Source: Actinomycetota bacterium (GTDB lineage: Bacteria; Actinomycetota; CADDZG01; WHSQ01). From it: 58,726 nucleotides of DNA. The translations under genes and the position numbers were made by a program. Positions 1 to 58,726 of this stretch are shown here, one piece after another. The stretch covers positions 1 through 58,726 of the forward strand of contig WHSV01000011.1 of NCBI GenBank assembly GCA_009379915.1, written 5' to 3'. Each line of letters opens with the position of its first letter. The first letter of the stretch is position 1. The notes below the pieces were generated by a model that had not been told where the DNA came from, did not search any database, and saw nothing but the letters and a program-made list of their open reading frames with translations.

Positions 1-307
1 GGGACCAAAATGACCAAATCAGGACGGTTGGAGCAAGTCGGAGCCTGTTTCGTTGGGTCAACGCAGGCCGGATGAGATCGGGCTTGAACAGAGAGTTGCA
101 GGGGGGATTCCTTGAGTTTTCTTTGACCACTCTGCACGATCAGGGATCTCCGAGCTATTTTGGGTCGCTTAACGAAGGCCGCATGGCTGGACAGGTCCGT
201 CTCCCGTAACGATACCGAGACGGAGGGAAGCCAAGCTGACACCTGAACCGGATTTTTGGGAGGTTGGCTGTGATCGTCCACAGCTACTGGGGGCGGCCCG
301 ATCTTCG
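1..307. other. No gene recognised (left edge)
   Basis: No open frame here resembles a protein I know. Positions about 110-129 (CTTGAGTTTTCTTTGACCA) look like a diverged copy of the inner part of the direct repeat seen near 57.7 and 58.7 kb. The similarity is short and may be chance. Confidence 0.3.
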
Positions 308-694
308 ATGAGGAACGCGCGTATTGCCGCCGTACTGACCTGGGTCTACGCCGCCGCGTTCGGGTTCCCGGCCATCCCTGTCGCTGCCCACCTGCTCCAA
401 AGCGGGAGGCTCCCGACATTCCTCGACCTCTTCCCGATGTACGGCGGCCCGTGGTCGTCGCGGGTGGAAGACCGTACCTTCGCAGTACTCCTGATCGCAT
501 TCCTCATCGTGACCCTGGTTTCAGCGTCGGCCGCCTGGCTGGTGCGAAACGGATCAAAGGCCGGCGCCGTGCTCAGCCTTGTTATGTTGCCTATCGAGGC
601 CGTATTTTGGCTTGGCTTCGCATTGCCGTTCCCCTGGCTGATCGGCATCGCAAGGGCAGCCCTCCTGGCCCTTGCGTGGAAGTCTCTCGAGTGA
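308..694 (+). CDS. Small hypothetical membrane protein
   Basis: This 128-residue protein has about four hydrophobic segments: near residues 5-30, 58-80, 86-105 and 108-125. It therefore looks like a small polytopic inner-membrane protein. The ATG at 308 follows a short leader with no strong ribosome-binding site. I do not recognise the family. It is followed by a broken integrase, so the left edge may be an accessory island. Antisense frames over the same stretch have ordinary soluble composition and are less convincing. The function is unknown. Confidence 0.5.
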   Translation: MRNARIAAVLTWVYAAAFGFPAIPVAAHLLQSGRLPTFLDLFPMYGGPWSSRVEDRTFAVLLIAFLIVTLVSASAAWLVRNGSKAGAVLSLVMLPIEAVFWLGFALPFPWLIGIARAALLALAWKSLE

Positions 695-751
695 TGAATT
701 CGGGCTACTGGATCGGTAACCGTTGATGCGGCGCTAGGCATCCCTGACCGG

Positions 752-1065
752 GTGGACCGCTGTTGCAGGAATCACGGTCCTTGCGGACTTCGCGGTACTG
801 GGGGCCATTGGAACCCCTGCGTTGGCGTCAAGCTCCCTCCCGAAGATGCGCGGCCCATGCGTTTCCTGACTGCGGAATTAGTGCGAGTTGCCGACGCAAC
901 CGGCGAGCACTACCGGCCCATGGTGCTAACTGCGGGGCTCGGGGGGCTGCGCATAGGTGAACTCGCGGCCCTTCGAATCGACAACGTGAACCTGCTCAAG
1001 AGAATGATCTATGTAAAGGAGCAACTCCTCGAGGTCGAGGGAAAAAGCGACGGGACGCCTAGAGG
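752..1065 (+). pseudogene. Truncated tyrosine recombinase (phage-type integrase) fragment
   Basis: The frame reads NPCVGVKLPPEDARPMRFL and then a stretch with GLGGLRIGELAAL and LLEVEG. That is the start of the catalytic domain of actinobacterial phage-type integrases, including the first catalytic Arg in the GLRxGEL motif. The downstream HxxR box and the tyrosine nucleophile are absent, because the homology ends just before the 3' end of the convergent endonuclease III gene. The N-terminal arm- and core-binding domains are also missing. It is a decayed remnant of an integrated element. The frame stays open to 1180, but the residues after about 1065 are antisense to nth. Confidence 0.65.
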
Positions 1066-1067
1066 GT

Positions 1068-1757
1068 CTACTTGGCAGCGCCGCGAGCGAGTAGGTCCGG
1101 GCCTGCCGCGCACAAATCGAACAGGACGCAGTCGCTGCACTGTGGCCGAGCGGCTTTGCAGACTTCCCGTCCGTGCTTGATGAGTTGCATGTGGAGCTCG
1201 TAGCGGATCTCGGGGGCTATTCCGGGACGTAGGAGCCTGTGAGCCGCGTTCGCCGTCGCCTTCGGCGGGATGAGTCCCAGGCGGACGGCCACACGGAGTA
1301 CGTGCGTGTCGACGGGAAATGCATTGCGACCCATCGAGAACAGCAGCACGCAGGCCGCCGTCTTTGGCCCCACCCCAGGCAGGGAGACGAGGTAGCGCTC
1401 GACTTCATGGTCGTCGAGCCCGTTGAGGCGACCGAGGTCGATCTTGCCCTCACGCTCTTCGATCTCGGCGAGGATCCGTTGGATGCGCACCGACTTGGTG
1501 TCGGCCAGGCCGCCCGACCGAATCGTGCCGGCCACCTCCGTCGGATCCGCGTCCCTCACCGCCCGCCACGTGGGCCAGCGATTCTTGAGGCTTCGGAAGG
1601 AGCGCGCCGTGTTCAGGTCCGAGGTGTGCTGGCTCAGCACCGTCATAACGAGCTCGTCGATGATGGGCAGCTGCGGCTTGCGCGTGAACGGGCCCTGTTG
1701 AGCCAGCAGCCTGCGATGGAGGGCGCTCGTTCTGCGCCGGTCGACCTTTGCGGTCAG
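1068..1757 (-). CDS. nth: Endonuclease III (DNA glycosylase/AP lyase)
   Basis: This base-excision repair glycosylase removes oxidised pyrimidines. Visible features are the VLSQHTSDLNT segment, the helix-hairpin-helix LPGVGPKTA with its catalytic Lys, the catalytic Asp in FPVDTHVLRV, and a C-terminal 4Fe-4S loop with spacing C-x6-C-x2-C-x5-C (CKAARPQCSDCVLFDLC). The first ATG in this frame (1646) would remove about 37 residues that match the family's N-terminus (HRRLLAQQGPFTRKPQ, then LPIIDELV). No ATG, GTG or TTG lies upstream in frame as far as I traced into dnaB. A CTG at 1755-1757 overlaps the dnaB stop as CTGA, like the NTGA overlaps elsewhere in this window, and I propose it as the start. 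If CTG is not used, the gene is 1068-1646. It is probably co-transcribed with dnaB. Confidence 0.85.
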   Translation of the reverse strand: MTAKVDRRRTSALHRRLLAQQGPFTRKPQLPIIDELVMTVLSQHTSDLNTARSFRSLKNRWPTWRAVRDADPTEVAGTIRSGGLADTKSVRIQRILAEIEEREGKIDLGRLNGLDDHEVERYLVSLPGVGPKTAACVLLFSMGRNAFPVDTHVLRVAVRLGLIPPKATANAAHRLLRPGIAPEIRYELHMQLIKHGREVCKAARPQCSDCVLFDLCAAGPDLLARGAAK

Positions 1758-4387
1758 CGCGGCACCTTCGCGAGCGATGCGAACTTCGTGTACTGGTTCA
1801 TGAACGCCAGCTTCACAGTATCGGTCGGTCCGTTGCGGTGCTTCGCGACGATGAGCTCCGCTTCGCCACGTGCCTCGGAGTCACGGTTGTAGACCTCGTC
1901 ACGGTACAGAAACATGACGAGGTCGGCATCCTGCTCGATGGAATTGTGCACGATCATCCCCTCGGCGATGAAATTGTGCGTCCCCGGGACGGTCGCATCG
2001 AAGACCTCTTCGTCGGTGTCGGGAACGATTTCTGCGACTTCGTCCCAGAAGACATCGGATTGAGCCAGCGACTCAAGTCGTCGATTCCGAATCACCGTGG
2101 TGATCCGCCCGAGACGCTCGCGGCTGGGAGCCGATTTGTACAGCGAGGAGCCGCTGTAGGCCATGCCAAGCCCATGAGCAAGCTGCCGCGTCGTTACTCG
2201 TTGATCGCCCATGTGAAGGCGAATCTCGTCCCACACCTTCCGAGGAACGACATCCACCCTCGGGTTGGGAGAGATGCTAGAGAGATACGAGATGTACTCG
2301 GGAATGGCTCTGCCGCGTTCGCCGTGAATTCCAACTTCGCGGAGGAACTCGAGTTGGTTCTCAGCTCCCCGAACGTGAACCGCAAACGTGTCTTGACAAC
2401 CCGCTTTTGGTTGAGAGCGAATGCAGCTCGAGATCCCAAGACGAAGAAGGAGTAACTGGACGTCCTTTGCCAAACGACGACTGCTTGTTCCGTAATAGAG
2501 GACAACGCCGTTCGACGGTCGCAGCGATACATGACCAACCGTTGCCCAGAGATGTCTGAGGAAGAGGGTCACCTGATCATCAGGAAGACCGAACACTTCT
2601 GGGGGCAGGAACTTTTCTCTGCTGCGCTTGCCAAAGAGACCAAGGTCGTCTAGCCACCTGGCTATCGGGTTCCGGCGGCCATGGGTGAGTCGAAAAGGGG
2701 CGGGGAGATAGAGGTGCCACCAGTTTCGCTGAGCGACCAGACGTCCTGTGTTTCCGAAGCTCTTTGCAGCCTCGGAGACCGCCTGAAGATTCTCGGGGTA
2801 ATGATTCGTGTAGTGGAGAGGTTGACGTTTGACGAGACAGCCGTCCCCTATGAGATGAGCGAGCAGAATCACTTCGGCATCCTGCCAGCGGTTTGGGTGA
2901 GAGCCTTCGCTCAACCGGCGAGGGACCGCCAGATGCTCGCCCGGTTCCAAGTCGGCCAGCGACTTCCACCCATCGAAGGAAAGGAAAGGATGGTTGGCGC
3001 TCGCCCGAATTTCTCTGCCCGACCGGAGTCTGAGCTTGAACGTCTTCTTTACGCCGCTCGAGAAGACACTAGTCATCGTCCCACGAGTGAGTTTGAAATC
3101 CTCGTCCAGAGTCCAGACCGGGATGTTCCGCTCTCTCCGTTCGTAAAGCTGGCCGATCGAAACCGCTTGACCGGTGTCCGCGCGGACGACCTTCGTATCC
3201 GCGGTGAGGCACCCCGATTCCCGCAGGTCTCCGAGGAGAGGGCGCTTGTCGGCGCGCATCTCGACACCCCGGTTCAACTGCGACGCGCATAGCACCGGCA
3301 CCTCGAGCTCGCGCGCCAGAATCTTGAGGTTTCGAGATATCTCGGATACTTCCTGTTGGCGGTTCTCGGACTTGCGCGGTGACTGCATCAACTGGAGATA
3401 GTCGATGATAATCAAGCCCAGTCCGTGCTTGGCTTTCAGACGCCGGCACTTGGCTCGAATCTCTACGAGGGTTATGTTCGCGCTGTCGTCGATGAAGATG
3501 GGAGCTTCGGCGAGTCGGCCCATTGCTCCCGAGAGTTTTCCCCAGTCTTGCTCCTGCAGCGTTCCTCGGTTGATGCGCTGGGAGTCGACCTTCGCCTCGG
3601 ACGATAGAAAGCGTTTCACGAGTTCGTGGCGGCTCATCTCGAGAGTGAAGATGACGACGGGCACTGGATCGGTGCGCCTCAGTGCCGCCGCCAGGGTGAA
3701 GTCGTTCAACAGGCTCGACTTACCCATCGCAGGACGTGCGGCGATGATGATCAGGTTGTTCTTCTGAAAGCCGGCGGTGATGTCGTCGAGATCGGAAAAG
3801 CCGCTCGATACGCCCGTGATGTGCTCGCCGCGCTCGTAGAGTTGCTCGATCTGTTCCATGTTCTCGCCGAGCAACGCTTTGAGTTGATGAAGCTCGTCGC
3901 GCAGCCGCCGGTTCCCAACCTCGTAGACGATGCCTTCGGCGGCATCGACCGCATCCGCCACATCGGAGGGCATCGAGAAACCGATTTCCTGGACCTCGTT
4001 GCCCGCGCTGACGAGTCGGCGAAGCAAGGCCAGTTCCTCGACGATGCGGGCATAGCGAGCCGCCGCCGAAGCGCTCGGGTAGGCCTCGATGAGCCCGAGG
4101 ATGTACGGCCGGCCCCCGACGCCCTCCAGGGTCCCGCGCCGGCTGAGCTCTTCGACGATGGTGATCGCGTCGATCGGCTCATGGCGGTTGAAGAGCCCCA
4201 TGATCGCCTCGTAGATCTCGGTGTTGGCCGGCTTGTAGAAGTCGTCCGCGCTGAGGATTTCGACGACGTTGGCGATGGCGTCCTGCGACTCGAGCATGGC
4301 GCCGAGCACCGACTGCTCGGCATCGAGATTGTGCGGCGGTATGCGATTGGGGCGCACCTGCTGCAGTTCCCGTGCTCCCTGAGCCAC
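1754..4387 (-). CDS. dnaB: Replicative DNA helicase DnaB with an in-frame intein
   Basis: This is the hexameric replicative helicase. The N-terminal domain begins PPHNLDAEQSVLGAML. The RecA-like core carries Walker A (ARPAMGKSS), Walker B (LIIIDYLQLM) and the QLNRGVE segment. The reading frame is 877 residues, far above the usual 440-460, because a 423-residue intein interrupts it after DLRESG and before SIEQDAD. The spliced product would be about 454 residues. I chose GTG at 4387 because GGAGG lies about 10 bases upstream and the protein then begins VAQGARELQQ. The upstream ATG (4432) would place the SOS-like palindrome inside the gene. The long gap from rplI and the palindrome suggest dnaB has its own promoter. 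nth follows with overlapping codons. Confidence 0.95.
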   Translation of the reverse strand: MAQGARELQQVRPNRIPPHNLDAEQSVLGAMLESQDAIANVVEILSADDFYKPANTEIYEAIMGLFNRHEPIDAITIVEELSRRGTLEGVGGRPYILGLIEAYPSASAAARYARIVEELALLRRLVSAGNEVQEIGFSMPSDVADAVDAAEGIVYEVGNRRLRDELHQLKALLGENMEQIEQLYERGEHITGVSSGFSDLDDITAGFQKNNLIIIAARPAMGKSSLLNDFTLAAALRRTDPVPVVIFTLEMSRHELVKRFLSSEAKVDSQRINRGTLQEQDWGKLSGAMGRLAEAPIFIDDSANITLVEIRAKCRRLKAKHGLGLIIIDYLQLMQSPRKSENRQQEVSEISRNLKILARELEVPVLCASQLNRGVEMRADKRPLLGDLRESGCLTADTKVVRADTGQAVSIGQLYERRERNIPVWTLDEDFKLTRGTMTSVFSSGVKKTFKLRLRSGREIRASANHPFLSFDGWKSLADLEPGEHLAVPRRLSEGSHPNRWQDAEVILLAHLIGDGCLVKRQPLHYTNHYPENLQAVSEAAKSFGNTGRLVAQRNWWHLYLPAPFRLTHGRRNPIARWLDDLGLFGKRSREKFLPPEVFGLPDDQVTLFLRHLWATVGHVSLRPSNGVVLYYGTSSRRLAKDVQLLLLRLGISSCIRSQPKAGCQDTFAVHVRGAENQLEFLREVGIHGERGRAIPEYISYLSSISPNPRVDVVPRKVWDEIRLHMGDQRVTTRQLAHGLGMAYSGSSLYKSAPSRERLGRITTVIRNRRLESLAQSDVFWDEVAEIVPDTDEEVFDATVPGTHNFIAEGMIVHNSIEQDADLVMFLYRDEVYNRDSEARGEAELIVAKHRNGPTDTVKLAFMNQYTKFASLAKVPR
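1943..3211 (-). mobile_element. DnaB intein with degenerate LAGLIDADG endonuclease
   Basis: This 423-residue protein intron is encoded in frame inside dnaB. It starts with Cys (CLTADTKVV, block A), has a block B region (RASANHPFL, with the conserved His), and ends with block F/G residues VPGTHNFIAEGMIVHN followed by Ser of the C-extein. All residues needed for splicing appear present. The insertion point ESG/SIEQD matches the DnaB site used by the Synechocystis DnaB intein. The first endonuclease motif is intact (LLAHLIGDGCL). The second reads LFLRHLWATVGHV, with Val where the catalytic Asp is expected. The intein therefore probably splices but may have lost homing activity. Confidence 0.93.
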
Positions 4388-4788
4388 TGCCCTATCTCCT
4401 CCTATACGAACATATGTTCGATATACTCTCATCCCAGCCCGTCTGTGGCAAGGCGGAGTTCCCTGGCGTTCAGGGAGAGCGAAACGGAGCCCACTCGCCC
4501 TGTGCCCGGGCGAGAAAGCTAGTACGGCGGCCTGTGCAAGCGAAACAGCACGACTCGGTGGATTGGCTGTGGGCTCTCGCCGTGACCTGTTGAAAACCGG
4601 TGGCCCTGCGAGGGTGCCGGACGGCAGAGTCCGGCCCTCGGGGCATCAGGGATGTGGACAAAGATCCCGAGGGTGCCGTGGAAGGGGGAAAGAATTCCCT
4701 CGAGTACGCCCTTCCATTGAGATCCATTTTCTTTGTGCCTCGGCGCCCATTTTGCGGGAGCTCCCGCACTCAGAAAATCGCCGGGGGG
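4388..4788. other. Intergenic region rplI-dnaB with two hairpins
   Basis: No convincing gene lies here. Besides the SOS palindrome it holds two hairpins. The one at 4609-4640 (arm GCCGGAC pairing with GTCCGGC, six-base loop) is suitably placed to end the rpsF-ssb-rpsR-rplI transcript. The one at 4494-4514 (CTCGCCC pairing with GGGCGAG) lies closer to dnaB. Neither has a clear U-tract. A third palindrome (GCGGGAGCTCCCGC) lies near 4754. Confidence 0.45.
4407..4420 (-). promoter_or_regulatory. Perfect LexA (SOS) box upstream of dnaB
   Basis: CGAACATATGTTCG is a perfect 14-bp palindrome. It matches the LexA operator consensus of Gram-positive bacteria and actinobacteria (CGAAC-N4-GTTCG). It lies 19 bases before the dnaB GTG start, just upstream of the ribosome-binding site. 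A bound repressor would block the promoter or early transcription. Control of dnaB, and probably nth, by the SOS response is inferred. Confidence 0.8.
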
Positions 4789-5247
4789 TTAGGCCTCGTC
4801 CTCGTGAGCGATGACTTCGACCGAGACCAGAGCGTTCACCTCTTCGTGGAGGTGGATCTCGATGGAGAACGTGCCGAGTCGGCGAAGGGACTCGTCGAGA
4901 CGCACCTGGCGCGCATCGACCTCCTGCTCGAGCTGGTCCTGCACCGCGCGCGCGATGTCGTTCTTGGTGACCGACCCGAACAGCTTGCCGTCTTCCCCGG
5001 CGCGCGCCGAGATGTAGACCGGGCTCGACCCGAGCAGCGCTACCTGTGCAACGGCGTCGTCCTTGGCCTTGCGCAGCGCCTCCTCCCTGGCACGTCGCAT
5101 CTGCTCAGCCTGCTTCAGCGCGCCCCTGGAGGCGACCAGCGCCATTCCCTTGGGGACGAGGTAGTTGCGCGCGTACCCATCCGACACGGTGACGACATCG
5201 CCTTTATGGCCGAGCGTTTCGACGTCCTTCGCAAGAATGATCTTCAT
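4789..5247 (-). CDS. rplI: 50S ribosomal protein L9
   Basis: L9 binds 23S rRNA near the L1 stalk. The protein begins MKIILAKDVETLGHKGDVV and has the typical GYARNYLVPKGMA segment of the N-terminal RNA-binding domain. A long charged connecting helix and a C-terminal domain rich in acidic residues follow. At 152 residues it has the normal length. It is the last gene of the rpsF-ssb-rpsR-rplI operon, nine bases after rpsR. Confidence 0.97.
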   Translation of the reverse strand: MKIILAKDVETLGHKGDVVTVSDGYARNYLVPKGMALVASRGALKQAEQMRRAREEALRKAKDDAVAQVALLGSSPVYISARAGEDGKLFGSVTKNDIARAVQDQLEQEVDARQVRLDESLRRLGTFSIEIHLHEEVNALVSVEVIAHEDEA

Positions 5248-5255
5248 ATCGGCCC

Positions 5256-5519
5256 CTAGCGCGTGGTGTAGGGGAGAAGGGCCATCTCGCGTGCGTTCTT
5301 GACGGCCGTCGCGGCCATGCGCTGGTGCTGCGAACAGTTGCCCGTCACACGGCGAGCGCGGATCTTGCCGCGCTCGGACAGGAACTTGCGTAGCAGGTTG
5401 ATGTCCTTGTAGTCGATATAGGTCGTTTTGTCGGCACAGAACTGACAGTACTTCTTCTTTCTCGGCCGACCCGGCTTCTGAGTGGGCTTCTTGTCGCCCC
5501 GGCGTTTGTCACGTGCCAT
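5256..5519 (-). CDS. rpsR: 30S ribosomal protein S18 (zinc-binding type)
   Basis: S18 forms a heterodimer with S6 on the 30S platform. The 87-residue protein has a basic N-terminus ([20 protein letters not shown]) and then the core with [19 protein letters not shown] and [16 protein letters not shown] plus the later Cys/His pair make it the Cys-containing, zinc-binding form; the Cys-free paralogue used under zinc starvation lacks these. Its ATG overlaps the ssb stop by one base (TAATG), so translation is coupled. Confidence 0.96.
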
Positions 5520-6061
5520 TACCAGTCATCTCCTCCTGAATTCTGCTGAGGCAGTCCTCCTGAATTCTGCTGAGGCGAACCAACCGGCGCACCGCTGGAT
5601 TGACCCGCTTGATTCCAGCTGTCGCCGCCCTGGCCCCCGCCCTGGTTGCTCCAGTCGCCGCCGCCCGATGGTTGGGCCCCGCCCTGCGAGCCTTTGTCGC
5701 GCCGGACCTTGGTGATCTGAGCCGTCGCCCAGCGAAGGGAAGGACCCACCTCGTCCACCTGGACCTCGATGGTGGAGCGTTTGTTTCCGTCGTTGTCGTC
5801 CCAGCTGCGCTGCTGAAGCCGTCCGGTGACGACCACGCGCGAGCCCTTGTGGAGCGACTCCGAGGCGTTCTCCGCCATATCGCGCCAGCAACTGCAGCGG
5901 AAGAAACCGTCGAGCTTGTCGTCCCAGGAACCGTCCTGGTTACGGAAGCGCCGGTTGACCGCGACGGTGAAGTTCGCAACCGCAGCGCCCCCCGGCGTGA
6001 AGCGCAATTCGGGCTCGTCGGTGATGTTTCCAACCAGTGTCACTACGTTGTCAGTAGCCAT
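5519..6061 (-). CDS. ssb: Single-stranded DNA-binding protein
   Basis: This protein coats single-stranded DNA during replication and repair and recruits partners through its C-terminal tip. Residues 1-110 form the OB fold ([20 protein letters not shown], then VAVNRRF, then [12 protein letters not shown]). The rest is a Gly/Gln/Ser-rich linker with a tandem PQQNSGG repeat. The tip reads GGDDW, whereas most bacterial SSBs end in a DDIPF-like or DDEPPF-like hydrophobic tip. The total is 180 residues. It sits between rpsF and rpsR, as in other actinobacteria. Confidence 0.96.
5531..5578. repeat. 24-bp tandem duplication at the 3' end of ssb
   Basis: Two consecutive 24-bp units (5531-5554 and 5555-5578) differ only at their last two bases. 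They encode the duplicated PQQNSGG segment of the SSB tail. The near identity at DNA level suggests a recent slippage duplication. Confidence 0.9.
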
Positions 6062-6091
6062 CTCTGCTCCTTAGGTGATTGGCCGCTCGCC

Positions 6092-6376
6092 CTATGTGGG
6101 ACGGACGATCTTTCCTCGGATGAACTCGTCGGAGATCAGCAGAGTTCGCTTCAACTGGTCGATCGCGACATCCGGGGCGTCGAAGTCGGCAATGAAATAG
6201 TAGCCCTCGTTTTGATGGTTGATCTCGTAGGTGAAGCGGCGAACGCCCCAGCGATCAACCTTGCCGAGTTGGCCCCCGTTGTCGGCGACGGCCTTGGCGA
6301 AGCGGTCAACGGCCTTCTGGATGTCGCCCTCTTCGAGGCGAGCATCCACGATGACCATGGCCTCGTATTTCCTCAT
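6092..6376 (-). CDS. rpsF: 30S ribosomal protein S6
   Basis: S6 is the partner of S18 in the small-subunit platform. The 94-residue protein starts MRKYEAMVIVDARLEEGDI and has the classic YEINHQNEGYYFIADFDA strand, ending near LKRTLLISDEFIRGKIVRP. A strong GGAGGAG site lies just before the ATG. It heads the rpsF-ssb-rpsR-rplI operon. The 187-bp leader between it and the upstream glycosyltransferase has a hairpin (CTCGAG arms at about 6397-6415) that could take part in S6:S18 autoregulation. That role is a guess. Confidence 0.96.
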   Translation of the reverse strand: MRKYEAMVIVDARLEEGDIQKAVDRFAKAVADNGGQLGKVDRWGVRRFTYEINHQNEGYYFIADFDAPDVAIDQLKRTLLISDEFIRGKIVRPT

Positions 6377-6563
6377 ATATCTCCTCCTGTGGACTCGAGC
6401 TTCTGCGGCTCGAGGCCCTGGCGCGAATCACCGCTTGACAGGGCAGGGGTTTGCGAACATGGCAGCGAAGCTGCCGGCTGGTCATGCTAGCACCTCCCGT
6501 TGGAGCTCGGTCAGCCTGCGCGGGGGCCGAGATTCTTGCAATGCGGGCTGATCTCCGACGAGG

Positions 6564-7754
6564 TCAAAGGCTAGAGGGGGCCTGTGACAACTCTTCGCGG
6601 TGCGGCCGGGTCAGGGCGGTGCGCGCCGACATGAAGACGGCGATCAGCGCCAGCAGGAGAGCCGCGCGCGCCCACACTCCCCCGATCAGCAGCCTCTTGG
6701 CCCAGGTGAAGTCGAGCCCCTGGTAGACGATGTCGTAGAACCACCTGAACACTCCGACGTAGACCGCAAGGTCGGCCAGTGAGTAGGCGATCCACCAGCC
6801 GGCGTGCACCCTCAGGACCACGAAGAAGGGCAGGAGCCACAACGCGTACTGGGGCGAGTGCACCTTGTTGAACAACAGGAACGCAGCCAGCAGTGCGGCG
6901 CAGGCCTGGAGGAACGGATAAGGATCGGAGCGCCGCGCTCTCAGGAGCAGGCTGAAGGTGAGAATCAGCGCGAACGACAAGACCAGGAGTCCCGTCGAGA
7001 CGAGGTTCGTGCGCGTCGGGGGCCATTCGGGCCAGCCGAACTGCCAGATCGAATCGAAGTTGGCCGTCCTCTGCCGGTGAAAGGCGTAAGTGGCGTACCA
7101 GCCATCGAAGTTCGCGGCCATGAAGGGCAGGTTGAGGGCGAGCCACGTCCCCGCGCCCGTGAGCGCAACTCTGGCTGCCCCGGAGAGGTCCCGTCTCCAA
7201 ACGAACTCGAGCGCGAGGGGGCCGAGAAACAACAGCGGGTACATCTTGAGCGCGCCTCCGATTCCGAACGCAACGGCCGCCCCCACGGGATGGCCTTTCC
7301 ACCAAAGATAGAAACCGAAGGTGGCCGCGGCGACCGCGAGCAGATCCCAGTTGTGGAAGGCGTACAGAACGATCGCCGGAGCGGCCGCCCAAAGCAGTAC
7401 ACGCAGACCGGTCATGTGCCACAGCAGCCAGGTCGTCAGCAACCCGAAGGGGGCGAGCAGGAGAGACGAGAGGTTGAGGTAAGAGCTGCTGGTGCCGACG
7501 GGCAGCCCCGACGCCCACATGAAGACTCCTGTCAGCACCGGGTACTCAATCGCTCCGTTCAGCAACTCGGAGCCGGCGAGTCGCCCATCCACGTAGGGGA
7601 AGATGTGCTGGGCGACGCCCCGGATGCCGTACAGGGGTTGGATGTCGTTGTAGCAGAGATGGCTGAACTCCCGGCCCCCGAAACCCGCGAGGCACTGAGC
7701 CTTCAGGGCATAGCCTGCGACCAGGAACAACGCCGAGGCCGCGAGCACCACCAA
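6564..7754 (-). CDS. Membrane glycosyltransferase of the GT87 (DUF2029) type
   Basis: This is a polytopic protein of 396 residues with about ten membrane segments. An acidic motif follows the first segment (CYNDIQPLYGIRG), as in polyprenyl-phosphate-mannose-dependent GT-C enzymes, and FNKVHSPQYALWLLPF is typical of the family. In mycobacteria the gene at this locus, between ponA1 and rpsF, encodes such a transferase. The likely role is adding a sugar to a lipid-linked envelope glycan; the acceptor is unknown. I see no ATG start: a TTG at 7754 and GTGs at 7751 and 7748 are the options after an in-frame stop. It lies 53 bases after the PBP gene and is probably co-transcribed. Confidence 0.82.
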   Translation of the reverse strand: MVVLAASALFLVAGYALKAQCLAGFGGREFSHLCYNDIQPLYGIRGVAQHIFPYVDGRLAGSELLNGAIEYPVLTGVFMWASGLPVGTSSSYLNLSSLLLAPFGLLTTWLLWHMTGLRVLLWAAAPAIVLYAFHNWDLLAVAAATFGFYLWWKGHPVGAAVAFGIGGALKMYPLLFLGPLALEFVWRRDLSGAARVALTGAGTWLALNLPFMAANFDGWYATYAFHRQRTANFDSIWQFGWPEWPPTRTNLVSTGLLVLSFALILTFSLLLRARRSDPYPFLQACAALLAAFLLFNKVHSPQYALWLLPFFVVLRVHAGWWIAYSLADLAVYVGVFRWFYDIVYQGLDFTWAKRLLIGGVWARAALLLALIAVFMSARTALTRPHREELSQAPSSL

Positions 7755-7807
7755 CCCCGCGGGGACGCCAAACGGCCTGAGCTCGGTCGACTCAGACTCT
7801 GGGGCGT

Positions 7808-10111
7808 CTACGGGTCGTCTCCGGAAGGCTTCTTACGACCGTTGCCGCCACCGCCGGGGGGAGTGGTCGAGGGTTCGGGAGAGGGTGTCGGGTTCTTGGT
7901 CGGCTCTGGATCGGGTTCCTCTTCGTCCTTGTCCGGCTCTTCCTTTTTCTCCTTGTCGTCCTTGTTCTTCTTCTCCGGCTTCTCGGGAGGAGGCGGGGGA
8001 GTACTGATCACCGTGCCGGAGTCGATTCCGTCCTCGAAGTACTCGACCGGGTAACCACCGATCTCCATCGCCTGGGCCATGAACGCTCCCCACATGGGGG
8101 CCGGGCTCACCGGAGCTCCGCCCCCGCTGACCTCGTATCCCTGCACCGGGCGGCAGAGGTCCGTATCGGTGCAGTAGCGCATCTCGGGAACGACCCCGCT
8201 CTTCTGCAGCGGATAGCCCTCCCACACCACGGTCGCGAGCTGGGGCGTGTAGCCCGCGAACCACGCATCGCGGAAGTTCTGCGTCGTGCCGGTCTTGCCC
8301 GCGACCGGCCGGCCGATGTTCGCGGCCGTCCCAGAGCCCGAGGTCACGACGCTCTGAAGTGCCTCGTTCAACAGGTTGACCGAGTTCTCGTCGACGACCT
8401 GCGTGCTCTTCATCCGGACCTTCTCTTTGCCACAGGCCTTCGAGCTGTTCGGACGGTAGACCTTGACGCACTCACCGTTCGAGTTTTCGACGTAGGCGAC
8501 CGGCGTGATATCCGGCAGCGCTCCGCCGTTGGCGAGTCCCGCGTAGGCGCGGGCCATCTGCAGTGGGGTCACGTCCTGTGTGCCGAGGACGAGCGAGCAG
8601 TTGGGAGTTGTCGGCTGCTTGCCCTTCTTGCTCGGATTCCCGTCGAAACCAAACCCGCCGAGCAGGTCCGCGACGTTCTGGGGGCCGATCTCGACGATGA
8701 GCTGGGCATAGATCGTATTCACCGACGATGCGGTGGCCGACATCAAGTCCATATAGCCGTAGCTGGCGAAGGCGTAATTAGACGGCTGCCACAACTCGCC
8801 GTCCGTGGCGCATTGCGGATCGTCGATCGTGTACGGGCTCGCTCCCGAGAAGCTCGACTGCAGAGAGACCCCGTTCTCGATCGCGGTCAAGAGAGTGAAG
8901 GGTTTGTAGGAGGATCCGGCCTGGCGGTAGTTGTCGCTCGCGTAATTGAAGCCGCGCGCCTTCTTGACGTTGTCGAAGTCGCGGCCCCCGACAAAGGCCC
9001 TGACGGCTCCGTTCGGAGTCATGGAGACGAGCGCCGCCTGGGGATCCTCGGGGGTGGTCAAGGTGGAGGCGATTGCATCCTCCGCGGCTTGCTGCATCTC
9101 CATATCGAGCGTCGTGTGGATCTTGTAACCACCGGTGTAAAGCTCGTTGCCGAACTCTCGCTGGAGGTCGCGCCTGAGCCACTCCATGAAGTAGGCGGCG
9201 GGCTGCTCTTTGCCCGTGGTCGGGTCACCGCCCTTGACGATCTTGATCCTCTTGCCCAGCCACTTGTCGGCCGTTGCCTGGTCGATGTATCCCTGTTCGA
9301 CCATCTGGGTGAGCACCCTGTCGCGTCGTGCGCGCGCCGCTTCCTGGTTGCCCTGGGGTTGGTAGGACTCGGGCGACGGGATTATGCCGGCAAGGAAAGA
9401 GGCCTCGCCGAGATCGAGGTCCTGGGCGCTCTTGTCGAAGTAGGTGCGAGCCGCGGCTTCAATTCCATAGGAGCCGCGACCGAAGTACACGGTGTTGAGG
9501 TAGAAGCCGAGAATCTGATCCTTGGAGTAGCGACGCTCGAGCTTGACGGCGAGAATCGCCTCCTTGAGCTTGCGCTCCACCGTGCGGCCCGGATCCTCGA
9601 GCACGGCCTGCTTGATGTACTGCTGGGTGATCGTCGATCCACCCTGTTGGATCTCGCCGGACGTCAGGTCGGCCCACGCAGCTCGGGCCATGCCGCGCAC
9701 CGAGATTCCGTTGTGCTGGTAGAAGGTGCGGTCTTCGGAGGCCACGACCGCCTCACCGATGTGCTTGGTGGCCTTTTTGTTGATGAGCTCATCGGTGTTG
9801 ATCAGGAAGCGGCGTTGCTCGCCGGAGAAGATGCCGATGAGGTTGCCGTTTGTGTCGTAGACCTCGGCCGCCGACGCGAGGGGCACCTCCCGGGGCAAGG
9901 GGATATTGGCGAACGCGTACGTGAGGAACAGCACCGTCCCGCCTACGCCCAGGGCAACCAGCGGGAGCATCCACCCCAGGCGAAGCAGCCAGCGCGACGC
10001 GCGCGGCCGCTTGACCGGCGCGCGGACTCGCCGAGGTGGTGCTTTTGTGGTGCGCGTCGAGCCCTTGGCGATCCTCGTCCCGCTCGAGGGCCTGCGCGGA
10101 GATTTGCTCAT
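7808..10111 (-). CDS. Class A penicillin-binding protein (transglycosylase/transpeptidase)
   Basis: This bifunctional enzyme polymerises and crosslinks peptidoglycan. There is a basic cytoplasmic tail (residues 1-40) and one membrane anchor (about 43-70). The glycosyltransferase 51 domain has VVASEDRTFYQHNGIS with its catalytic Glu and GGSTITQQYIKQ. The transpeptidase domain has the Ser-x-x-Lys of GSSYKPFT, an SVN motif and KTGTT. The tail is rich in Pro, Glu, Lys and Asp, with many PxP repeats. The 767-residue length is normal for PonA-type proteins. Its position upstream of the GT87 gene matches mycobacterial ponA1. Confidence 0.93.
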   Translation of the reverse strand: MSKSPRRPSSGTRIAKGSTRTTKAPPRRVRAPVKRPRASRWLLRLGWMLPLVALGVGGTVLFLTYAFANIPLPREVPLASAAEVYDTNGNLIGIFSGEQRRFLINTDELINKKATKHIGEAVVASEDRTFYQHNGISVRGMARAAWADLTSGEIQQGGSTITQQYIKQAVLEDPGRTVERKLKEAILAVKLERRYSKDQILGFYLNTVYFGRGSYGIEAAARTYFDKSAQDLDLGEASFLAGIIPSPESYQPQGNQEAARARRDRVLTQMVEQGYIDQATADKWLGKRIKIVKGGDPTTGKEQPAAYFMEWLRRDLQREFGNELYTGGYKIHTTLDMEMQQAAEDAIASTLTTPEDPQAALVSMTPNGAVRAFVGGRDFDNVKKARGFNYASDNYRQAGSSYKPFTLLTAIENGVSLQSSFSGASPYTIDDPQCATDGELWQPSNYAFASYGYMDLMSATASSVNTIYAQLIVEIGPQNVADLLGGFGFDGNPSKKGKQPTTPNCSLVLGTQDVTPLQMARAYAGLANGGALPDITPVAYVENSNGECVKVYRPNSSKACGKEKVRMKSTQVVDENSVNLLNEALQSVVTSGSGTAANIGRPVAGKTGTTQNFRDAWFAGYTPQLATVVWEGYPLQKSGVVPEMRYCTDTDLCRPVQGYEVSGGGAPVSPAPMWGAFMAQAMEIGGYPVEYFEDGIDSGTVISTPPPPPEKPEKKNKDDKEKKEEPDKDEEEPDPEPTKNPTPSPEPSTTPPGGGGNGRKKPSGDDP

Positions 10112-10124
10112 TCGAACGAGTCTA

Positions 10125-10193
10125 GGCGTCGGCGGAGCTTCGCTGCGCCTCGCCGAGCGAAAGGCTCGGAATCCGCCCTACGGGCGGACAAGT
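10125..10193 (+). repeat. REP-like two-hairpin element, copy 1
   Basis: This stretch of about 69 bp contains two adjacent dyads: CCGAGC pairing with GCTCGG, and CCGCCC pairing with GGGCGG. A second copy, roughly 85 % identical over the same length, lies in reverse orientation at 35910-35979. It sits in the gap upstream of the PBP gene. Confidence 0.7.
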
Positions 10194-10260
10194 CTCTAGG
10201 CTCCTGAGATGGGCAATCCTTCGCCTTTACAGATTTCGCCGCTTCCACGCCTCTAGCCCC

Positions 10261-11730
10261 TCAGAGGTTGCTCGGAGGCAGAAATCCGTAGCTCAGCCCC
10301 TCGATGGCGAGGTAGATGACGACCGCCAGGGTGCCCACCGCGATGAGAGCGGCAACCCCCACCATCACGGCGGTGTCGGCGCGGTCCTCGGAGTAGACGA
10401 GCGTGGCGGTGGTCGCCTCGACCTCGGGGGCGACGAACCCCGCTCTTCCCGCCCCTCGCCGGTAGGCGATCGCTCCCGCCACCAATGCGAGTATCAGGGC
10501 GGCGCCGCTCAATGAAAGGACCCTGTCGAAGTCGCCGAGCGTGTCCCGAGCGAGCCCGAGCACGGACGGCGGGGCGAGGCCCAGGCAGAGTCCGGCAATT
10601 AACAGAACGCTCGCCGCCACGGTCGGGCGCACCTCGGACGTGTTGTGCGCGCTCCGGCGTGCGAGGCGCGCGGCCAAGGCCACTCCGGCGGCGACCGTCA
10701 GGAGCAGCAGACCTGCGACCAAGCTCCACACCACCGACGGCCCCCCGGCTCGATCAAAGGCCGGCACCGCGGTCGCGACGATTGCCACCCAGCCCGCCGT
10801 CGGAGGCAGGAATCCCAGCAGGAGCCCTCCGGCCGCGCGGGCCACACCGCGGGTCGCCGTGCACAGCGCCACCATCGTGACCGCAAACAGGGCCGCGAGC
10901 GCGCCCGCCTGGAGGGCCGCCGGAGCGGCGACGAGGAGCCCCAGGCTCAGCCATACCGGCCAGGACCCGAGCAGCGAGAGACTCAGTTCCCTTCCGGCCA
11001 GAGCCGCGCCGCACAATCCGAGGGCCGCCACCAGAGCAGCGACCGCGAGCCATGGTCCGGCCGCAGACAGAGGAACACCGAGCAGCGCCAGAGGTCCACC
11101 AAGAAAAAGCGGCAAAGCGGGTGCCGCCGGCGAGTCGAGCGCCTCCCAAACCCCCGTGAGCGGCAATGCTCCCGAGCGAACCACGAGGGATGCTAGTGCG
11201 AGTCCCAGAGGCAGCCCCCCGAGTGATTCGGGCACGGTCCACACTCGATCGTCCAGGGCGTGGAGCGCGAACGCCCCGACGAGGGCCAGGTCGGACAATC
11301 CGATCGCGAGCAGTGCCCCCACCCGGAGCTCGTCCTGCGAGAGGAGCGCGACCAGGGCGACGGACGACGCGAGCCACAACGCGAGGCCGGGTACAACCCA
11401 ATCATTGAGGGATGCCAGGAGGACCCCACTGCTCGCGAGACCGACGAGCGCCGCCGATCCGAGCGTCCGGTCGTTCCCCAGCGCGCCCGCGAGCAGCCAG
11501 GCGCAGGCAACCGCAGCTCCCGCTATGACCCCTCGAGGCTGTCCCAGCGTGGTCGAGCGCCAGACCGCCTCGTCACCGGCGGCGGCCACGGCCAAGGCGA
11601 TGCCGGCGGCGCTTCCGATCGTCGCCGCGGCCACGAGGATGGCTCGGCGCCATCTGCGAGGCGCGAAAACCGCCCCGGCCAGGAGGAGGGCCAGGACGAC
11701 GTGTACTGAATACAGAATTACGGGACTCAC
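10261..11730 (-). CDS. Polytopic membrane protein resembling NuoM/NuoN/Mrp antiporter subunits
   Basis: The 489-residue protein has about 14 membrane segments. SGALPLTGVWEALDSPAAPA resembles the segment of proton-pumping subunits in which a Lys and HxWLPDA precede the discontinuous helix. GFLPPTAGWVAIV resembles the G(I/L)PPTAGF motif of NuoN. Most conserved charged residues of true pumps appear to be absent: Ser stands where the pump Lys is expected and Val-Trp replaces His-x-Trp. The GTG start at 11728-11730 overlaps the preceding stop as GTGA. It is the last gene of the DUF5318 operon. No other nuo gene is present. The antiporter-like assignment is inference from motifs. Confidence 0.6.
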   Translation of the reverse strand: MSPVILYSVHVVLALLLAGAVFAPRRWRRAILVAAATIGSAAGIALAVAAAGDEAVWRSTTLGQPRGVIAGAAVACAWLLAGALGNDRTLGSAALVGLASSGVLLASLNDWVVPGLALWLASSVALVALLSQDELRVGALLAIGLSDLALVGAFALHALDDRVWTVPESLGGLPLGLALASLVVRSGALPLTGVWEALDSPAAPALPLFLGGPLALLGVPLSAAGPWLAVAALVAALGLCGAALAGRELSLSLLGSWPVWLSLGLLVAAPAALQAGALAALFAVTMVALCTATRGVARAAGGLLLGFLPPTAGWVAIVATAVPAFDRAGGPSVVWSLVAGLLLLTVAAGVALAARLARRSAHNTSEVRPTVAASVLLIAGLCLGLAPPSVLGLARDTLGDFDRVLSLSGAALILALVAGAIAYRRGAGRAGFVAPEVEATTATLVYSEDRADTAVMVGVAALIAVGTLAVVIYLAIEGLSYGFLPPSNL

Positions 11731-12443
11731 GGGGCCCCCGCAATCAGTCCTGCAGCGACAAGGAGCGCCAGCGTGGCGACCGCCATCACGGCGACGCGCA
11801 CCCGGGCAGCGAGCAACCGAGCGAGCAGCCCTCCCCCGATGCCGAGGGTAATCACGGCAGCCGACGCTGCCGCCCATCCGGCAACCGAATCAACGACCTC
11901 CGAGCCGGGCACCTCCTCCAAGCCGAGCAGAACCTTCGGGCCCCAGAATGCGGTCACCAGCGCGAGGGCCATGGCCAGGGTCTCGAGGCCCGTCCAGGCC
12001 CAGGCGCCCAATCCCCGCACCGGAAGCGCCGCGACCCACAGAGCCAGAGCGAGAGTGGCGGCAACCGCCGCGGCGGTGACTGCGACCGCCGTCGTCTCCG
12101 GACCGACCAGGAGCGTGGGTCCGAGAACCGCTTGCACCGACCGGAGCTCGGCGAGCTCCATACTGCCCCACCTGAGCGCAACGATGCCGAGAGCGCCGGC
12201 AACGACCGCCAGCCCCGCCGCGGCCAGCGCCTGATCTATGCGGTCCATCCGAAGACAGCGTCCGAAGGTGATCAGCGCGAGGCCCGCAGCCGCCGCGGCG
12301 AGCGCTCCACCAACGAGACCGGTCAGATAGCCGAGGGCCAGGACGAGCCCGCCGGCGCGCGCTCCGGCGGCAACGGCCAGGGTCGATCTCTCTGCATGAG
12401 TCGGTGCCACGGTTTGTGGCTCGGTTTCGGAACGAGCGCTCAA
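11727..12443 (-). CDS. Hypothetical multispanning membrane protein
   Basis: This 238-residue protein is rich in Ala, Leu, Val and Gly, with about seven membrane segments and few charged residues. I do not recognise a family. Its translational coupling to the NuoN-like protein suggests that the two form one membrane complex, perhaps a counterpart of another small Nuo or hydrogenase membrane subunit. I chose TTG at 12443 because it overlaps the DUF5318 stop as TTGA. A GTG 11 codons later is the alternative. Both members of the pair are absent from the corresponding mycobacterial locus as I know it. Confidence 0.6.
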   Translation of the reverse strand: MSARSETEPQTVAPTHAERSTLAVAAGARAGGLVLALGYLTGLVGGALAAAAAGLALITFGRCLRMDRIDQALAAAGLAVVAGALGIVALRWGSMELAELRSVQAVLGPTLLVGPETTAVAVTAAAVAATLALALWVAALPVRGLGAWAWTGLETLAMALALVTAFWGPKVLLGLEEVPGSEVVDSVAGWAAASAAVITLGIGGGLLARLLAARVRVAVMAVATLALLVAAGLIAGAP

Positions 12444-12889
12444 CCCTGCTGCTTGCGTTCCCGCAGCGGGGGCCGGCCCGCGAACTTCCTGCCCGTGACG
12501 TAGGACCGCATCAAGTGATTCCACGCGCAGTCGGTGCAGACCTCGACGACGTAACAGGTGAACTGGTCGTAGTTCGCCATGAGCTCGTGCAACCAATCAG
12601 TCGGGTAGACGACGCGGCCGCTGTTGTGCTTGAGGTCGTCTCCGTAGACGTAGCGGACCCAGCGAAGGGTTTCGTGCGAACACACCGGACAGGGCGCGGG
12701 AACTTCCTCGCCAATGTTCTTGCCCGCCCGCATCAACTCGGGATGCGCGTCGCAAACATCGGTGGTCGCAAGCCGGCCTCCTCTGAGCGCCTCGAGCGTC
12801 GAGCGTCTCGCCAGGCTGTAGTCGACCACCGGTCCCGTCGTCGAGACGGGGGGCCTCGTTGGATCGAAGGACCTACCCGAAAGGGTCAT
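12440..12889 (-). CDS. DUF5318 family protein (zinc-ribbon-like)
   Basis: This 149-residue soluble protein has CPVC near residue 68 and CTDC near residue 118, a probable zinc-binding pair. It also has the conserved stretches VVDYSLARRSTLEALR, DVCDAHPELMRAG and WNHLMRSYVTGRK. The family is found next to the class A PBP gene in actinobacteria (the Rv0049 position). Its role is unknown. The ATG at 12889 has only a weak ribosome-binding site. Upstream in-frame sequence runs through the repeat array and is not likely to be coding. Confidence 0.82.
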   Translation of the reverse strand: MTLSGRSFDPTRPPVSTTGPVVDYSLARRSTLEALRGGRLATTDVCDAHPELMRAGKNIGEEVPAPCPVCSHETLRWVRYVYGDDLKHNSGRVVYPTDWLHELMANYDQFTCYVVEVCTDCAWNHLMRSYVTGRKFAGRPPLRERKQQG

Positions 12890-12951
12890 GGCGTGATGGT
12901 AAGCGCGCCGGGGGTCTTGTGGACCGGGGTTTGCTCCGGAATCCTGGATCA

Positions 12952-13232
12952 CCTTGGTCTCGCCGGACTCAAACCGGGCACCGAGAAGGAGAGTCGGGAG
13001 TGACACGAGCCCGGGTTGTGTTGGTCTCACCGGGCGACAACCGGGCACCGACGGGAGACTCGGAAAGGGATCGGGTTGTCGGGCCCGGTTACGTGGGTCT
13101 CGCGCGGGGGCGAGTACCCGGCTTCGTCGGGGACGAGAGGGTGGGGAGTCGAGTTTTCGGGCCCGATTGTGTTGGTCTCGCCGGGCGAAACCGGCACCGA
13201 AGGGCGGCTCTTCCGGTTCCTCGGGCCCGCCT
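12952..13232. repeat. Four degenerate tandem repeats of about 70-78 bp
   Basis: Four units start with TTGGTCTC or TGGGTCTCGC at about 12952, 13020, 13092 and 13171. Shared blocks are CCGGGCGA near the start, ACCGGGCACCGA in the middle and a GGGCCCG-TTGTG end. The units have diverged by substitutions and small indels. No coding potential is evident. They belong to the same family as the blocks near 13.4, 22.3-22.6 and 32.9-33.4 kb. The rest of 12890-13604 holds no recognisable gene. Confidence 0.75.
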
Positions 13233-13377
13233 AGAGCGGATTCTGCGAAGGTTCGACCCTCAACCCACCGAAACGATGGCTGAATGTCGAGAGCTCCCAT
13301 GTGCGGACATCTGCTCATCCTCTGGGGTGAGTGAGCGTCCAAGCCTGCCTCATTACCCAACCGAGGGGCAGATCGAC

Positions 13378-13527
13378 CCCACGGGCACCAACTCACACCC
13401 GTAGATGCCGGGTTTGCCCTCTCCCACCCACTCCGAAGCGGGCGGATCCGGTCGACTCACGACCAACTCGGCCCGTAGGTGCTGGTTTTGCCTTGCCCGG
13501 CCCTAGAAGCACCCGGAGCGGCCAGAT
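13378..13527. repeat. Two further repeat units of the dispersed family, opposite orientation
   Basis: Two units of about 70-80 bp share the core CACCAACT followed by CCCGTAG-TGC-GG-TTTGCC at about 13386-13417 and 13461-13492. The orientation is opposite to the neighbouring four-unit array. They lie upstream of the padR operator-like array. Confidence 0.7.
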
Positions 13528-13604
13528 CCAGCCGGGTCAAATCCCCACGAGGCCTCAGACCGCCTCTTCCGGAGCGCCCGATTTGCCAAGATCATTGTCA
13601 CGTG

Positions 13605-13653
13605 GTGATATATCAACTCGATATATCCAAGTGATGTATCGTGGTGATACTTG
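13605..13653. promoter_or_regulatory. Four operator-like half sites with exact 13-bp spacing upstream of padR
   Basis: GATATATC starts at 13607 and 13620, GATGTATC at 13633 and the degenerate GATACTTG at 13646. The spacing is exactly 13 bp each time. The array ends about 40 bases before the padR start and overlaps the place where its promoter should lie. It is a good candidate for the binding site of PadR itself. Confidence 0.65.
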
Positions 13654-13694
13654 AAATCGACAGCACCTTAGGCGAACGACCAGGAAAGGACGCA

Positions 13695-14276
13695 ATGAAG
13701 AAGGCAGGGATGCTCGAGCTGCCCGTTCTGGGCCTGCTCAAGGAGCGTTCGATGCACGGTTACGAACTGCGTAAGCAGCTCGGCGCCATGCTCGGGCCCT
13801 TCTACCAGGTGTCCTGGGGCTCGCTCTATCCCACGTTGAGGCGGCTCGCCAAGGCGGGGGCCGTCGAGAAGGCCGAGCCGGCACCGGACAAGCCCAAGAC
13901 CGCCGGAGCACTGACCGGCGGACGGCGCAAGACCGTTTACACGATCACCTCACAGGGCGAGGCCATGTTCCTGCAGATGCTCGAGGAGACCGCGGCCGCG
14001 GTCGACGCCGAGCACTTCACCTTGAAGCTGGCCTTCTTCAGATATCTGGCCCCCGAAGCTCGCCTTGCGCTGCTCGAGCGGCGACGGGCGTACCTCCAGG
14101 AGAAACTCGCGCAGTTCAAGTCGAACCTCCGCACTTATCGCGAGCGCATGGACGGCTACGCGCTGTCCCTGCAGAACCACGACATGCGTGCCACCGAAAG
14201 TGACATTGCGTGGATCGAGGAACTCATAACCAACGAGCGGAACCTCAACGAGGTCCGCCCCAACACACAGAGCTGA
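13695..14276 (+). CDS. PadR family transcriptional regulator
   Basis: This is a 193-residue repressor-type regulator. The N-terminal winged helix reads [20 protein letters not shown], then [16 protein letters not shown] basic wing follows ([12 protein letters not shown]), and then a C-terminal helical domain for dimerisation and effector sensing ([20 protein letters not shown]). ATG at 13695 is preceded by GGAAAGGA; the frame is open further upstream but would run through the operator array. ino1 begins 17 bases downstream in the same direction, as for Rv0047c/ino1 in Mycobacterium, so PadR probably controls itself and inositol-phosphate synthesis. Confidence 0.92.
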
Positions 14277-14293
14277 AGGGGGACAACGCTTCC

Positions 14294-15487
14294 ATGGCCA
14301 AGGTAAGAGTTGGAATAATCGGAGTCGGAAACTGCGCTTCGGCACTCGTCCAAGGAGTCGAGTTCTACGCGAAAGCGCGCGACGACGAGCGTGTTCCCGG
14401 ACTCATGAACGTCGAGCTCGGCGGTTACCACATCAGCGACATCGAATTCGTGTGCGCCTTCGACGTCGACTCCAACAAGATCGGCCTCGATCTGTCCGAC
14501 GCCATCTGGGTCGAGCCCAACAACACCGTCAAATTCTCGGACGTTCCCGAAACGGGTATCAAGGTCCAACGAGGACACACCTACGACGGACTCGGCAGCT
14601 TCTATCGCGACGAGATCACCGAGAGCGAACTGCCTCCGGTGGACGTCGCGAGGGTCTTGAAAGAAACCAAGTGCGACGTGCTCATCAACTACCTACCCGT
14701 CGGTTCCGAGCAGGCCGCTCGCTTCTACGCCGAGCAGGCGCTCGAGGCTGGCATCGGCTTCATCAACTGCATGCCGGAGTTCATCGCAACGCGCGAGGAC
14801 TGGGCCGACCGCTTCACCCGCAAGGGCATTCCGATAATCGGTGACGACATCAAGAGCCAGGTCGGCGCGACGATCAGCCATCGCGTGCTCTCGAAACTGT
14901 TCGAGGACCGTGGCGTGATCATCGATCACACCTACCAGTTGAACTTCGGCGGCAACATGGACTTCAAGAACATGCTCGAGCGCGAGCGCCTGCAGTCCAA
15001 GAAGATCTCCAAGACCCAGAGCGTCACGTCTCAGATCTCCGGCGGTATCGACGCCGACGACATCCACATCGGTCCCTCGGATCACGTGCCTTGGCTCAAG
15101 GATCGCAAGTGGGCTTACATCCGGATCGAGGGCCGCGAGTTCGGCAACATCCCCATCAGCATGGAGCTCAAGCTCGAGGTATGGGACTCGCCGAACTCGG
15201 CGGGCGTCGTAATCGATGCGATCCGTTGCATCAAGCTGGCTATGGATCGCGGTGAAGGTGGGCCGCTGCTCGCTCCGAGCGCGTACTTCATGAAGTCGCC
15301 GCCGGTGCAGTACAGCGACTCCGAGGCGAAGGAGCTCGTCGACGCCTTCATCCGGGGTGACGACAGCGAGTTCATCCTGCACTCGGGCGGCTCGGGGGGT
15401 GACCCGCAGGTCTCCGGTACCACCCACGGCAACGGCCTCGTCGAGCGCCACGTCGACCTCGAGCGGGAGTTCGAGCCGAAGCGGTAG
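14294..15487 (+). CDS. ino1: Inositol-3-phosphate synthase
   Basis: This enzyme converts glucose 6-phosphate to 1L-myo-inositol 1-phosphate using NAD. In actinobacteria the product feeds phosphatidylinositol, PIMs and mycothiol. The Rossmann motif is [18 protein letters not shown]. Typical stretches are [36 protein letters not shown], and NFGGNMDF with [15 protein letters not shown]. At 397 residues it is slightly longer than the mycobacterial enzyme (about 367) because of a hydrophilic C-terminal extension rich in Gly, Glu and Arg. It is co-transcribed with padR, and a strong terminator follows. Confidence 0.95.
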
Positions 15488-15507
15488 CGATCGAAGAATC
15501 CAACAAG

Positions 15508-15537
15508 GGCCCCCGGAACACCCGGGGGCCTTTTCTT
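15508..15537 (+). terminator. Rho-independent terminator after ino1
   Basis: A nine-base-pair perfect stem (GGCCCCCGG pairing with CCGGGGGCC) with a short loop is followed by TTTTCTTT. It closes the padR-ino1 operon. Confidence 0.9.
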
Positions 15538-15552
15538 TGGTTGACTGGTGGA

Positions 15553-16290
15553 ATGAAGGGCTACGGAGCGCGCACCTACGGTGATCGCATCGCGGGCGTC
15601 TACGACGAGCTGTACGGAACGCTCTTCGATGTCGATGCAACCGTCACGCTGCTTGCGGAGCTCGGCGGCGGCGGTCCTGCCCTCGAACTCGGGATCGGGA
15701 CCGGACGCATCGCCCTTCCGCTCGAGGACCGCGGCGTCGACGTCACCGGCATTGACGCCTCCGAGGCGATGGTCGCCGAGCTTCGGGCGAAGCCGCGCGA
15801 GGACGACATCCCCGTCGTGATGGGTGATTTCGCCGACGTCGACATCGAGGGACGCTTCAAGCTCGTGTTCGTCGTCTTCAACACACTCTTTAATCTCGCG
15901 ACACAGGACGAGCAGGTGCGGTGCTTCACCAATGTCACCAAGCATCTAACCGAGGACGGGGTCTTCCTCGTCGAGGCCTTCGTGCCGGATATGACGCGCT
16001 ACACGCGCCACCAAACGACCGGGGTCGACCGTCTCGACTCAGAGTCAGTCCACCTCGAGGCGAGTCGCCACGATCCAGTCAACCAGACCGTCGACAGCCA
16101 GCACATCCACCTGCGCCGTGGCGAACCGGTCGAGATGTACCCCGTGTCGATCCGCTACGCCTACCCGAGCGAGCTCGACCTCATGGCCCGCCTCGCCGGT
16201 TTGCGTCTCCGCGCCCGCTGGGGTGGCTGGCACAAGGAACCGTTTACGTCCGAGTCGAAGTTTCATGTCTCGGTGTACGAGCACGCCTAG
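15553..16290 (+). CDS. SAM-dependent class I methyltransferase
   Basis: The SAM-binding motif I reads ALELGIGTGRIALPL, followed by VTGIDASEAMVAELRAK, VVMGDFADVDI and a motif near FNTLFNLATQDEQ. This fits the Methyltransf_25-type fold. The length is 245 residues. ATG at 15553 follows GGTGG. The substrate is unknown. It follows the ino1 terminator, so it has its own promoter or relies on read-through. The MFS transporter starts 66 bases later on the same strand. Confidence 0.85.
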   Translation: MKGYGARTYGDRIAGVYDELYGTLFDVDATVTLLAELGGGGPALELGIGTGRIALPLEDRGVDVTGIDASEAMVAELRAKPREDDIPVVMGDFADVDIEGRFKLVFVVFNTLFNLATQDEQVRCFTNVTKHLTEDGVFLVEAFVPDMTRYTRHQTTGVDRLDSESVHLEASRHDPVNQTVDSQHIHLRRGEPVEMYPVSIRYAYPSELDLMARLAGLRLRARWGGWHKEPFTSESKFHVSVYEHA

Positions 16291-16356
16291 GACTCGCCTT
16301 GTCGGCAGTGGAGTGCGCGTGGACGCTTTCACGCCCGTCGGGCGGAGAATAGATCG

Positions 16357-17631
16357 GTGAGTCAAAGCAGGCGTCGTCTCGTGCCGCTCCTGGCCGAGCG
16401 CGATTTCAGGTTGCTCCTCGGCGCTCAGTGCATCGCTCAGATGGCCGACGGCTTGGCCCAGGTTGCCTTCGCCGAGGAGATCGTGCTCGATCCTCAAGGG
16501 ACTCCAACCAGGACGCTGGCGCTGTTCGCTCTGACCCTGTTGCCGTACTCGCTACTAGGTCCGTTCACCGGAGTACTCGTCGATCGCTGGCCACGGCGCT
16601 CGATCCTCGTGTGGACGAACGTAGCCCGCGCCGTCCTGCTGGTGAGCTTGCCTCTGTGGATGGGAGCGCTGCCGGGTGACGCAGCGTTGTACGCCAGCGT
16701 CCTTTTGCTGCTCGGGTTCGGCCGGCTGTTCCTGACGACGAAGGGGGCCTCTTTGCCGGTCGTGCTACACGAGCGCCATCTCTTGCGCGGGAACTCCCTG
16801 TCGGGAGGCGGCGGAATGATCTCGGCACTTCTCGGAGGTGTCGCGGGAATAGGCGTTGCTGCGATCGCCTCGACCGAGACGGCATTCCTCGTCGCCGGCT
16901 CGCTCTACACGGTCGGCGCGCTGGTTGCTCGTCGACTAAGCAACCCGATGGTGCATCCACACCAGCACCTCGAACGAGTGCTTGTCGCGGCCGCTCGAAT
17001 CGCGGCGGAGCTCGCCGAAGGGATCGGCGAGATCTGGGGGCGGGAGCGCGCTCGTCTGCCGTTGTTCGGCATCTTCGTGCTGCGCGTCGCCGCGATGTTC
17101 GTAGCTCTCATCGCAATCGAGGTCATTCGAACCGAATACGCCGCGGCGGACGACTCCGGAAGACTGAGTGCAAGCGCGCTTGCGCTGGGGGCAGCCGGCG
17201 TCGGTGCCTTTATAGGGGCCCTCACGGCTCCGGCAATGGGTCGACGTTTCCCGACTCCCGCGCTGCTCATCATTGGGTTTGTCGTGTCGGGAGCAAGCAT
17301 GGTGATAGCCGCTCCGATCCTCGACCTCACAACGACCGTGGGGCTGGCGCTCTTCGCCGGCTTCGGTGCGTTTGTCGCGAAGGTCGCCGTCGACGCACAG
17401 GTTCAGGAGGCGTTGCCGGACGAGTACCGGGGCCGCGCGTTCGCGCTCTACGACATCCTCTACAACCTCGCGAGCGTCGTGGCCGCGTTGTTCCTCGTCG
17501 CGTTCGTCGAGTTCTCGCTCGAAGCTTTGCTCGCGAGTGGAGGTCTGCTGGTGCTGCTCTTGGCTTGGCTGCTGGCGAGAGCGATGAGGAAGGCCGGCAT
17601 GTTCCCCCGAGCCGAAACCAAGGTGGCCTAG
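16357..17631 (+). CDS. MFS transporter
   Basis: The 424-residue protein has about 12 membrane segments in two halves. The cytoplasmic loop between segments 2 and 3 has GVLVDRWPRRSIL, the MFS signature G-x3-D-R-x2-R. The second half contains GAFIGALTAPAMGRRFPTP. The pattern fits the MFS_3 (enterobactin exporter-like) group, so it is probably an efflux protein. The GTG start is preceded by GGCGGAG. The substrate cannot be told from the sequence. Confidence 0.88.
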   Translation: MSQSRRRLVPLLAERDFRLLLGAQCIAQMADGLAQVAFAEEIVLDPQGTPTRTLALFALTLLPYSLLGPFTGVLVDRWPRRSILVWTNVARAVLLVSLPLWMGALPGDAALYASVLLLLGFGRLFLTTKGASLPVVLHERHLLRGNSLSGGGGMISALLGGVAGIGVAAIASTETAFLVAGSLYTVGALVARRLSNPMVHPHQHLERVLVAAARIAAELAEGIGEIWGRERARLPLFGIFVLRVAAMFVALIAIEVIRTEYAAADDSGRLSASALALGAAGVGAFIGALTAPAMGRRFPTPALLIIGFVVSGASMVIAAPILDLTTTVGLALFAGFGAFVAKVAVDAQVQEALPDEYRGRAFALYDILYNLASVVAALFLVAFVEFSLEALLASGGLLVLLLAWLLARAMRKAGMFPRAETKVA

Positions 17632-17720
17632 GCGGCCCCTGTAGATCGAGCGATTGACCGGTGGGAAGCGGGCTCGTAGCATCCGCTAGTCACGTTTCCG
17701 ACTCACGGGGGGTGTAGTCC

Positions 17721-18743
17721 GTGTCACATCGTCTGCGCGCGCTACTCGTACTGAGCGCATGCATGTCGCTTCTCTTCGTCGGCCAGAGCTCGGCCGATCC
17801 GGCTCACACGCCGGGCGGTCCTTGCATTCAGGACGACCAGACTGTCTCGAGGAGCTCGGTCGCCGACTACGACGACACAGTTCGAACGCTCGGACAGATC
17901 GAGCGTTCCAGCAATGGGCTCGTCACCGTCGACAGCGCCGGAGTTTCCGGGGAGGGCCGCGAACTCCTCTACGCAACCGTCGGCTCAGGCGGCGACGTCT
18001 TCTGGCTGCAGGGACGTATTCACGGAAACGAACTGCAGGGAACACAAGCGGTGCTCGACGTCATCAGGTGGTTGGCCGGCGGCAGCCAGGAGGCCAGAAT
18101 GATCAGGGACAACCTCACCGTGGTCGCCATCCCCCTTTACAACCCCGACGGAGCCGAGGCCAACATCAGGCAGTCGACGACTCCGAATCGTATCGACCTG
18201 AACCGGGACTGGGAGAACTTTGCACAGCCCGAGTCGAGGGCCTTCTATGCGCTCTGGGAGGCGGTGCGTCCGAAGCTCGCTCTCGACGTACATCACATGA
18301 GCAGCGCTCCGCGAGTCGAGGGAACCAACGACCTCAATCAGTTCCAGATCGGAGCGCGCTCCATCTCTCCTACTCGTATGACCGATCAGCAGTGGCTGAC
18401 GAACCGCCAGATGGCATCCCTCACGCTCGAAACTCTGGACGGATACGGCCAGACCCACACCGCGCGGTATCCCGACATCGACATCACCAACGCGGTGCTC
18501 AGCCGCATGCTGTTGGGAGGGCCGGGCCCCGATGGGAGCGATCCCGGTTTCCAGACCCAGGGAGCGATCTTCTACGAGGTGCGGTCGGTGGGACAGAAGA
18601 GCAACGGTTACCTCACCAATCTCTTCACTCGTCCGGTGACCGCGGTCCTGACCGCCGCGGCCGACGGAAGCCTGTACGGCCACGGTGTGTCTAGTTGGGA
18701 GGCAGAGCCTTACGCTCGCAGTGGAAGCTGTGGGGAGTTCTAG
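17721..18743 (+). CDS. Secreted M14 family zinc carboxypeptidase
   Basis: A signal peptide spans about residues 1-25 (LLVLSACMSLLFVGQSSA). The catalytic domain shows the zinc ligands His and Glu in GRIHGNELQG and a third His in LALDVHHMSS. The catalytic Glu is probably in IFYEVRSVG, and substrate-binding Asn/Arg are in RIDLNRDWEN. The length is 340 residues. It probably cleaves C-terminal residues of peptides or peptidoglycan stems outside the cell. The GTG start is preceded by a G-rich run. A hairpin follows the stop. Confidence 0.88.
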   Translation: MSHRLRALLVLSACMSLLFVGQSSADPAHTPGGPCIQDDQTVSRSSVADYDDTVRTLGQIERSSNGLVTVDSAGVSGEGRELLYATVGSGGDVFWLQGRIHGNELQGTQAVLDVIRWLAGGSQEARMIRDNLTVVAIPLYNPDGAEANIRQSTTPNRIDLNRDWENFAQPESRAFYALWEAVRPKLALDVHHMSSAPRVEGTNDLNQFQIGARSISPTRMTDQQWLTNRQMASLTLETLDGYGQTHTARYPDIDITNAVLSRMLLGGPGPDGSDPGFQTQGAIFYEVRSVGQKSNGYLTNLFTRPVTAVLTAAADGSLYGHGVSSWEAEPYARSGSCGEF

Positions 18744-18752
18744 AGATCCAAT

Positions 18753-18777
18753 CGAGGGGGCCTTCGGGGCCCCCTCG
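18753..18777 (+). terminator. Hairpin between the M14 gene and the convergent methyltransferase gene
   Basis: A ten-base-pair perfect stem (CGAGGGGGCC pairing with GGCCCCCTCG) encloses a five-base TTCGG loop. There is no U-tract. It probably terminates the M14 transcript and may act in both directions. Confidence 0.7.
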
Positions 18778-18906
18778 CAACTCTCTGCAGAGCTTCGAAA
18801 CCCACAAAGCGGCACCGCACCAGGCAATGCTGTTCTTGGGACTGGGCTTTCCCGGGGGCCCACCGAATTCACCCTTGGGTGTCTTGCGCCCCTCGAGGTT
18901 GGAGGC

Positions 18907-19668
18907 TCAGCGTCGCTTTCGGGATGGTGCCGGTTTGCGCGCGACCATCAGGAACTCTGGCGTTTCCGCCGAAGGCTCGTTGCGGGCATAGGCTCCCGGT
19001 GACACCGAGTAGATCGCTTCGGGGACGAGGCCCACACCGATGGCCATCAGCCTCAGCTCGCGCGGGGTGAACACGCTCGTCCAGAGATCGACCTCCTTCT
19101 CGGCCCCCTCTTCGCTGCGGACCACCGATCGCTCGTGTACGACGCCCATGTCCGCGTCGAGGTTCGCCTCGGTCTGATGGCGCGCGGAGTAGTACGCGTT
19201 GAACGCGGTAAGGATCACCTTGCCGTTCGCCTTGGTCGCCTCGGCCATGCGGCGAAGAACGACCGAGTCGTCACCGCCCATCAGGCCGAAGCCGCCCTGG
19301 CAGATCGAAACCACTGCGTCGAACTCGTCGTCGAACGGCATCTGGCGCGCGTCGCATTCGAAGAACGATGCCTTGACCCCCGCCTCTCTCGCCGACTGGG
19401 CTGCGATCTCCAGGAAACGGCTCGACACATCGACCCCGGTCACCGCGAGACCCGCTTGCGCGAAGGCGACCGCGTGCCTGCCGGGCCCGCAACCAACGTC
19501 GAGGAGACGCGCGCCTCTCTTCAACCGCATCTCGTCGAGGAGAAACCTGACCTCCTGACGCGTCCCCTTGGTGAAGTCGTAACGCAGATAGGCCTCGCCG
19601 AGATGCTCGGCGACCGGTTCGAAGAACGGTTCGCCGGGATGCGGCCTTGAGGCCGGAGGTTCGCTCAT
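18907..19668 (-). CDS. SAM-dependent methyltransferase
   Basis: This 253-residue enzyme has LLDVGCGPGRHAVAFAQAGL (motif I), VTGVDVSSRFLEIA (motif II) and a FDAVVSICQGGFGLMGGDD segment. The C-terminal half is of the type seen in small-molecule methyltransferases. Its ATG overlaps the pcnA stop as ATGA, so it is the third gene of the pilT-pcnA operon. The substrate is unknown. The coupling to the CCA-adding enzyme could hint at a tRNA target, but nothing in the sequence proves this. Confidence 0.85.
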   Translation of the reverse strand: MSEPPASRPHPGEPFFEPVAEHLGEAYLRYDFTKGTRQEVRFLLDEMRLKRGARLLDVGCGPGRHAVAFAQAGLAVTGVDVSSRFLEIAAQSAREAGVKASFFECDARQMPFDDEFDAVVSICQGGFGLMGGDDSVVLRRMAEATKANGKVILTAFNAYYSARHQTEANLDADMGVVHERSVVRSEEGAEKEVDLWTSVFTPRELRLMAIGVGLVPEAIYSVSPGAYARNEPSAETPEFLMVARKPAPSRKRR

Positions 19669-21095
19669 TTCTTCTTTTTCGGCTTGGGAGGAACGCGCCG
19701 CCCGGCCGGTTCGATTCCTCGGTCACGCGCCCAGTCGTCGAGGCGCTTGTAGATGGCCTCTTCACCGATGAGGCCATCGTCGAGTCTCACGTCGAGGAGA
19801 AACCTCTGAGCCTCCCCGACGAGCGGGCCGGGTTCGACTCCGAGATAGGCCATTACCTGGGTCCCGTCGAGCTCCGGGCGGATCTTGCGGAGCTCCTCTT
19901 GCTGCGCAAGCTCGGCGATGCGCGCCTCGAGCTCCTCCATGCGCAGGGCGAGCCGCCGAGCCTTGGTCTCGTCGCGCGTCGTGCAATCCGCGCGCACGAG
20001 CAGGTTCAGCTCGCGCAGAAGTGGCCCCGCGTCGCGCACGTAGCGACGAACGGCCGAATCGGTCCAGCCCAGCCGATAGGTGTGGAAACGATGATGCAGA
20101 AAGATGAGCTCGCGCACGGCTTCGACGGTCTCGTTGGGATAACGAAGCTTCCGCAAGCGGCGAGCGGCCATGTCCGCGCCGACGACCTCGTGATGGTGGA
20201 AGGTGACCCCCTCCGGACCGATGCGCCGCGTCTTGGGCTTGCCGATGTCGTGCAGCAACGCGGCCAGGCGCAACCGTTCCTCGGGATCGGTCCGCTCGAC
20301 GACCGCGAGCGTGTGGTGAAACACGTCCTTGTGCCGGTGCACCGGGTCCTGCTCCAGCTTCAGCGCACCAAGCTCGGGGAGAAACAGATCGGTGAGTCCC
20401 GTCGAGTCCGCCAGCCCGAGCGCTCGCTTGGGGGCCGGGCCAACTACCAAGCGCGTCAGCTCGTCGCGAATGCGTTCCGCGGACACCGTCTCGATTAGCT
20501 TCCTGAGCTCGGTGATCGCAGCGAGCGCCTCTCTGTCGATCTTGAAGTCGAGCTGCGATGCAAACCGAAACGCCCGCAGCATGCGCAGAGGATCGTCACG
20601 AAACGAGGCCTCGGGTTCGAGGGGAGTCCTCAGGCGCCGCTTCGAGAGATCCTTCATTCCTCCGAACGGGTCCACCGGCTCCAGGGCTGGGAGACGGACC
20701 GCCATGGCGTTGACCGTGAAGTCCCGCCGCGACAAATCGGTCTCGATGTCGCTCGCGAAGCTGACATCTGGGTGACGGGATTCGGGCTCGTAGCGCTCGG
20801 TTCGGAAGGTCGTGATCTCGACGTGGGCGTCACCGATCTGGGCCCCCACGGTTCCGAACCTGGCCCCCTGGAGCCACACGGAGCGCGCGAGCGGCTTGAC
20901 GATCTCGTGGGTCGTCTCGGGGCTCGCATCGGTCGCGAAGTCAAAATCCCTGCTCACGCGGCCGAGAGCCGCATCACGCACGGGACCACCAACGAGGTAA
21001 AGCTCGTGACGGTTGGCTGCGAAGCTCTCCGCCAACCTGTGGATCGGTGAGTTGGGCTCGAGCAGCGCCGCGAGAGGTGAGGTCGTCTGGGACAT
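19665..21095 (-). CDS. pcnA: CCA tRNA nucleotidyltransferase
   Basis: This enzyme adds or repairs the 3' CCA of tRNA. The head domain has LVGGPVRDAALG and the catalytic DFDFATDA. Further features are FTVNAMAV, PLRMLRAFRFASQL (the ERxxxE-like and nucleotide-selecting region), and an HD domain with LAALLHDIGKPKTRR. It is 476 residues, typical for the actinobacterial HD-fused type. ATG at 21095 follows GGAGG closely. It sits ten bases after pilT. In Mycobacterium pcnA lies at the same place relative to the DUF6049-murJ operon. Confidence 0.95.
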   Translation of the reverse strand: MSQTTSPLAALLEPNSPIHRLAESFAANRHELYLVGGPVRDAALGRVSRDFDFATDASPETTHEIVKPLARSVWLQGARFGTVGAQIGDAHVEITTFRTERYEPESRHPDVSFASDIETDLSRRDFTVNAMAVRLPALEPVDPFGGMKDLSKRRLRTPLEPEASFRDDPLRMLRAFRFASQLDFKIDREALAAITELRKLIETVSAERIRDELTRLVVGPAPKRALGLADSTGLTDLFLPELGALKLEQDPVHRHKDVFHHTLAVVERTDPEERLRLAALLHDIGKPKTRRIGPEGVTFHHHEVVGADMAARRLRKLRYPNETVEAVRELIFLHHRFHTYRLGWTDSAVRRYVRDAGPLLRELNLLVRADCTTRDETKARRLALRMEELEARIAELAQQEELRKIRPELDGTQVMAYLGVEPGPLVGEAQRFLLDVRLDDGLIGEEAIYKRLDDWARDRGIEPAGRRVPPKPKKKK

Positions 21096-21105
21096 GACCT
21101 CCAGA

Positions 21106-22188
21106 CTATGAGACGGGCTGGAGTCCTTCTTGACGCAGAGCCAATTGGAAGTCGTGCGGGCTGCTCGACGCATGCAGCGCATCATCCAGGGTGACGACCT
21201 TGCGCCGGTAGAGCTCGAGCAACGCTTGGTCGAAGGTCTGCATCCCGTAGAAGCCCGACTCGGCGACGATGTCACGAATCATGTGGGTCTGCTCGCGATC
21301 GATGATCAGATCGCGGATGCGGCCGTTCATGACGAGGACCTCGACCGCGGGAACGAGGCCGCGAGCATCGGCGCTCGGCACCAGTCGCTGCGACACGACC
21401 CCACGCAACGAGCCGGCGAGTGAGACGCGAATCTGGTTCTGCTGGCTCGGTTCGAAGAAGTCGATGATGCGGTTGACCGTCTCGGTGACGTCCCGAGTGT
21501 GGAGCGTCGAGATGACCAGGTGACCCGTCTCCGCCGCCTGGAGAGCGGCCGTGACCGTCTCCGGGTCGCGCATCTCACCCACGAAGATCACGTCGGGGTC
21601 CTGGCGCATGGCGGCGCGCAGGGCCAGCAGGAAGTCTGGGGCGTCCTGGCCGATCTCGCGCTGGTTGATGATGGCCGAGCGGTCCTGGTGCAGGATCTCG
21701 ATCGGGTCCTCGATCGTCAGGATGTGGCAGCGACGCTTGGAGTTGATGTGGTTGATCATCGCCGCCGTTGTCGTCGTCTTGCCCGAGGAGGTGGGACCGG
21801 TGACGAGCACGAGGCCGCGCGACTCCTCCGCCAGTGAGCGGACGACACCCGGAAGGCCGAGGCTCTCGAATCCAGGACTGCCCGGGAGCACGCGCCTGGC
21901 GGCCAGCGCCACCGAGCCGCGCTGGAGAAAGACGTTGAAGCGGAAGCGACCGAGTCCCGGCTCGGAGAAGGCAAAGTCGACCTGACCCTTGGACTTGAAG
22001 ATGCGGGCCTGGTCGTCGTTCATGATGTCGAGGGCCGCCCGCTCGCAGTCCGACGCGGTCATCGGAGGGAAGTCGGTCGCAATGAGCGCCCCGTTGATGC
22101 GCACGAAGGGGGGGCCTCCTGTCTTCATGTGGAGATCGGAACCCTTACGGTCCACCACGTAGCGCATGAAGTCGTGAACGGTAGCCAT
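21106..22188 (-). CDS. PilT-type secretion/retraction ATPase
   Basis: Walker A is GPTSSGKTTTT, the Asp box is LTIEDPIEIL, Walker B is PDVIFVGEMRDPETV and the His box is AETGHLVISTLHT. The 360-residue length and the N-terminal PAS-like region (SDLHMKTGGPPFVRINGAL) match PilT, which retracts type IV pili, rather than PilB. No pilin, PilC or PilQ gene is in the window. It is the promoter-proximal gene of the pilT-pcnA-methyltransferase operon, an unusual context. Confidence 0.92.
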   Translation of the reverse strand: MATVHDFMRYVVDRKGSDLHMKTGGPPFVRINGALIATDFPPMTASDCERAALDIMNDDQARIFKSKGQVDFAFSEPGLGRFRFNVFLQRGSVALAARRVLPGSPGFESLGLPGVVRSLAEESRGLVLVTGPTSSGKTTTTAAMINHINSKRRCHILTIEDPIEILHQDRSAIINQREIGQDAPDFLLALRAAMRQDPDVIFVGEMRDPETVTAALQAAETGHLVISTLHTRDVTETVNRIIDFFEPSQQNQIRVSLAGSLRGVVSQRLVPSADARGLVPAVEVLVMNGRIRDLIIDREQTHMIRDIVAESGFYGMQTFDQALLELYRRKVVTLDDALHASSSPHDFQLALRQEGLQPVS

Positions 22189-22299
22189 GTCCTGCTTTCT
22201 CGCTTTCCTGAAGTGTCGACTGCCTTATTCCTTCGGCAGATTGCGCCCCGTGGTTGACCGCCCTTACGTGATCCGCCCACTCCAGTTGGGTTGGGGGCA

Positions 22300-22610
22300 C
22301 GAAAAAAGCAAACCCGGCATCGAAGTTGGTGGGGTGCGGGGCTCGATCTGCCCGCTCCCGCGGGGGCGGGGGCCGGAACCCTCCGAATGGCGGGCCGGGC
22401 ACACCTTTGGCCTCAGTCCCGCCAGGCGGTTGCCACACCACAAACGTGTCGAAGGTGTGACCCCGACGAGAGCCCCGACCATTTCATGGAGATTGAGTGC
22501 CGGTTTCCGGCGTCGGATTTTCGCCATCAAGGCTCGATCCACGGTTCACGCCAGGCGCGACCAACACGACAGGGCCCGAAAACCCGCCCCCTCCCAAGTC
22601 ACCAAGCCGA
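22300..22610. repeat. Degenerate units of the dispersed intergenic repeat family
   Basis: The 540-bp gap between pilT and the KGG gene has no convincing gene. Recognisable repeat cores are GCAAACCCGGCATCGAAGTT at about 22308 (reverse orientation), GTGCCGGTTTCCGGCG at about 22498, and GCGACCAACACGACAGGGCC at about 22557 followed by CGAAAAC. The last closely matches the 13.1-13.2 kb array read on the opposite strand. Confidence 0.65.
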
Positions 22611-22730
22611 ACCGAAGAGACTTCTGTCACAAAGTGCTTGTTTCCTTTGCTGGCGGCGCGGGTATCCGCTCAATGGAGAAAGTTGGGGGTTGTGGAGCGT
22701 CGCGCGAAGGAGTCGCGAGAAGGAGAGGTC

Positions 22731-22928
22731 ATGGCGGACCAGAACAGCCGCAAGATGAGCAGGGCAGAAGCCGGTCGGAAGGGCGGGCAGACCACCAAGC
22801 AGCGCTACGGCGAGGACCACTTCGGCAAGATCGGGCGCGTCGGCGGCAAGAAGGGTGGCGAGACCACCAAGCAGCGCTACGGCAGCGAGTTCTTCCAGAA
22901 GATCGGCCGGATCGGCGGCTCGAAATAG
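22731..22928 (+). CDS. KGG repeat-containing stress protein
   Basis: This 65-residue, very basic and glycine-rich protein contains two repeats of the form KGG-xTTKQRYG followed by GKIGRVGGK or QKIGRIGGS. Such KGG motifs define the stress-induced Gram-positive GsiB / fungal con-10 group, linked to desiccation and general stress. AAGGAGAGG precedes the ATG, so it should be well translated. It is monocistronic, ending in a strong terminator. Its molecular function is unknown. Confidence 0.85.
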   Translation: MADQNSRKMSRAEAGRKGGQTTKQRYGEDHFGKIGRVGGKKGGETTKQRYGSEFFQKIGRIGGSK

Positions 22929-22951
22929 GCGACCGGCGACTCCGGGAGCAG

Positions 22952-22976
22952 AGGCCCTTCACAACCTGAGGGGCCT
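22952..22976 (+). terminator. Rho-independent terminator after the KGG gene
   Basis: A nine-base-pair stem (AGGCCCTTC pairing with GAGGGGCCT, one G-U) and a seven-base loop are followed by TCTTGTTGT. Confidence 0.8.
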
Positions 22977-23023
22977 TCTTGTTGTCGGTCCTTCCTCGAA
23001 GGTCGCCCTTATGCTGGCTCGAA

Positions 23024-25159
23024 ATGTTTCGACTGCGTCCGCGCGCGCCCTCTAGAGGCCGGGCGCGCCACTTGATCGCTTCTTCAGCTCTAGCCGGCCT
23101 GGCTATCGGGGGCCTGCTGGCGCCGCCGCTTGCCCGCGCTCAAGAGCCGGCCCTCGAGGACGTCACGATGGAGCTGGTGGATCAACCGATCTTCCACGAC
23201 GACGAAGATTCGCTCGACATCGAGGTCCGAATCACCAACAACAGCGATCAGACGCTGCCCGGGTTCATCCTGAACGTAGGGCGTGCCAGCCGCCTCACGA
23301 GTCGATCGGACCTGCAGACCTCGTTCGTCTCACCCCCGGGGTTTGCGCTGACTCAGACCGCGCCGCGCATCGTGAGCAGATCCCTCGACCCGGGAGAGAG
23401 CCGCACGGTGAGGTTTAACGACCCCGTAACCGACCTTCTTTTCCCCGGAACCGACGACGACGGCATCTATCCGGCGACCGTCAACCTCGTCAACTCGGAT
23501 GGCGACACAATTCTCGACACGCTTACGACCCACCTGATCTTCTACCAGGACGAGCTGGAAACACGCCTCAACCTCGTTGCGACGGTGCCGCTCGATGAAC
23601 TGCCGGCAAGAGGGCCCGACGGAGACTTCGTCGTCGACGTGCCCGGCACGCAGCCGCTCGAGGCCGCGCTCCAGTCCAGAGGATGGCTGGGGAAAACGGT
23701 AAGGGAATTGAACCGCCCGACGGCGGACCTACGTCTGGGCGTGGCCCCCACCCCGCGACTCGTAGAGGAGATCGCCGATATGAGCGACGGCTATCGGCGC
23801 GGAGACGAGCAGTTCTCCGACTCATCTCCCCAAGCCGAGCTCGCCGGCGACTTCATCGGGCAGCTGAGTCAGCTCCTGAACCGCGACGGAGTCCAGCCCC
23901 TTCTAGTTCCTTACGCAAACCCCGACCTGCCATCCCTTGCCGCAAGCGCCGTCGACGACCACGTCGGAACCCAGATCACCCTCGGCGAAACAATCCTGAG
24001 TGACGTACTGGATGTGGAGCCGGGGCGGGCATGGATCTATCCGCCGGGCGGACGGACCAACTCCGAGTCACTCGAGCTGATGCAGCTGAGCAGCAACGCC
24101 GGGGCCAAGACCTTCTTTTCCGGCTCCTCTCTCGTCGAGGAGGCCAACCCACTGCTTGCCGGATGCCCCATCGAGGGGCTCAGCGCCACATGCCCCGTCT
24201 CGGTTTCGACTCAGGCCGGAGAAACGCTCGGGTATCAGGCGGATCCCGGTCTGCAGGATCGCCTGGGTGCCCTCGTGCGAGACGATGACGACCGGCTCAA
24301 CCTGCAACGTTTCTTTGCAGAGACGGCGATGATCCGGGAGGAGCAGCCGGGCCGAACCGACCGCATCGTTCATACAACTCTCCCGTCGCTGTGGCACCCC
24401 AGCCCCGGCATGATTCGGACGTTGTACCGGGGGTTGGCGAGCGCCCCCTGGATCAAGACCGTCACTCCCGAGGAAGGCCTCGAGCTTGAAATTGACAGGA
24501 CCGATCGTCGCATCGCGGACAATGCTGCGACGGTGCCCAATGGGCTCGCCCCCTTCGACTACGCCGCGATCGAACGGACTGAGTCGATCATCGAGAGCTT
24601 CAACTCGGTGGGCCCGCCGGCACCGATGTACCAGCGGCTTCTGCGCAACTACCTCGTGGCCGAGAGCCGCAACTGGTGGGTGGATGACGCGCTCGCGGCC
24701 CAGGGTCTGGCCTACGCCGGCGCTTCGGCGGAAGAGGCTCGTGCGGAGATGGACAAGGTCTCGATCGAGGTCAGCGAGCGAATAACCCTCACATCACGGG
24801 CCGAAGACATCCCCGTGCGGGTGCTCAACGACGCGGGCTATCCGGTCAGGGTTCGCTTTCAACTGGACTCACCGAGGCTTAGGTTCGAGGAGGAGCAGGT
24901 GCGGACCTTCGAGACCGGACGAACCCCGCTGACCATTCCGGTAAGGACCGACACCAGCGGTTTCTTTCCGGTGACGATGTCGCTCGTCACTCCGGATGGA
25001 TCGGAGGTCATCGCCGAAAGCCAGCCAACAGTTCGTTCGACCGAGTTCAACAACGTCGCTCTGACGATCACCCTTGGGGCGTTTTTCTTCTTGATCGCGT
25101 TCTATCTGCTGCGCTGGTATCGCAGGCGCAATCCGCCTCCCGCTCAGGAGCCCGCTTGA
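23024..25159 (+). CDS. DUF6049 family secreted, membrane-anchored protein
   Basis: The protein has 711 residues. A signal peptide (about residues 12-38, ending ARA) is followed by a large extracellular region. A single C-terminal membrane segment (VALTITLGAFFFLIAFYLL) and a short basic tail (RWYRRRNPP) complete it. The last 120 residues before the anchor look like a beta-sandwich domain. This is the protein always found just before MurJ in actinobacteria (the Rv3909 position). Its role in envelope assembly is inferred from that pairing only. ATG at 23024 is the start next to the signal peptide. murJ overlaps it by four bases. Confidence 0.85.
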   Translation: MFRLRPRAPSRGRARHLIASSALAGLAIGGLLAPPLARAQEPALEDVTMELVDQPIFHDDEDSLDIEVRITNNSDQTLPGFILNVGRASRLTSRSDLQTSFVSPPGFALTQTAPRIVSRSLDPGESRTVRFNDPVTDLLFPGTDDDGIYPATVNLVNSDGDTILDTLTTHLIFYQDELETRLNLVATVPLDELPARGPDGDFVVDVPGTQPLEAALQSRGWLGKTVRELNRPTADLRLGVAPTPRLVEEIADMSDGYRRGDEQFSDSSPQAELAGDFIGQLSQLLNRDGVQPLLVPYANPDLPSLAASAVDDHVGTQITLGETILSDVLDVEPGRAWIYPPGGRTNSESLELMQLSSNAGAKTFFSGSSLVEEANPLLAGCPIEGLSATCPVSVSTQAGETLGYQADPGLQDRLGALVRDDDDRLNLQRFFAETAMIREEQPGRTDRIVHTTLPSLWHPSPGMIRTLYRGLASAPWIKTVTPEEGLELEIDRTDRRIADNAATVPNGLAPFDYAAIERTESIIESFNSVGPPAPMYQRLLRNYLVAESRNWWVDDALAAQGLAYAGASAEEARAEMDKVSIEVSERITLTSRAEDIPVRVLNDAGYPVRVRFQLDSPRLRFEEEQVRTFETGRTPLTIPVRTDTSGFFPVTMSLVTPDGSEVIAESQPTVRSTEFNNVALTITLGAFFFLIAFYLLRWYRRRNPPPAQEPA

Positions 25160-26757
25160 GCACCAACCTTGCCCGCTCTACCGCGGTCATGACGCTCGGA
25201 ACGGTCCTGTCTCGCTCTACGGGGTTGTTGCGCATCGCCGCCATCGCAGCGGCTATCGGTGTCGTCGAGACGGGTGGACTGAGCGACGCGTTCAACTACG
25301 CCAACACGGCTCCGAACATCATCTACGAGCTGTTTCTCGGCGGAATTCTGACCTCGGTGTTCGTTCCGGTTTTCGTCGAGTTGCTCGAGAAGGAAGGGCG
25401 GGAGCGCGCATGGCAGGTGGCAAGCGCTCTGATCAACGTCTCTGTCGTCGGACTGATGGCGGTCAGCATCGTGGGAATCCTCCTCGCCCCCTGGATAGCC
25501 AAGCTCTACACCCTCAACGTCGACGGCGACACCGCTCGCATGGAGGAGGTCATGACCTTCCTCCTGCGTCTGTTCATTCCACAAATCATCTTTTACGCGC
25601 TCACGGCTATCACCGCCGGCCTGCTCAACGCCCACAAACGGTTCGGAGCGCCGATGTTCACGCCGGTACTGAACAACCTGGCGGTGATCGCTGTGTTCCT
25701 CGCCTTTCGCTCGGCGGTTGGATCCGTGAGCCTAGAGAGCGTCACTCCGGGTCAATTGCTGGTAATCGGAGGGGGCACGACGCTCGGCGTCGTTCTCATG
25801 GCGATGGCGCAGCTCCCCTTCTTACGCGGCATGGGGCGTTACCAGTGGACGTTTCACATACGCCACCCGTCGGTCATCAAGCTCGCCAAGCTGTCGGTGT
25901 TCGTAATCGGCTACGTCGTGACGAACCAGATCGGGTATCTCGTGGTTCAGGTCCTCGCCGGCGGTGAAGTTGGGGGCTACACCGCATACACGTGGGCCTT
26001 CACCTTCTTCCTGCTTCCACACGGGCTCTTTTCCGTTTCGATCATGACGGCGCTGCTGCCGGGGATGAGCGAACATGCGACCAATGGACGATGGGATCTC
26101 TATCGGAGCCAGCTCTCGGTCGGAGTCCGGGCGACCACTCTTCTGATTCTTCCCGCGGCGGTCGGCTACTTCGTGCTCGGAACACCGATCGTGAGGATCC
26201 TGCTCGAACACGGCGTGATGGGGCCCGAATCGACAGAGCTCGTCGCGAACGTTCTGCGATTCTTCGTTCTGGGTCTCGTACCGTTCGCTGTCTACCAGTT
26301 GTTCCTGCGCGCCTTCTACGCGCTGCACGACGCCAAGACACCGTTCTACATAAACGTCGGGGTCGTCGCCCTGAACACCGCGATCAACGTCCCGATGTTC
26401 GCGTGGCTGGGAGTCCGGGGGCTCGCAGCGGGTCATGCCATCCATTACGTCATCGGAGTCTTCTTGCAGGGGCGGATCCTGTCGCGCCGCGTCGACGGCA
26501 TCGACGAAGCCCGCATCGTTCGTAGCTCTGTCAAGATCGGGCTTGCGTCCCTCGGGATGGGGTTGCTCGTGTGGGGGGTCTATTCCCTGACCAGCGAGCT
26601 CATCGAGCCCACCGCTTTTCTCAACGATCTCCTCATCGTCGCCGTCCCCGTGGTCGCCGGCGCAGTTGCCTTCCTGGCCCTCTGCGTCGCCCTGGGCGTG
26701 GAGGAAATCGACTACGCCAAGGCAGTTCTCGGTCGACGATTTTCCTCCCAGAGGTAA
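25156..26757 (+). CDS. murJ: Lipid II flippase MurJ
   Basis: MurJ flips lipid II across the membrane for peptidoglycan synthesis. The 533-residue polytopic protein has about 14 membrane segments. Family landmarks are LRIAAIAAAIGVVETGGLSD with FNYANTAPNIIYELFLGGIL, then ALTAITAGLLNAHKRFG and QLFLRAFYALHDAKTPFY. TTG at 25156 overlaps the DUF6049 stop as TTGA. Mycobacterial MurJ (MviN) is longer because a pseudokinase and an ectodomain are fused to it. Here the protein ends after the flippase, and a separate kinase gene follows. Confidence 0.94.
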   Translation: MSTNLARSTAVMTLGTVLSRSTGLLRIAAIAAAIGVVETGGLSDAFNYANTAPNIIYELFLGGILTSVFVPVFVELLEKEGRERAWQVASALINVSVVGLMAVSIVGILLAPWIAKLYTLNVDGDTARMEEVMTFLLRLFIPQIIFYALTAITAGLLNAHKRFGAPMFTPVLNNLAVIAVFLAFRSAVGSVSLESVTPGQLLVIGGGTTLGVVLMAMAQLPFLRGMGRYQWTFHIRHPSVIKLAKLSVFVIGYVVTNQIGYLVVQVLAGGEVGGYTAYTWAFTFFLLPHGLFSVSIMTALLPGMSEHATNGRWDLYRSQLSVGVRATTLLILPAAVGYFVLGTPIVRILLEHGVMGPESTELVANVLRFFVLGLVPFAVYQLFLRAFYALHDAKTPFYINVGVVALNTAINVPMFAWLGVRGLAAGHAIHYVIGVFLQGRILSRRVDGIDEARIVRSSVKIGLASLGMGLLVWGVYSLTSELIEPTAFLNDLLIVAVPVVAGAVAFLALCVALGVEEIDYAKAVLGRRFSSQR

Positions 26758-26790
26758 AGCTCACCGCCCTAAGCGACCGATAAGTAGTTT

Positions 26791-27171
26791 ATGAACCTTC
26801 TCTCCAACGAACGAGGCCTCGTGGCCGGCTGGGCCGTCAAGCTGCTTCTGTTCCTCGCGCTTCTCGGTGTCGTCATCTACGACGGTGCCGCTATCGCGGT
26901 CAACGCTTTCCAGCTGGACACAATCTCTGACGAAGTTGCCCTCGAAGTGTCGTCCTCAGCTCGAGACGACAGCCTCTTCACGCTGGAGCGCGAGGCCAAG
27001 AAAGCCGCTCGTGCCCGGGATGCCCGGCTGGTCGAGATCAAGCTCAACGCCGACAAGAGCGTCCTGAGGGTGACGATCAGGCGAGAGGCGCCCACTCTCG
27101 TTGTTAGTCGCTTCTCCCGCATCTCCGAGTGGGGTCATCTGTCTGCAACAGGGAAGGTATCGACCGACTAG
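26791..27171 (+). CDS. Small single-pass membrane protein
   Basis: This 126-residue protein has one hydrophobic segment at about residues 10-30 (LVAGWAVKLLLFLALLGVVI), then an extracytoplasmic domain of about 95 residues with mixed charge. I do not recognise the family. It lies between murJ and the Ser/Thr kinase in the same direction, so it is probably part of the same envelope operon. Confidence 0.65.
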   Translation: MNLLSNERGLVAGWAVKLLLFLALLGVVIYDGAAIAVNAFQLDTISDEVALEVSSSARDDSLFTLEREAKKAARARDARLVEIKLNADKSVLRVTIRREAPTLVVSRFSRISEWGHLSATGKVSTD

Positions 27172-27180
27172 CATCCCCCT

Positions 27181-28713
27181 GTGGCGTCCGAGATGACCAC
27201 TCTAGCCGAGCGATACGTGCTCGAATCCGAGATCGCGCGCGGTGGCATGGCCATCGTCTACAAGGCGCGGGACGATGTCCTCGCGCGCCCGGTGGCGGTC
27301 AAGGTGCTGCACTCCCACCTGGCGGACGACGAGACCTTTCTCGAGCGTTTCCGCTTCGAGGCTCTCGCCGCCGCTCGACTCGCGCATCCCAACATCGTGT
27401 CCATCTATGACACCGGGACCGAGCGGACCGACCCCGACGGCGAGGCCCGCCACTTCATCGTCATGGAGTATTGCGGAGGCGGAAGCCTGGCCGAGCACCT
27501 CGTGAACGAGGGGCCCCTGCAACCAGAGCGGGCGGACGTCGTCGGGAGCTCTGTCTGCGAAGCGCTCGCTTACGCTCACCGATCCGGCGTCATTCATCGC
27601 GACATCAAGCCGGCCAACGTCCTGGTGGCCGAGAGTGGCGGGCTCAAAGTCGCGGACTTCGGAATCGCGAAGGCCGCCTTCGCGGAAAGCGACGTCACGA
27701 CGACCGGCTCGATCCTCGGAACCGTCACCTACCTGTCGCCGGAGCAGTTGAGGGGCGAAGAGCCCGACCAGCGCAGCGACATCTACTCGCTGGGAGTCAC
27801 CCTCTACGAGTTGCTCGCAGGACGTGCACCCTTCGAGGAAGAGACCCAGATGGCAATTGCCATGAAGCACCTGCACGAGGAGCCTCCGCCGCTCAGATCC
27901 GTCAGGGCCGGCATCCCGCGCGGCCTCGAAGGTGTCGTCACCAAGGCCCTGGCCAAGGATCCCGACGCCCGCTACCAGAGCGCCCAGGAGATGCGCAACG
28001 CACTCGAGGGGCAGTCCGCGGCAACCGCGACCGCGGTCTTGCGTCGACCCGCTCGCTCGACCGAACGATCCCGCACCACCGTACAAAGAACCCGCCGAGC
28101 GCCGCGCGAGAAGCCGTCGCGCTCGATGGGCCCCCTGGTCATGCTGGGGATCATGGCGGCCGTGGTCGCGGTGGCCTCGATCGTGCTGCTCTCCCTGATC
28201 AACCGCGAGCAAACGGGGGGAGGGGGCAACGGGAGCGGCAACGGAAACGGGGGCCAGGCGAACGGCGGCTCGGGCAACACCGAGGCGATCGAGGTGCAGT
28301 CGGCGACCGACTTCGACCCTCAGGGCTCCGGCGGGGAGCATCCGGACGAGGTCGACCTGGCGATCGACGGCGACCCCAGCACCGCCTGGACCACCGAGAA
28401 CTACCAGGACCCGCTCAGCGCGCTCGGCAAGGACGGGGTCGGGCTGGTCCTGGATCTCGGGGACAGCGTCGAGGTCGCGAGCGTCGAGGTCCAGGGCTGC
28501 GACGGCTGCGGTCTCCAGGTGGGGCACGCATCGGAGGCGGCCTCGGACGCCTCCGGGTTCGAGACGGTGGGCGAGACCGACGCCGCCGGCGACCCCGAGA
28601 CCTTCGAGTTCGAATCGGCGGCGGATCGCTACTGGCTGGTCTTCGTCACCACCCTTCCGGGTGGCGGAGGGGGCTCCGCCTCGATCTCCGAGGTCACCTT
28701 CGGTGGGTCCTAG
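27181..28713 (+). CDS. Transmembrane Ser/Thr protein kinase with discoidin-like ectodomain
   Basis: Residues about 8-270 form a PknB-type kinase. It shows a glycine-rich loop (IARGGMAIVYKARD), the ATP-binding Lys in PVAVKVL, the catalytic loop HRDIKPANVL, DFG in VADFGIAK, and GTVTYLSPEQ. All catalytic residues are present. A basic linker and one membrane segment (VMLGIMAAVVAVASIVLLSLI) lead to a Gly/Asn-rich spacer. The ectodomain of about 140 residues resembles F5/8 type C domains (AIDGDPSTAWTTE, then VGLVLDLGDSVEVASVEV). Such an ectodomain is fused to the MurJ pseudokinase in mycobacteria. The likely role is sensing envelope glycans and regulating lipid II export. Confidence 0.88.
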   Translation: MASEMTTLAERYVLESEIARGGMAIVYKARDDVLARPVAVKVLHSHLADDETFLERFRFEALAAARLAHPNIVSIYDTGTERTDPDGEARHFIVMEYCGGGSLAEHLVNEGPLQPERADVVGSSVCEALAYAHRSGVIHRDIKPANVLVAESGGLKVADFGIAKAAFAESDVTTTGSILGTVTYLSPEQLRGEEPDQRSDIYSLGVTLYELLAGRAPFEEETQMAIAMKHLHEEPPPLRSVRAGIPRGLEGVVTKALAKDPDARYQSAQEMRNALEGQSAATATAVLRRPARSTERSRTTVQRTRRAPREKPSRSMGPLVMLGIMAAVVAVASIVLLSLINREQTGGGGNGSGNGNGGQANGGSGNTEAIEVQSATDFDPQGSGGEHPDEVDLAIDGDPSTAWTTENYQDPLSALGKDGVGLVLDLGDSVEVASVEVQGCDGCGLQVGHASEAASDASGFETVGETDAAGDPETFEFESAADRYWLVFVTTLPGGGGGSASISEVTFGGS

Positions 28714-29293
28714 CCGTGCCGCGGACCCGCTGCAGCGAAGCGACCACGACCTCCTCCAGTCGTTTCTCGAGGGAGACAACGACGCTTTCAGCGGACTCAT
28801 GGAGCGGCACGAGGACCGGATTTTCGGCCTCTGCCTCAAGATGCTCCACAACCGGTCGGACGCTCTCGAGGCCAGCCAGGAGGTCTTCATCACCGCCTTC
28901 AGGCGAGCCGCGTCCTTTCGGGGGGACAGCGCCTTCGGCACCTGGCTCTACCGCATCGGGATCAACCATTGCAAGGACGTCCTCAGGAAGCGAAAGGACC
29001 TGTTGCTCGAGTCCGACCAGCTCGAAATCGAGCGGGTCGACACCCAGCAGCGAGGTGTGGACGAGGCTGCGGCGCTCCGGCTCGACCTGAGCAGGGCCCT
29101 GGCCGAGCTAAGAGACGACTACCGTGAGGCGGTGGTGATGCACGATCTCGGTGGAGTGCCCTACGAGGAGATCGCGACCCTCACCGGGGTTCCGGTCGGG
29201 ACCGTCAAGTCACGGATCAGCAGAGGCCGGCGGCAGCTCGGCCGTCTGTTGGAACACGCAGAGGGCGTCGACACGTCAAAGGACCAAACATGA
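28703..29293 (+). CDS. sigM: ECF sigma factor (SigM position)
   Basis: Region 2 reads DHDLLQSFLEGDNDAFSGLM through ALEASQEVFITAFRRAASFR with SAFGTWLYRIGINHC. Region 4 reads LRDDYREAVVMHDLGGVPYE and then VPVGTVKSRISRGRRQL. GTG at 28703 gives 196 residues and overlaps the kinase stop; a GTG at 28661 is the longer alternative. The gene order kinase-sigma-antisigma-trxB equals the sigM locus of Mycobacterium, where SigM responds to envelope or oxidative stress. The next gene encodes its antisigma factor with an ATGA overlap. Confidence 0.9.
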   Translation: MGPSRAADPLQRSDHDLLQSFLEGDNDAFSGLMERHEDRIFGLCLKMLHNRSDALEASQEVFITAFRRAASFRGDSAFGTWLYRIGINHCKDVLRKRKDLLLESDQLEIERVDTQQRGVDEAAALRLDLSRALAELRDDYREAVVMHDLGGVPYEEIATLTGVPVGTVKSRISRGRRQLGRLLEHAEGVDTSKDQT

Positions 29294-30210
29294 GCTCCCA
29301 ACTGACCCACGAACGCTGCTCGGAGCTGCTGGCCGTCTACCTGGCAAAAGAACTGGATCCGGAGCAGCATCGCCTCGTCGAGGACCACCTGGAACACTGC
29401 GCGCAGTGTTCAGCCGAGCGCGCCGGGCTCGGCGCCCTCCGCTCCGAGAGTGAGCGTCTGACCACCGACGAGCGCGTCGCTCTGCGAGCCGCAGTGCTCG
29501 GAGCCACCACGGCCGCGGAGCCGGCGGGGCACAGGCTGGAGGACGAGTCGGATGCCGTCGTCGTGCCTCTCGGGGGCCGGGGGGCGCGGGCCGGCAAGTA
29601 TCTGGGGATCGCCGCGATGCTGGCGATCCTGGCAGTGGGCTCTCTCTTCGTGTTCAGGGGCGGAGGCCTGACGGGGTCGGACGACTCGGGGGCGGTCGGG
29701 GTGGCGGAGGGCTCCGGTCAGAGCGGTGAGGAGGACGCGACCGCAGGTCTAGCCGAGGACGAACCGTCACCCGGCCGGCCTGCGGCCAAGGACCTCATCC
29801 TCACCTTCCAATCCGACAGGGGAGTCATCGCCGAGGAAGACCTCGACAAGCTGGGGCGCCGAGCCGGCGGTGCACTCCTGAGCCCAACGCAGGCGTTGGG
29901 CAGCTCGGAGGAAGTCCGGGACGAGGAGCTGCGGTACAACCGGGCCCCCGAGAACCTGCTCGGTCGCCTCGCCGCCCGGGCCCCCGAAGCGCTGGCCCCC
30001 GACGTCACGGAGTGTGGCCGAACGGCTCTCGACGAGCTCGACGAACCGGGCCTCGCCACCTACGCGACCACCGCCACGCTCGAGGGGGAAGACGTCATCG
30101 TCCTCGGTTTCGTGACGGGAGCTCGACGCCCCGATCGCTACGCGGTGTTCGCCTTTCCTCGAGGTGACTGCACTACGATTCTTACCAGTGTCGAAGGACC
30201 CCTCGAGTAA
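29290..30210 (+). CDS. Antisigma factor with zinc-finger (ZAS) domain
   Basis: The N-terminal zinc-binding antisigma domain carries HLEHCAQC, the H-x3-C-x2-C signature, after ERCSELLAVYLAKELD. One membrane segment follows at about residues 98-118 (YLGIAAMLAILAVGSLFVF). The extracytoplasmic domain of about 180 residues starts with an acidic, Gly/Ser-rich stretch. The total is 306 residues. ATGA overlap with the sigma gene supports a cognate pair. The long outer domain is larger than in mycobacterial RsmA and may sense an envelope signal. Confidence 0.88.
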   Translation: MSSQLTHERCSELLAVYLAKELDPEQHRLVEDHLEHCAQCSAERAGLGALRSESERLTTDERVALRAAVLGATTAAEPAGHRLEDESDAVVVPLGGRGARAGKYLGIAAMLAILAVGSLFVFRGGGLTGSDDSGAVGVAEGSGQSGEEDATAGLAEDEPSPGRPAAKDLILTFQSDRGVIAEEDLDKLGRRAGGALLSPTQALGSSEEVRDEELRYNRAPENLLGRLAARAPEALAPDVTECGRTALDELDEPGLATYATTATLEGEDVIVLGFVTGARRPDRYAVFAFPRGDCTTILTSVEGPLE

Positions 30211-30262
30211 CGGTCGGTCAACGGGTCCGGAATTTAGGGCCCATAACTACGTTTATTAGGGT

Positions 30263-31198
30263 GTGAACACTGTGAGCGACGACGTCAGAGAAATGATCAT
30301 CATCGGCTCCGGACCGGCGGGACTGACCGCCGCGGTCTACGGCAGCCGCGCCGATTTGAGGCCACTCATGATCGAGGGCTTCGAGGCGGGCGGGCAGCTG
30401 ATGCTCACCACCGACGTCGAGAACTACCCCGGTTTCATCGACGGGATCATGGGGCCCGAGCTGATGGAGCGCATGCGCAAGCAGGCCGCTCGCTTCGGCA
30501 CCGAGTACGTGACCGACGACGTCACCTCGGTCGATTTCTCGCAACGTCCCTTCATCGTCAGGACGTCCGACGAGACCTACAAGGCGCGGTCGGTCGTCAT
30601 CTCGACGGGAGCTTCGGCCAAGATGCTGAACATTCCGGGCGAGAAGGAGCTCCTCGGTCACGGCGTATCGACCTGCGCCACCTGCGACGGTTTCTTCTTC
30701 AGAGATCAGGAGCTGCTCATCGTCGGTGGGGGAGACTCGGCGATGGAGGAGGCCATTTTCCTGACCAAGTTTGCCTCCAAGGTCACGGTCGTGCACCGTC
30801 GCGACGAGCTCCGAGCGAGCAAGATCATGCAGCAGCGCGCGCTGGACAACCCGAAGATCGAGTTCCTGTGGAACTCCGTAATCACCGAGCTCGTCGGCGA
30901 CGGCAAGCTGAGGGGCGCGAAGATACAGAACGTCAAAACGGGAGCGGAATCCTTAGTCGAGGCGGGCGGCGCCTTCGTCGCGATCGGGCACACGCCCAAC
31001 ACCGCGCTGTTCGAAGATCACCTCGAGCTGGACGGCGGTTACATCAAGACCGCGGGTCAGACCACGGAGACCTCGGTTCCCGGAGTCTTCGCCGCGGGCG
31101 ATGTCGTCGACTACCGCTACCGCCAGGCCATCACCGCCGCCGGCATGGGCTGTGAGGCGGCGATGGACGCCGAGCGGTGGCTCGAGGGGCAGCACTAG
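30263..31198 (+). CDS. trxB: Thioredoxin reductase
   Basis: This NADPH-dependent flavoenzyme reduces thioredoxin. FAD motif: IIIGSGPAGLTAAVYGSRA. Redox-active pair: CATC in VSTCATCDGFFF. NADPH motif: VGGGDSAMEEA with HRRDELRAS. Second FAD motif: GVFAAGDVVDYRYRQ. The length is 311 residues. GTG at 30263 is chosen; another GTG lies three codons on. The thioredoxin gene that normally follows trxB is missing here, and an M23 peptidase gene lies in its place. Confidence 0.95.
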   Translation: MNTVSDDVREMIIIGSGPAGLTAAVYGSRADLRPLMIEGFEAGGQLMLTTDVENYPGFIDGIMGPELMERMRKQAARFGTEYVTDDVTSVDFSQRPFIVRTSDETYKARSVVISTGASAKMLNIPGEKELLGHGVSTCATCDGFFFRDQELLIVGGGDSAMEEAIFLTKFASKVTVVHRRDELRASKIMQQRALDNPKIEFLWNSVITELVGDGKLRGAKIQNVKTGAESLVEAGGAFVAIGHTPNTALFEDHLELDGGYIKTAGQTTETSVPGVFAAGDVVDYRYRQAITAAGMGCEAAMDAERWLEGQH

Positions 31199-31240
31199 CA
31201 GGAACCCGACCGCCGTCCGGTCGGTCGTACTCTCGACACA

Positions 31241-31831
31241 ATGCCTTACTCCTCGCGTCGCGTCCTGTCGCTGGCCGTCCTGGCCCTTACGATCGCCGGG
31301 GTCGGCGGGGCTCGGGCCGAGGTCGCTCCCTCAAGTGGATACGTGGCGCCGGAGCCAAAGGCCAGAGTCTTCCCGGTGGCTCGCTCCAAGTGGTACTCGG
31401 TCATCAACTTCAAAGACGACTGGCTCGCCCCCCGAAGGCGCTTCGTGGACGGCCGGTGGCGTCAGGTCGGGTTCCACGAGGGCAACGACATCTTTGCCGA
31501 GCCGGGCACGCCGGCAAGGGCAACCACGAAGGGCGTCGTCGAACAGGCGGGCTGGCTCTTCTATTCGGGATGGCGTGTCGGCATCAGGGCAGACGACGGA
31601 CGTTACTGGTTCTACGCACATCTCGCCGAGCCACCCGCGGTGTCGCCGGGCCAGCGAGTGGAATCAGGTCAGACCATCGGTCTGGTGGGAAACACGGGCT
31701 ACGGCCAGACCCCAGGGCACAAAGACGAATTCTCGGCCCATCTTCACGTCGGGATACAGGAACCAACGGGGGAATGGGTAAACCCCTATCCGTTGATGAA
31801 GCGACTCTACGAAAACGCGCAGAGCCGATGA
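31241..31831 (+). CDS. Secreted M23 family metallopeptidase (LytM-type)
   Basis: A signal peptide spans about residues 1-26, ending ARA. The M23 domain shows FHEGNDIFAEPGTP (the H-x3-D zinc ligands) and SAHLHVGI (the HxH motif). The central GWRVGIRADDGRYWFYAHL and GLVGNTGYGQTPGH are typical. At 196 residues it consists of little more than the catalytic domain. It probably cleaves peptidoglycan stem or crossbridge peptides. It overlaps the amidase gene as ATGA, so two wall-active proteins are translationally coupled. It stands where trxA is found in related genomes. Confidence 0.9.
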   Translation: MPYSSRRVLSLAVLALTIAGVGGARAEVAPSSGYVAPEPKARVFPVARSKWYSVINFKDDWLAPRRRFVDGRWRQVGFHEGNDIFAEPGTPARATTKGVVEQAGWLFYSGWRVGIRADDGRYWFYAHLAEPPAVSPGQRVESGQTIGLVGNTGYGQTPGHKDEFSAHLHVGIQEPTGEWVNPYPLMKRLYENAQSR

Positions 31832-32868
31832 AGCGCTTGATACGTCAAGGTGATCGCTCCGACCAAGTCGCCGACGTCCAGGCGCGTCTGCGCGCGCTGG
31901 GATACATGGTCGACGACGACTCGGGAGATTTCGGCGCGTCGACGCAGTTGGCACTGAAGACGTTCCAGCAACATCGAGGCCTCATCGCGGACGGGATCGT
32001 CGGCCCCGACAGCTGGGACCAACTCGTCGAAGCCGGCTGGCGCCTCGGTGACCGCGTCCTGTACATGAAGTACCCGGCCTTCCGCGGCGACGACGTCCAA
32101 ACGCTGCAAAACCGTCTCAACGCCCTGGGCTTCGATGCGGGCATGGAAGACGGCATCCTCGGAGTCGATACCGATCGAGCGGTGAAGTCCTTTCAACGTG
32201 AATACGGCGTCGCCGAGGACGGAATCGTCGGGCCCCACACAACGATTGCGCTGACCGGTCTTCGCATCGATCGCCCGGGCACGGCAGCCGAACTGCGCGA
32301 GGACCTGCGGCGCGCCGAACATGGCGGGATTCATCAAGCGCTCATCGCAATCGACCCCGGGCACGGCGCGGACGATAGCGGTGGTTTGAGCGAAGGACTC
32401 AGCGAGGCTGACCTTTGCTGGGATCTAGCGAGTCGACTCGCGGAGAGATTGACGCGTTTCGGAGCGCGCGTTCGCTTTACTCGCCCCGAAACGGAGAACC
32501 CCGATTCGACCACGCGCGCCAAACGCGCCAACCAGATCAGCGCAGACCTCTTTATCTCACTGCACTTCAACGCTCACAGCAAGCCCTCGGCCGAGGGGTC
32601 ATCGACCTACTACTGGCGCACCTCGCGCGGGGGTTTGCAGCTAGCCGAGTTGATCCAGGACGAGCTCACCCGGCTCGGGTTGAAGGACTGCCGCAGTCAT
32701 CCGGGATCCTTCGCGATCCTGCGAGAGACGAGGATGCCGGCCGTGCTCGTCGAACCCGCGTATCTCACGAGTCCGGAGGACGCCAAGCGGCTCGATGATC
32801 CCGAGTTCCGGACGGCCGTCGCGGATTCACTAACGAGCGCGATACGGCGCTACTTCGAGTCGAAGTAG
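31828..32868 (+). CDS. cwlM: N-acetylmuramoyl-L-alanine amidase, CwlM-like
   Basis: Two peptidoglycan-binding (PGB1) repeats occupy about residues 5-70 (VADVQARLRALGY, GIVGPDSW) and 85-150 (VQTLQNRLNALGF, GIVGPHTT). An Amidase_3 domain follows from about residue 165. Its zinc ligands appear intact: His in IDPGHG, Glu in LSEADLCWD and His in SLHFNAHS. The catalytic Glu is probably in LVEPAYL. No signal peptide is seen, as in mycobacterial CwlM, which acts in the cytoplasm as a phosphorylated activator of MurA. Intact ligands leave open whether this protein is an enzyme, a regulator or both. Confidence 0.9.
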   Translation: MKRLIRQGDRSDQVADVQARLRALGYMVDDDSGDFGASTQLALKTFQQHRGLIADGIVGPDSWDQLVEAGWRLGDRVLYMKYPAFRGDDVQTLQNRLNALGFDAGMEDGILGVDTDRAVKSFQREYGVAEDGIVGPHTTIALTGLRIDRPGTAAELREDLRRAEHGGIHQALIAIDPGHGADDSGGLSEGLSEADLCWDLASRLAERLTRFGARVRFTRPETENPDSTTRAKRANQISADLFISLHFNAHSKPSAEGSSTYYWRTSRGGLQLAELIQDELTRLGLKDCRSHPGSFAILRETRMPAVLVEPAYLTSPEDAKRLDDPEFRTAVADSLTSAIRRYFESK

Positions 32869-33426
32869 CCGACTGGAACCAACAACGGCACCGAGGGGGC
32901 CGAGTGGGGAGCGATCTGGCTCGAAACCTGCCGCGCAGGTTGGTTGCGAGCCCGGCAAGAACCAAAGGCGGCATCGAGGGGCCGATTGGAGAGCGACCTG
33001 GCCTTCGCTTTCGCCGCTGTAACTGGATGCCTGGCTTCTCTTCGCCGATACGGTCGCTATTCGACCATCCTGCGCGAAAGAAAGGCGCGGAAGCGCGGAC
33101 AACCGGATCCAGCGCCGCAGTCTCGACCAGAAACGACGCCACGCGTCGCTAATGGTCGAAGGTCCGCCGACCAAGCCGGAGCGGGCCCCGAAAACTCCCG
33201 CACGGCACCAACTCGCCCCCTTCGATGCTGGTTTGGCCTCGACTCAGCCGGGACCAGGCCGTAGCGGGCCGCGGAAATTCACGCACGGCACCAACTTCCC
33301 CCGTAGGTGCCGGTTTTGCCTTTTGATTCGGCCACGGAGCGACGTGAGCGGCCCTCGAAAGCGAGCATGGCACCAAGTCAACCCCGTCGATGCCGGTGCT
33401 TTGACTCAGCCCCGAACCCGAGGCGC
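32869..33426. repeat. Repeat-filled gap between cwlM and parB
   Basis: No gene is evident. Units of the dispersed repeat family occur in two orientations. At about 32882-32985 the cores read ACGGCACCGAGGGGGCCGAG and GGCGGCATCGAGGGGCCGAT. At about 33188-33426 three units of about 80 bp carry GGCACCAACTCGCCCC, GGCACCAACTTCCCCC and GGCACCAAGTCAACCCC. Each is followed by a GATGC-GG or GGTGCCGG core and TTTGCC, TTTGGC or TTTGAC. The last unit runs up to and slightly into the 3' end of parB. Confidence 0.7.
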
Positions 33427-34341
33427 TCAGCCGGGGGAGCCCGTCGTCGAGGTCGCGCCCGGCTCGTCGCTCGTGATGATTCGCAGCAGTCGTTCGAGTT
33501 CGTCGGTCGTGACGAAGTCCATGACGATGCGGCCCTTGCGCTTGCCGACGTCGATTCTCACGCGCGTCTGCAGGTACTCGCTGAGCCGACGTTGGGCCTC
33601 GATGGCGATCGGAGGCCTGGTCTGAGGCCGTCCGCCCTTGTTCGCCGACGGGGTCATCGACTGGTAGCGGCGCACCAGCTCCTCGGTCTCGCGCACCGAT
33701 ATGCCCTCGGCTCCGACACGCTGGGCAAGCCGCTGTTGAAAGGGGTTGTCCTGCAACCCGAGCAGGGCACGCCCGTGCGCCGCGGATACCCGGCCCTCGA
33801 CGAGCAGCTTCTGAATGGCGGGAGGTAACGACAGCAACCGCAGAGCGTTCGTGATGGTCACGCGGCTGCGACCGAGGCGTCTACCGAGGTCCTCCTGGGT
33901 CAGATTCGCCTCGTCTATGAGCTGGCGGTAGCCCTCGGCCTCTTCGATGGGGTTGAGATCCTCGCGATGAAGGTTCTCGACGAGCGCGCGCTCGAGTGAA
34001 CCCCTGTCGTCCGTTTCGACGGTCATCACGGGAACGCGCTCGAGCCCTGCCAGCCTCGAGGCTCGCAATCTGCGCTCGCCCGCCACGAGCTCGTAGCGGC
34101 CGCCTCCGAGCTCGCGCACCAGCAACGGCTGAAGTATCCCGAGCTCGCGGATCGACTCGGCGAGATCGCCGATCGCGTCGTCATCGAAGTTGTGGCGCGG
34201 CTGGCGCGGATTGGGAGCGATCGAGTCCAGCGGTACCTCGCTGAGCCCTGCCCCCGCGCTACCGGGGCGCGCTTCCTGTGTGGGTAACAGCGCATCGAGG
34301 CCGCGCCCGAGGCCGGAGCGGCGCGTCACCGCTTGCTCCAC
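33427..34341 (-). CDS. parB: Chromosome-partitioning protein ParB
   Basis: This CTP-dependent clamp loads at parS sites near the origin. The N-terminal tag RRSGLGRGLDALLP is followed by the ParB/Srx domain with the CTP-binding GERRLRA and ENLHREDLNPIEEA motifs. Then come the helix-turn-helix (LTQEDLGRRLGRSRVTITN) and a C-terminal dimerisation domain. The length is 304 residues. GTG at 34341 overlaps the parA 3' end; a GTG at 34329, forming GTGA with the parA stop, is the alternative. It is the last gene of the rsmG-parA-parB group. Confidence 0.95.
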   Translation of the reverse strand: MEQAVTRRSGLGRGLDALLPTQEARPGSAGAGLSEVPLDSIAPNPRQPRHNFDDDAIGDLAESIRELGILQPLLVRELGGGRYELVAGERRLRASRLAGLERVPVMTVETDDRGSLERALVENLHREDLNPIEEAEGYRQLIDEANLTQEDLGRRLGRSRVTITNALRLLSLPPAIQKLLVEGRVSAAHGRALLGLQDNPFQQRLAQRVGAEGISVRETEELVRRYQSMTPSANKGGRPQTRPPIAIEAQRRLSEYLQTRVRIDVGKRKGRIVMDFVTTDELERLLRIITSDEPGATSTTGSPG

Positions 34342-35282
34342 GGCTGCTCCCGAGGCCAGGCGGACTCGAGATCACCCGGAGGCGGCGCAATAACCCCGTA
34401 GCCTCGGCCTTCTGGGCCCGGCGTCGCGGTCTTGACCGCCGGCTCCTCGTGGGCAGGGCCGGCCTTCGAGGGCGGGGGGGCCGGAACATGAGTGGCGAGC
34501 TCGAAGCGGCTCTCGAACTCACTCGCCAGGAGACGGTAGGACAGAGCGCCGCGCGAAGATGGATCGAGCGTGAGAACCGGTTCGCCGAACGAAGGTGCCT
34601 CGGACAACCTCACGCTTCGGGGCACGACCGTTCCGAACACGGAATCGCCGAAATGGCGGCGCACTTCGTCGGCCACCTGGCTCGAAAGTCGTGTACGCGC
34701 GTCGTACATCGTCAGCACGAAGCCCGCGATGCGGAGCTCCCCGTTCAGACCAGCCTGCACGCGCTCTGCGGTCCCCATCAACTGTCCGAGACCCTCGAGC
34801 GCGTAGTACTCACACTGGACCGGCACGATGAGATCGTGGGCCGCCGCGAGGGCGTTCACGGTGAGAAGCCCGAGCGACGGCGGGCAGTCGAGGAACACGA
34901 CGTCGTAGCCGGACAGCGAGCCATCGAGCGCCTCGGCTAGCCTCCGCTCGCGCGCCGCCACCTCGACGAGCTCGATCTCGGCCCCCGCCAGGTCGGGCGA
35001 CGACGGTAGGCAGTCGAGCCCTTTGATCCCCGTGGGCCGGATGACGTCGTCTGCCGACGCCCCGTTCACGATCACGTCGTAGGTCGAGGCCTCGAGCCCT
35101 CGGTGGTCTATGCCCAGACCCGTCGTCGCGTTGGACTGCGGATCGACGTCGACGACGAGCACCCGATGGCCCCGGAGCGCGAGAGCCGCGGCGAGGTTGA
35201 CCGAGGTCGTCGTCTTGCCGACTCCGCCCTTCTGGTTGGCGAAGGACACGATCCGCTCGGTTCCCGGAGAGATCGGGCGCAC
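34326..35282 (-). CDS. parA: Chromosome-partitioning ATPase ParA
   Basis: This Walker-type ATPase moves ParB-origin complexes. The deviant Walker A is FANQKGGVGKTTTSVNLAAA, with VDVDPQSNATTGLGI (motif A') and DVVFLDCPPSLGLLTVNAL (Walker B). The start is uncertain: GTG at 35282 places six residues before TERIVSFANQ, while the frame stays open up to an ATG at 35417 that would overlap rsmG. From 35282 the length is 318 residues, with a Pro/Lys/Glu-rich C-terminal tail. It lies directly after rsmG, as usual in actinobacteria. Confidence 0.93.
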   Translation of the reverse strand: MRPISPGTERIVSFANQKGGVGKTTTSVNLAAALALRGHRVLVVDVDPQSNATTGLGIDHRGLEASTYDVIVNGASADDVIRPTGIKGLDCLPSSPDLAGAEIELVEVAARERRLAEALDGSLSGYDVVFLDCPPSLGLLTVNALAAAHDLIVPVQCEYYALEGLGQLMGTAERVQAGLNGELRIAGFVLTMYDARTRLSSQVADEVRRHFGDSVFGTVVPRSVRLSEAPSFGEPVLTLDPSSRGALSYRLLASEFESRFELATHVPAPPPSKAGPAHEEPAVKTATPGPEGRGYGVIAPPPGDLESAWPREQPWSKR

Positions 35283-35352
35283 TTCCAATAGTTCCCAGTT
35301 ACTGGTCGCGGTCGCGACCTGCGCGTAGCTGATGGTCTCGCCTCCCGGGGGG

Positions 35353-35904
35353 TCAGGGGCCCGGTTTGGGGCCTCTGCGGCCGATGATAGCAAGGCCTCC
35401 CTCCAGCTCTTCGGCATCCGGGGGAATCTCCGAATCCGATCCCACCCATACGATTCGGAGACCGCCGGGGGAAACCAGAGGGGCCACGAGCTCGAAGGCG
35501 ACCGACGGAGGGGCCAGGGCGCGCGCCGTCACCACGGCATGGGCGCCGGCCAGAGAGGGGTCGGTCGCGGCTCGTTGCGTCGTCTTGCGCACGACCTCGG
35601 CGTTGAGGTCGAGCTCTCGCACGACTTCGTCGAGGAACGCGGCGCGCTTGGCCCGGGGTTCCAGCAGTCGCCACGATCGACCGGGATCCACGATCGCCAG
35701 GGGAACGCCCGGAAATCCCGCACCCGAGCCCGCATCGAGCGCACCGCCCGCGGGGGCGGACGCGACGATCTTGCGGGCCTTCAGCGAGTCGGCGATGTGC
35801 CGGCTCTCGAGCCGAGCGAGGTCGCCGAGGGCCACGAGATCGACCCTCGGCGCCCACCATCTGAGCAGGCGGGCGTAGGCCGCCAGAGCGTCTTCGGGTT
35901 TCAC
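35353..35904 (-). CDS. rsmG: 16S rRNA (guanine-N7) methyltransferase RsmG
   Basis: This SAM-dependent enzyme methylates G527 of 16S rRNA. The SAM motif is ALDAGSGAGFPGVPLAI, followed by WRLLEPRAKRAAFLDEVVREL and AHAVVTARALA. The frame continues upstream to an ATG at 36024. The upstream 40 codons, however, lie in a REP-like repeat that also occurs between genes at 10.1 kb, so I prefer GTG at 35904 (VKPEDALAAYARLLRWW). This gives 183 residues, a little short for the family. The parS-like palindrome overlaps this start codon. If the repeat is translated, the protein is 223 residues with a repeat-derived N-terminus. Confidence 0.9.
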   Translation of the reverse strand: MKPEDALAAYARLLRWWAPRVDLVALGDLARLESRHIADSLKARKIVASAPAGGALDAGSGAGFPGVPLAIVDPGRSWRLLEPRAKRAAFLDEVVRELDLNAEVVRKTTQRAATDPSLAGAHAVVTARALAPPSVAFELVAPLVSPGGLRIVWVGSDSEIPPDAEELEGGLAIIGRRGPKPGP

Positions 35905-35911
35905 GAGAAAC
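35898..35911. promoter_or_regulatory. parS-like site at the rsmG start
   Basis: GTTTCACGAGAAAC matches the parS core GTTTCACGTGAAAC at 13 of 14 positions. It lies less than 1 kb from parA and within 3 kb of oriC, where parS clusters are expected. It overlaps the proposed rsmG start codon and abuts the second REP-like element. Confidence 0.6.
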
Positions 35912-35979
35912 TTGCCCGCCCGGAGGGCGGGGTTCCGAGCAGTTCGCTCGGCGAGGCGCAGCGGAGCTTCGCCGAAGCC
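35910..35979 (-). repeat. REP-like two-hairpin element, copy 2
   Basis: This is the reverse-orientation partner of the element at 10125-10193, with the same two dyads: CCGAGC pairing with GCTCGG, and CCCGCCC pairing with GGGCGGG. The dyad stems are kept in both copies while other positions vary, which suggests structural selection. Confidence 0.7.
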
Positions 35980-36084
35980 CAGAAACCACGATGTTTCTCG
36001 GGATTCGCCCCGTGAGCAGGGCATTTGCTCCGACCGAACGATTTACGAGGGGTGAGAACCACCCGCCGAGCTTATGCCTCCGCC

Positions 36085-36681
36085 TCAATCGCCTCGGATG
36101 ATGACCTTGCGGTTGGGCTCCTCGCCCTCGGAGTAGCTAGAGGCGCCCTCTATCTCGGACACCGCGTCGTGCACCACCTTGCGCTCGTAGGCGTTCATCG
36201 GCTCGAGCTCGATCTCGGTGCCGCGCTCCATCGCCCGGCTGGCCATCGAGCGCGCGTACTCCGTCAGAGACTCTCGGCGGCGCGAGCGGTAACCCTCCAC
36301 GTCCACCAGTAGCCTGACGCGGCTCCTCAGCCGGCGCTGGACCGCCGTTCGGGTGACCTCCTGGAGCGCATCGAGGGTCTGGCCCCTCCGCCCGATGAGC
36401 ACGCCGAGGTCGTCGCCCGTGACGTCGATCACCGCCCGTTCTTCCTCGAGCCTGGTGCTCACATCGGCCTCGAGCTCCATGGAGGCGAGAAGCCCCTCGA
36501 CGAACTCTTTGCCCGTGTGTGCGATCGTTTCGGGGGAGACTTCCTCCTCGGGCCCGGTCGGCCCGGCAGGCTTGGCCTTTTCCTCGGGCCCGGTCGGCCC
36601 GGCAGGTTCGGCCGCGTCCCCAACCGGACTCGCGTTCGGCTCGGGGATTCGTTCCCCCTGGGGTCTCTCGGTCTCGTTCAT
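36085..36681 (-). CDS. jag: Jag (KhpB-like) RNA-binding protein, KH and R3H domains
   Basis: The 198-residue protein begins with an acidic, Pro/Gly-rich tail holding a duplicated PAGPTGPEE segment. The Jag-N-related part FVEGLLASMELEADV, the KH domain with GVLIGRRGQTLDALQEV and the R3H domain near YRSRRRESLTEYARSMA follow. It binds RNA and is linked to cell division and envelope growth. Its ATG overlaps the yidC stop as ATGA, the conserved arrangement in which Jag accompanies the insertase. Confidence 0.93.
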   Translation of the reverse strand: MNETERPQGERIPEPNASPVGDAAEPAGPTGPEEKAKPAGPTGPEEEVSPETIAHTGKEFVEGLLASMELEADVSTRLEEERAVIDVTGDDLGVLIGRRGQTLDALQEVTRTAVQRRLRSRVRLLVDVEGYRSRRRESLTEYARSMASRAMERGTEIELEPMNAYERKVVHDAVSEIEGASSYSEGEEPNRKVIIRGD

Positions 36682-37757
36682 CTTCTTCGCTTCTTCTTGC
36701 TGGACCCGGAACGCGCAGGCGACTTCGCCCCGTTCCCCGACTGCCGGCTCTGAGTCTTCTTACCCCTCGGCTTGGAGGAGGTCTTCGGCGAGGGCTTCCC
36801 CGCCTGCTTGCCGTCCGACTGTGCCTCGGCCTTGCTGTCCTTCCCGGACTTCTCGTCCGCCTTCTTGCTCTTGGCACCCGACTTGCTTGCAGAGGGTGTC
36901 ACCGCGGGACCCGGGCCGAGCCTCGCCAGAATGATCCGCTGCTGGACGATGGTCCAGGCGTTGGTCGTGACCCAGTAGAGCACCACACCCGCGGGAAAAC
37001 CCGGGCCGATGGGGATGCCGATCGCAAAGGCCATCAACAGGAGGGGCATGAAGCGCATGACCATCTGCATCTGCTGTGCCTGCTGATCCTGGGGGCCGCG
37101 CCCGGCCATCAGCTGACGCTGCTGATAGTAGGTCGTGAAGCCCATTATCGCGATCAGAAGGAGGTATGGGAGGGCGACCAGAAGCGGGTTGCCGACGCCG
37201 CACGACGCCTGCACGGTCTCCGTCCCCACGCCCCTCCACGCCTGAAGGAAGGAGCAGTCGAGTCGGAGTCCTGGGAGAAACTGGTTGACCGTTTCCCGAG
37301 TGGCCGGGTGGAGCAGATCCTCCGCAAGCTTGCTGGATTGGAGCGCCGCGAGCAGCCCACCGGCTCCGGCGATGGCCACGAAGCCCGCCGCGGCACTCTC
37401 CGACACCCTGAACCCCATGTACCTGAGGTTCGACCGGACGACCTGGTAGAGCCCGATGAACAGAGGCATCTGCATCAGCAGGGGCAGGCATCCCCCGAAT
37501 GGGTTTACGCCGTGCTCCTTGTAGAGCTTCATCGTCTCTTCGTTGAGCTTCTGGCGATCGTTCTTGTACTTCTGCTGGATCTTCTTGACCTCGGGTTGGA
37601 TGACCTGCATCTCCCGCATCGACTTCGTCTGCTTGATCGAAAGCGGGAGCAGCACCATCCTCACGGCGATGGTGAGCAGGATGATCGCGATCCCAAAACT
37701 CGGGATCAGCGCGTAGAAGGCGGCGAGCGCGCCCGCGAACAGTTCGAAAAAACCCAT
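36678..37757 (-). CDS. yidC: Membrane protein insertase YidC
   Basis: This insertase integrates membrane proteins with or without SecYEG. The 359-residue protein has the five-helix core: FGIAIILLTIAVRMVLLPLS, then the coiled loop QPEVKKIQQKYKNDRQKLNEE, NPFGGCLPLLMQMPLFIGLY, and a C-terminal pair of helices ending YWVTTNAWTIVQQRII. The tail is very rich in Lys and Ser, as in other actinobacterial YidC proteins that bind ribosomes. Its ATG overlaps the yidD stop (TAATG). Confidence 0.95.
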   Translation of the reverse strand: MGFFELFAGALAAFYALIPSFGIAIILLTIAVRMVLLPLSIKQTKSMREMQVIQPEVKKIQQKYKNDRQKLNEETMKLYKEHGVNPFGGCLPLLMQMPLFIGLYQVVRSNLRYMGFRVSESAAAGFVAIAGAGGLLAALQSSKLAEDLLHPATRETVNQFLPGLRLDCSFLQAWRGVGTETVQASCGVGNPLLVALPYLLLIAIMGFTTYYQQRQLMAGRGPQDQQAQQMQMVMRFMPLLLMAFAIGIPIGPGFPAGVVLYWVTTNAWTIVQQRIILARLGPGPAVTPSASKSGAKSKKADEKSGKDSKAEAQSDGKQAGKPSPKTSSKPRGKKTQSRQSGNGAKSPARSGSSKKKRRR

Positions 37758-37990
37758 TACAAGCCTCTCCTAGCGGGGACACGATCGACCCCTCCGGGCG
37801 ACCACGGGTGGCAGCGGCCAATTCTCCTTATTGCCAGCAAGGAGCCCCTCACGGCTCCGTGGACTCTAATTGCCTCCAGCGCATATGCCGAGCAAGTCGG
37901 GTGAAAGCGGCAGTTCTGCCGCAGCAACGGCGAGACGAAGCGACGGTAGGCCCGGATCACGATACCGAGCACCTTGGCGCCCAGGCTCAT
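37757..37990 (-). CDS. yidD: Membrane protein insertion efficiency factor YidD
   Basis: This 77-residue protein has the family core IRAYRRFVSPLLRQNCRFHPTCSAYALEAI and GRCHPWSPGGVDRVP. It is thought to assist insertion by YidC. It overlaps rnpA by four bases and yidC by one base, within the rpmH-rnpA-yidD-yidC-jag operon. Confidence 0.95.
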   Translation of the reverse strand: MSLGAKVLGIVIRAYRRFVSPLLRQNCRFHPTCSAYALEAIRVHGAVRGSLLAIRRIGRCHPWSPGGVDRVPARRGL

Positions 37991-38322
37991 GTCCCGCCCC
38001 CCGTGACTCGATCGAGCGCGGCCCCCAGATCCTCGACGAGCCTCGAGTACTTCGTAACCAGGACTCGATCGTTCGCTCGTACCACCACGTCATACCCACC
38101 CACGGGGCCGAACTGCCGGAAAGCCGCTCTGATTCTCCGCTTCACCCGGTTGCGCGCAACGGCGCCCCGCCTGCACCTAACCGCCAGTCCAAGCCTCGAT
38201 GGCTCGTCCGGCAGGGAGTTCACCATGGCCACGGCCACGAGACCGCCCCGAGAGGCGCGCTGTCCGTTCTCGAGCACGCGTCGAAAGTCACGTCCGCTTC
38301 GCAGGGAGGGAGGATTCCTCAC
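37987..38322 (-). CDS. rnpA: Ribonuclease P protein component
   Basis: This is the basic protein subunit of RNase P, which matures tRNA 5' ends. The signature RNR-type motif appears as AVARNRVKRRIRAAFRQF. The N-terminus has SLRSGRDFRRVLENGQRASR. The length is 111 residues. It lies 22 bases after rpmH. Confidence 0.95.
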   Translation of the reverse strand: MRNPPSLRSGRDFRRVLENGQRASRGGLVAVAMVNSLPDEPSRLGLAVRCRRGAVARNRVKRRIRAAFRQFGPVGGYDVVVRANDRVLVTKYSRLVEDLGAALDRVTGGGT

Positions 38323-38344
38323 TCGCAGTCAGGTCCGGTCGCGG

Positions 38345-38482
38345 CTAGGCCGAAAGCCGAGTGCGGCCTTTGGTCCGCCGGTTCTTGAGGATCGAACGGC
38401 CGGCACGCGTCTTCATCCGGGCGCGAAACCCGTGCTTGCGCTTACGCCGCCGAATATTTGGCTGAAAGGTTCGCTTTGTCAC
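38345..38482 (-). CDS. rpmH: 50S ribosomal protein L34
   Basis: The 45-codon frame reads [20 protein letters not shown] and then [16 protein letters not shown], a textbook L34. The GTG start at 38482 follows GAGG. It is the first gene of the rpmH-rnpA-yidD-yidC-jag operon and diverges from dnaA across the origin region. Confidence 0.97.
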
Positions 38483-38573
38483 GGTGCCTCACCAAGTCTC
38501 TCGCGTTTCGTCCCGCCGTGGACGCTGCCGGAGCAGGACGCGAATCTTCGGGGGATCTTCGGGGTGTCGCAGG

Positions 38574-38604
38574 AGTATAGCGGCATCGCGTTTGTCCACG
38601 TCAA
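38574..38604 (-). promoter_or_regulatory. Candidate sigma-70-type promoter for rpmH
   Basis: On the minus strand, TTGACG (38599-38604) and TATACT (38574-38579) are separated by 19 bases. The spacing is slightly long. A DnaA-box-like TTGTCCACG overlaps the -35 element and spacer. Confidence 0.45.
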
Positions 38605-38645
38605 CGCCTCCTCTCGGGGTCGCGAAGGAGTTTTCCACATCGCCC

Positions 38646-38676
38646 TTGACTCCCGGCCGAGCGCGCCGCGTAGGAT
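38646..38676 (+). promoter_or_regulatory. Candidate promoter for dnaA
   Basis: TTGACT (38646-38651) and TAGGAT (38671-38676) are 19 bases apart and point toward dnaA. The inverted DnaA-box pair lies about 100 bases downstream, a layout compatible with autoregulation. Confidence 0.4.
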
Positions 38677-38941
38677 ACGTTCGGCTTCGTACTTCGGGCA
38701 ACGAGCCAGGGATCGTGCGACTTCCCCCCGGTGCTTTTCCGGTGGAGTTGCAACCCCGTCAGTAGTTGGCAAGGTTGTCCACACTTGTGGATATCCCTGT
38801 TGACTACAAGGGTTGCGCCTCCCTCCGCTCTACCTGCCATGCCTTCGGCATGACTCGTTGCTTGCTCGTCAGGGGAGACAAGGGCGTCGAACCGGGGCCG
38901 CAAAAGCTGTGGAAAACCGTGATCCATCAAGGGGGAGTCTC

Positions 38942-40420
38942 GTGACGACGTACTCACAGGTCCGCGACCGCGCAACGGGGCAGGCAGCGCAGAACATCGG
39001 CGGCGCTAACTCTGGAGACTCCGCCAGCCAGAACCTCGGGGACGCCGCCCACGCGGAGGACCTCTGGGCCCGGGCCGCTCATCTTCTCCGGGACCAGATC
39101 TCGATGAGCACCTTCTCCATGTGGTTCGGGCGCGCGAAAGCGGTCGGAATCGAGGGCACGACCTTCGTGCTGGGCGTCCCCAACCCATATGCCAAGGAAC
39201 AGATCGAAACTCGCTATCTCGAACCCCTCACCGAGGCCCTCGCCTCCGCCGGAGGGACGAGCTTCAGCGTCATCCTGCTGGCCGGCGACTCCTTCTCGGC
39301 CGACCAGGACGAAGAGCTCGACGAGAAGGTGCCGGTCCGCGCTCCGGTGGAGGCCGGCGAGGCGGTGAAAACCGCCGCACAGGAGACCGGCGGCTTTCAC
39401 CCAAAGTACGCCTTCGACTCGTTCGTGATCGGCTCGTCAAACCGCTTCGCTCATGCAGCCGCGCTCGCGGTGGCAGAGGGGCCGGCCGAGGCCTACAACC
39501 CCCTGTTCATCTACGGAGGGGCCGGCCTGGGCAAGACCCACCTCTTGCACGCCATCGGACGCTACGTAAGCGAGTGTCATCCGGGCCTACGCGCCTGCTA
39601 CGTCACGACCGAGCAGTTCATGAACGAGTTCATTCTCGCCCTCCAGCGCCGCACGATCACCGAGTTCCATCGGCGCTACCGCGCGGTGGACCTCCTCATG
39701 GTGGACGACATTCAATTCCTCGAAGGCAAGGAGAGGACCCAGGAGGAGTTCTTTCACACCTTCAACGCGCTTCATCCACACAGCCAGATCGTCATCACAT
39801 CGGACCGGCCCCCCAAGAAGATCTCGACTCTCGAGGAGCGTCTCCGCACGCGCTTCGAATGGGGCCTCATAACCGACATCCAGCCCCCCGACCTCGAGAC
39901 CCGCATCGCCATCCTTCAAATGAAGGCCGAGACCGACGGCCTGGCGGTTTCCGCGGAAGTCATGGACTTCATCGCAAGTCGAATACAAACCAACATTCGT
40001 GAGCTCGAGGGCGCCCTCATCCGAGTCGCTGCCTACGCATCGCTGACGCGCTCCGAGGTGACTCTCGAAGTCGCCCAGGGGGTCTTGCAGTCGCTCCTGC
40101 CCAACGCGGCTGAGGCTCGCGTCACCCCCGACCTGGTCATAGCGGTGGCGGCCGAGTACTTCGACATCACCGCCGATGAAATCCGCTCGTCCAACCGTTC
40201 CCGTCCCCTCGTCAACGCTCGTCAGATGGCCATGTATCTCTGCCGGGAGCTCACCGATCTCTCGCTACCCGAGATCGGGCGACGATTCGGAGGCCGCGAC
40301 CACTCCACCGTCCTGCACGCCAACAACAAGATCCGAACCCAGATGCAAGAACGCGAGAGCAGTTTCGAACAGGTTCGTGAACTCACCACCCGAGTGAGAC
40401 AACGCGCTACCCGTGGATAA
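38942..40420 (+). CDS. dnaA: Chromosomal replication initiator DnaA
   Basis: DnaA binds DnaA boxes and melts the origin. Domain I is near [21 protein letters not shown] short acidic linker follows, then the AAA+ domain with Walker A ([17 protein letters not shown]), Walker B ([12 protein letters not shown]) and sensor motifs ([12 protein letters not shown]). Domain IV has the box-recognising helix-turn-helix and the signature [17 protein letters not shown] at 38942 follows GGGGGAG and gives 492 residues; the frame is open for another 43 codons upstream. The stop codon lies within a DnaA-box-like sequence. Confidence 0.97.
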
Positions 40421-40712
40421 ACCGGCGCGGAGGCTGTCGGTAACACTCCATTCACGTGAACAACTCTTCGCGTCCATGTGCAGGGCGACAGTTCGCGCCT
40501 CTTACGCACACCCAGATCACATGCTCACCACCAGGCAGGTAACGTCCATAACCAGCGCATTCGGGCGTTGTCCACGGAGCCCACAGGCCCTAGTACGACT
40601 TCTAAAAGATCAATATCTAATAGAAATGCTTAACCCCAAAGAACCAAAGCTGTCACAGCACGGACGTAGGCTTTGTCGTATCGACACGTTCCGCGCAGAA
40701 CGGAGGCGTTGA
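40421..40712. other. dnaA-dnaN intergenic region, probable unwinding part of oriC
   Basis: DnaA-box-like sequences occur at 40412-40420 (CGTGGATAA) and 40568-40576 (TTGTCCACG). The stretch about 40590-40650 is markedly AT-rich for this genome (for example TCTAAAAGATCAATATCTAA) and is a candidate DNA-unwinding element. The layout resembles mycobacterial oriC, which lies between dnaA and dnaN. No gene is present. Confidence 0.65.
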
Positions 40713-41843
40713 ATGAAGTTCCGCTGTGAGCGCGATGATCTGCTGGAGGCCGTGCAGTTCGCGTCGCGAGCGATATCGAATCGAGCGACCCTGCCTGTAC
40801 TGTCCGGTTTGAGGATCAAGGCCTCAGGTGATGGCCACGTAAGCGTCGCAGCAACCGATCTCGAGCTGACCATGCAAACCGCGTTCCTGGCCGGCATCGA
40901 CGAGCCGGGGACTGTGATCGTGCCTGGACGGTTGTTCGGCGAGATGACCCGAAGCCTGGGGGTCGGACAGGTCAGTGTCTCGAGTGGGGATGCTGAGGTC
41001 GAGATCGGGTCGGGGCGAGGTGAGTTCCGGGTGAAGGCTTTGGCCCCCGACGATTACCCGGCGCTACCGATCGAGGAGCGTGAGGCAGACGGGGCCGGGA
41101 TCGAGATCTCGGTCGGTGCTCAGGCTCTGGCGACTGCTTTGTATCAGGTGGTTCGGAGCGCGTCGACGGACGAGAGTCGCCAAGTCCTTACCGGCGTTTT
41201 GTGGGAACTGGAGGCGGGGAACCTGACACTCGCAGCCACCGACTCCTACCGGCTCGCGGTGCGGTCTCTCGATGTCGAGGGCGGTCCTCCGGAGCTCAAG
41301 AAGGTGATTCTCCCCGCCCGAGGGTTGAGCGAGTTGGCCCGGGCACTCCAGGCGGGAGCGTCGAGCGTGAGGACAACCGTCAAGGACAACCTGATCGTGT
41401 TCGGAATCGGGGGTCCCGAGGGCGCCGGCGAGTCGGTCATTGGGTCGCGCTTCATCGAGGGTGAGTTCCCGAACTATCGGCAGCTCATCCCGTCGGGGTA
41501 CTCCAACAGCCTCACGGTAGAGCGCGAGGCACTGCTCGAGGTCGTGAAACGCGTCGGTCTGCTGGCCCAGAACAACATGCCGGTCAAGATGCACCTCGGA
41601 TCCGAGCTCGAGGTCTCGGCGCACACCCCGGACGTCGGTGAGGGCCAGGAAGTAGTAGACGCCGAATACAAGGGCGAACCGCTGGTGATCGCGTTTAACG
41701 CCGGGTTCTTCAACGACGGTGGATCGGTGATCGAGAGCGAGCGCGTGGTCCTCGAAGCGGGCGACGGCCTCAAGCCTGCGATTCTGCGCGGCGAGGACGA
41801 CGTGAACTTCACCTATCTCCTGATGCCCGTTCGGGTCTCCTGA
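40713..41843 (+). CDS. dnaN: DNA polymerase III sliding clamp (beta subunit)
   Basis: This protein forms the ring clamp that tethers polymerases. It opens MKFRCERDDLLEAVQFASRA. The second domain has RQVLTGVLWELEAGNLTLAATDSYRLAVR. The C-terminus ends YLLMPVRVS, the usual beta-clamp ending. The length is 376 residues. GGAGG precedes the ATG. recF follows by 27 bases. Confidence 0.97.
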   Translation: MKFRCERDDLLEAVQFASRAISNRATLPVLSGLRIKASGDGHVSVAATDLELTMQTAFLAGIDEPGTVIVPGRLFGEMTRSLGVGQVSVSSGDAEVEIGSGRGEFRVKALAPDDYPALPIEEREADGAGIEISVGAQALATALYQVVRSASTDESRQVLTGVLWELEAGNLTLAATDSYRLAVRSLDVEGGPPELKKVILPARGLSELARALQAGASSVRTTVKDNLIVFGIGGPEGAGESVIGSRFIEGEFPNYRQLIPSGYSNSLTVEREALLEVVKRVGLLAQNNMPVKMHLGSELEVSAHTPDVGEGQEVVDAEYKGEPLVIAFNAGFFNDGGSVIESERVVLEAGDGLKPAILRGEDDVNFTYLLMPVRVS

Positions 41844-41870
41844 CGCTTTCGTTAGTAAGTAGGTTTTGAA

Positions 41871-43043
41871 GTGCGAGTTGAGAACGTCGAACTCGAGGAC
41901 TTCCGCAACTACCGGAGCGCACACGTCGAGTTGGCCGAGGGCGTGAACCTGATCGTGGGTCGCAACGCCCAGGGGAAGACGAACCTTCTCGAGGCGGTGC
42001 ACTGCCTCTCCGGCCTGGGATCACCTCGTGCAGCGGATTCCGCTCTGGTCAGGGACGGATCGGAACGCGCTCTTCTTCATGCGTTGGTTTTGCGCGGGGA
42101 CAGACGGCTGGCGGTCGACATGGAGATTCGGCCGGGTCGGGGCACTCGAGCGCTCATCAACAAGACACCCCTATCGGGCAGCCGAGCCCTGTCGGCGCTT
42201 ACCACCAGTGTCTTCTTCGGCCCGGACGAGTTGTCGCTCGTCAAGGGGAGCCCCGATGGTCGTCGCCGGTTCCTCGACGAGCTGGTGGTGAAACTGCGGC
42301 CCGCGCGCGACGGATTGCGCCGGGAGTGGGAACGGGTTCTGAAGCAGCGCAACTCCCTGCTCAGGACGGCCCCCCGCTCGAAGAGCACGGCGTTGCCGAC
42401 GCTCGACGTCTGGGACGAGTCGCTGTGTCGCGTCGGGGCTGCGCTCGCAGCGGCCAGGCTCGAGGTGCTCGCCGCCCTGCTGCCGTACGCCCTCAAACGC
42501 TACGAGGCCATTGCCGGAGGGGGGCGGATCGAGCTCGCCTACGTCAGCTCGTGGATCGATCAGGACTTCACCGAAGAGGCGCTGGGGGATCCGGACACGG
42601 TCGCGGCGCCGGCTCTCGCGGGCATGTTGAAGAGGGGTATTGACGAGATAAGGCAGCGCGAGCTCGAGCGCGGAATGTCGTTGATCGGGCCCCAGCGCGA
42701 TGACGTGAGTGTTTCGTTGCAAGCAGGCGTCGACAACCCGACGATGCTGGATGCGCGTACATACGCATCGCAGGGTGATCAGCGTACGTCGGCGCTCGCG
42801 CTGAAACTCGCGGAGCACGATCTGCTCACCGAGCGTCTCGACGACCGTCCCCTGCTGCTGCTCGACGATGTCTTCTCCGAGCTCGATCCCGGCCGCAGGC
42901 AGTGGTTGGGTGACGCGATCAGGTCCATGGGCCAGGCCCTCGTTTCGTCCGCGGAGCCGGGCGCAACCGAGGCCGCTCGGGCCGAGTGCGTGATCGAGGT
43001 CGCCGGCGGCAAGGCAGTCGTGGGGAGCGCACGTAATGGGTGA
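41871..43043 (+). CDS. recF: DNA replication/repair protein RecF
   Basis: This SMC-like ATPase loads RecA at gaps. The N-terminus VENVELEDFRNYRSAHVEL leads to Walker A in VGRNAQGKTNLLEAVHCLSG. The C-terminal signature and Walker B are TYASQGDQRTSALALKLAE and PLLLLDDVFSELDPGRR. The length is 390 residues, starting with GTG. The 3' end overlaps the next gene by eight bases. Confidence 0.96.
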   Translation: MRVENVELEDFRNYRSAHVELAEGVNLIVGRNAQGKTNLLEAVHCLSGLGSPRAADSALVRDGSERALLHALVLRGDRRLAVDMEIRPGRGTRALINKTPLSGSRALSALTTSVFFGPDELSLVKGSPDGRRRFLDELVVKLRPARDGLRREWERVLKQRNSLLRTAPRSKSTALPTLDVWDESLCRVGAALAAARLEVLAALLPYALKRYEAIAGGGRIELAYVSSWIDQDFTEEALGDPDTVAAPALAGMLKRGIDEIRQRELERGMSLIGPQRDDVSVSLQAGVDNPTMLDARTYASQGDQRTSALALKLAEHDLLTERLDDRPLLLLDDVFSELDPGRRQWLGDAIRSMGQALVSSAEPGATEAARAECVIEVAGGKAVVGSARNG

Positions 43044-43494
43044 CGGTCTCGTAAGGATCGGCGAGGTGCTCGATAATTTGGGAACGAGAGTCGGTCTCGG
43101 TCGCTCCAAGGATGCGGGCGTGATTTGGTCCCGGTGGACCGAGATCGTCGGCGATGCAATCGGCGCGCACGCCGAGCCGAGCTCACTGCGAGAGGGTGTC
43201 CTCAAGGTCCGAGCCGACTCCCCTGCGTGGGCGGCCGAGCTCGGATATCTGGCGGTGGACATCAAGACGCGGGCGAACGCGCTGATTGGTCGCCAGTCCG
43301 TCCTCGAGGTACGCGTGTGGACCGGCCCCGGACGCATCAGGTCGGGGGCCGAGGGTTCCGTGAAGGACTCCGGAACCACCATCACCGGCAAGCCTCCGAG
43401 AAGGCCCCCCGCCGAGGGTCCCCTCGAGGCCTTCGAACGTGCTCGGGAGGCGTGGCGGCGCCGGCGTTCGACCGAGGGCCCAGACCCCCGATGA
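43036..43494 (+). CDS. DUF721 family protein (DciA-like)
   Basis: The 152-residue protein has the DUF721 core: VWSRWTEIVGDAIGAHAEP-type residues (here VIWSRWTEIVGDAIGAHAEP), then LRVRADSPAWAAEL-type (LKVRADSPAWAAELGYLA). The C-terminal tail is basic and Pro-rich. The recF-DUF721-gyrB order is typical of actinobacteria. DUF721 includes DciA, the ancestral loader of the DnaB helicase, which suits this locus. That role is inferred from the family. Confidence 0.88.
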   Translation: MGDGLVRIGEVLDNLGTRVGLGRSKDAGVIWSRWTEIVGDAIGAHAEPSSLREGVLKVRADSPAWAAELGYLAVDIKTRANALIGRQSVLEVRVWTGPGRIRSGAEGSVKDSGTTITGKPPRRPPAEGPLEAFERAREAWRRRRSTEGPDPR

Positions 43495-43685
43495 GAGTCG
43501 CTTCGAGCCTCCTCAAAACCCGGAAAGGTCCAGCTAGATGGTAAGATTTGAGTCAATCAACAGCGCTTGGCCACGTGCTCGCCGCGCCCGCGTAGGAGCC
43601 TCTCGAGGAGGTTCCGAACGCGACACATCGACCGGCGGCGCAGCGCAACGAAACGTAACCATCGGCAACTACCAGTAGAGGTTCT

Positions 43686-45614
43686 ATGACCGCATCAAGA
43701 TCATCGGCTGCGCGCACGAAGGAGTACACCGGCCAGGACATCACCGTTCTGAAGGGTCTCGACCCCGTCCGGCAGCGCCCCGGAATGTACATCGGAACGA
43801 CGGGGATCCGCGGCCTCCACCATCTCGTCCATGAGGTCGTGGACAACGCAGTGGACGAGGCCATGGCCGGCTACTGCGACCGGATCATCGTCGAGTTGTT
43901 GGCGGACGGCGGGTGCAGGGTCACCGACAACGGACGAGGCATCCCCGTCGACAATCCCAAGGGTCAGCGCCGCTCCGCGGTCGAGGTCGTTCTGACAACC
44001 CTTCACGCCGGCGGGAAGTTCGGAGGGAAGGGATACCAGGTCTCCGGAGGTCTTCACGGAGTCGGCGTCTCGGTCGTCAACGCGCTCTCCGAGAAGCTGA
44101 TCGTCGAGGTCGCGCGCGACGGCAAGCTCCATTACCAGGAGTACGAGCGCGGGAAGCCGAAGGCGAGGCTGAAGGCGGTAAAGAACATCAAGCGAACCGG
44201 CACGACCATCACCTTCTGGCCCGACCCCCTCGTCTTCACCGATGACGCCGAATTCAAGTTCGAGACGCTTGCTCAAAGGCTCCGCGAGATGGCGTTTCTG
44301 ACGAGGGCCCTCGAGATCCGGCTGATCGATCAACGCCAGGAGCCTGAGGTCAAAGAGGAGTTTCGTTACACCGGAGGAATCGTCGACTTCGTGAAGCACC
44401 TGAACGCCACGCGCGACCAGTTGTTCAAGCGCGTGATCAATTTCGAAAGCAAGGCCGAGAACCACGAGTTCGAGGTGGCCATGCAGTGGACCACCTCGTA
44501 CAACGAATCGGTGTTCACGTTCGCCAACAACATCAACACGCACGAAGGTGGAATGCACGAAGAGGGTTTCCGGCGCTCGCTCACTCGCGTGGTGTCGAAC
44601 TACGCGAAGAGCAAGGGCATGCTGAAGGACAAGGACCCTGCGCTCACCGGCGAGGACTGCCGCGAGGGCCTGACCGCGATCATCTCGGTCAAGCTTCGCA
44701 ACCCTCAGTTCGAGGGCCAGACCAAGACGAAGCTTGGCAATACCGAGATCCGCTCGTACGTGGAGCGGGAGATGAACGAGAAATTCGCGGCCTTCCTGGA
44801 GGAGCATCCCAGCGAAGCGCGTGCGATCGCCAACAAGGTCATCGGAGCGCAACGAGCCCGACTCGAGGCGCGCAAGGCGCGCGATCTGGTTCGACGAAAG
44901 ACGTTACTCGAGTCAACTGCGCTACCGGGGAAGCTGGCCGACTGCCAGACCCGTGATCCAAAGGAGGCCGAGCTGTTCATCGTCGAGGGAAACTCGGCCG
45001 GCGGCACGGCCAAGCAGGCGCGCGCACGGGAGACGCAGGCGATTCTCCCGCTTCGAGGAAAGATCCTGAACGTCGAGCGAGCGCGCCTGGCGAAGACGCT
45101 CGAGAACAAAGAGATCCAATCCATCATCACGGCGGTCGGCACGGGCATCGGCGAGGACTTCGATACTGAAAAGTGCCGCTACCACAAGATCGTGTGCATG
45201 GCGGATGCCGATGTAGACGGCAGTCATATCAAGACGTTGCTGCTGACGATGTTCTTTCGCCACATGCGCGAGCTCATCGAGCTCGGCTACATCTACGTCG
45301 CCAAGCCGCCGTTGTATCGCGTCAAGCACAAGGGTAAGAACCACTACTTCATGACCGACGAAGAGCTCAACGCGTATCGCGCCGAGCAGAACGGCAAGGT
45401 CGAAGCGGCGCGCTTCAAGGGCTTGGGCGAGATGAATCCCGACGAGCTGTGGGAGACGACGTTGGACCCCGAGAAGCGGACCCTCATGAGGGTGACCATG
45501 GATGACGCGGCGCTGGCCGCCGACCTGTTCCAGCAATTGATGGGCGACGACGTCGAGCAGCGCAAGGACTACATCCAGCGCAATGCCAAAGACATCCGCT
45601 TCCTCGACATCTAG
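43686..45614 (+). CDS. gyrB: DNA gyrase subunit B
   Basis: This is the ATPase subunit of gyrase. The GHKL ATPase domain has HEVVDNAVDEAMAGYCD, VTDNGRGIPVD and GGLHGVGVSVVNALS. The TOPRIM domain has FIVEGNSAGGTAKQARAR and MADADVDGSHI. It ends KDIRFLDI. The length is 642 residues. AGAGG precedes the ATG. The 191-bp gap after DUF721 probably holds a promoter, though I cannot define its boxes. Confidence 0.97.
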   Translation: MTASRSSAARTKEYTGQDITVLKGLDPVRQRPGMYIGTTGIRGLHHLVHEVVDNAVDEAMAGYCDRIIVELLADGGCRVTDNGRGIPVDNPKGQRRSAVEVVLTTLHAGGKFGGKGYQVSGGLHGVGVSVVNALSEKLIVEVARDGKLHYQEYERGKPKARLKAVKNIKRTGTTITFWPDPLVFTDDAEFKFETLAQRLREMAFLTRALEIRLIDQRQEPEVKEEFRYTGGIVDFVKHLNATRDQLFKRVINFESKAENHEFEVAMQWTTSYNESVFTFANNINTHEGGMHEEGFRRSLTRVVSNYAKSKGMLKDKDPALTGEDCREGLTAIISVKLRNPQFEGQTKTKLGNTEIRSYVEREMNEKFAAFLEEHPSEARAIANKVIGAQRARLEARKARDLVRRKTLLESTALPGKLADCQTRDPKEAELFIVEGNSAGGTAKQARARETQAILPLRGKILNVERARLAKTLENKEIQSIITAVGTGIGEDFDTEKCRYHKIVCMADADVDGSHIKTLLLTMFFRHMRELIELGYIYVAKPPLYRVKHKGKNHYFMTDEELNAYRAEQNGKVEAARFKGLGEMNPDELWETTLDPEKRTLMRVTMDDAALAADLFQQLMGDDVEQRKDYIQRNAKDIRFLDI

Positions 45615-45626
45615 GTAGAGAGAGTT

Positions 45627-48143
<2,517 letters not shown>

Positions 48144-48335
48144 AACGAGCCCTGGGCCAGTAGAGACCCCAGTATTGGAACCCAGACGGGTCATCGGAAG
48201 TCATAAAGGCGTGACAAAGGCCGCCCGATGCTATCGAGTACAAGGCGAGCCTCTCCGTGGGTGCCTGAACAATGGGCACATTACGGAGAAGTAGCCCATA
48301 CTAGGGCCGCTACGACGGTGGCTGAAGGGTGATAC

Positions 48336-49172
48336 GTGGCTTCGAGAAAGCACGGACAAGAAGAGCGACCGGGGGCTCAGCCGGACCCGAGCGCCGGCTC
48401 GCCGGGGATTCCCGACAAGGACAAGACGTTCCTTGAGTCTCTGCGCGACTCCAAGGGCGATGATTGGAGCCTGTCCTCGGCGAGCCGTCGCCTGCGTGAG
48501 CTGCGCTCGAAGAGCTCTCAACGGTCGTCCTCCGTGCCCCAGCCCGTACCAAAGCCACGCAAGGCCCCCGACTCTCGCAAGTCTGAGCGGACCTTCGAGG
48601 TGCTCGATCAGCCCCTTCCGAGTGAACGAGCCCGCCAGTCGGATACCTTGGAAACTCCGAGAGTCCCAGGCACCCCTGGGGCGCCACAGCGCACCCCACC
48701 ACCAGGCGCGCGGCCGTTGGGGGCGCCTCCCCGGCCCACCGAAGAGCGGGGCAGGGAAACGAGGCGAACACGACGCCGGGCCAGACCGTCGCGCACGCGA
48801 CCCGCTCGCGGCGCAGTTCGCCGGGTCAAGCGAACGGTCAAGCGCGTGGACCCGTGGTCGGTCCTGAAGCTGTCGCTCTTCTACTACTCGATCTTCTTCG
48901 TCGTGTGGTTGATCGGTGTCGCGGTGTTGTTCTCGTTCATCGAGTCCACGGGTGTGTTCCAGACCATCGAAGAGATTGGCAACGGGATGGAGGTCGAGGA
49001 CCTGGCCAATTTCGAGATCTCGATGGGAGACGTGCTGAGATGGGCCGCCTACATAGGTGGTGGGCTCGTGCTCCTGGCGTCGATCGTCAACGTGATTCTC
49101 GCCTTCCTCTACAACCTCGGCTCGGACATCGTCGGAGGCGTGGAGATGACGTTCGTCGAGCGGGACGAGTAG
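48336..49172 (+). CDS. DUF3566 family membrane protein
   Basis: The 278-residue protein has a long hydrophilic, Pro/Arg-rich N-terminal half (residues 1-165). The DUF3566 domain follows, with two membrane segments: LSLFYYSIFFVVWLIGVAVL and about residues 233-255 (IGGGLVLLASIVNVILAFLY). The ending GGVEMTFVERDE is typical. It follows gyrA as in Mycobacterium (Rv0007). In that genus tRNA-Ile and tRNA-Ala come next; here no tRNA follows. The GTG start is preceded by AAGGGTG. Confidence 0.9.
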   Translation: MASRKHGQEERPGAQPDPSAGSPGIPDKDKTFLESLRDSKGDDWSLSSASRRLRELRSKSSQRSSSVPQPVPKPRKAPDSRKSERTFEVLDQPLPSERARQSDTLETPRVPGTPGAPQRTPPPGARPLGAPPRPTEERGRETRRTRRRARPSRTRPARGAVRRVKRTVKRVDPWSVLKLSLFYYSIFFVVWLIGVAVLFSFIESTGVFQTIEEIGNGMEVEDLANFEISMGDVLRWAAYIGGGLVLLASIVNVILAFLYNLGSDIVGGVEMTFVERDE

Positions 49173-49181
49173 TAGCCGGTC

Positions 49182-50258
49182 TCAAAGAGGGACGGGTTCG
49201 AGTCGAGCAACACGTGTTCCCCGGCCCCCGAGCCGCGCGAGGAAGTCTCGCGAATCGAAGGCCTCCGCGGGAGATTTGACCCCCGTCGAGTGCCGCCGAC
49301 GCCCCAGCTCGAGTGACGCCAACGACATTGAAGACGCGGCCATGTTGACGAGGTGATCGACCACTCCGAGTGACACCGTAGCGGTGCGGCCACCTCTGTG
49401 ACCGACGACATCGACGCGGGCCGCCGACCAGCGCGGTCCCCGAGGTGGGAGGACCAGGGCTGCGTTCAGGGTTCGTTGGGCCACGCTCGTCGAGGTCAGC
49501 GGGGTTCGAGACAGCGCCCTGAGGGCGTCCATGGCTCCTCTTTCGGTGAGCCCCAGCCGCACACTCATCGATTGGAGTCCCAGTGACTTCAGGTTGTGGA
49601 TCTCGGCATGACCGCAGCCGACCGTCTCGACCCAGCCGACCGGCTCGGGAAAGTAGACGAGGTGAGGGGACCCCCCGGCAGTATCGACGGTCAACTCGTG
49701 GTCGCTGATCGAGGCCCCCGGCGCCCCCAGCATGTGAAGGAGGTGAGCGGTGTGAGCCGGGGACGGCAGATCCCGGTAGGAATGCGCCATCGAGATCTCG
49801 ATCTCGGTGATGTCGTCGAGCTCGTCGAGGGCAAGGGCCGCTAGCAGAGTCGTGATCCCGGGCGATAGCCCACACCCAACCACGGCGGTCGAACCGGTGG
49901 CGTGCGCTCTTTCGGCGAGATCCGCCACGCCCCCCGCGGCCGCGTAGTCGTCACCGAGCGAGACGTAGGCGACGCCGGCCTCAATCGCAGCACCGGCGGC
50001 GGGAAGCTCGGTCAGATGCGCCGGGCCGCAGCAATTGACGACCACGTCGGCCTGAACGCAAGCAGCGCTCAGCACGACGTCGTCCTCTAGTTCCAATAGA
50101 GCGGCCCGTGCCTTGTCTCCCAGCAGCGAGGTCGACCTGTGAAGCTTCTCGTAGTTCCGACCGCCGAGGATGAGGTCGGTGACCTCCTTGTTCCGGGTGA
50201 GCTCGGCCGCCACGCGCCGGCCGACGATCCCGGTGCCCCCCAGGAGAAGAACTCTCAT
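49182..50258 (-). CDS. Saccharopine dehydrogenase-like NAD(P)-binding protein
   Basis: The Rossmann motif is MRVLLLGGTGIVGRRVAAEL, followed by VVVNCCGPAHLTELPA and YVSLGDDYAAAGG, as in the saccharopine dehydrogenase-like superfamily. GCGLSPGITTLLAALALDEL begins the second domain. The length is 358 residues. It probably reduces or oxidises a small imine or keto substrate, but the specificity cannot be deduced. It is translationally coupled to a 54-residue upstream frame by ATGA and converges on DUF3566. Confidence 0.8.
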   Translation of the reverse strand: MRVLLLGGTGIVGRRVAAELTRNKEVTDLILGGRNYEKLHRSTSLLGDKARAALLELEDDVVLSAACVQADVVVNCCGPAHLTELPAAGAAIEAGVAYVSLGDDYAAAGGVADLAERAHATGSTAVVGCGLSPGITTLLAALALDELDDITEIEISMAHSYRDLPSPAHTAHLLHMLGAPGASISDHELTVDTAGGSPHLVYFPEPVGWVETVGCGHAEIHNLKSLGLQSMSVRLGLTERGAMDALRALSRTPLTSTSVAQRTLNAALVLPPRGPRWSAARVDVVGHRGGRTATVSLGVVDHLVNMAASSMSLASLELGRRRHSTGVKSPAEAFDSRDFLARLGGRGTRVARLEPVPL

Positions 50259-50419
50259 GAGCCGGAGTTGTCACCTTGGTGTCTCAACTCCGCCTCGGAG
50301 ATCTCTCGCCACTGACCCTGGGGTGGAGGTGTCTTCGAATGGGCGACCTGACGCCCCCACCACACACCTACCGCCCCGATCAGCGCGGCGCTCATCAAAC
50401 GGATCAACTTGGCTAGCAT
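50255..50419 (-). CDS. 54-residue single-pass membrane protein coupled to the dehydrogenase
   Basis: The frame begins MLAKLIRLMSAALIGAVGVW, a short basic start and one membrane segment. It continues WGRQVAHSKTPPPQGQWREI and ends with a polar tail. Its stop overlaps the ATG of the next gene as ATGA, the same coupling used by many real gene pairs in this window. No ribosome-binding site is obvious. I do not recognise the family. It could anchor the dehydrogenase at the membrane; that is a guess. Confidence 0.55.
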   Translation of the reverse strand: MLAKLIRLMSAALIGAVGVWWGRQVAHSKTPPPQGQWREISEAELRHQGDNSGS

Positions 50420-50508
50420 GTGGAACCACTATAGGTGGGGTAGGACCCGCTGAATGAGCCTGGAGCATCAGTCCTGAACAAATCGATTCCCGCACGTAAG
50501 GTGGCCTG

Positions 50509-51618
50509 ATGTCGGACGTCGCGATTTCACTGAGGCATGTCTCGAAGAGGTTCAGCCAGAACGGAGGCCCGGCAGCGGTCGGTGACCTTACTCTGGACAT
50601 GAGAAGGGGAGAAACCGTCGTTCTCGTCGGTCCTTCGGGTTGCGGCAAGACCACGACCATGAAGATGATCAATCGTCTCGTCGAACCGAGCTCGGGCACG
50701 ATCGAAGTAGACGGAACCGACATCCTCAAACAAAATCCGGTTGAGTTGCGGCGCCACATCGGTTACGTCATTCAGAGCATCGGGCTGCTCCCTCACAGAA
50801 CGGTTCGCGACAACATGGCGACCGTTCCCAAGTTGGTGGGCTGGAAGGAAGGACGCGTCGAGCAGCGCATCGATGAGCTCGTCGAGATCTTCGAGCTCGA
50901 CCGTGAGCTCTTGGAGCGCTATCCGGCCGAGCTTTCGGGGGGCCAGCGTCAACGCGTCGGGGTAGCTCGCGCCCTGGCGGTCGATCCGCCGGTGATGCTG
51001 ATGGATGAACCCTTCGGGGCGGTCGATCCGATCGTCCGGGAGCGCCTTCAGGATCAGTTTCTGCACATCCAAGAGGAGCTGCGGAAGACCATCGTGTTCG
51101 TCACGCACGACATCGACGAGGCAATCAAGATGGCGGATCGCATCGCGATTCTGAACAAGGGTGGGGTGGTCGAGCAATACGCGCCGCCCGAGGAGATCCT
51201 GCGGGAGCCCGCCAACAACTTCGTGAAGCAGTTCGTCGGCGTCGAGCGGGGCCTCAAGCGGTTGGCGTTGACCAATGTTTCAGAGATCGAAGTGGAGGAG
51301 GGCCCGGTTGTGACCTCGGGCACTTCGTCGGAGGATGCGCTGAAGGAGATGGAGCGCTTCGACTTCCACTGGACCGCCGTGGTCGACGAGGGCGAGCTGA
51401 AGGGCTGGGTCGACGTCCCGTCCGTAAAACGGGTACGCACGGTGTCTGAGGTCGAGCCTCGCCCCTTCAGCGCGTATGTCACCGAGCAGAGCACGCTGCG
51501 CGAGGCGCTCGATTCGATCGTGACGTCGCGCACGCACGTCGCCGTGGTCGCGATCGAGGGACAGCGCTACAAGGGCATTCTGACGCTCGAACGCATCTCG
51601 AGGGAGATCCTGTCTTGA
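50509..51618 (+). CDS. opuCA: Osmoprotectant ABC transporter, ATP-binding protein
   Basis: This is the ATPase of a glycine betaine/choline-type importer. Walker A is VGPSGCGKTTTMKMI, the signature is LSGGQRQRVGVARAL, Walker B is VMLMDEPFGAVDP and the H-loop is VFVTHDIDEAIKMAD. The C-terminal third has CBS-like repeats, which in OpuA-type ATPases sense ionic strength. The length is 369 residues. It heads the opuCA-opuCB-opuCD-opuCC operon and overlaps the first permease gene by four bases. Confidence 0.93.
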   Translation: MSDVAISLRHVSKRFSQNGGPAAVGDLTLDMRRGETVVLVGPSGCGKTTTMKMINRLVEPSSGTIEVDGTDILKQNPVELRRHIGYVIQSIGLLPHRTVRDNMATVPKLVGWKEGRVEQRIDELVEIFELDRELLERYPAELSGGQRQRVGVARALAVDPPVMLMDEPFGAVDPIVRERLQDQFLHIQEELRKTIVFVTHDIDEAIKMADRIAILNKGGVVEQYAPPEEILREPANNFVKQFVGVERGLKRLALTNVSEIEVEEGPVVTSGTSSEDALKEMERFDFHWTAVVDEGELKGWVDVPSVKRVRTVSEVEPRPFSAYVTEQSTLREALDSIVTSRTHVAVVAIEGQRYKGILTLERISREILS

Positions 51619-52295
51619 TCGTCGCCCAGGTCGAGGGCGCTCCCTTTATTCAGTGGAGCTGGGTCGCCGACCGCACCGACGTCGTGCTCGCGAAGCTGCT
51701 CGAGCACGTTCAGCTGACCGTGATCGCCGTGGTCATCGGCTTGATCATCTCGTTTCCTCTCGCCCTCTGGGCTTATCGTCACAAGAAGGTCTATCCACCG
51801 ATCACGGTGTTCACCGGACTGCTCTACACCATCCCCAGCCTGGCGTTGTTCGCCCTCCTGGTTCCGTACACGGGCCTGAGTCTTGAGACTGCCCTGATCG
51901 GGCTGGTCAGCTACACGCTCCTCATCCTCGTCCGCAACATCGTTGCCGGTCTCGACGGAGTGCCCGCGGACACGAAGGAGGCCGCTCTCGGGTTGGGATT
52001 CACCAAACGCCAGCTGTTGTGGCGAGTCGAGTTGCCGCTGGCGTTGCCGGTGATCCTGGCCGGCATCCGGGTGGCCACCGTAACGACCATCGGCCTGGTT
52101 ACGGTGGCGGCGTTCATCGGCAAGGGAGGCCTCGGGTACTTCATCCTGTTGGGATTCGACCGGCTTTTCCCGACGGCGCTACTGCTCGGCTCCGTGCTAT
52201 CGATGGCCTTCGCCGTGGTTGTGGACGGGTTGCTGGTTTGGACTGAACGCCTTGTGACGCCGTGGTCGCGCTCGCGCAAGCTGGTGACGACCTGA
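51615..52295 (+). CDS. opuCB: Osmoprotectant ABC transporter, permease
   Basis: The 226-residue permease has about five or six membrane segments. It has the BPD-type EAA loop DTKEAALGLGFTKRQLLWRV, and LYTIPSLALFALLVPYTGL is typical of the OpuCB/ProW-like group. The start at 51615 overlaps the opuCA stop as TTGA. Its stop overlaps the second permease (TGATG). The N-terminus begins VAQVEGAPFIQW, which is unremarkable. Confidence 0.92.
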   Translation: MIVAQVEGAPFIQWSWVADRTDVVLAKLLEHVQLTVIAVVIGLIISFPLALWAYRHKKVYPPITVFTGLLYTIPSLALFALLVPYTGLSLETALIGLVSYTLLILVRNIVAGLDGVPADTKEAALGLGFTKRQLLWRVELPLALPVILAGIRVATVTTIGLVTVAAFIGKGGLGYFILLGFDRLFPTALLLGSVLSMAFAVVVDGLLVWTERLVTPWSRSRKLVTT

Positions 52296-53050
52296 TGGAA
52301 ACCATCAATCAAATCTTCGATTTTCTCACCGACCCGGCGAACTACGAGGGCCCGATGGGCATTCCGACTCGCTTCTACGAGCACTTCCTGATGTCGTTCC
52401 AATCTCTGGCCCTGGGAACTCTCATTGCACTTCCGGTCGGTCTGTACATCGGGCACCGGCGCCGGTTCGAGTTTCTCGCCATCTCGGTCGGGAATCTGGG
52501 GCGCGCGCTGCCCTCGTTCGGAATCGTCGCACTCGTGTACGTCTTCGCCTACGACCTCCCGGGGGACATCGGATTCTGGCCGACGTTCATCGCACTGACC
52601 CTCTTGGCGATTCCGCCGATCATGCTCAACACCTTCGTCGGTATCAAGGAAGTCGATCGCGACACGATCGAGGCGGCTCGCGGGATGGGCATGACCGGCC
52701 GAGAGATCCTGCAACGAATCGAGGTGCCTCTGGCCGCGCCGCTGATCCTCGGGGGGATACGAACCGCGGCCGTCCAGGTCGTCGCGACCGCGACGCTCGG
52801 AGCCTTCACCGGGTGGGGAGGGCTCGGAGCCTACATCCGGGACGGATTCGCGGTGCGTAACTTCGGCATCGTGGGGGCCGGCGCGGTGATGGTGGCCCTG
52901 TTCGCGATGACAACCGAGCTGCTGTTCGCGGGGGTTCAGCGCGTGGTTTCGCCCCGTTTGAGCAGCCAGCGGCCCAGATGGAAGGGCTTCAGGAGCCCGA
53001 TCGGGCCAGAGGGAGACGTCGTCTATGAGTCCGCCGGGTCCGGCCGGTAG
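52295..53050 (+). CDS. opuCD: Osmoprotectant ABC transporter, second permease
   Basis: The EAA loop reads DTIEAARGMGMTGREILQRI. GTLIALPVGLYIGHRRRFEF and GRALPSFGIVALVYVF are typical membrane segments. ATG at 52295 overlaps the preceding TGA and gives 251 residues; the frame is open further upstream inside opuCB. Together with opuCB it forms the membrane channel of the importer. The C-terminus has a hydrophilic tail of about 35 residues. Confidence 0.92.
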   Translation: METINQIFDFLTDPANYEGPMGIPTRFYEHFLMSFQSLALGTLIALPVGLYIGHRRRFEFLAISVGNLGRALPSFGIVALVYVFAYDLPGDIGFWPTFIALTLLAIPPIMLNTFVGIKEVDRDTIEAARGMGMTGREILQRIEVPLAAPLILGGIRTAAVQVVATATLGAFTGWGGLGAYIRDGFAVRNFGIVGAGAVMVALFAMTTELLFAGVQRVVSPRLSSQRPRWKGFRSPIGPEGDVVYESAGSGR

Positions 53051-53141
53051 CACTACACCGGTAGTTACGCAGCTTTCGAGGGTACATTTGCTGGCTTGAG
53101 GCGAGGCAGGACCGGCTTCGCCTATGACGAGGGAGGAACCC

Positions 53142-54107
53142 ATGCGGAGTTTCCGCAGCAGTGCCCATGGGGCGATCCTCATTGCGCTGACACTCGTGTT
53201 GGCTGCATGTGGATCGGGTGTGGGTGACGATGATGGAGATTCGGGGAGCGATGGAAACGGTGGCGGCGAACCGATCGCGAGTCAGATGATCTTGGGCGGA
53301 CCACCCGAGTGCCCGGAGCGGCCCTTCTGTCTTCCGGGGCTCGAGGAGACCTATGGACTCGAGTTCGAGAGCTTCCAGCCGCTCGACGTTGGTGGTCCTC
53401 AGACGGTCAACGCATTGAGGAACGGTCGCATCGACATCGGTCTGCTGTTCTCAACCTCGAGCGCGATAGTTGCCAACGACTTCGTCGTGCTGGAGGACGA
53501 TCAGGGTCTGCAGCAGGCCGAGAACATCACTCCGGTGGTGCGCGAGGAGGTTCTCGATGACACGATCCAGTCCTCCCTCGATGCGGTGAGCGCCGCGCTG
53601 ACGACCGACAACATCACCGAGCTGAATGGTCGCGTCGAGATCGACGGTGAGGATCCCGGCGATGTCGCGGCGGACTTCATCGAGTCCGAGGGCATCGCTC
53701 CGGACGGTTCGGGCTCGGGCGATCTGACTGTAGGTGCCGTCGCATTCGCCGAGAACCAGATCGTTGCCGAGATGTACGCACAGGTACTCGAGGAGGCCGG
53801 CTACTCCGTCGACCGGCAAATCGACCTGCGTTCGCGCGAGATTCTCTACCCCGCGATCGAGTCCGGCGAAGTGGACATCGCTCCTGAGTATGTTGGCACT
53901 CTGGTCCTGTTCCTCGATCCGGAGGCAGAGGGAGGCAGCGACCCCGAAGCGATCCGGTCCGAGCTCGAACCCCTCCTTCAAGAAGACGGGATAGCGCTTC
54001 TGGAGAGCTCGGAGGCAAACGACACCAACGCGTTTGCGGTAACGCAGGAGACCGCGGACGAGTTCGGCATCTCGTCACTGAGCGACCTGGCCGATCCGGC
54101 CGAGTAA
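53142..54107 (+). CDS. opuCC: Osmoprotectant ABC transporter, substrate-binding lipoprotein
   Basis: A lipoprotein signal peptide ends LVLAACGSG, so the mature protein is attached through Cys. An acidic linker (DDDGDSGSDG) follows. The OpuAC-like domain has VNALRNGRIDIGLLFSTS and AFAENQIVAEMYAQVLEEAG, then SREILYPAIESGEVDIAPEY. The length is 321 residues. ATG at 53142 follows GGGAGG at five bases, a better site than the ATG at 53124. It probably binds glycine betaine, choline or carnitine. Confidence 0.93.
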   Translation: MRSFRSSAHGAILIALTLVLAACGSGVGDDDGDSGSDGNGGGEPIASQMILGGPPECPERPFCLPGLEETYGLEFESFQPLDVGGPQTVNALRNGRIDIGLLFSTSSAIVANDFVVLEDDQGLQQAENITPVVREEVLDDTIQSSLDAVSAALTTDNITELNGRVEIDGEDPGDVAADFIESEGIAPDGSGSGDLTVGAVAFAENQIVAEMYAQVLEEAGYSVDRQIDLRSREILYPAIESGEVDIAPEYVGTLVLFLDPEAEGGSDPEAIRSELEPLLQEDGIALLESSEANDTNAFAVTQETADEFGISSLSDLADPAE

Positions 54108-54122
54108 CAGCCTCTGGTCAAC

Positions 54123-54154
54123 AGAAAGGGCCCGCACGCGTGCGGGCCCTTTCT
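54123..54154. terminator. Bidirectional terminator between opuCC and the DUF1684 gene
   Basis: This is a perfect 32-bp palindrome with arms AGAAAGGGCCCGCACG and their complement. The A/T ends give a U-tract in either direction, so it can stop transcripts of both convergent genes. Confidence 0.9.
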
Positions 54155-54789
54155 CATCCGGGGTGTCGTTCGCCCGCTTCGATGGTCAGGTCGACCCTGT
54201 TGGCGGGTGTCGCCAGTGGACAGACCCAGCGATCGTCGTAGGAGCAGGACGGGTTGTAGGCGAAGTTGAAATCGAGCACGAGCTTGTCGTACAGCGTGCC
54301 GAGGTCCGCGCCCTTCACGGTGTCGAGCAGGTAACGACCTGCGCCGTACGTCGTGTTCGCGCTCGTCGTATCCTTGAAAGGCAAGAACAGCCCTCCGCCG
54401 TAGGTCTCGAGCCAGTACAGCTCGAGCGTCACGAACTGTCCCTGTAGCTGGAAGTTCGCGATCCCTCGGCGCGCGAAGCGCATCGGCTCCGTTCCGTTCG
54501 TTGCGATGTCGTAGTGCTCGCTGGCCGCTTCGCGGTAGTCGGCAAGGACTCTGAAGGCCGGGTCGTAATCGTAGTAGTCGAGCCCTGCGAAGCCCTCACG
54601 GCTGCCGAGCGGGAGAGGGCTCTGGGGATGCGTGGCGAACATCTCGTGGCGCACCTCGCGCCACCTGCGCCAGGCCCACTGAGGCTCGGGGGAGGCGCGA
54701 ATCTCGCTGTACAGCTCGAAGATGCGACGCCTCCAATCGAGAAGCGTCATCACATCCTCTATAGACTCCGACGGCTCCGGTTGGGTCAC
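54154..54789 (-). CDS. DUF1684 family protein
   Basis: The C-terminal signature LVLDFNFAYNPSCSYDDRWV followed by CPLATPANR is diagnostic for DUF1684. The N-terminal half has WRRRIFELYSEIR and HPQSPL. The length is 211 residues, with no signal or membrane segment. Family members are uncharacterised. The gene is monocistronic and ends in the bidirectional terminator. The preceding gap (54790-55032) contains nothing I recognise. Confidence 0.88.
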   Translation of the reverse strand: MTQPEPSESIEDVMTLLDWRRRIFELYSEIRASPEPQWAWRRWREVRHEMFATHPQSPLPLGSREGFAGLDYYDYDPAFRVLADYREAASEHYDIATNGTEPMRFARRGIANFQLQGQFVTLELYWLETYGGGLFLPFKDTTSANTTYGAGRYLLDTVKGADLGTLYDKLVLDFNFAYNPSCSYDDRWVCPLATPANRVDLTIEAGERHPG

Positions 54790-55032
54790 GCAGGGGATTC
54801 TGCCCCGGCAGAGACCATCTCACTCTCACTGTGAAGGGGATGATCGATGCTTGGTGGAACGTGGGTGCGATGATCTCGTCGAGCCCGGAGGTCGAAGAAC
54901 GAGATGGCCGCCGAGCATGCACAGAACTCCGGCGATGAGCCGCGTGTGGCCTAATGGATCCGTCGTGCTGGGGCGGTGCAAGGAGACTGTTGATCGCGGG
55001 ATCCAGGCCTCGTATCGGACTCGGTGGATCGA

Positions 55033-55995
55033 TCAGAAGAGGTCGAACTCGAGACCGCACGCCTCGCCGCTCGACGAGAACACCTCGGGGCGCGGATCCT
55101 CCGTGGGCTGTTCGGTGTTCAGCGCGTCGACGACGTGGAAGGCGCCGTCGCGCAGCACCAGACGGGTGACGTGGACCTCAGTCGTCTCCGAGCCGGGTCC
55201 CTCGACGGGATGGTTCGACCACGCGACGACGAGCACGGGGTCCTCGGGGTAGCTCTCGCAGGCGACGGCAGCCCCGAAGCCCTCGTCGCCCCCGGTCCAG
55301 ATCCGAAGTGGCTTTCCGGCCGGAAGATCGCCCTCGCGGTTACCCGGCTCGGCTACGTTCACGGGCCGGAGGTCGACCGAACCATCCGACGCCAGCTGAG
55401 CCGAGAAGACGGAGTACGAGGGGACGCTCCCGCCATGCGTGAGTACCACGAGCTCATCATGCCCATCCCCATCGAAGTCCGTAGCGCCGAGAGGCTCGCA
55501 GAAGAAGCAGTTCTTGATGGACCACGAAGCGTCCGAGAGGCCATCGCCCGTGACGTCAACCGCCAGGAGGTAGGAGTCCTCGATCCCCCTCTTGCAGCGC
55601 CCGTCGTCGCTGACGGCCGTCGCCGTCCACGCGTTGCCGACGGTGCCGTCACCGAGGAGGTCGAGCCCTCGAAGCCTGGAGACGTCGCAGACCGGGAAAC
55701 CGAGGCCGATGTCCCGGCCGATTTCGGGCGACGTGCTCTCGGTCGGCGACGGAGTCTCCGAGGGCATGGGCGCAACCGGCTCCTGGGGTGTCGGAGCAGT
55801 GAACGCCCGTACCGCGGTAAGTGACGCGAGCCCCAGAGTTCCGACCACGAGAAGGCTGGTCATCGCGGTAACCATTCTTCTGATCCTGGAGCGGCGAAAC
55901 ACTCGCTCGGCCATCTCGGGAGAGGGCTCGATCGACTCCGAGGCCATGTTGCGCAACTCGAGCAGCTCGCGTTCGAGGTCACTCACGGTCCTCAC
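55033..55995 (-). CDS. Membrane-anchored FG-GAP/VCBS-like protein, putative antisigma partner
   Basis: A short cytoplasmic region (residues 1-38, RTVSDLERELLELRNMA) precedes one membrane segment at about 40-65 (VTAMTSLLVVGTLGLASLTAV). A Pro/Ser/Thr linker and an outer domain with calcium-loop-like DVTGDGLSD and DFDGDGHDEL motifs follow. The outer domain has paired Cys (CFFC). The length is 320 residues. Its start overlaps the sigma gene stop by 17 bases. The layout is that of a membrane antisigma or sensor protein, although no zinc-finger motif is present. That role is inferred. Confidence 0.65.
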   Translation of the reverse strand: MRTVSDLERELLELRNMASESIEPSPEMAERVFRRSRIRRMVTAMTSLLVVGTLGLASLTAVRAFTAPTPQEPVAPMPSETPSPTESTSPEIGRDIGLGFPVCDVSRLRGLDLLGDGTVGNAWTATAVSDDGRCKRGIEDSYLLAVDVTGDGLSDASWSIKNCFFCEPLGATDFDGDGHDELVVLTHGGSVPSYSVFSAQLASDGSVDLRPVNVAEPGNREGDLPAGKPLRIWTGGDEGFGAAVACESYPEDPVLVVAWSNHPVEGPGSETTEVHVTRLVLRDGAFHVVDALNTEQPTEDPRPEVFSSSGEACGLEFDLF

Positions 55996-56479
55996 CTCTC
56001 ATTTGCCCGCGCAGAGTCGCCAGACCCCGAGACACCAGAGAGTTGACGGCTCCTACCGAGGTATCCAAAACCTCCGCGGTCTCATGCTCGGATAGGCCCT
56101 CGCAGTGTCGCAGAACGACTGCCGCGCGCTGCCTGGGTGGCAAAGCTTGTAACGCGTGGAGAAGCTCATCGCGAGCATCGACCCGACTCAACTGTCCGTC
56201 ATCCTCCGCGTCGGCCTTGCGCTCACGACGCAAATGGGCTCGCTCCCTGTGCAGCTTGCGAAAGTGGTCCTTCGACAGGTTCACCACGGTGTGTCTCAGA
56301 TAGGCCGCGAAGGCCTCGGGCTTTCGGAGATCCTGGAATCGTCCAAAGGAACGCACGAAGGCGTCTTGGGCCAGATCCTCGGCCAAGTACCTGTCCCCCG
56401 TGAGGAGGTAGGCGAGCCGAACGACGTCCGCAGAATGCTGGTAATAGAGGGCGGTCGCTCTTCCTCTACCTAACGTCAT
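55979..56479 (-). CDS. SigE-family ECF sigma factor
   Basis: Region 2 includes ADVVRLAYLLTGDRYLAEDL with AQDAFVRSF, and region 4 includes LPPRQRAAVVLRHCEGLSEH and AEVLDTSVGAVNSLVSRGLA. This pattern belongs to the SigE-type ECF group common in Streptomyces-like actinobacteria. ATG at 56479 follows GGAGGGG and gives 166 residues; an upstream ATG at 56512 is possible. It is translationally overlapped by the membrane protein that probably regulates it. Confidence 0.9.
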   Translation of the reverse strand: MTLGRGRATALYYQHSADVVRLAYLLTGDRYLAEDLAQDAFVRSFGRFQDLRKPEAFAAYLRHTVVNLSKDHFRKLHRERAHLRRERKADAEDDGQLSRVDARDELLHALQALPPRQRAAVVLRHCEGLSEHETAEVLDTSVGAVNSLVSRGLATLRGQMRGEDRE

Positions 56480-56784
56480 TGCCCCTCCGGCCGCACCCAT
56501 TAGGCCGGTCACGGTGGCGGACCCTCATGAGATCTGTTCATGCTCTATAGACGAGCGAGACGCCAAGAAGACCGCGCTCCAATTGACTGAACTTAACCTT
56601 CGCGCTGCCCGGCGTCTCCGAAGCACGAACCACGGTTTGCGCCGGTCATTGGCCGCCGGATAAGCGCTTATCGGGGTCGCGCAACGGCTGCAGGTGAAGC
56701 GCCAGTCGCGCGATCGATGATTCTTCGCCTGGTAGCTGGTCTAACACCTAACGGAAGGGGAACTCGTGACCGGAAGGGGAAATC

Positions 56785-57432
56785 ATGACGAGTTACGTGA
56801 CCTCGGTGGATGGAACTCAGATCGCCTTCGACCGCCTAGGTCAAGGCCCGGCCGTCGTCGTGGTGAGCGGTATCTTCTGCGATCGGCAGACGACTCAAGA
56901 ATTGGCCGAGCAGCTAGCCCAGCAGTTCAGTGTGATCAACTACGGTCGCCGTGGGCGAGGCGAAAGCGGCGACACTGCGCCGTATTCCGTTGAGCGGGAG
57001 GTCGAAGACCTCGGCGCCCTAATCACAGAGGCCGGGGGCACGGCATCGGTATACGGCCACTCTTCGGGTGCGGGACTCGCCCTGAACGCAGCGGCCGGCG
57101 GGTTGTCCATCACCCGGCTAATACTTCACGAGCCGCCATACGGCCCCGACGATGAAGAAAGTTCTCACAGTTATTACGGACTGATTGGCAGCGCCGAGGC
57201 TCGCGTTGCCTATGGGCGGGACGTCACCAGGAGCAGAGGCAGAAGGGATGACCGACCGGATCGGCGTAGACCCGGAACTTCTCCTGGGTGTCGAGGTGGC
57301 GGGCACCTAAGGCGATCGCCCGCTCGTGGGCGGCGTCCAGGTCGTCCACCGCAAGGTCGAGGTGCAGCTGCTGTTGCACGGCGGGGTCGGGCCACGTCGG
57401 AGCGACGAAGCCAGCGGCCGGCTGGAACGTGA
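56785..57432 (+). pseudogene. Alpha/beta hydrolase, C-terminally truncated
   Basis: The N-terminal half is a normal alpha/beta hydrolase: VDGTQIAFDRLGQGPAVVVV, then GRRGRGESGD and the nucleophile elbow YGHSSGAGLA. LILHEPPYG follows. From about position 57220 the frame runs antisense through a VOC gene and becomes Arg-rich. The domain with the catalytic Asp and His is lost. The upstream sequence shows a short duplicated GGAAGGGGAA in front of the ATG. The product is unlikely to be an active hydrolase. Confidence 0.75.
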
Positions 57433-57589
57433 TGGCCGTGCCGCCCCCGGGTGGGTCCAGCGCCACGTAGTCACCGTCACCAGCGGGCACCGGCCACTCG
57501 AGCAGCTCCCCGTAGAACCTGGCCAGCGCGGCAGGCTCCGGGCAGTCGATCGTCACGGTGTCGAAGCGGGGGACGGCGGGGCCTGGCAT
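57224..57589 (-). CDS. VOC (glyoxalase-like) family protein
   Basis: This is a 121-residue single VOC module. The betaalphabetabetabeta pattern starts FDTVTIDCPEPAALARFYGE and contains LHLDLAVDDLDAAHERAIAL, ending DPVGHPFCLCSW. Family members bind a metal and act on or bind small molecules, and many confer antibiotic resistance or degrade aromatics. The target here is unknown. It lies convergent to, and partly over, the broken hydrolase. A related VOC gene lies about 0.5 kb away. Confidence 0.88.
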   Translation of the reverse strand: MPGPAVPRFDTVTIDCPEPAALARFYGELLEWPVPAGDGDYVALDPPGGGTAITFQPAAGFVAPTWPDPAVQQQLHLDLAVDDLDAAHERAIALGARHLDTQEKFRVYADPVGHPFCLCSW

Positions 57590-57673
57590 TGTGATCCTCC
57601 TTGGTCGAGTCGTACCAGGATCGAAGGTTACGCCGGTTCATTCCCGCTTTGGAAAGAGAGAAGGAAGCGACTC

Positions 57674-57708
57674 TCGAGGAAAACGGCTTTGAGTTTGCTT
57701 TGACCCAG
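57674..57708 (+). repeat. 35-bp direct repeat, copy 1
   Basis: This stretch begins CTCGAGGAAAACGGCTTTGA and ends CTTTGACCCA. It matches 58679-58713 at 33 of 35 positions. It lies just upstream of the first VOC gene and close to the tRNA fragment. Confidence 0.8.
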
Positions 57709-57780
57709 CGCCCGCCCTTTGACGCCTCGTCGGTTGAATCCGGGGGGCGCAATACCCTCTCGGATCTGAGGAAACGCGTA

Positions 57781-57833
57781 GTGGGCCCAGATGGACTTGA
57801 ACCATCGACGCGACCTCACCCTTATCAGATGTG
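57781..57833 (-). pseudogene. 3' half of a tRNA-Ile(GAT) gene
   Basis: On the minus strand the sequence reads CTGATAAGGGTGAGGTC (anticodon loop with GAT and the 3' side of its stem). A T-arm follows (GATGG, TTCAAGT, CCATC), then an acceptor-like TGGGCCCA. No 5' half (D-arm or acceptor 5' strand) is found in the next 60 bases. About five extra bases lie between the variable loop and the T-stem. It is not a working tRNA. Such 3' halves are typical attachment-site remnants left by integrated elements. Confidence 0.6.
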
Positions 57834-58078
57834 CGACACCATCCGGACGGTGAGGATCATGGATGACCAAGTCGGTACGGTTGGCGCAGGTCAGGACGTG
57901 TTTACGAGGGGTCAGTGTAGGTTGGGCTACTGCGCTTTGCTTCGTGTCATCTTTCCGTAACTGCCAATCAGGCGGGCCCGTACCGGAGACCTCACTTACT
58001 TCACGATCACGACACGCCCGTCACACCGACTTCGAGGCAGACCCTAGGTACCTGGTGTCGAGGCGTGACCGATGAGCA

Positions 58079-58459
58079 TCAGAGTGGGTTGAGGCGGGCC
58101 TTGAGCAGGCAGAACTCATTACCTTCGGGGTCGGCCAGGACATGCCACTGCTCCTGCCCTGTCTGGCCGATGTCGGCCGGGCGCGCACCGAGCTTCAGAA
58201 GGCGTTCGAGCTCGGCGTCCTGATCACGGTCGGTGGCGTTGACGTCGATGTGCAGCCGGGATTTCCCCTGCTCCGGCTCATCCCTGCGACTGAGGATGAT
58301 CGTCGGCTGCGGACCGCCGAACCCTTCGCGCGGCCCGATCTCCACCGAGCCGTCGTCCTCGCGATCGAGCACGACGAAGTCCAGGACCTCGCACCAGAAC
58401 CGCGCCAGCACCTCAGGGTCGCGGCAACCGAGCACGAGCTCACTGATACGACATGCCAT
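58079..58459 (-). CDS. VOC (glyoxalase-like) family protein
   Basis: The 126-residue VOC module starts MACRISELVLGCRDPEVLAR and has FWCEVLDFVV. It contains SRLHIDVNATDRDQDAELER and ends DPEGNEFCLLKARLNPL. It is distantly related to the other VOC protein nearby but not a recent copy. No partner gene indicates the substrate. The 245 bases between this gene and the tRNA fragment contain nothing I recognise. Confidence 0.88.
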   Translation of the reverse strand: MACRISELVLGCRDPEVLARFWCEVLDFVVLDREDDGSVEIGPREGFGGPQPTIILSRRDEPEQGKSRLHIDVNATDRDQDAELERLLKLGARPADIGQTGQEQWHVLADPEGNEFCLLKARLNPL

Positions 58460-58678
58460 TAACGAAACCTGCTCTCAGCCTGGGAACTGCCGGCGAGACC
58501 ACACGCGAACCTCATGGGCTCCCAGCAGTGAAAACAATCCCGCGATCGTACCCGACGAGGCGAGCACGGGCGAAATGATTTCAGGGCCGACCCTGTCCGG
58601 GCAGCCGGGCAAGGCCGTTGGCCATGCAGTAGGGAAGCTGACTTTGAGACACGACCTAGAGGGCAGAAAGGCGGGCGC

Positions 58679-58713
58679 TCGAGGAAAACGGCTTTGACTC
58701 TGCTTTGACCCAC
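58679..58713 (+). repeat. 35-bp direct repeat, copy 2
   Basis: This copy of the 57674-57708 sequence has two substitutions and the same orientation. It lies at the right edge of the window, so any longer unit cannot be judged. Confidence 0.8.
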
Positions 58714-58726
58714 CCTTTTGCGGCCT

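Follow-up and report, generated by a model that had tools for sequence, protein, structure and literature searches.

Overlapping 13-bp dyads upstream of padR-ino1 form a likely PadR autoregulatory operator across the actinobacterial phylum

The window, a 58,726-nt stretch of an Actinomycetota genome, contains a periodic array (13607-13653) directly before padR and ino1. We judge it highly likely that this array is the autoregulatory operator of padR-ino1, on which PadR from the adjacent gene would bind overlapping dyads as dimers. The array is conserved, keeps a 13-bp register, is tied to padR, and has dyad symmetry. In the mechanism that we propose, a PadR dimer would bind the dyad TATCG-N3-CGATA, which is offered three times, together with one decayed copy, with abutting ends and with GATATATC shared by neighbors. 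PadR bound over the predicted -10 element and transcription start would keep RNA polymerase off both genes until released by a signal, probably one tied to inositol status. The overlapping dyads would admit more than one dimer, either side by side on faces ~86 degrees apart or in alternating registers. Array-bound PadR may activate transcription instead of repressing it.

Results and Discussion

The padR and ino1 genes

Inositol phosphate synthase supplies phosphatidylinositol lipids and mycothiol in actinobacteria. Both genes lie on the plus strand: padR (13695-14276) encodes a PadR-1-type regulator of 193 amino acids, and ino1 (14294-15487), which follows the padR stop codon at a distance of 17 bp, encodes an inositol-phosphate synthase. 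A ribosome-binding site, AGGAAAGG, can be read at 13682-13689 (plus strand), and 45 bp separate the end of the last GATA of the array from the padR ATG. The regulator belongs to a known family. It carries the PadR winged-helix domain (PF03551, 56.7 bits against a cutoff of 27) and the PadR-1 C-terminal helical domain (PF10400, Vir_act_alpha_C, 31.4 bits against 22.4), and its length agrees with the ~190 to 200 amino acids typical of the family. The best fold match of its AlphaFold model (mean pLDDT, 82.5) is PDB 8jxk, the structure of Mycobacterium tuberculosis Rv0047c, which is also its best PDB sequence match; the protein is an orthologue of Rv0047c. Two tyrosines that do not vary among 27 orthologues, Y23 and Y45, are candidate counterparts of the signature DNA-contacting tyrosines, Y20 and Y42 in BsPadR. 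The ino1 product belongs to the synthase family PF01658 and scores 557.9 bits (E value, 9.1e-168) against TIGR03450, the mycothiol-type INO1 equivalog, which is below the 638-bit cutoff of that model. Rv0047c is described as a PadR-like gene co-transcribed with ino1 (Rv0046c) (PMC3899939, PMC5571309) and is termed uncharacterized (PMC3899939). The Mycobacterium smegmatis pair MSMEG_6903-6904 moves together in a zinc-response study (PMC7174638).

An exact 13-bp period that exceeds chance

Four units can be read in the array: GATATATC at 13607-13614 and again at 13620-13627, GATGTATC at 13633-13640, and GATACTTG (GATACttg) at 13646-13653. They start 13, 13, and 13 bp apart and are separated, in order, by the spacers aactc, caagt, and gtggt. 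The sequence-only reading had reported four motifs at exactly this spacing, and both the sequence and shuffled controls bear it out. When the region 13251-13750 was shuffled 1,000 times with dinucleotides preserved and any period from 9 to 24 allowed, the best three-unit score was 19 (array, 23) and the best four-unit score was 21 (array, 28). A template-free scan of the 58.7-kb window for three similar 8-mers with a period of 9 to 24 found the array to be the sole place at its score. That an AT-rich patch is periodic by chance, a reading with AT-richness as the sole point in its favor, is ruled out by the shuffles and by the phylum-wide conservation described below, and its probability is negligible. 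The tandem-repeat finder TRF gave no hit at the array, probably owing to its variable N5 spacers.

A search of the 3.39-Mb genome for GATATATC-N5-GATATATC with up to three mismatches returned the array, as two overlapping matches, and a single three-mismatch match elsewhere that is likely due to chance; within this threshold, no second convincing copy was found. The search gave no sign of a wider regulon in this genome, where padR-ino1 is the predicted main target of PadR.

Conservation across the phylum and the tie to padR

We gathered 36 padR-ino1 loci by PadR protein similarity (~80% to 34% identity) without reference to the motif. The pair GATATATC-N5-GATATATC occurs in these loci exactly in 22, with one or two mismatches in 13, and with five mismatches in 1, so that 35 of 36 lie within two mismatches; shuffled upstream regions of the same loci never came within fewer than five. 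The best pair spacing was 13 bp in 33 of the 36, with multiples of 13 (26 and 39) among the others and among ties. The refuting observation that the sequence-only reading had named, loss of the periodicity in relatives, did not materialize, as the 13-bp period is kept in close and distant relatives alike, and the search for the array before padR-ino1 in related genomes, which that reading had proposed as a check, finds it phylum-wide.

The exact pair is present in 46 of 397 genomes of the phylum, at one site each, and a reversed control pattern gave no matches in the same 397 genomes. Directly before padR-ino1 lie 42 of these sites, a 43rd precedes padR at a contig edge, and 3 lie elsewhere. 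A stricter double dyad, TATCGN3CGATATATCGN3CGATA with at most one mismatch, matches 42 genomes, and all 30 of the loci that were fetched precede padR-ino1. At five ino1 genes from genomes that lack this padR, the array was absent in every case, which indicates that it belongs to padR rather than to ino1. On these comparisons, the array is one copy of a putative operator that precedes the padR-ino1 pair across the actinobacterial phylum. The earlier proposal that it controls inositol-phosphate synthesis thus holds insofar as this is a regulatory array of padR-ino1, with the amendment that it tracks padR.

Another regulator, such as the LacI-type IpsA, might bind the array. In Corynebacterium, ino1 is under IpsA control, and an IpsA site has been reported to lie within Rv0047c (PMC3899939). 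The array, however, sits upstream of padR and not of ino1, it is missing before ino1 genes that lack padR, and a further exact pair precedes a different PadR paralogue, all of which make binding by another regulator improbable.

The three exact pairs outside padR-ino1 are of different kinds. One (L097:134-154) precedes another PadR paralogue, ~30% identical, which is followed by a gene for an MMPL-type exporter (named from sequence); from this site, the same half-sites may serve other PadR proteins as well. A second (L094, around 1501), found in a genome that lacks this padR-ino1, precedes a solute-binding-protein-like gene and may be a chance match. The third (L095) falls within a reading frame.

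The repeat unit is a shared 13-bp dyad

The sequence-only reading treated the array as four half-sites. The 13-bp repetition stands, but alignment favors overlapping TATC-N5-GATA dyads over half-sites as the unit, and the array is better read as 13-bp dyads, TATCG-N3-CGATA, with abutting ends. Each GATATATC is then a junction at which the right half of one predicted dyad meets the left half of its neighbor. A decayed upstream dyad, TCAC-gtggt-GATA (TCACgtggtGATA, 13598-13610), is followed by dyad 1, TATC-aactc-GATA (TATCaactcGATA, 13611-13623), which matches the conserved dyad logo; by dyad 2, TATC-caagt-GATG (TATCcaagtGATG, 13624-13636), which has one mismatch; and by dyad 3, TATC-gtggt-GATA (TATCgtggtGATA, 13637-13649). 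With its left outer bases, dyad 3 reads GATGTATC...GATAC, an ATGT-type half-site. Around dyad 1 lies the core pair GATATATC-AACTC-GATATATC (13607-13627), a 21-bp inverted repeat about 13617 that is near-invariant in relatives.

We examined register and symmetry in 56 diverged loci aligned on this core pair. An intact TATC in the register of the upstream dyad, starting 9 bp before the core, occurs in 27 of the 56 (other offsets, 0 to 1), and a flanking GATA starts 26 bp after the core start in 33 (other offsets, 0 to 3). Letters outside the core are conserved at this 13-bp register only, and the resulting pattern is TATC-N5-GATA|TATC-N5-GATA|TATC-N5-GATA. The spacers tend toward G-R-N-Y-C, the logo as a whole has mirror symmetry around the middle spacer, and conservation is far higher in the core pair than in its flanks. 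Among 58 loci, with at most one mismatch per dyad, three dyads occur in 27, two in 20, and a single one in 11. Longer lattices stay on the 13-bp register, with five units in one locus (L093), four in another, the third of them poor (L008), and four in a family of loci (L098-L103). The fourth unit of the array had been called decayed, which the relatives contradict: they usually terminate in GATA alone, with GATAC the commonest form, and by comparison with them the fourth unit is an ordinary terminal half.

Two short loci with one strong dyad (L079 and L082) read GATGTATC...GATACATC, of the ATGT/ACAT type. All four loci that carry C at position 5 of the half-site lack a flanking GATA (Fisher P = 0.025, from few loci), which fits GATATATC as a compromise that serves two neighboring dimers. 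The counterpart, a left unit carrying G where the upstream TATC is absent, gave no signal in the aligned loci.

The two half-sites contacted by a winged-helix dimer lie roughly one helical turn from each other. Points half a turn (~5 bp) to either side of the center of the N5 spacer fall on the most conserved letters, GATA and TATC, so each dimer probably sits on a spacer. We rejected GATATATC itself as the primary center of a dimer site, since the recognition zone would then hit the variable, least conserved spacer bases.

Position relative to the promoter

A consensus promoter scan of the window found none. By analogy with relatives, we assign a candidate -10 element, TGATAT (13606-13611, plus strand), that merges into the first array unit and lies 17 bp from a candidate -35 element, TTGCCA (13583-13588, plus strand); the latter agrees with TTGACA at five of six positions and is weak in the window but occupies the region of the TTGACA-like hexamers of relatives. 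Of 58 loci, 25 carry such a hexamer upstream of the array (shuffled mean, 4.8; maximum, 13), most commonly 30 bp before the first TATC. An array so placed lies around the -10 element and start, a repressor position, and the array probably covers the predicted -10 element and transcription start.

The distance from the array to the start codon varies from ~0 to 86 nt among loci, and this counts against a reading in which the inverted repeats would fold into a hairpin in the leader RNA. The stretch GATATATCGNNNCGATATATC could form a 9-bp stem. Across 9 stem pairs in 58 loci, however, only three cells are changed on both sides, variants break pairs, and the flanks make a lattice and not a single stem. 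An Rfam search of the array gave no match. The absence of an Rfam match and the broken stem pairs led us to set aside a hairpin or riboswitch as very unlikely.

How many dimers the array would hold

The arithmetic of the sequence-only reading, that a 13-bp spacing is not helical (10.5 bp) and would set sites on rotating faces, is correct, since 13 bp amounts to 1.24 turns, or ~86 degrees per step. Crude geometry puts neighboring dimer centers ~56 to 65 Å apart, near contact, which permits dimers that touch on rotated faces. Adjacent dimers would place their recognition helices in one groove with ~2.5 bp between them, which makes mutual exclusion of dimers a live rival. The array thus poses a clean question: can PadR dimers share half-sites on DNA?

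Two models within the operator hypothesis bear on this question. A single dimer may occupy the 21-bp inverted repeat GATATATC-N5-GATATATC while neighboring registers exclude each other, the flanking TATC and GATA being weak secondary sites that raise the local PadR concentration or allow rebinding; we regard this model as quite plausible, if short of probable. It is consistent with a core conserved far beyond its flanks, with the 11 of 58 loci that have a single dyad, with the nonshared half-sites GATGTATC/GATACATC of the short forms, and with the predicted crowding of adjacent helices in one groove. Against it, roughly half of the 56 diverged loci have flanks in the exact 13-bp register, arrays reach four to five units in several lineages, and half-site sharing is kept despite the cost suggested by C at position 5.

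Alternatively, as the sequence-only reading suggested, PadR may form a special cooperative oligomer in which touching dimers encircle the DNA, each turned 86 degrees from the last, a model that we hold to be possible but doubtful. It is favored by the exact 13-bp phase of long arrays, by the near contact of dimer centers in our rough geometry, and by precedents: two LmrR dimers bind one PadR site (PMC5428041), and IdeR sets two dimers on opposite faces (PMC8464063). The single-dyad operons and a possible clash of helices in the shared half-site argue against it. These operons also imply that a higher oligomer is not required in all orthologous operons and that a higher form would be a tuning feature rather than a necessity. 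Because 11 of 58 orthologous loci have one dyad, the array, as judged by dyad counts, is not essential at every padR-ino1 locus. A tentative and rather unlikely extension is that PadR dimers assemble cooperatively on the half-site-sharing lattice and that, lineage by lineage, the number of units determines how steeply inositol synthase is controlled. If so, the lattice would be a filament-type PadR operator, for which we found no description in the literature on the PadR family.

Comparison with known operators

Operators of PadR and LmrR carry an ATGT-N8(10)-ACAT inverted repeat (PMC3506622, PMC5428041). The array resembles them in presenting an inverted repeat before a PadR gene, and the short forms have ATGT...ACAT. 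It differs in its N11 spacing (against 8 to 10), its extended inner TATCG/CGATA, and its overlapping 13-bp repetition. The core in the window has ATAT letters and N11 spacing, outside the canonical ATGT-N8-10-ACAT, whereas L079 and L082 have ATGT-N11-ACAT, the canonical letters at a wider spacing. Among PadR operators, the predicted one counts as a variant and not as a canonical example.

The overlapping palindromes of LmrR-, IdeR-, and QacR-type operators recur here at the sequence level. In Lactococcus, two LmrR dimers occupy one PadR site (PMC5428041) and multiple LmrR dimers bind LmrR's own promoter (PMC4534193). The likeness would be autoregulation with more than one PadR-family dimer per operator; in contrast, LmrR is of the PadR-2 type and regulates a drug pump, and the available parts of its description mention no regular 13-bp lattice. 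Two IdeR dimers bind one 19-bp site on opposite faces (PMC8464063). IdeR/DtxR double-dimer sites are alike in that overlapping palindromes share sequence and the dimers lie on different DNA faces, but they belong to another protein family and set dimers on opposite faces of a 19-bp site instead of in 13-bp steps of ~86 degrees.

A further counterpart is the orthologous gene pair Rv0047c-Rv0046c (padR-ino1) of M. tuberculosis, whose regulator is the best fold match, 8jxk. The parts of its literature available give no operator, and a Mycobacterium-like locus (L080, identity inferred) has one dyad only. Our literature search, which covered sources outside subscription journals, found no description of a padR-ino1 operator. 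The phylum-wide putative operator offers PadR proteins of the Rv0047c type a candidate binding sequence.

Neighborhood of the array

Divergent from padR-ino1, the minus strand (7808-12856) carries two genes, one penicillin-binding-protein-like (7808-10111) and the other for a DUF5318 protein (12440-12856), a gene order that we take to resemble the Mycobacterium ponA1-Rv0049-Rv0047c-ino1 neighborhood. Between the DUF5318 gene and padR lie imperfect direct repeats (12954-13229), in pairs of 33 and 31 nt that are 82 to 84% identical at spacings of 64 to 78 bp and contain the phrases TTGGTCTCGCCGGGCG and TCGGGCCCG. Upstream of the array, at 13389-13520, two similar stretches, ACCAACTCACACCCGTAGATGCCGGGTTTGCC and ACCAACTCGGCCCGTAGGTGCTGGTTTTGCC, lie ~75 bp apart.

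Follow-up and report, generated by a model that had tools for sequence, protein, structure and literature searches.

A tRNA-Ile 3′ half as a probable attachment core inside a tRNA-anchored island of an uncultured actinobacterium

The window analysed in this work is a stretch of 58,726 bp that makes up the whole of contig C109 in a 3.4-Mb genome of 158 contigs (G000). Near its right end lies the 3′ half of a tRNA-Ile gene, which raises the question of what process left it there. A preliminary description of this DNA had read the fragment as the scar of site-specific integration, at a point where the window may enter or leave an integrated element. We examined this proposal from the composition of the fragment, its position relative to conserved neighbours, the repeats that accompany it and the genes around it; the evidence base is one genome in contigs.

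The tRNA-Ile fragment and its place in the genome

The fragment, a 3′ half of tRNA-Ile(GAU) on the minus strand, occupies positions 57781..57828 and runs from the anticodon loop (CTGATAA) to CCCAC; as had been described, it has no 5′ half. ARAGORN called no tRNA over the window, and Rfam gave nothing at the gathering score for the fragment. A comparison with its own genome recovered the intact tRNA-Ile on contig C24 (4317-4391; E 6.4e-12), with the same 3′ half. The preliminary description had made its reading depend on an intact gene of this kind, and it is present. Relative to the intact gene, the half has five extra bases in the variable region. Among the 30 tRNA loci that were fetched and typed, from 47 tRNA matches in the genome, C24 is the sole tRNA-Ile(gat) locus. 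The core of an attachment site is expected to be a tRNA 3′ half from the anticodon loop, and the continuous identity between fragment and intact gene does start at CTGATAA, in this loop. On its 5′ side there are two mismatches, five further matching bases (CGCAC) and then divergence; judged from the alignment, the CGCAC match is a point against an attachment site, since the identity lacks a clean stop at the loop. The duplicated tRNA 3′ end that characterises genomic islands is also found here.

The fragment adjoins a P-side flank, P_X (57829..57903, minus strand), which recurs together with part of the core at C30:20162-20252 (89%) and C34:5195-5288 (85%). None of 60 relatives, 15 of the same family and none of the same genus, showed a match (E up to 0.001) spanning the fragment into its flank; the fragment query matched 13 of the 15 family members, nearly all at their tRNA-Ile gene. 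Fixation of the fragment in relatives that lack an element, which the preliminary description had regarded as fatal to its reading, was thus not observed.

The position of the fragment was established by synteny. We fetched 17 stretches from relatives, 13 of them from the family, in which the gene order is thioredoxin, tRNA-Ile, DUF1684 and an OpuC-like transporter; the thioredoxin gene is present in 12 of the 13 family stretches and DUF1684 in nine, the other four having no DUF1684 match. Measured from the tRNA end, the DUF1684 match begins after ~0 bp in G009, 55 bp in G015 and 168 bp in G006; the remaining six relatives have 1.5-6.9 kb at this place (6.9 kb in G001), and the intervals of 1.5-2.6 kb in G002, G013, G004 and G014 may hold ancestral genes rather than inserts. 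In the genome studied here, C24 carries the thioredoxin and tRNA-Ile genes, and the window carries DUF1684, the last backbone gene, at 54154..54789 (minus strand). A translated comparison showed that window ~1068-54789 is colinear, with gaps, to G002:C1 428.1-473.9 kb and G006:C20 403-451.8 kb. In the same comparison, neither window 55001-58726 nor C24 1-3500 had a credible counterpart in the corresponding stretches of G002 and G006, and the island proteins w55033, w55979, w56785, w57224 and w58079 had no match at 1e-5 in the 17 stretches. Two short matches near 56.5-57.5 kb, which point to another part of G002, were treated as noise.

Foreign sequence thus starts at ~54790, an edge set by a gene start and not base-precise. 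By synteny, the fragment falls into the interval between two genes that are normally neighbours, tRNA-Ile and DUF1684, so that the putative scar is located ~3 kb inside a tRNA-Ile-anchored island and not at its edge. This position supports the proposal of an integration scar. It also upholds the view that the right end of the window belongs to integrated DNA, while the scar itself does not mark the border, which lies at ~54790. An insert next to a tRNA in a conserved frame, another hallmark of genomic islands, is what the gene order indicates, with the join between C24 and the window inferred from synteny. The island takes up no less than 3.9 kb of the window and 4.3 kb of C24, which would be joined to the right end of the window by a missing stretch. 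No contig overlapping position 58726 or C24 position 1 was found, and the middle of the island is unassembled, which counts against this reconstruction. Two further results fall on the same side: the GC profile does not change within the island and is uninformative, and the search for a tRNA-end remnant between DUF1684 and 57740 did not rise above shuffled sequences (best score 18, shuffle mean 18.2).

We also searched genome contigs for DUF1684 and scanned 24 of the best 80 loci for tRNAs. A tRNA-Ile upstream was found in L149 only (taken as G006:C20), and the arrangement may thus not extend beyond the family. Two relatives of the same genus, G011 and G015, differ in this interval, with 6.7 kb in the former and 55 bp, a nearly empty site, in the latter. 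In G011 (L081, G011:C77, 5962-7361), Recombinase and zinc-ribbon domains, with no resolvase domain, are encoded in two overlapping frames abutting tRNA-Ile. The last 16 tRNA bases are copied (14/16 identical) directly before DUF1684, and the bases that come after the copy agree with those of G015; the score of this copy (22) is not above chance alone, and the argument is its position. From its sequence, the tRNA-Ile of G011 appears to be a used integration site in a relative.

Paired repeats and recombinase genes

The preliminary description had noted a 35-bp sequence about 70 bases from the fragment and repeated 1 kb away, and had read the two together as a possible attachment site. The repeat is there as described: copy 1 (57673..57707) and copy 2 (58678..58712), both on the minus strand, are identical at 33/35 positions with a spacing of 1005 bp (E 2.1e-8 in the 3.4-Mb genome); copy 1 lies 73 bp from the tRNA fragment and copy 2 ends 14 bp short of the contig end (58726). 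Its role calls for a correction. The 35-bp repeat contains paired direct repeats of the GTCAAAG type with an 11-bp period, as expected of tyrosine-integrase arm sites, and from its sequence it looks like such sites and not like a duplicated core. The pairs are GTCAAAGCAAACTCAAAGC in copy 1 (57686-57704, minus strand, 76 bp from the tRNA fragment) and GTCAAAGCAGAGTCAAAGC in copy 2 (58691-58709, minus strand). At the other end of the window, the arm motif GTCAAAGAAAACTCAA (112..127, minus strand) lies on the P side of a second site described below. With up to two mismatches, the motif GTCAAAGNANACTCAA occurs three times in the window, always beside the two att regions, against a chance mean of 0.19 (0/100 shuffles reach three); since it was drawn from these very sites, the count reflects its rarity elsewhere and is not an independent discovery.

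Repeats of similar period follow other tRNA-Ile ends, GTCAGCAC on C24 and CCAGATGCAGA on C34, and the distances from the tRNA-Ile end to the paired repeats are 65 bp (C24), 76 bp (window) and 84 bp (C34); the chance rate for such repeats is 0.058 per kb. Paired repeats near the core, as an attachment site should have, are therefore present as candidate binding sites. In a survey of 38 integrase loci (13 from this genome and 25 related to the integrase remnant described below; tRNAs with too little flank were left out), repeats with a period of 10-13 bp were found 40-130 bp 3′ of the tRNA in 8/18 cases and on the 5′ side in 1/17. For all tRNAs of stretches L078-L094 the figures were 1/24 on the 3′ side and 0/24 on the 5′ side. 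At the tRNA loci of the genome itself, repeats were found downstream in 5/26 and upstream in 2/26, which is not clearly above the control and counts against the arm reading. An attP-like layout on contig C21 (L124 560-1153) was counted in favour of it, because the same design appears there at a tRNA-Gly 3′ half: paired repeats on both sides of the half, then the C-terminal part of an integrase (165-aa frame). The degenerate arm pattern had zero exact matches in viral_contigs, and phage records gave no match.

The integrase gene that the preliminary description had suggested looking for was not recovered. A PF00589 search had no match on C24, C34, C30 or C109, which counts against an integration scar, as a cognate integrase adjacent to the attachment site would be expected. 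The one trace is a remnant of a tyrosine integrase at window 845..1066 (plus strand; a 74-aa segment as delimited here), which scores below the PF00589 cut-off (E 2.6e-4, 21.3 bits against 27.1) and is 48% identical to an integrase of G020; beyond 1042-1054, not far from the stop codon of nth, it no longer resembles other integrases. Among integrase loci with similarity to the remnant, 25 were inspected with up to 1.5 kb of flank (23 from relatives and two from this genome); none has an adjoining tRNA-Ile, so the cognate integrase could not be assigned among them. Weak tblastx matches between the window end and integrase loci were treated as noise. A serine-recombinase origin was discarded, as the only matches to PF07508 and PF00239 in this genome are on C100 and C113, and none is at the site. 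The genes concerned (C100:933-1856 and C113:9675-10592, in frames of 614 and 608 aa) are on contigs that each carry a tRNA-Arg(cct) ~0.7-1.7 kb away.

Gene content and the island at tRNA-Gly

The right-hand island begins with genes for an FG-GAP protein (55033..55995) and an ECF-type sigma factor (55979..56512), both on the minus strand. They are followed by a shortened alpha/beta hydrolase gene on the plus strand (56785..57225, the end being approximate, since the frame continues over the next gene), the Pfam match of which (residues 24-147) stops at profile position 124 of 217. Two VOC/Glyoxalase_6 genes on the minus strand, at 57224..57589 (121 aa) and 58079..58459 (126 aa), encode proteins that are 36% identical and thus not the product of a recent duplication. 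The block around the second (57983..58662) is plasmid-like DNA: 617 of 685 aligned positions (90%) are identical to plasmid SNP1 of Streptomyces nigrescens. On C24, a RibD-like block shares 91-92% identity with plasmids of Rhodococcus opacus and Nocardioides (2/215 records above 90%). For comparison, a backbone transporter had 0/917 plasmid records above 90% and 16 at 80-90%. Window 54790-57780, which includes the first VOC gene, had no close plasmid match (five records, best 73.6%), so close plasmid relatedness is claimed for the second VOC block and the RibD-like block only. Matches to the RibD-like proteins were, however, also obtained close to this locus in G009, at 29-34%, which counts against the explanation favoured below.

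The left end of the window (1..111, minus strand) is identical to C34:5310-5420 and corresponds to the P_X flank of a second tRNA-Ile 3′ half (C34:5205-5253), which has a related P_X flank and arm. The end of C30 is in turn exactly C34:514-624, so that contigs overlap by exactly 111 bp. The distance from dcd to nth is 2.6 kb in G002; here dcd is on C30 beside tRNA-Gly, and the nth-like gene, the first backbone gene at the left, is at window 1068..1646 (minus strand). This arrangement points to a second island between tRNA-Gly and nth, to which the remainder of C30, C34 and window 1-1066 belong. Inside it are the tRNA-Ile half with its flank, the arm motif at 112-127 and the integrase remnant; a third P_X copy, without a full tRNA half, is at C30:20162. 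The finding of a tRNA-Ile half with the same flank inside an island at tRNA-Gly counts against the explanation that we favour below.

The tRNA-Gly island also encodes, at 8307-9692 and 10337-14711 of L037 (C30:14000-31182), a CBASS-like pair of SMODS cyclase and 2TM effector (PADLOC E 2.4e-108 and 1e-78), together with DNA methyltransferases of the D12 and type III-like kinds. Two versions of tRNA-Gly(ccc), C34:1-120 and C30:18205-18324, are identical over 85 bases, after which visual comparison shows a difference by a compensating T-stem pair; they are either strain variants or the result of an element-supplied 3′ half. Further into the window, 1754-4432 is a DnaB helicase gene with an intein and a LAGLIDADG domain. 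Window 1-57828 places ~58 kb of backbone, dnaB included, between two tRNA-Ile cores in direct orientation, and recombination between them would remove this segment.

Readings of the locus and known systems

We consider it probable, at roughly 80%, that the fragment is the att core of tyrosine-integrase elements targeting the tRNA-Ile anticodon loop, with the 35-bp repeat as their P′-side arms, inside a tRNA-Ile/DUF1684 island. A tyrosine integrase would cut in the anticodon loop, and integration would restore an intact tRNA at one end, with a 3′ half remaining at the opposite end. The predicted arm-type binding sites, on the P′ side of the core, would be those of the 35-bp repeat. The integrase that made the scar may have acted in trans or been lost since. 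Several elements, now without integrase, would have inserted repeatedly at tRNA-Ile, and small cargo genes (VOC, RibD-like, methyltransferase) may occupy the place of int in related elements.

Other processes could give a similar picture. The tRNA-Ile half could be an unrecombined attP carried as cargo by an element or plasmid that entered the island by homologous recombination between flanks or through another integrase. Element-type sequence does lie on both sides of the core (P_X and the P′ arm), and the same P_X with a tRNA-Ile half is found in the tRNA-Gly island; however, tandem insertion produces the same two-sided look and the fragment sits in the tRNA-Ile/DUF1684 interval, and we judge this explanation unlikely. 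Local duplication without an integrase, leaving a tRNA pseudogene, has a precedent in G006 (L078, G006:C20, near 9.5 kb), where the intact gene is succeeded by a tandem series of degenerate tRNA-Ile copies, with no large insert. In our window, in contrast, the unbroken match to the tRNA starts at the anticodon loop. Two islands contain the copy together with its own flank, and the paired repeats are at the usual distance; a pseudogene of this origin is very improbable. Contigs do break in this region, and the exact 111-bp overlaps indicate graph assembly, as would suit an assembly chimera near the contig end. Yet the fragment lies ~900 bp from the contig end, two other contigs carry copies of its flank and its position is explained by synteny, so we give a chimera almost no weight.

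A narrower proposal, doubtful in our estimation, is that the 35-bp repeats bound a ~1.0 kb single-gene cassette without integrase, formed by arm, VOC gene, P_X flank and tRNA-Ile half. Such cassettes would insert head-to-tail at tRNA-Ile, with the integrase supplied in trans, as a tRNA-based counterpart of integron cassettes; a further tRNA-Ile 3′ half should then follow ~77 bp after 58709, in the sequence immediately beyond the contig. With or without such cassettes, the preferred reading of an att core would mark a site of repeated integration in a family of uncultured actinobacteria. It also suggests that small enzyme genes may be exchanged singly, in units without an integrase, between distant actinobacteria, and that synteny together with arm repeats may serve to tell an att scar from chance.

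The locus has parallels in several known systems. Like tycheposons, it holds cargo bordered by a tRNA gene, although these are described with a tyrosine recombinase (PMC10872708). The same source reports, in Methylopumilus, additive flexible genomic islands of 330 bp to 42 kb and 1 to 63 genes, preceded by tRNA-Lys 3′-end repeats (PMC10872708). These resemble the present islands in the recurrence of partial tRNA repeats beside them; there it is the last 20 nt that repeat, whereas here the repeat is 48 nt with paired repeats nearby. Cluster J mycobacteriophages have a 44-bp core that starts on its left within the anticodon loop and has pairs of 10-bp direct repeats on its flanks (PMC3706429). 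Cluster J and Boilgate share with our site a core over the tRNA 3′ half, of 43-44 bp in these phages, with flanking arm-type sites (PMC3706429, PMC10865867), and differ from it in that no integrase lies beside the site here and no phage record matches. CIMEs keep their att sites, have lost integration and transfer genes and occur in tandem at one target (PMC5704250). Mobilisation in cis after accretion is a criterion for CIMEs, and no parent ICE was identified here; of the att sites that a CIME has at both ends without an integrase, one core is seen and the second is predicted past the contig end. The likeness to CIMEs and accretion islands would lie in the proposed integrase-less att elements in tandem (PMC5704250), and the locus is best read as accretion of such elements at tRNA-Ile, a kind of arrangement already known and found here in an uncultured actinobacterial lineage.
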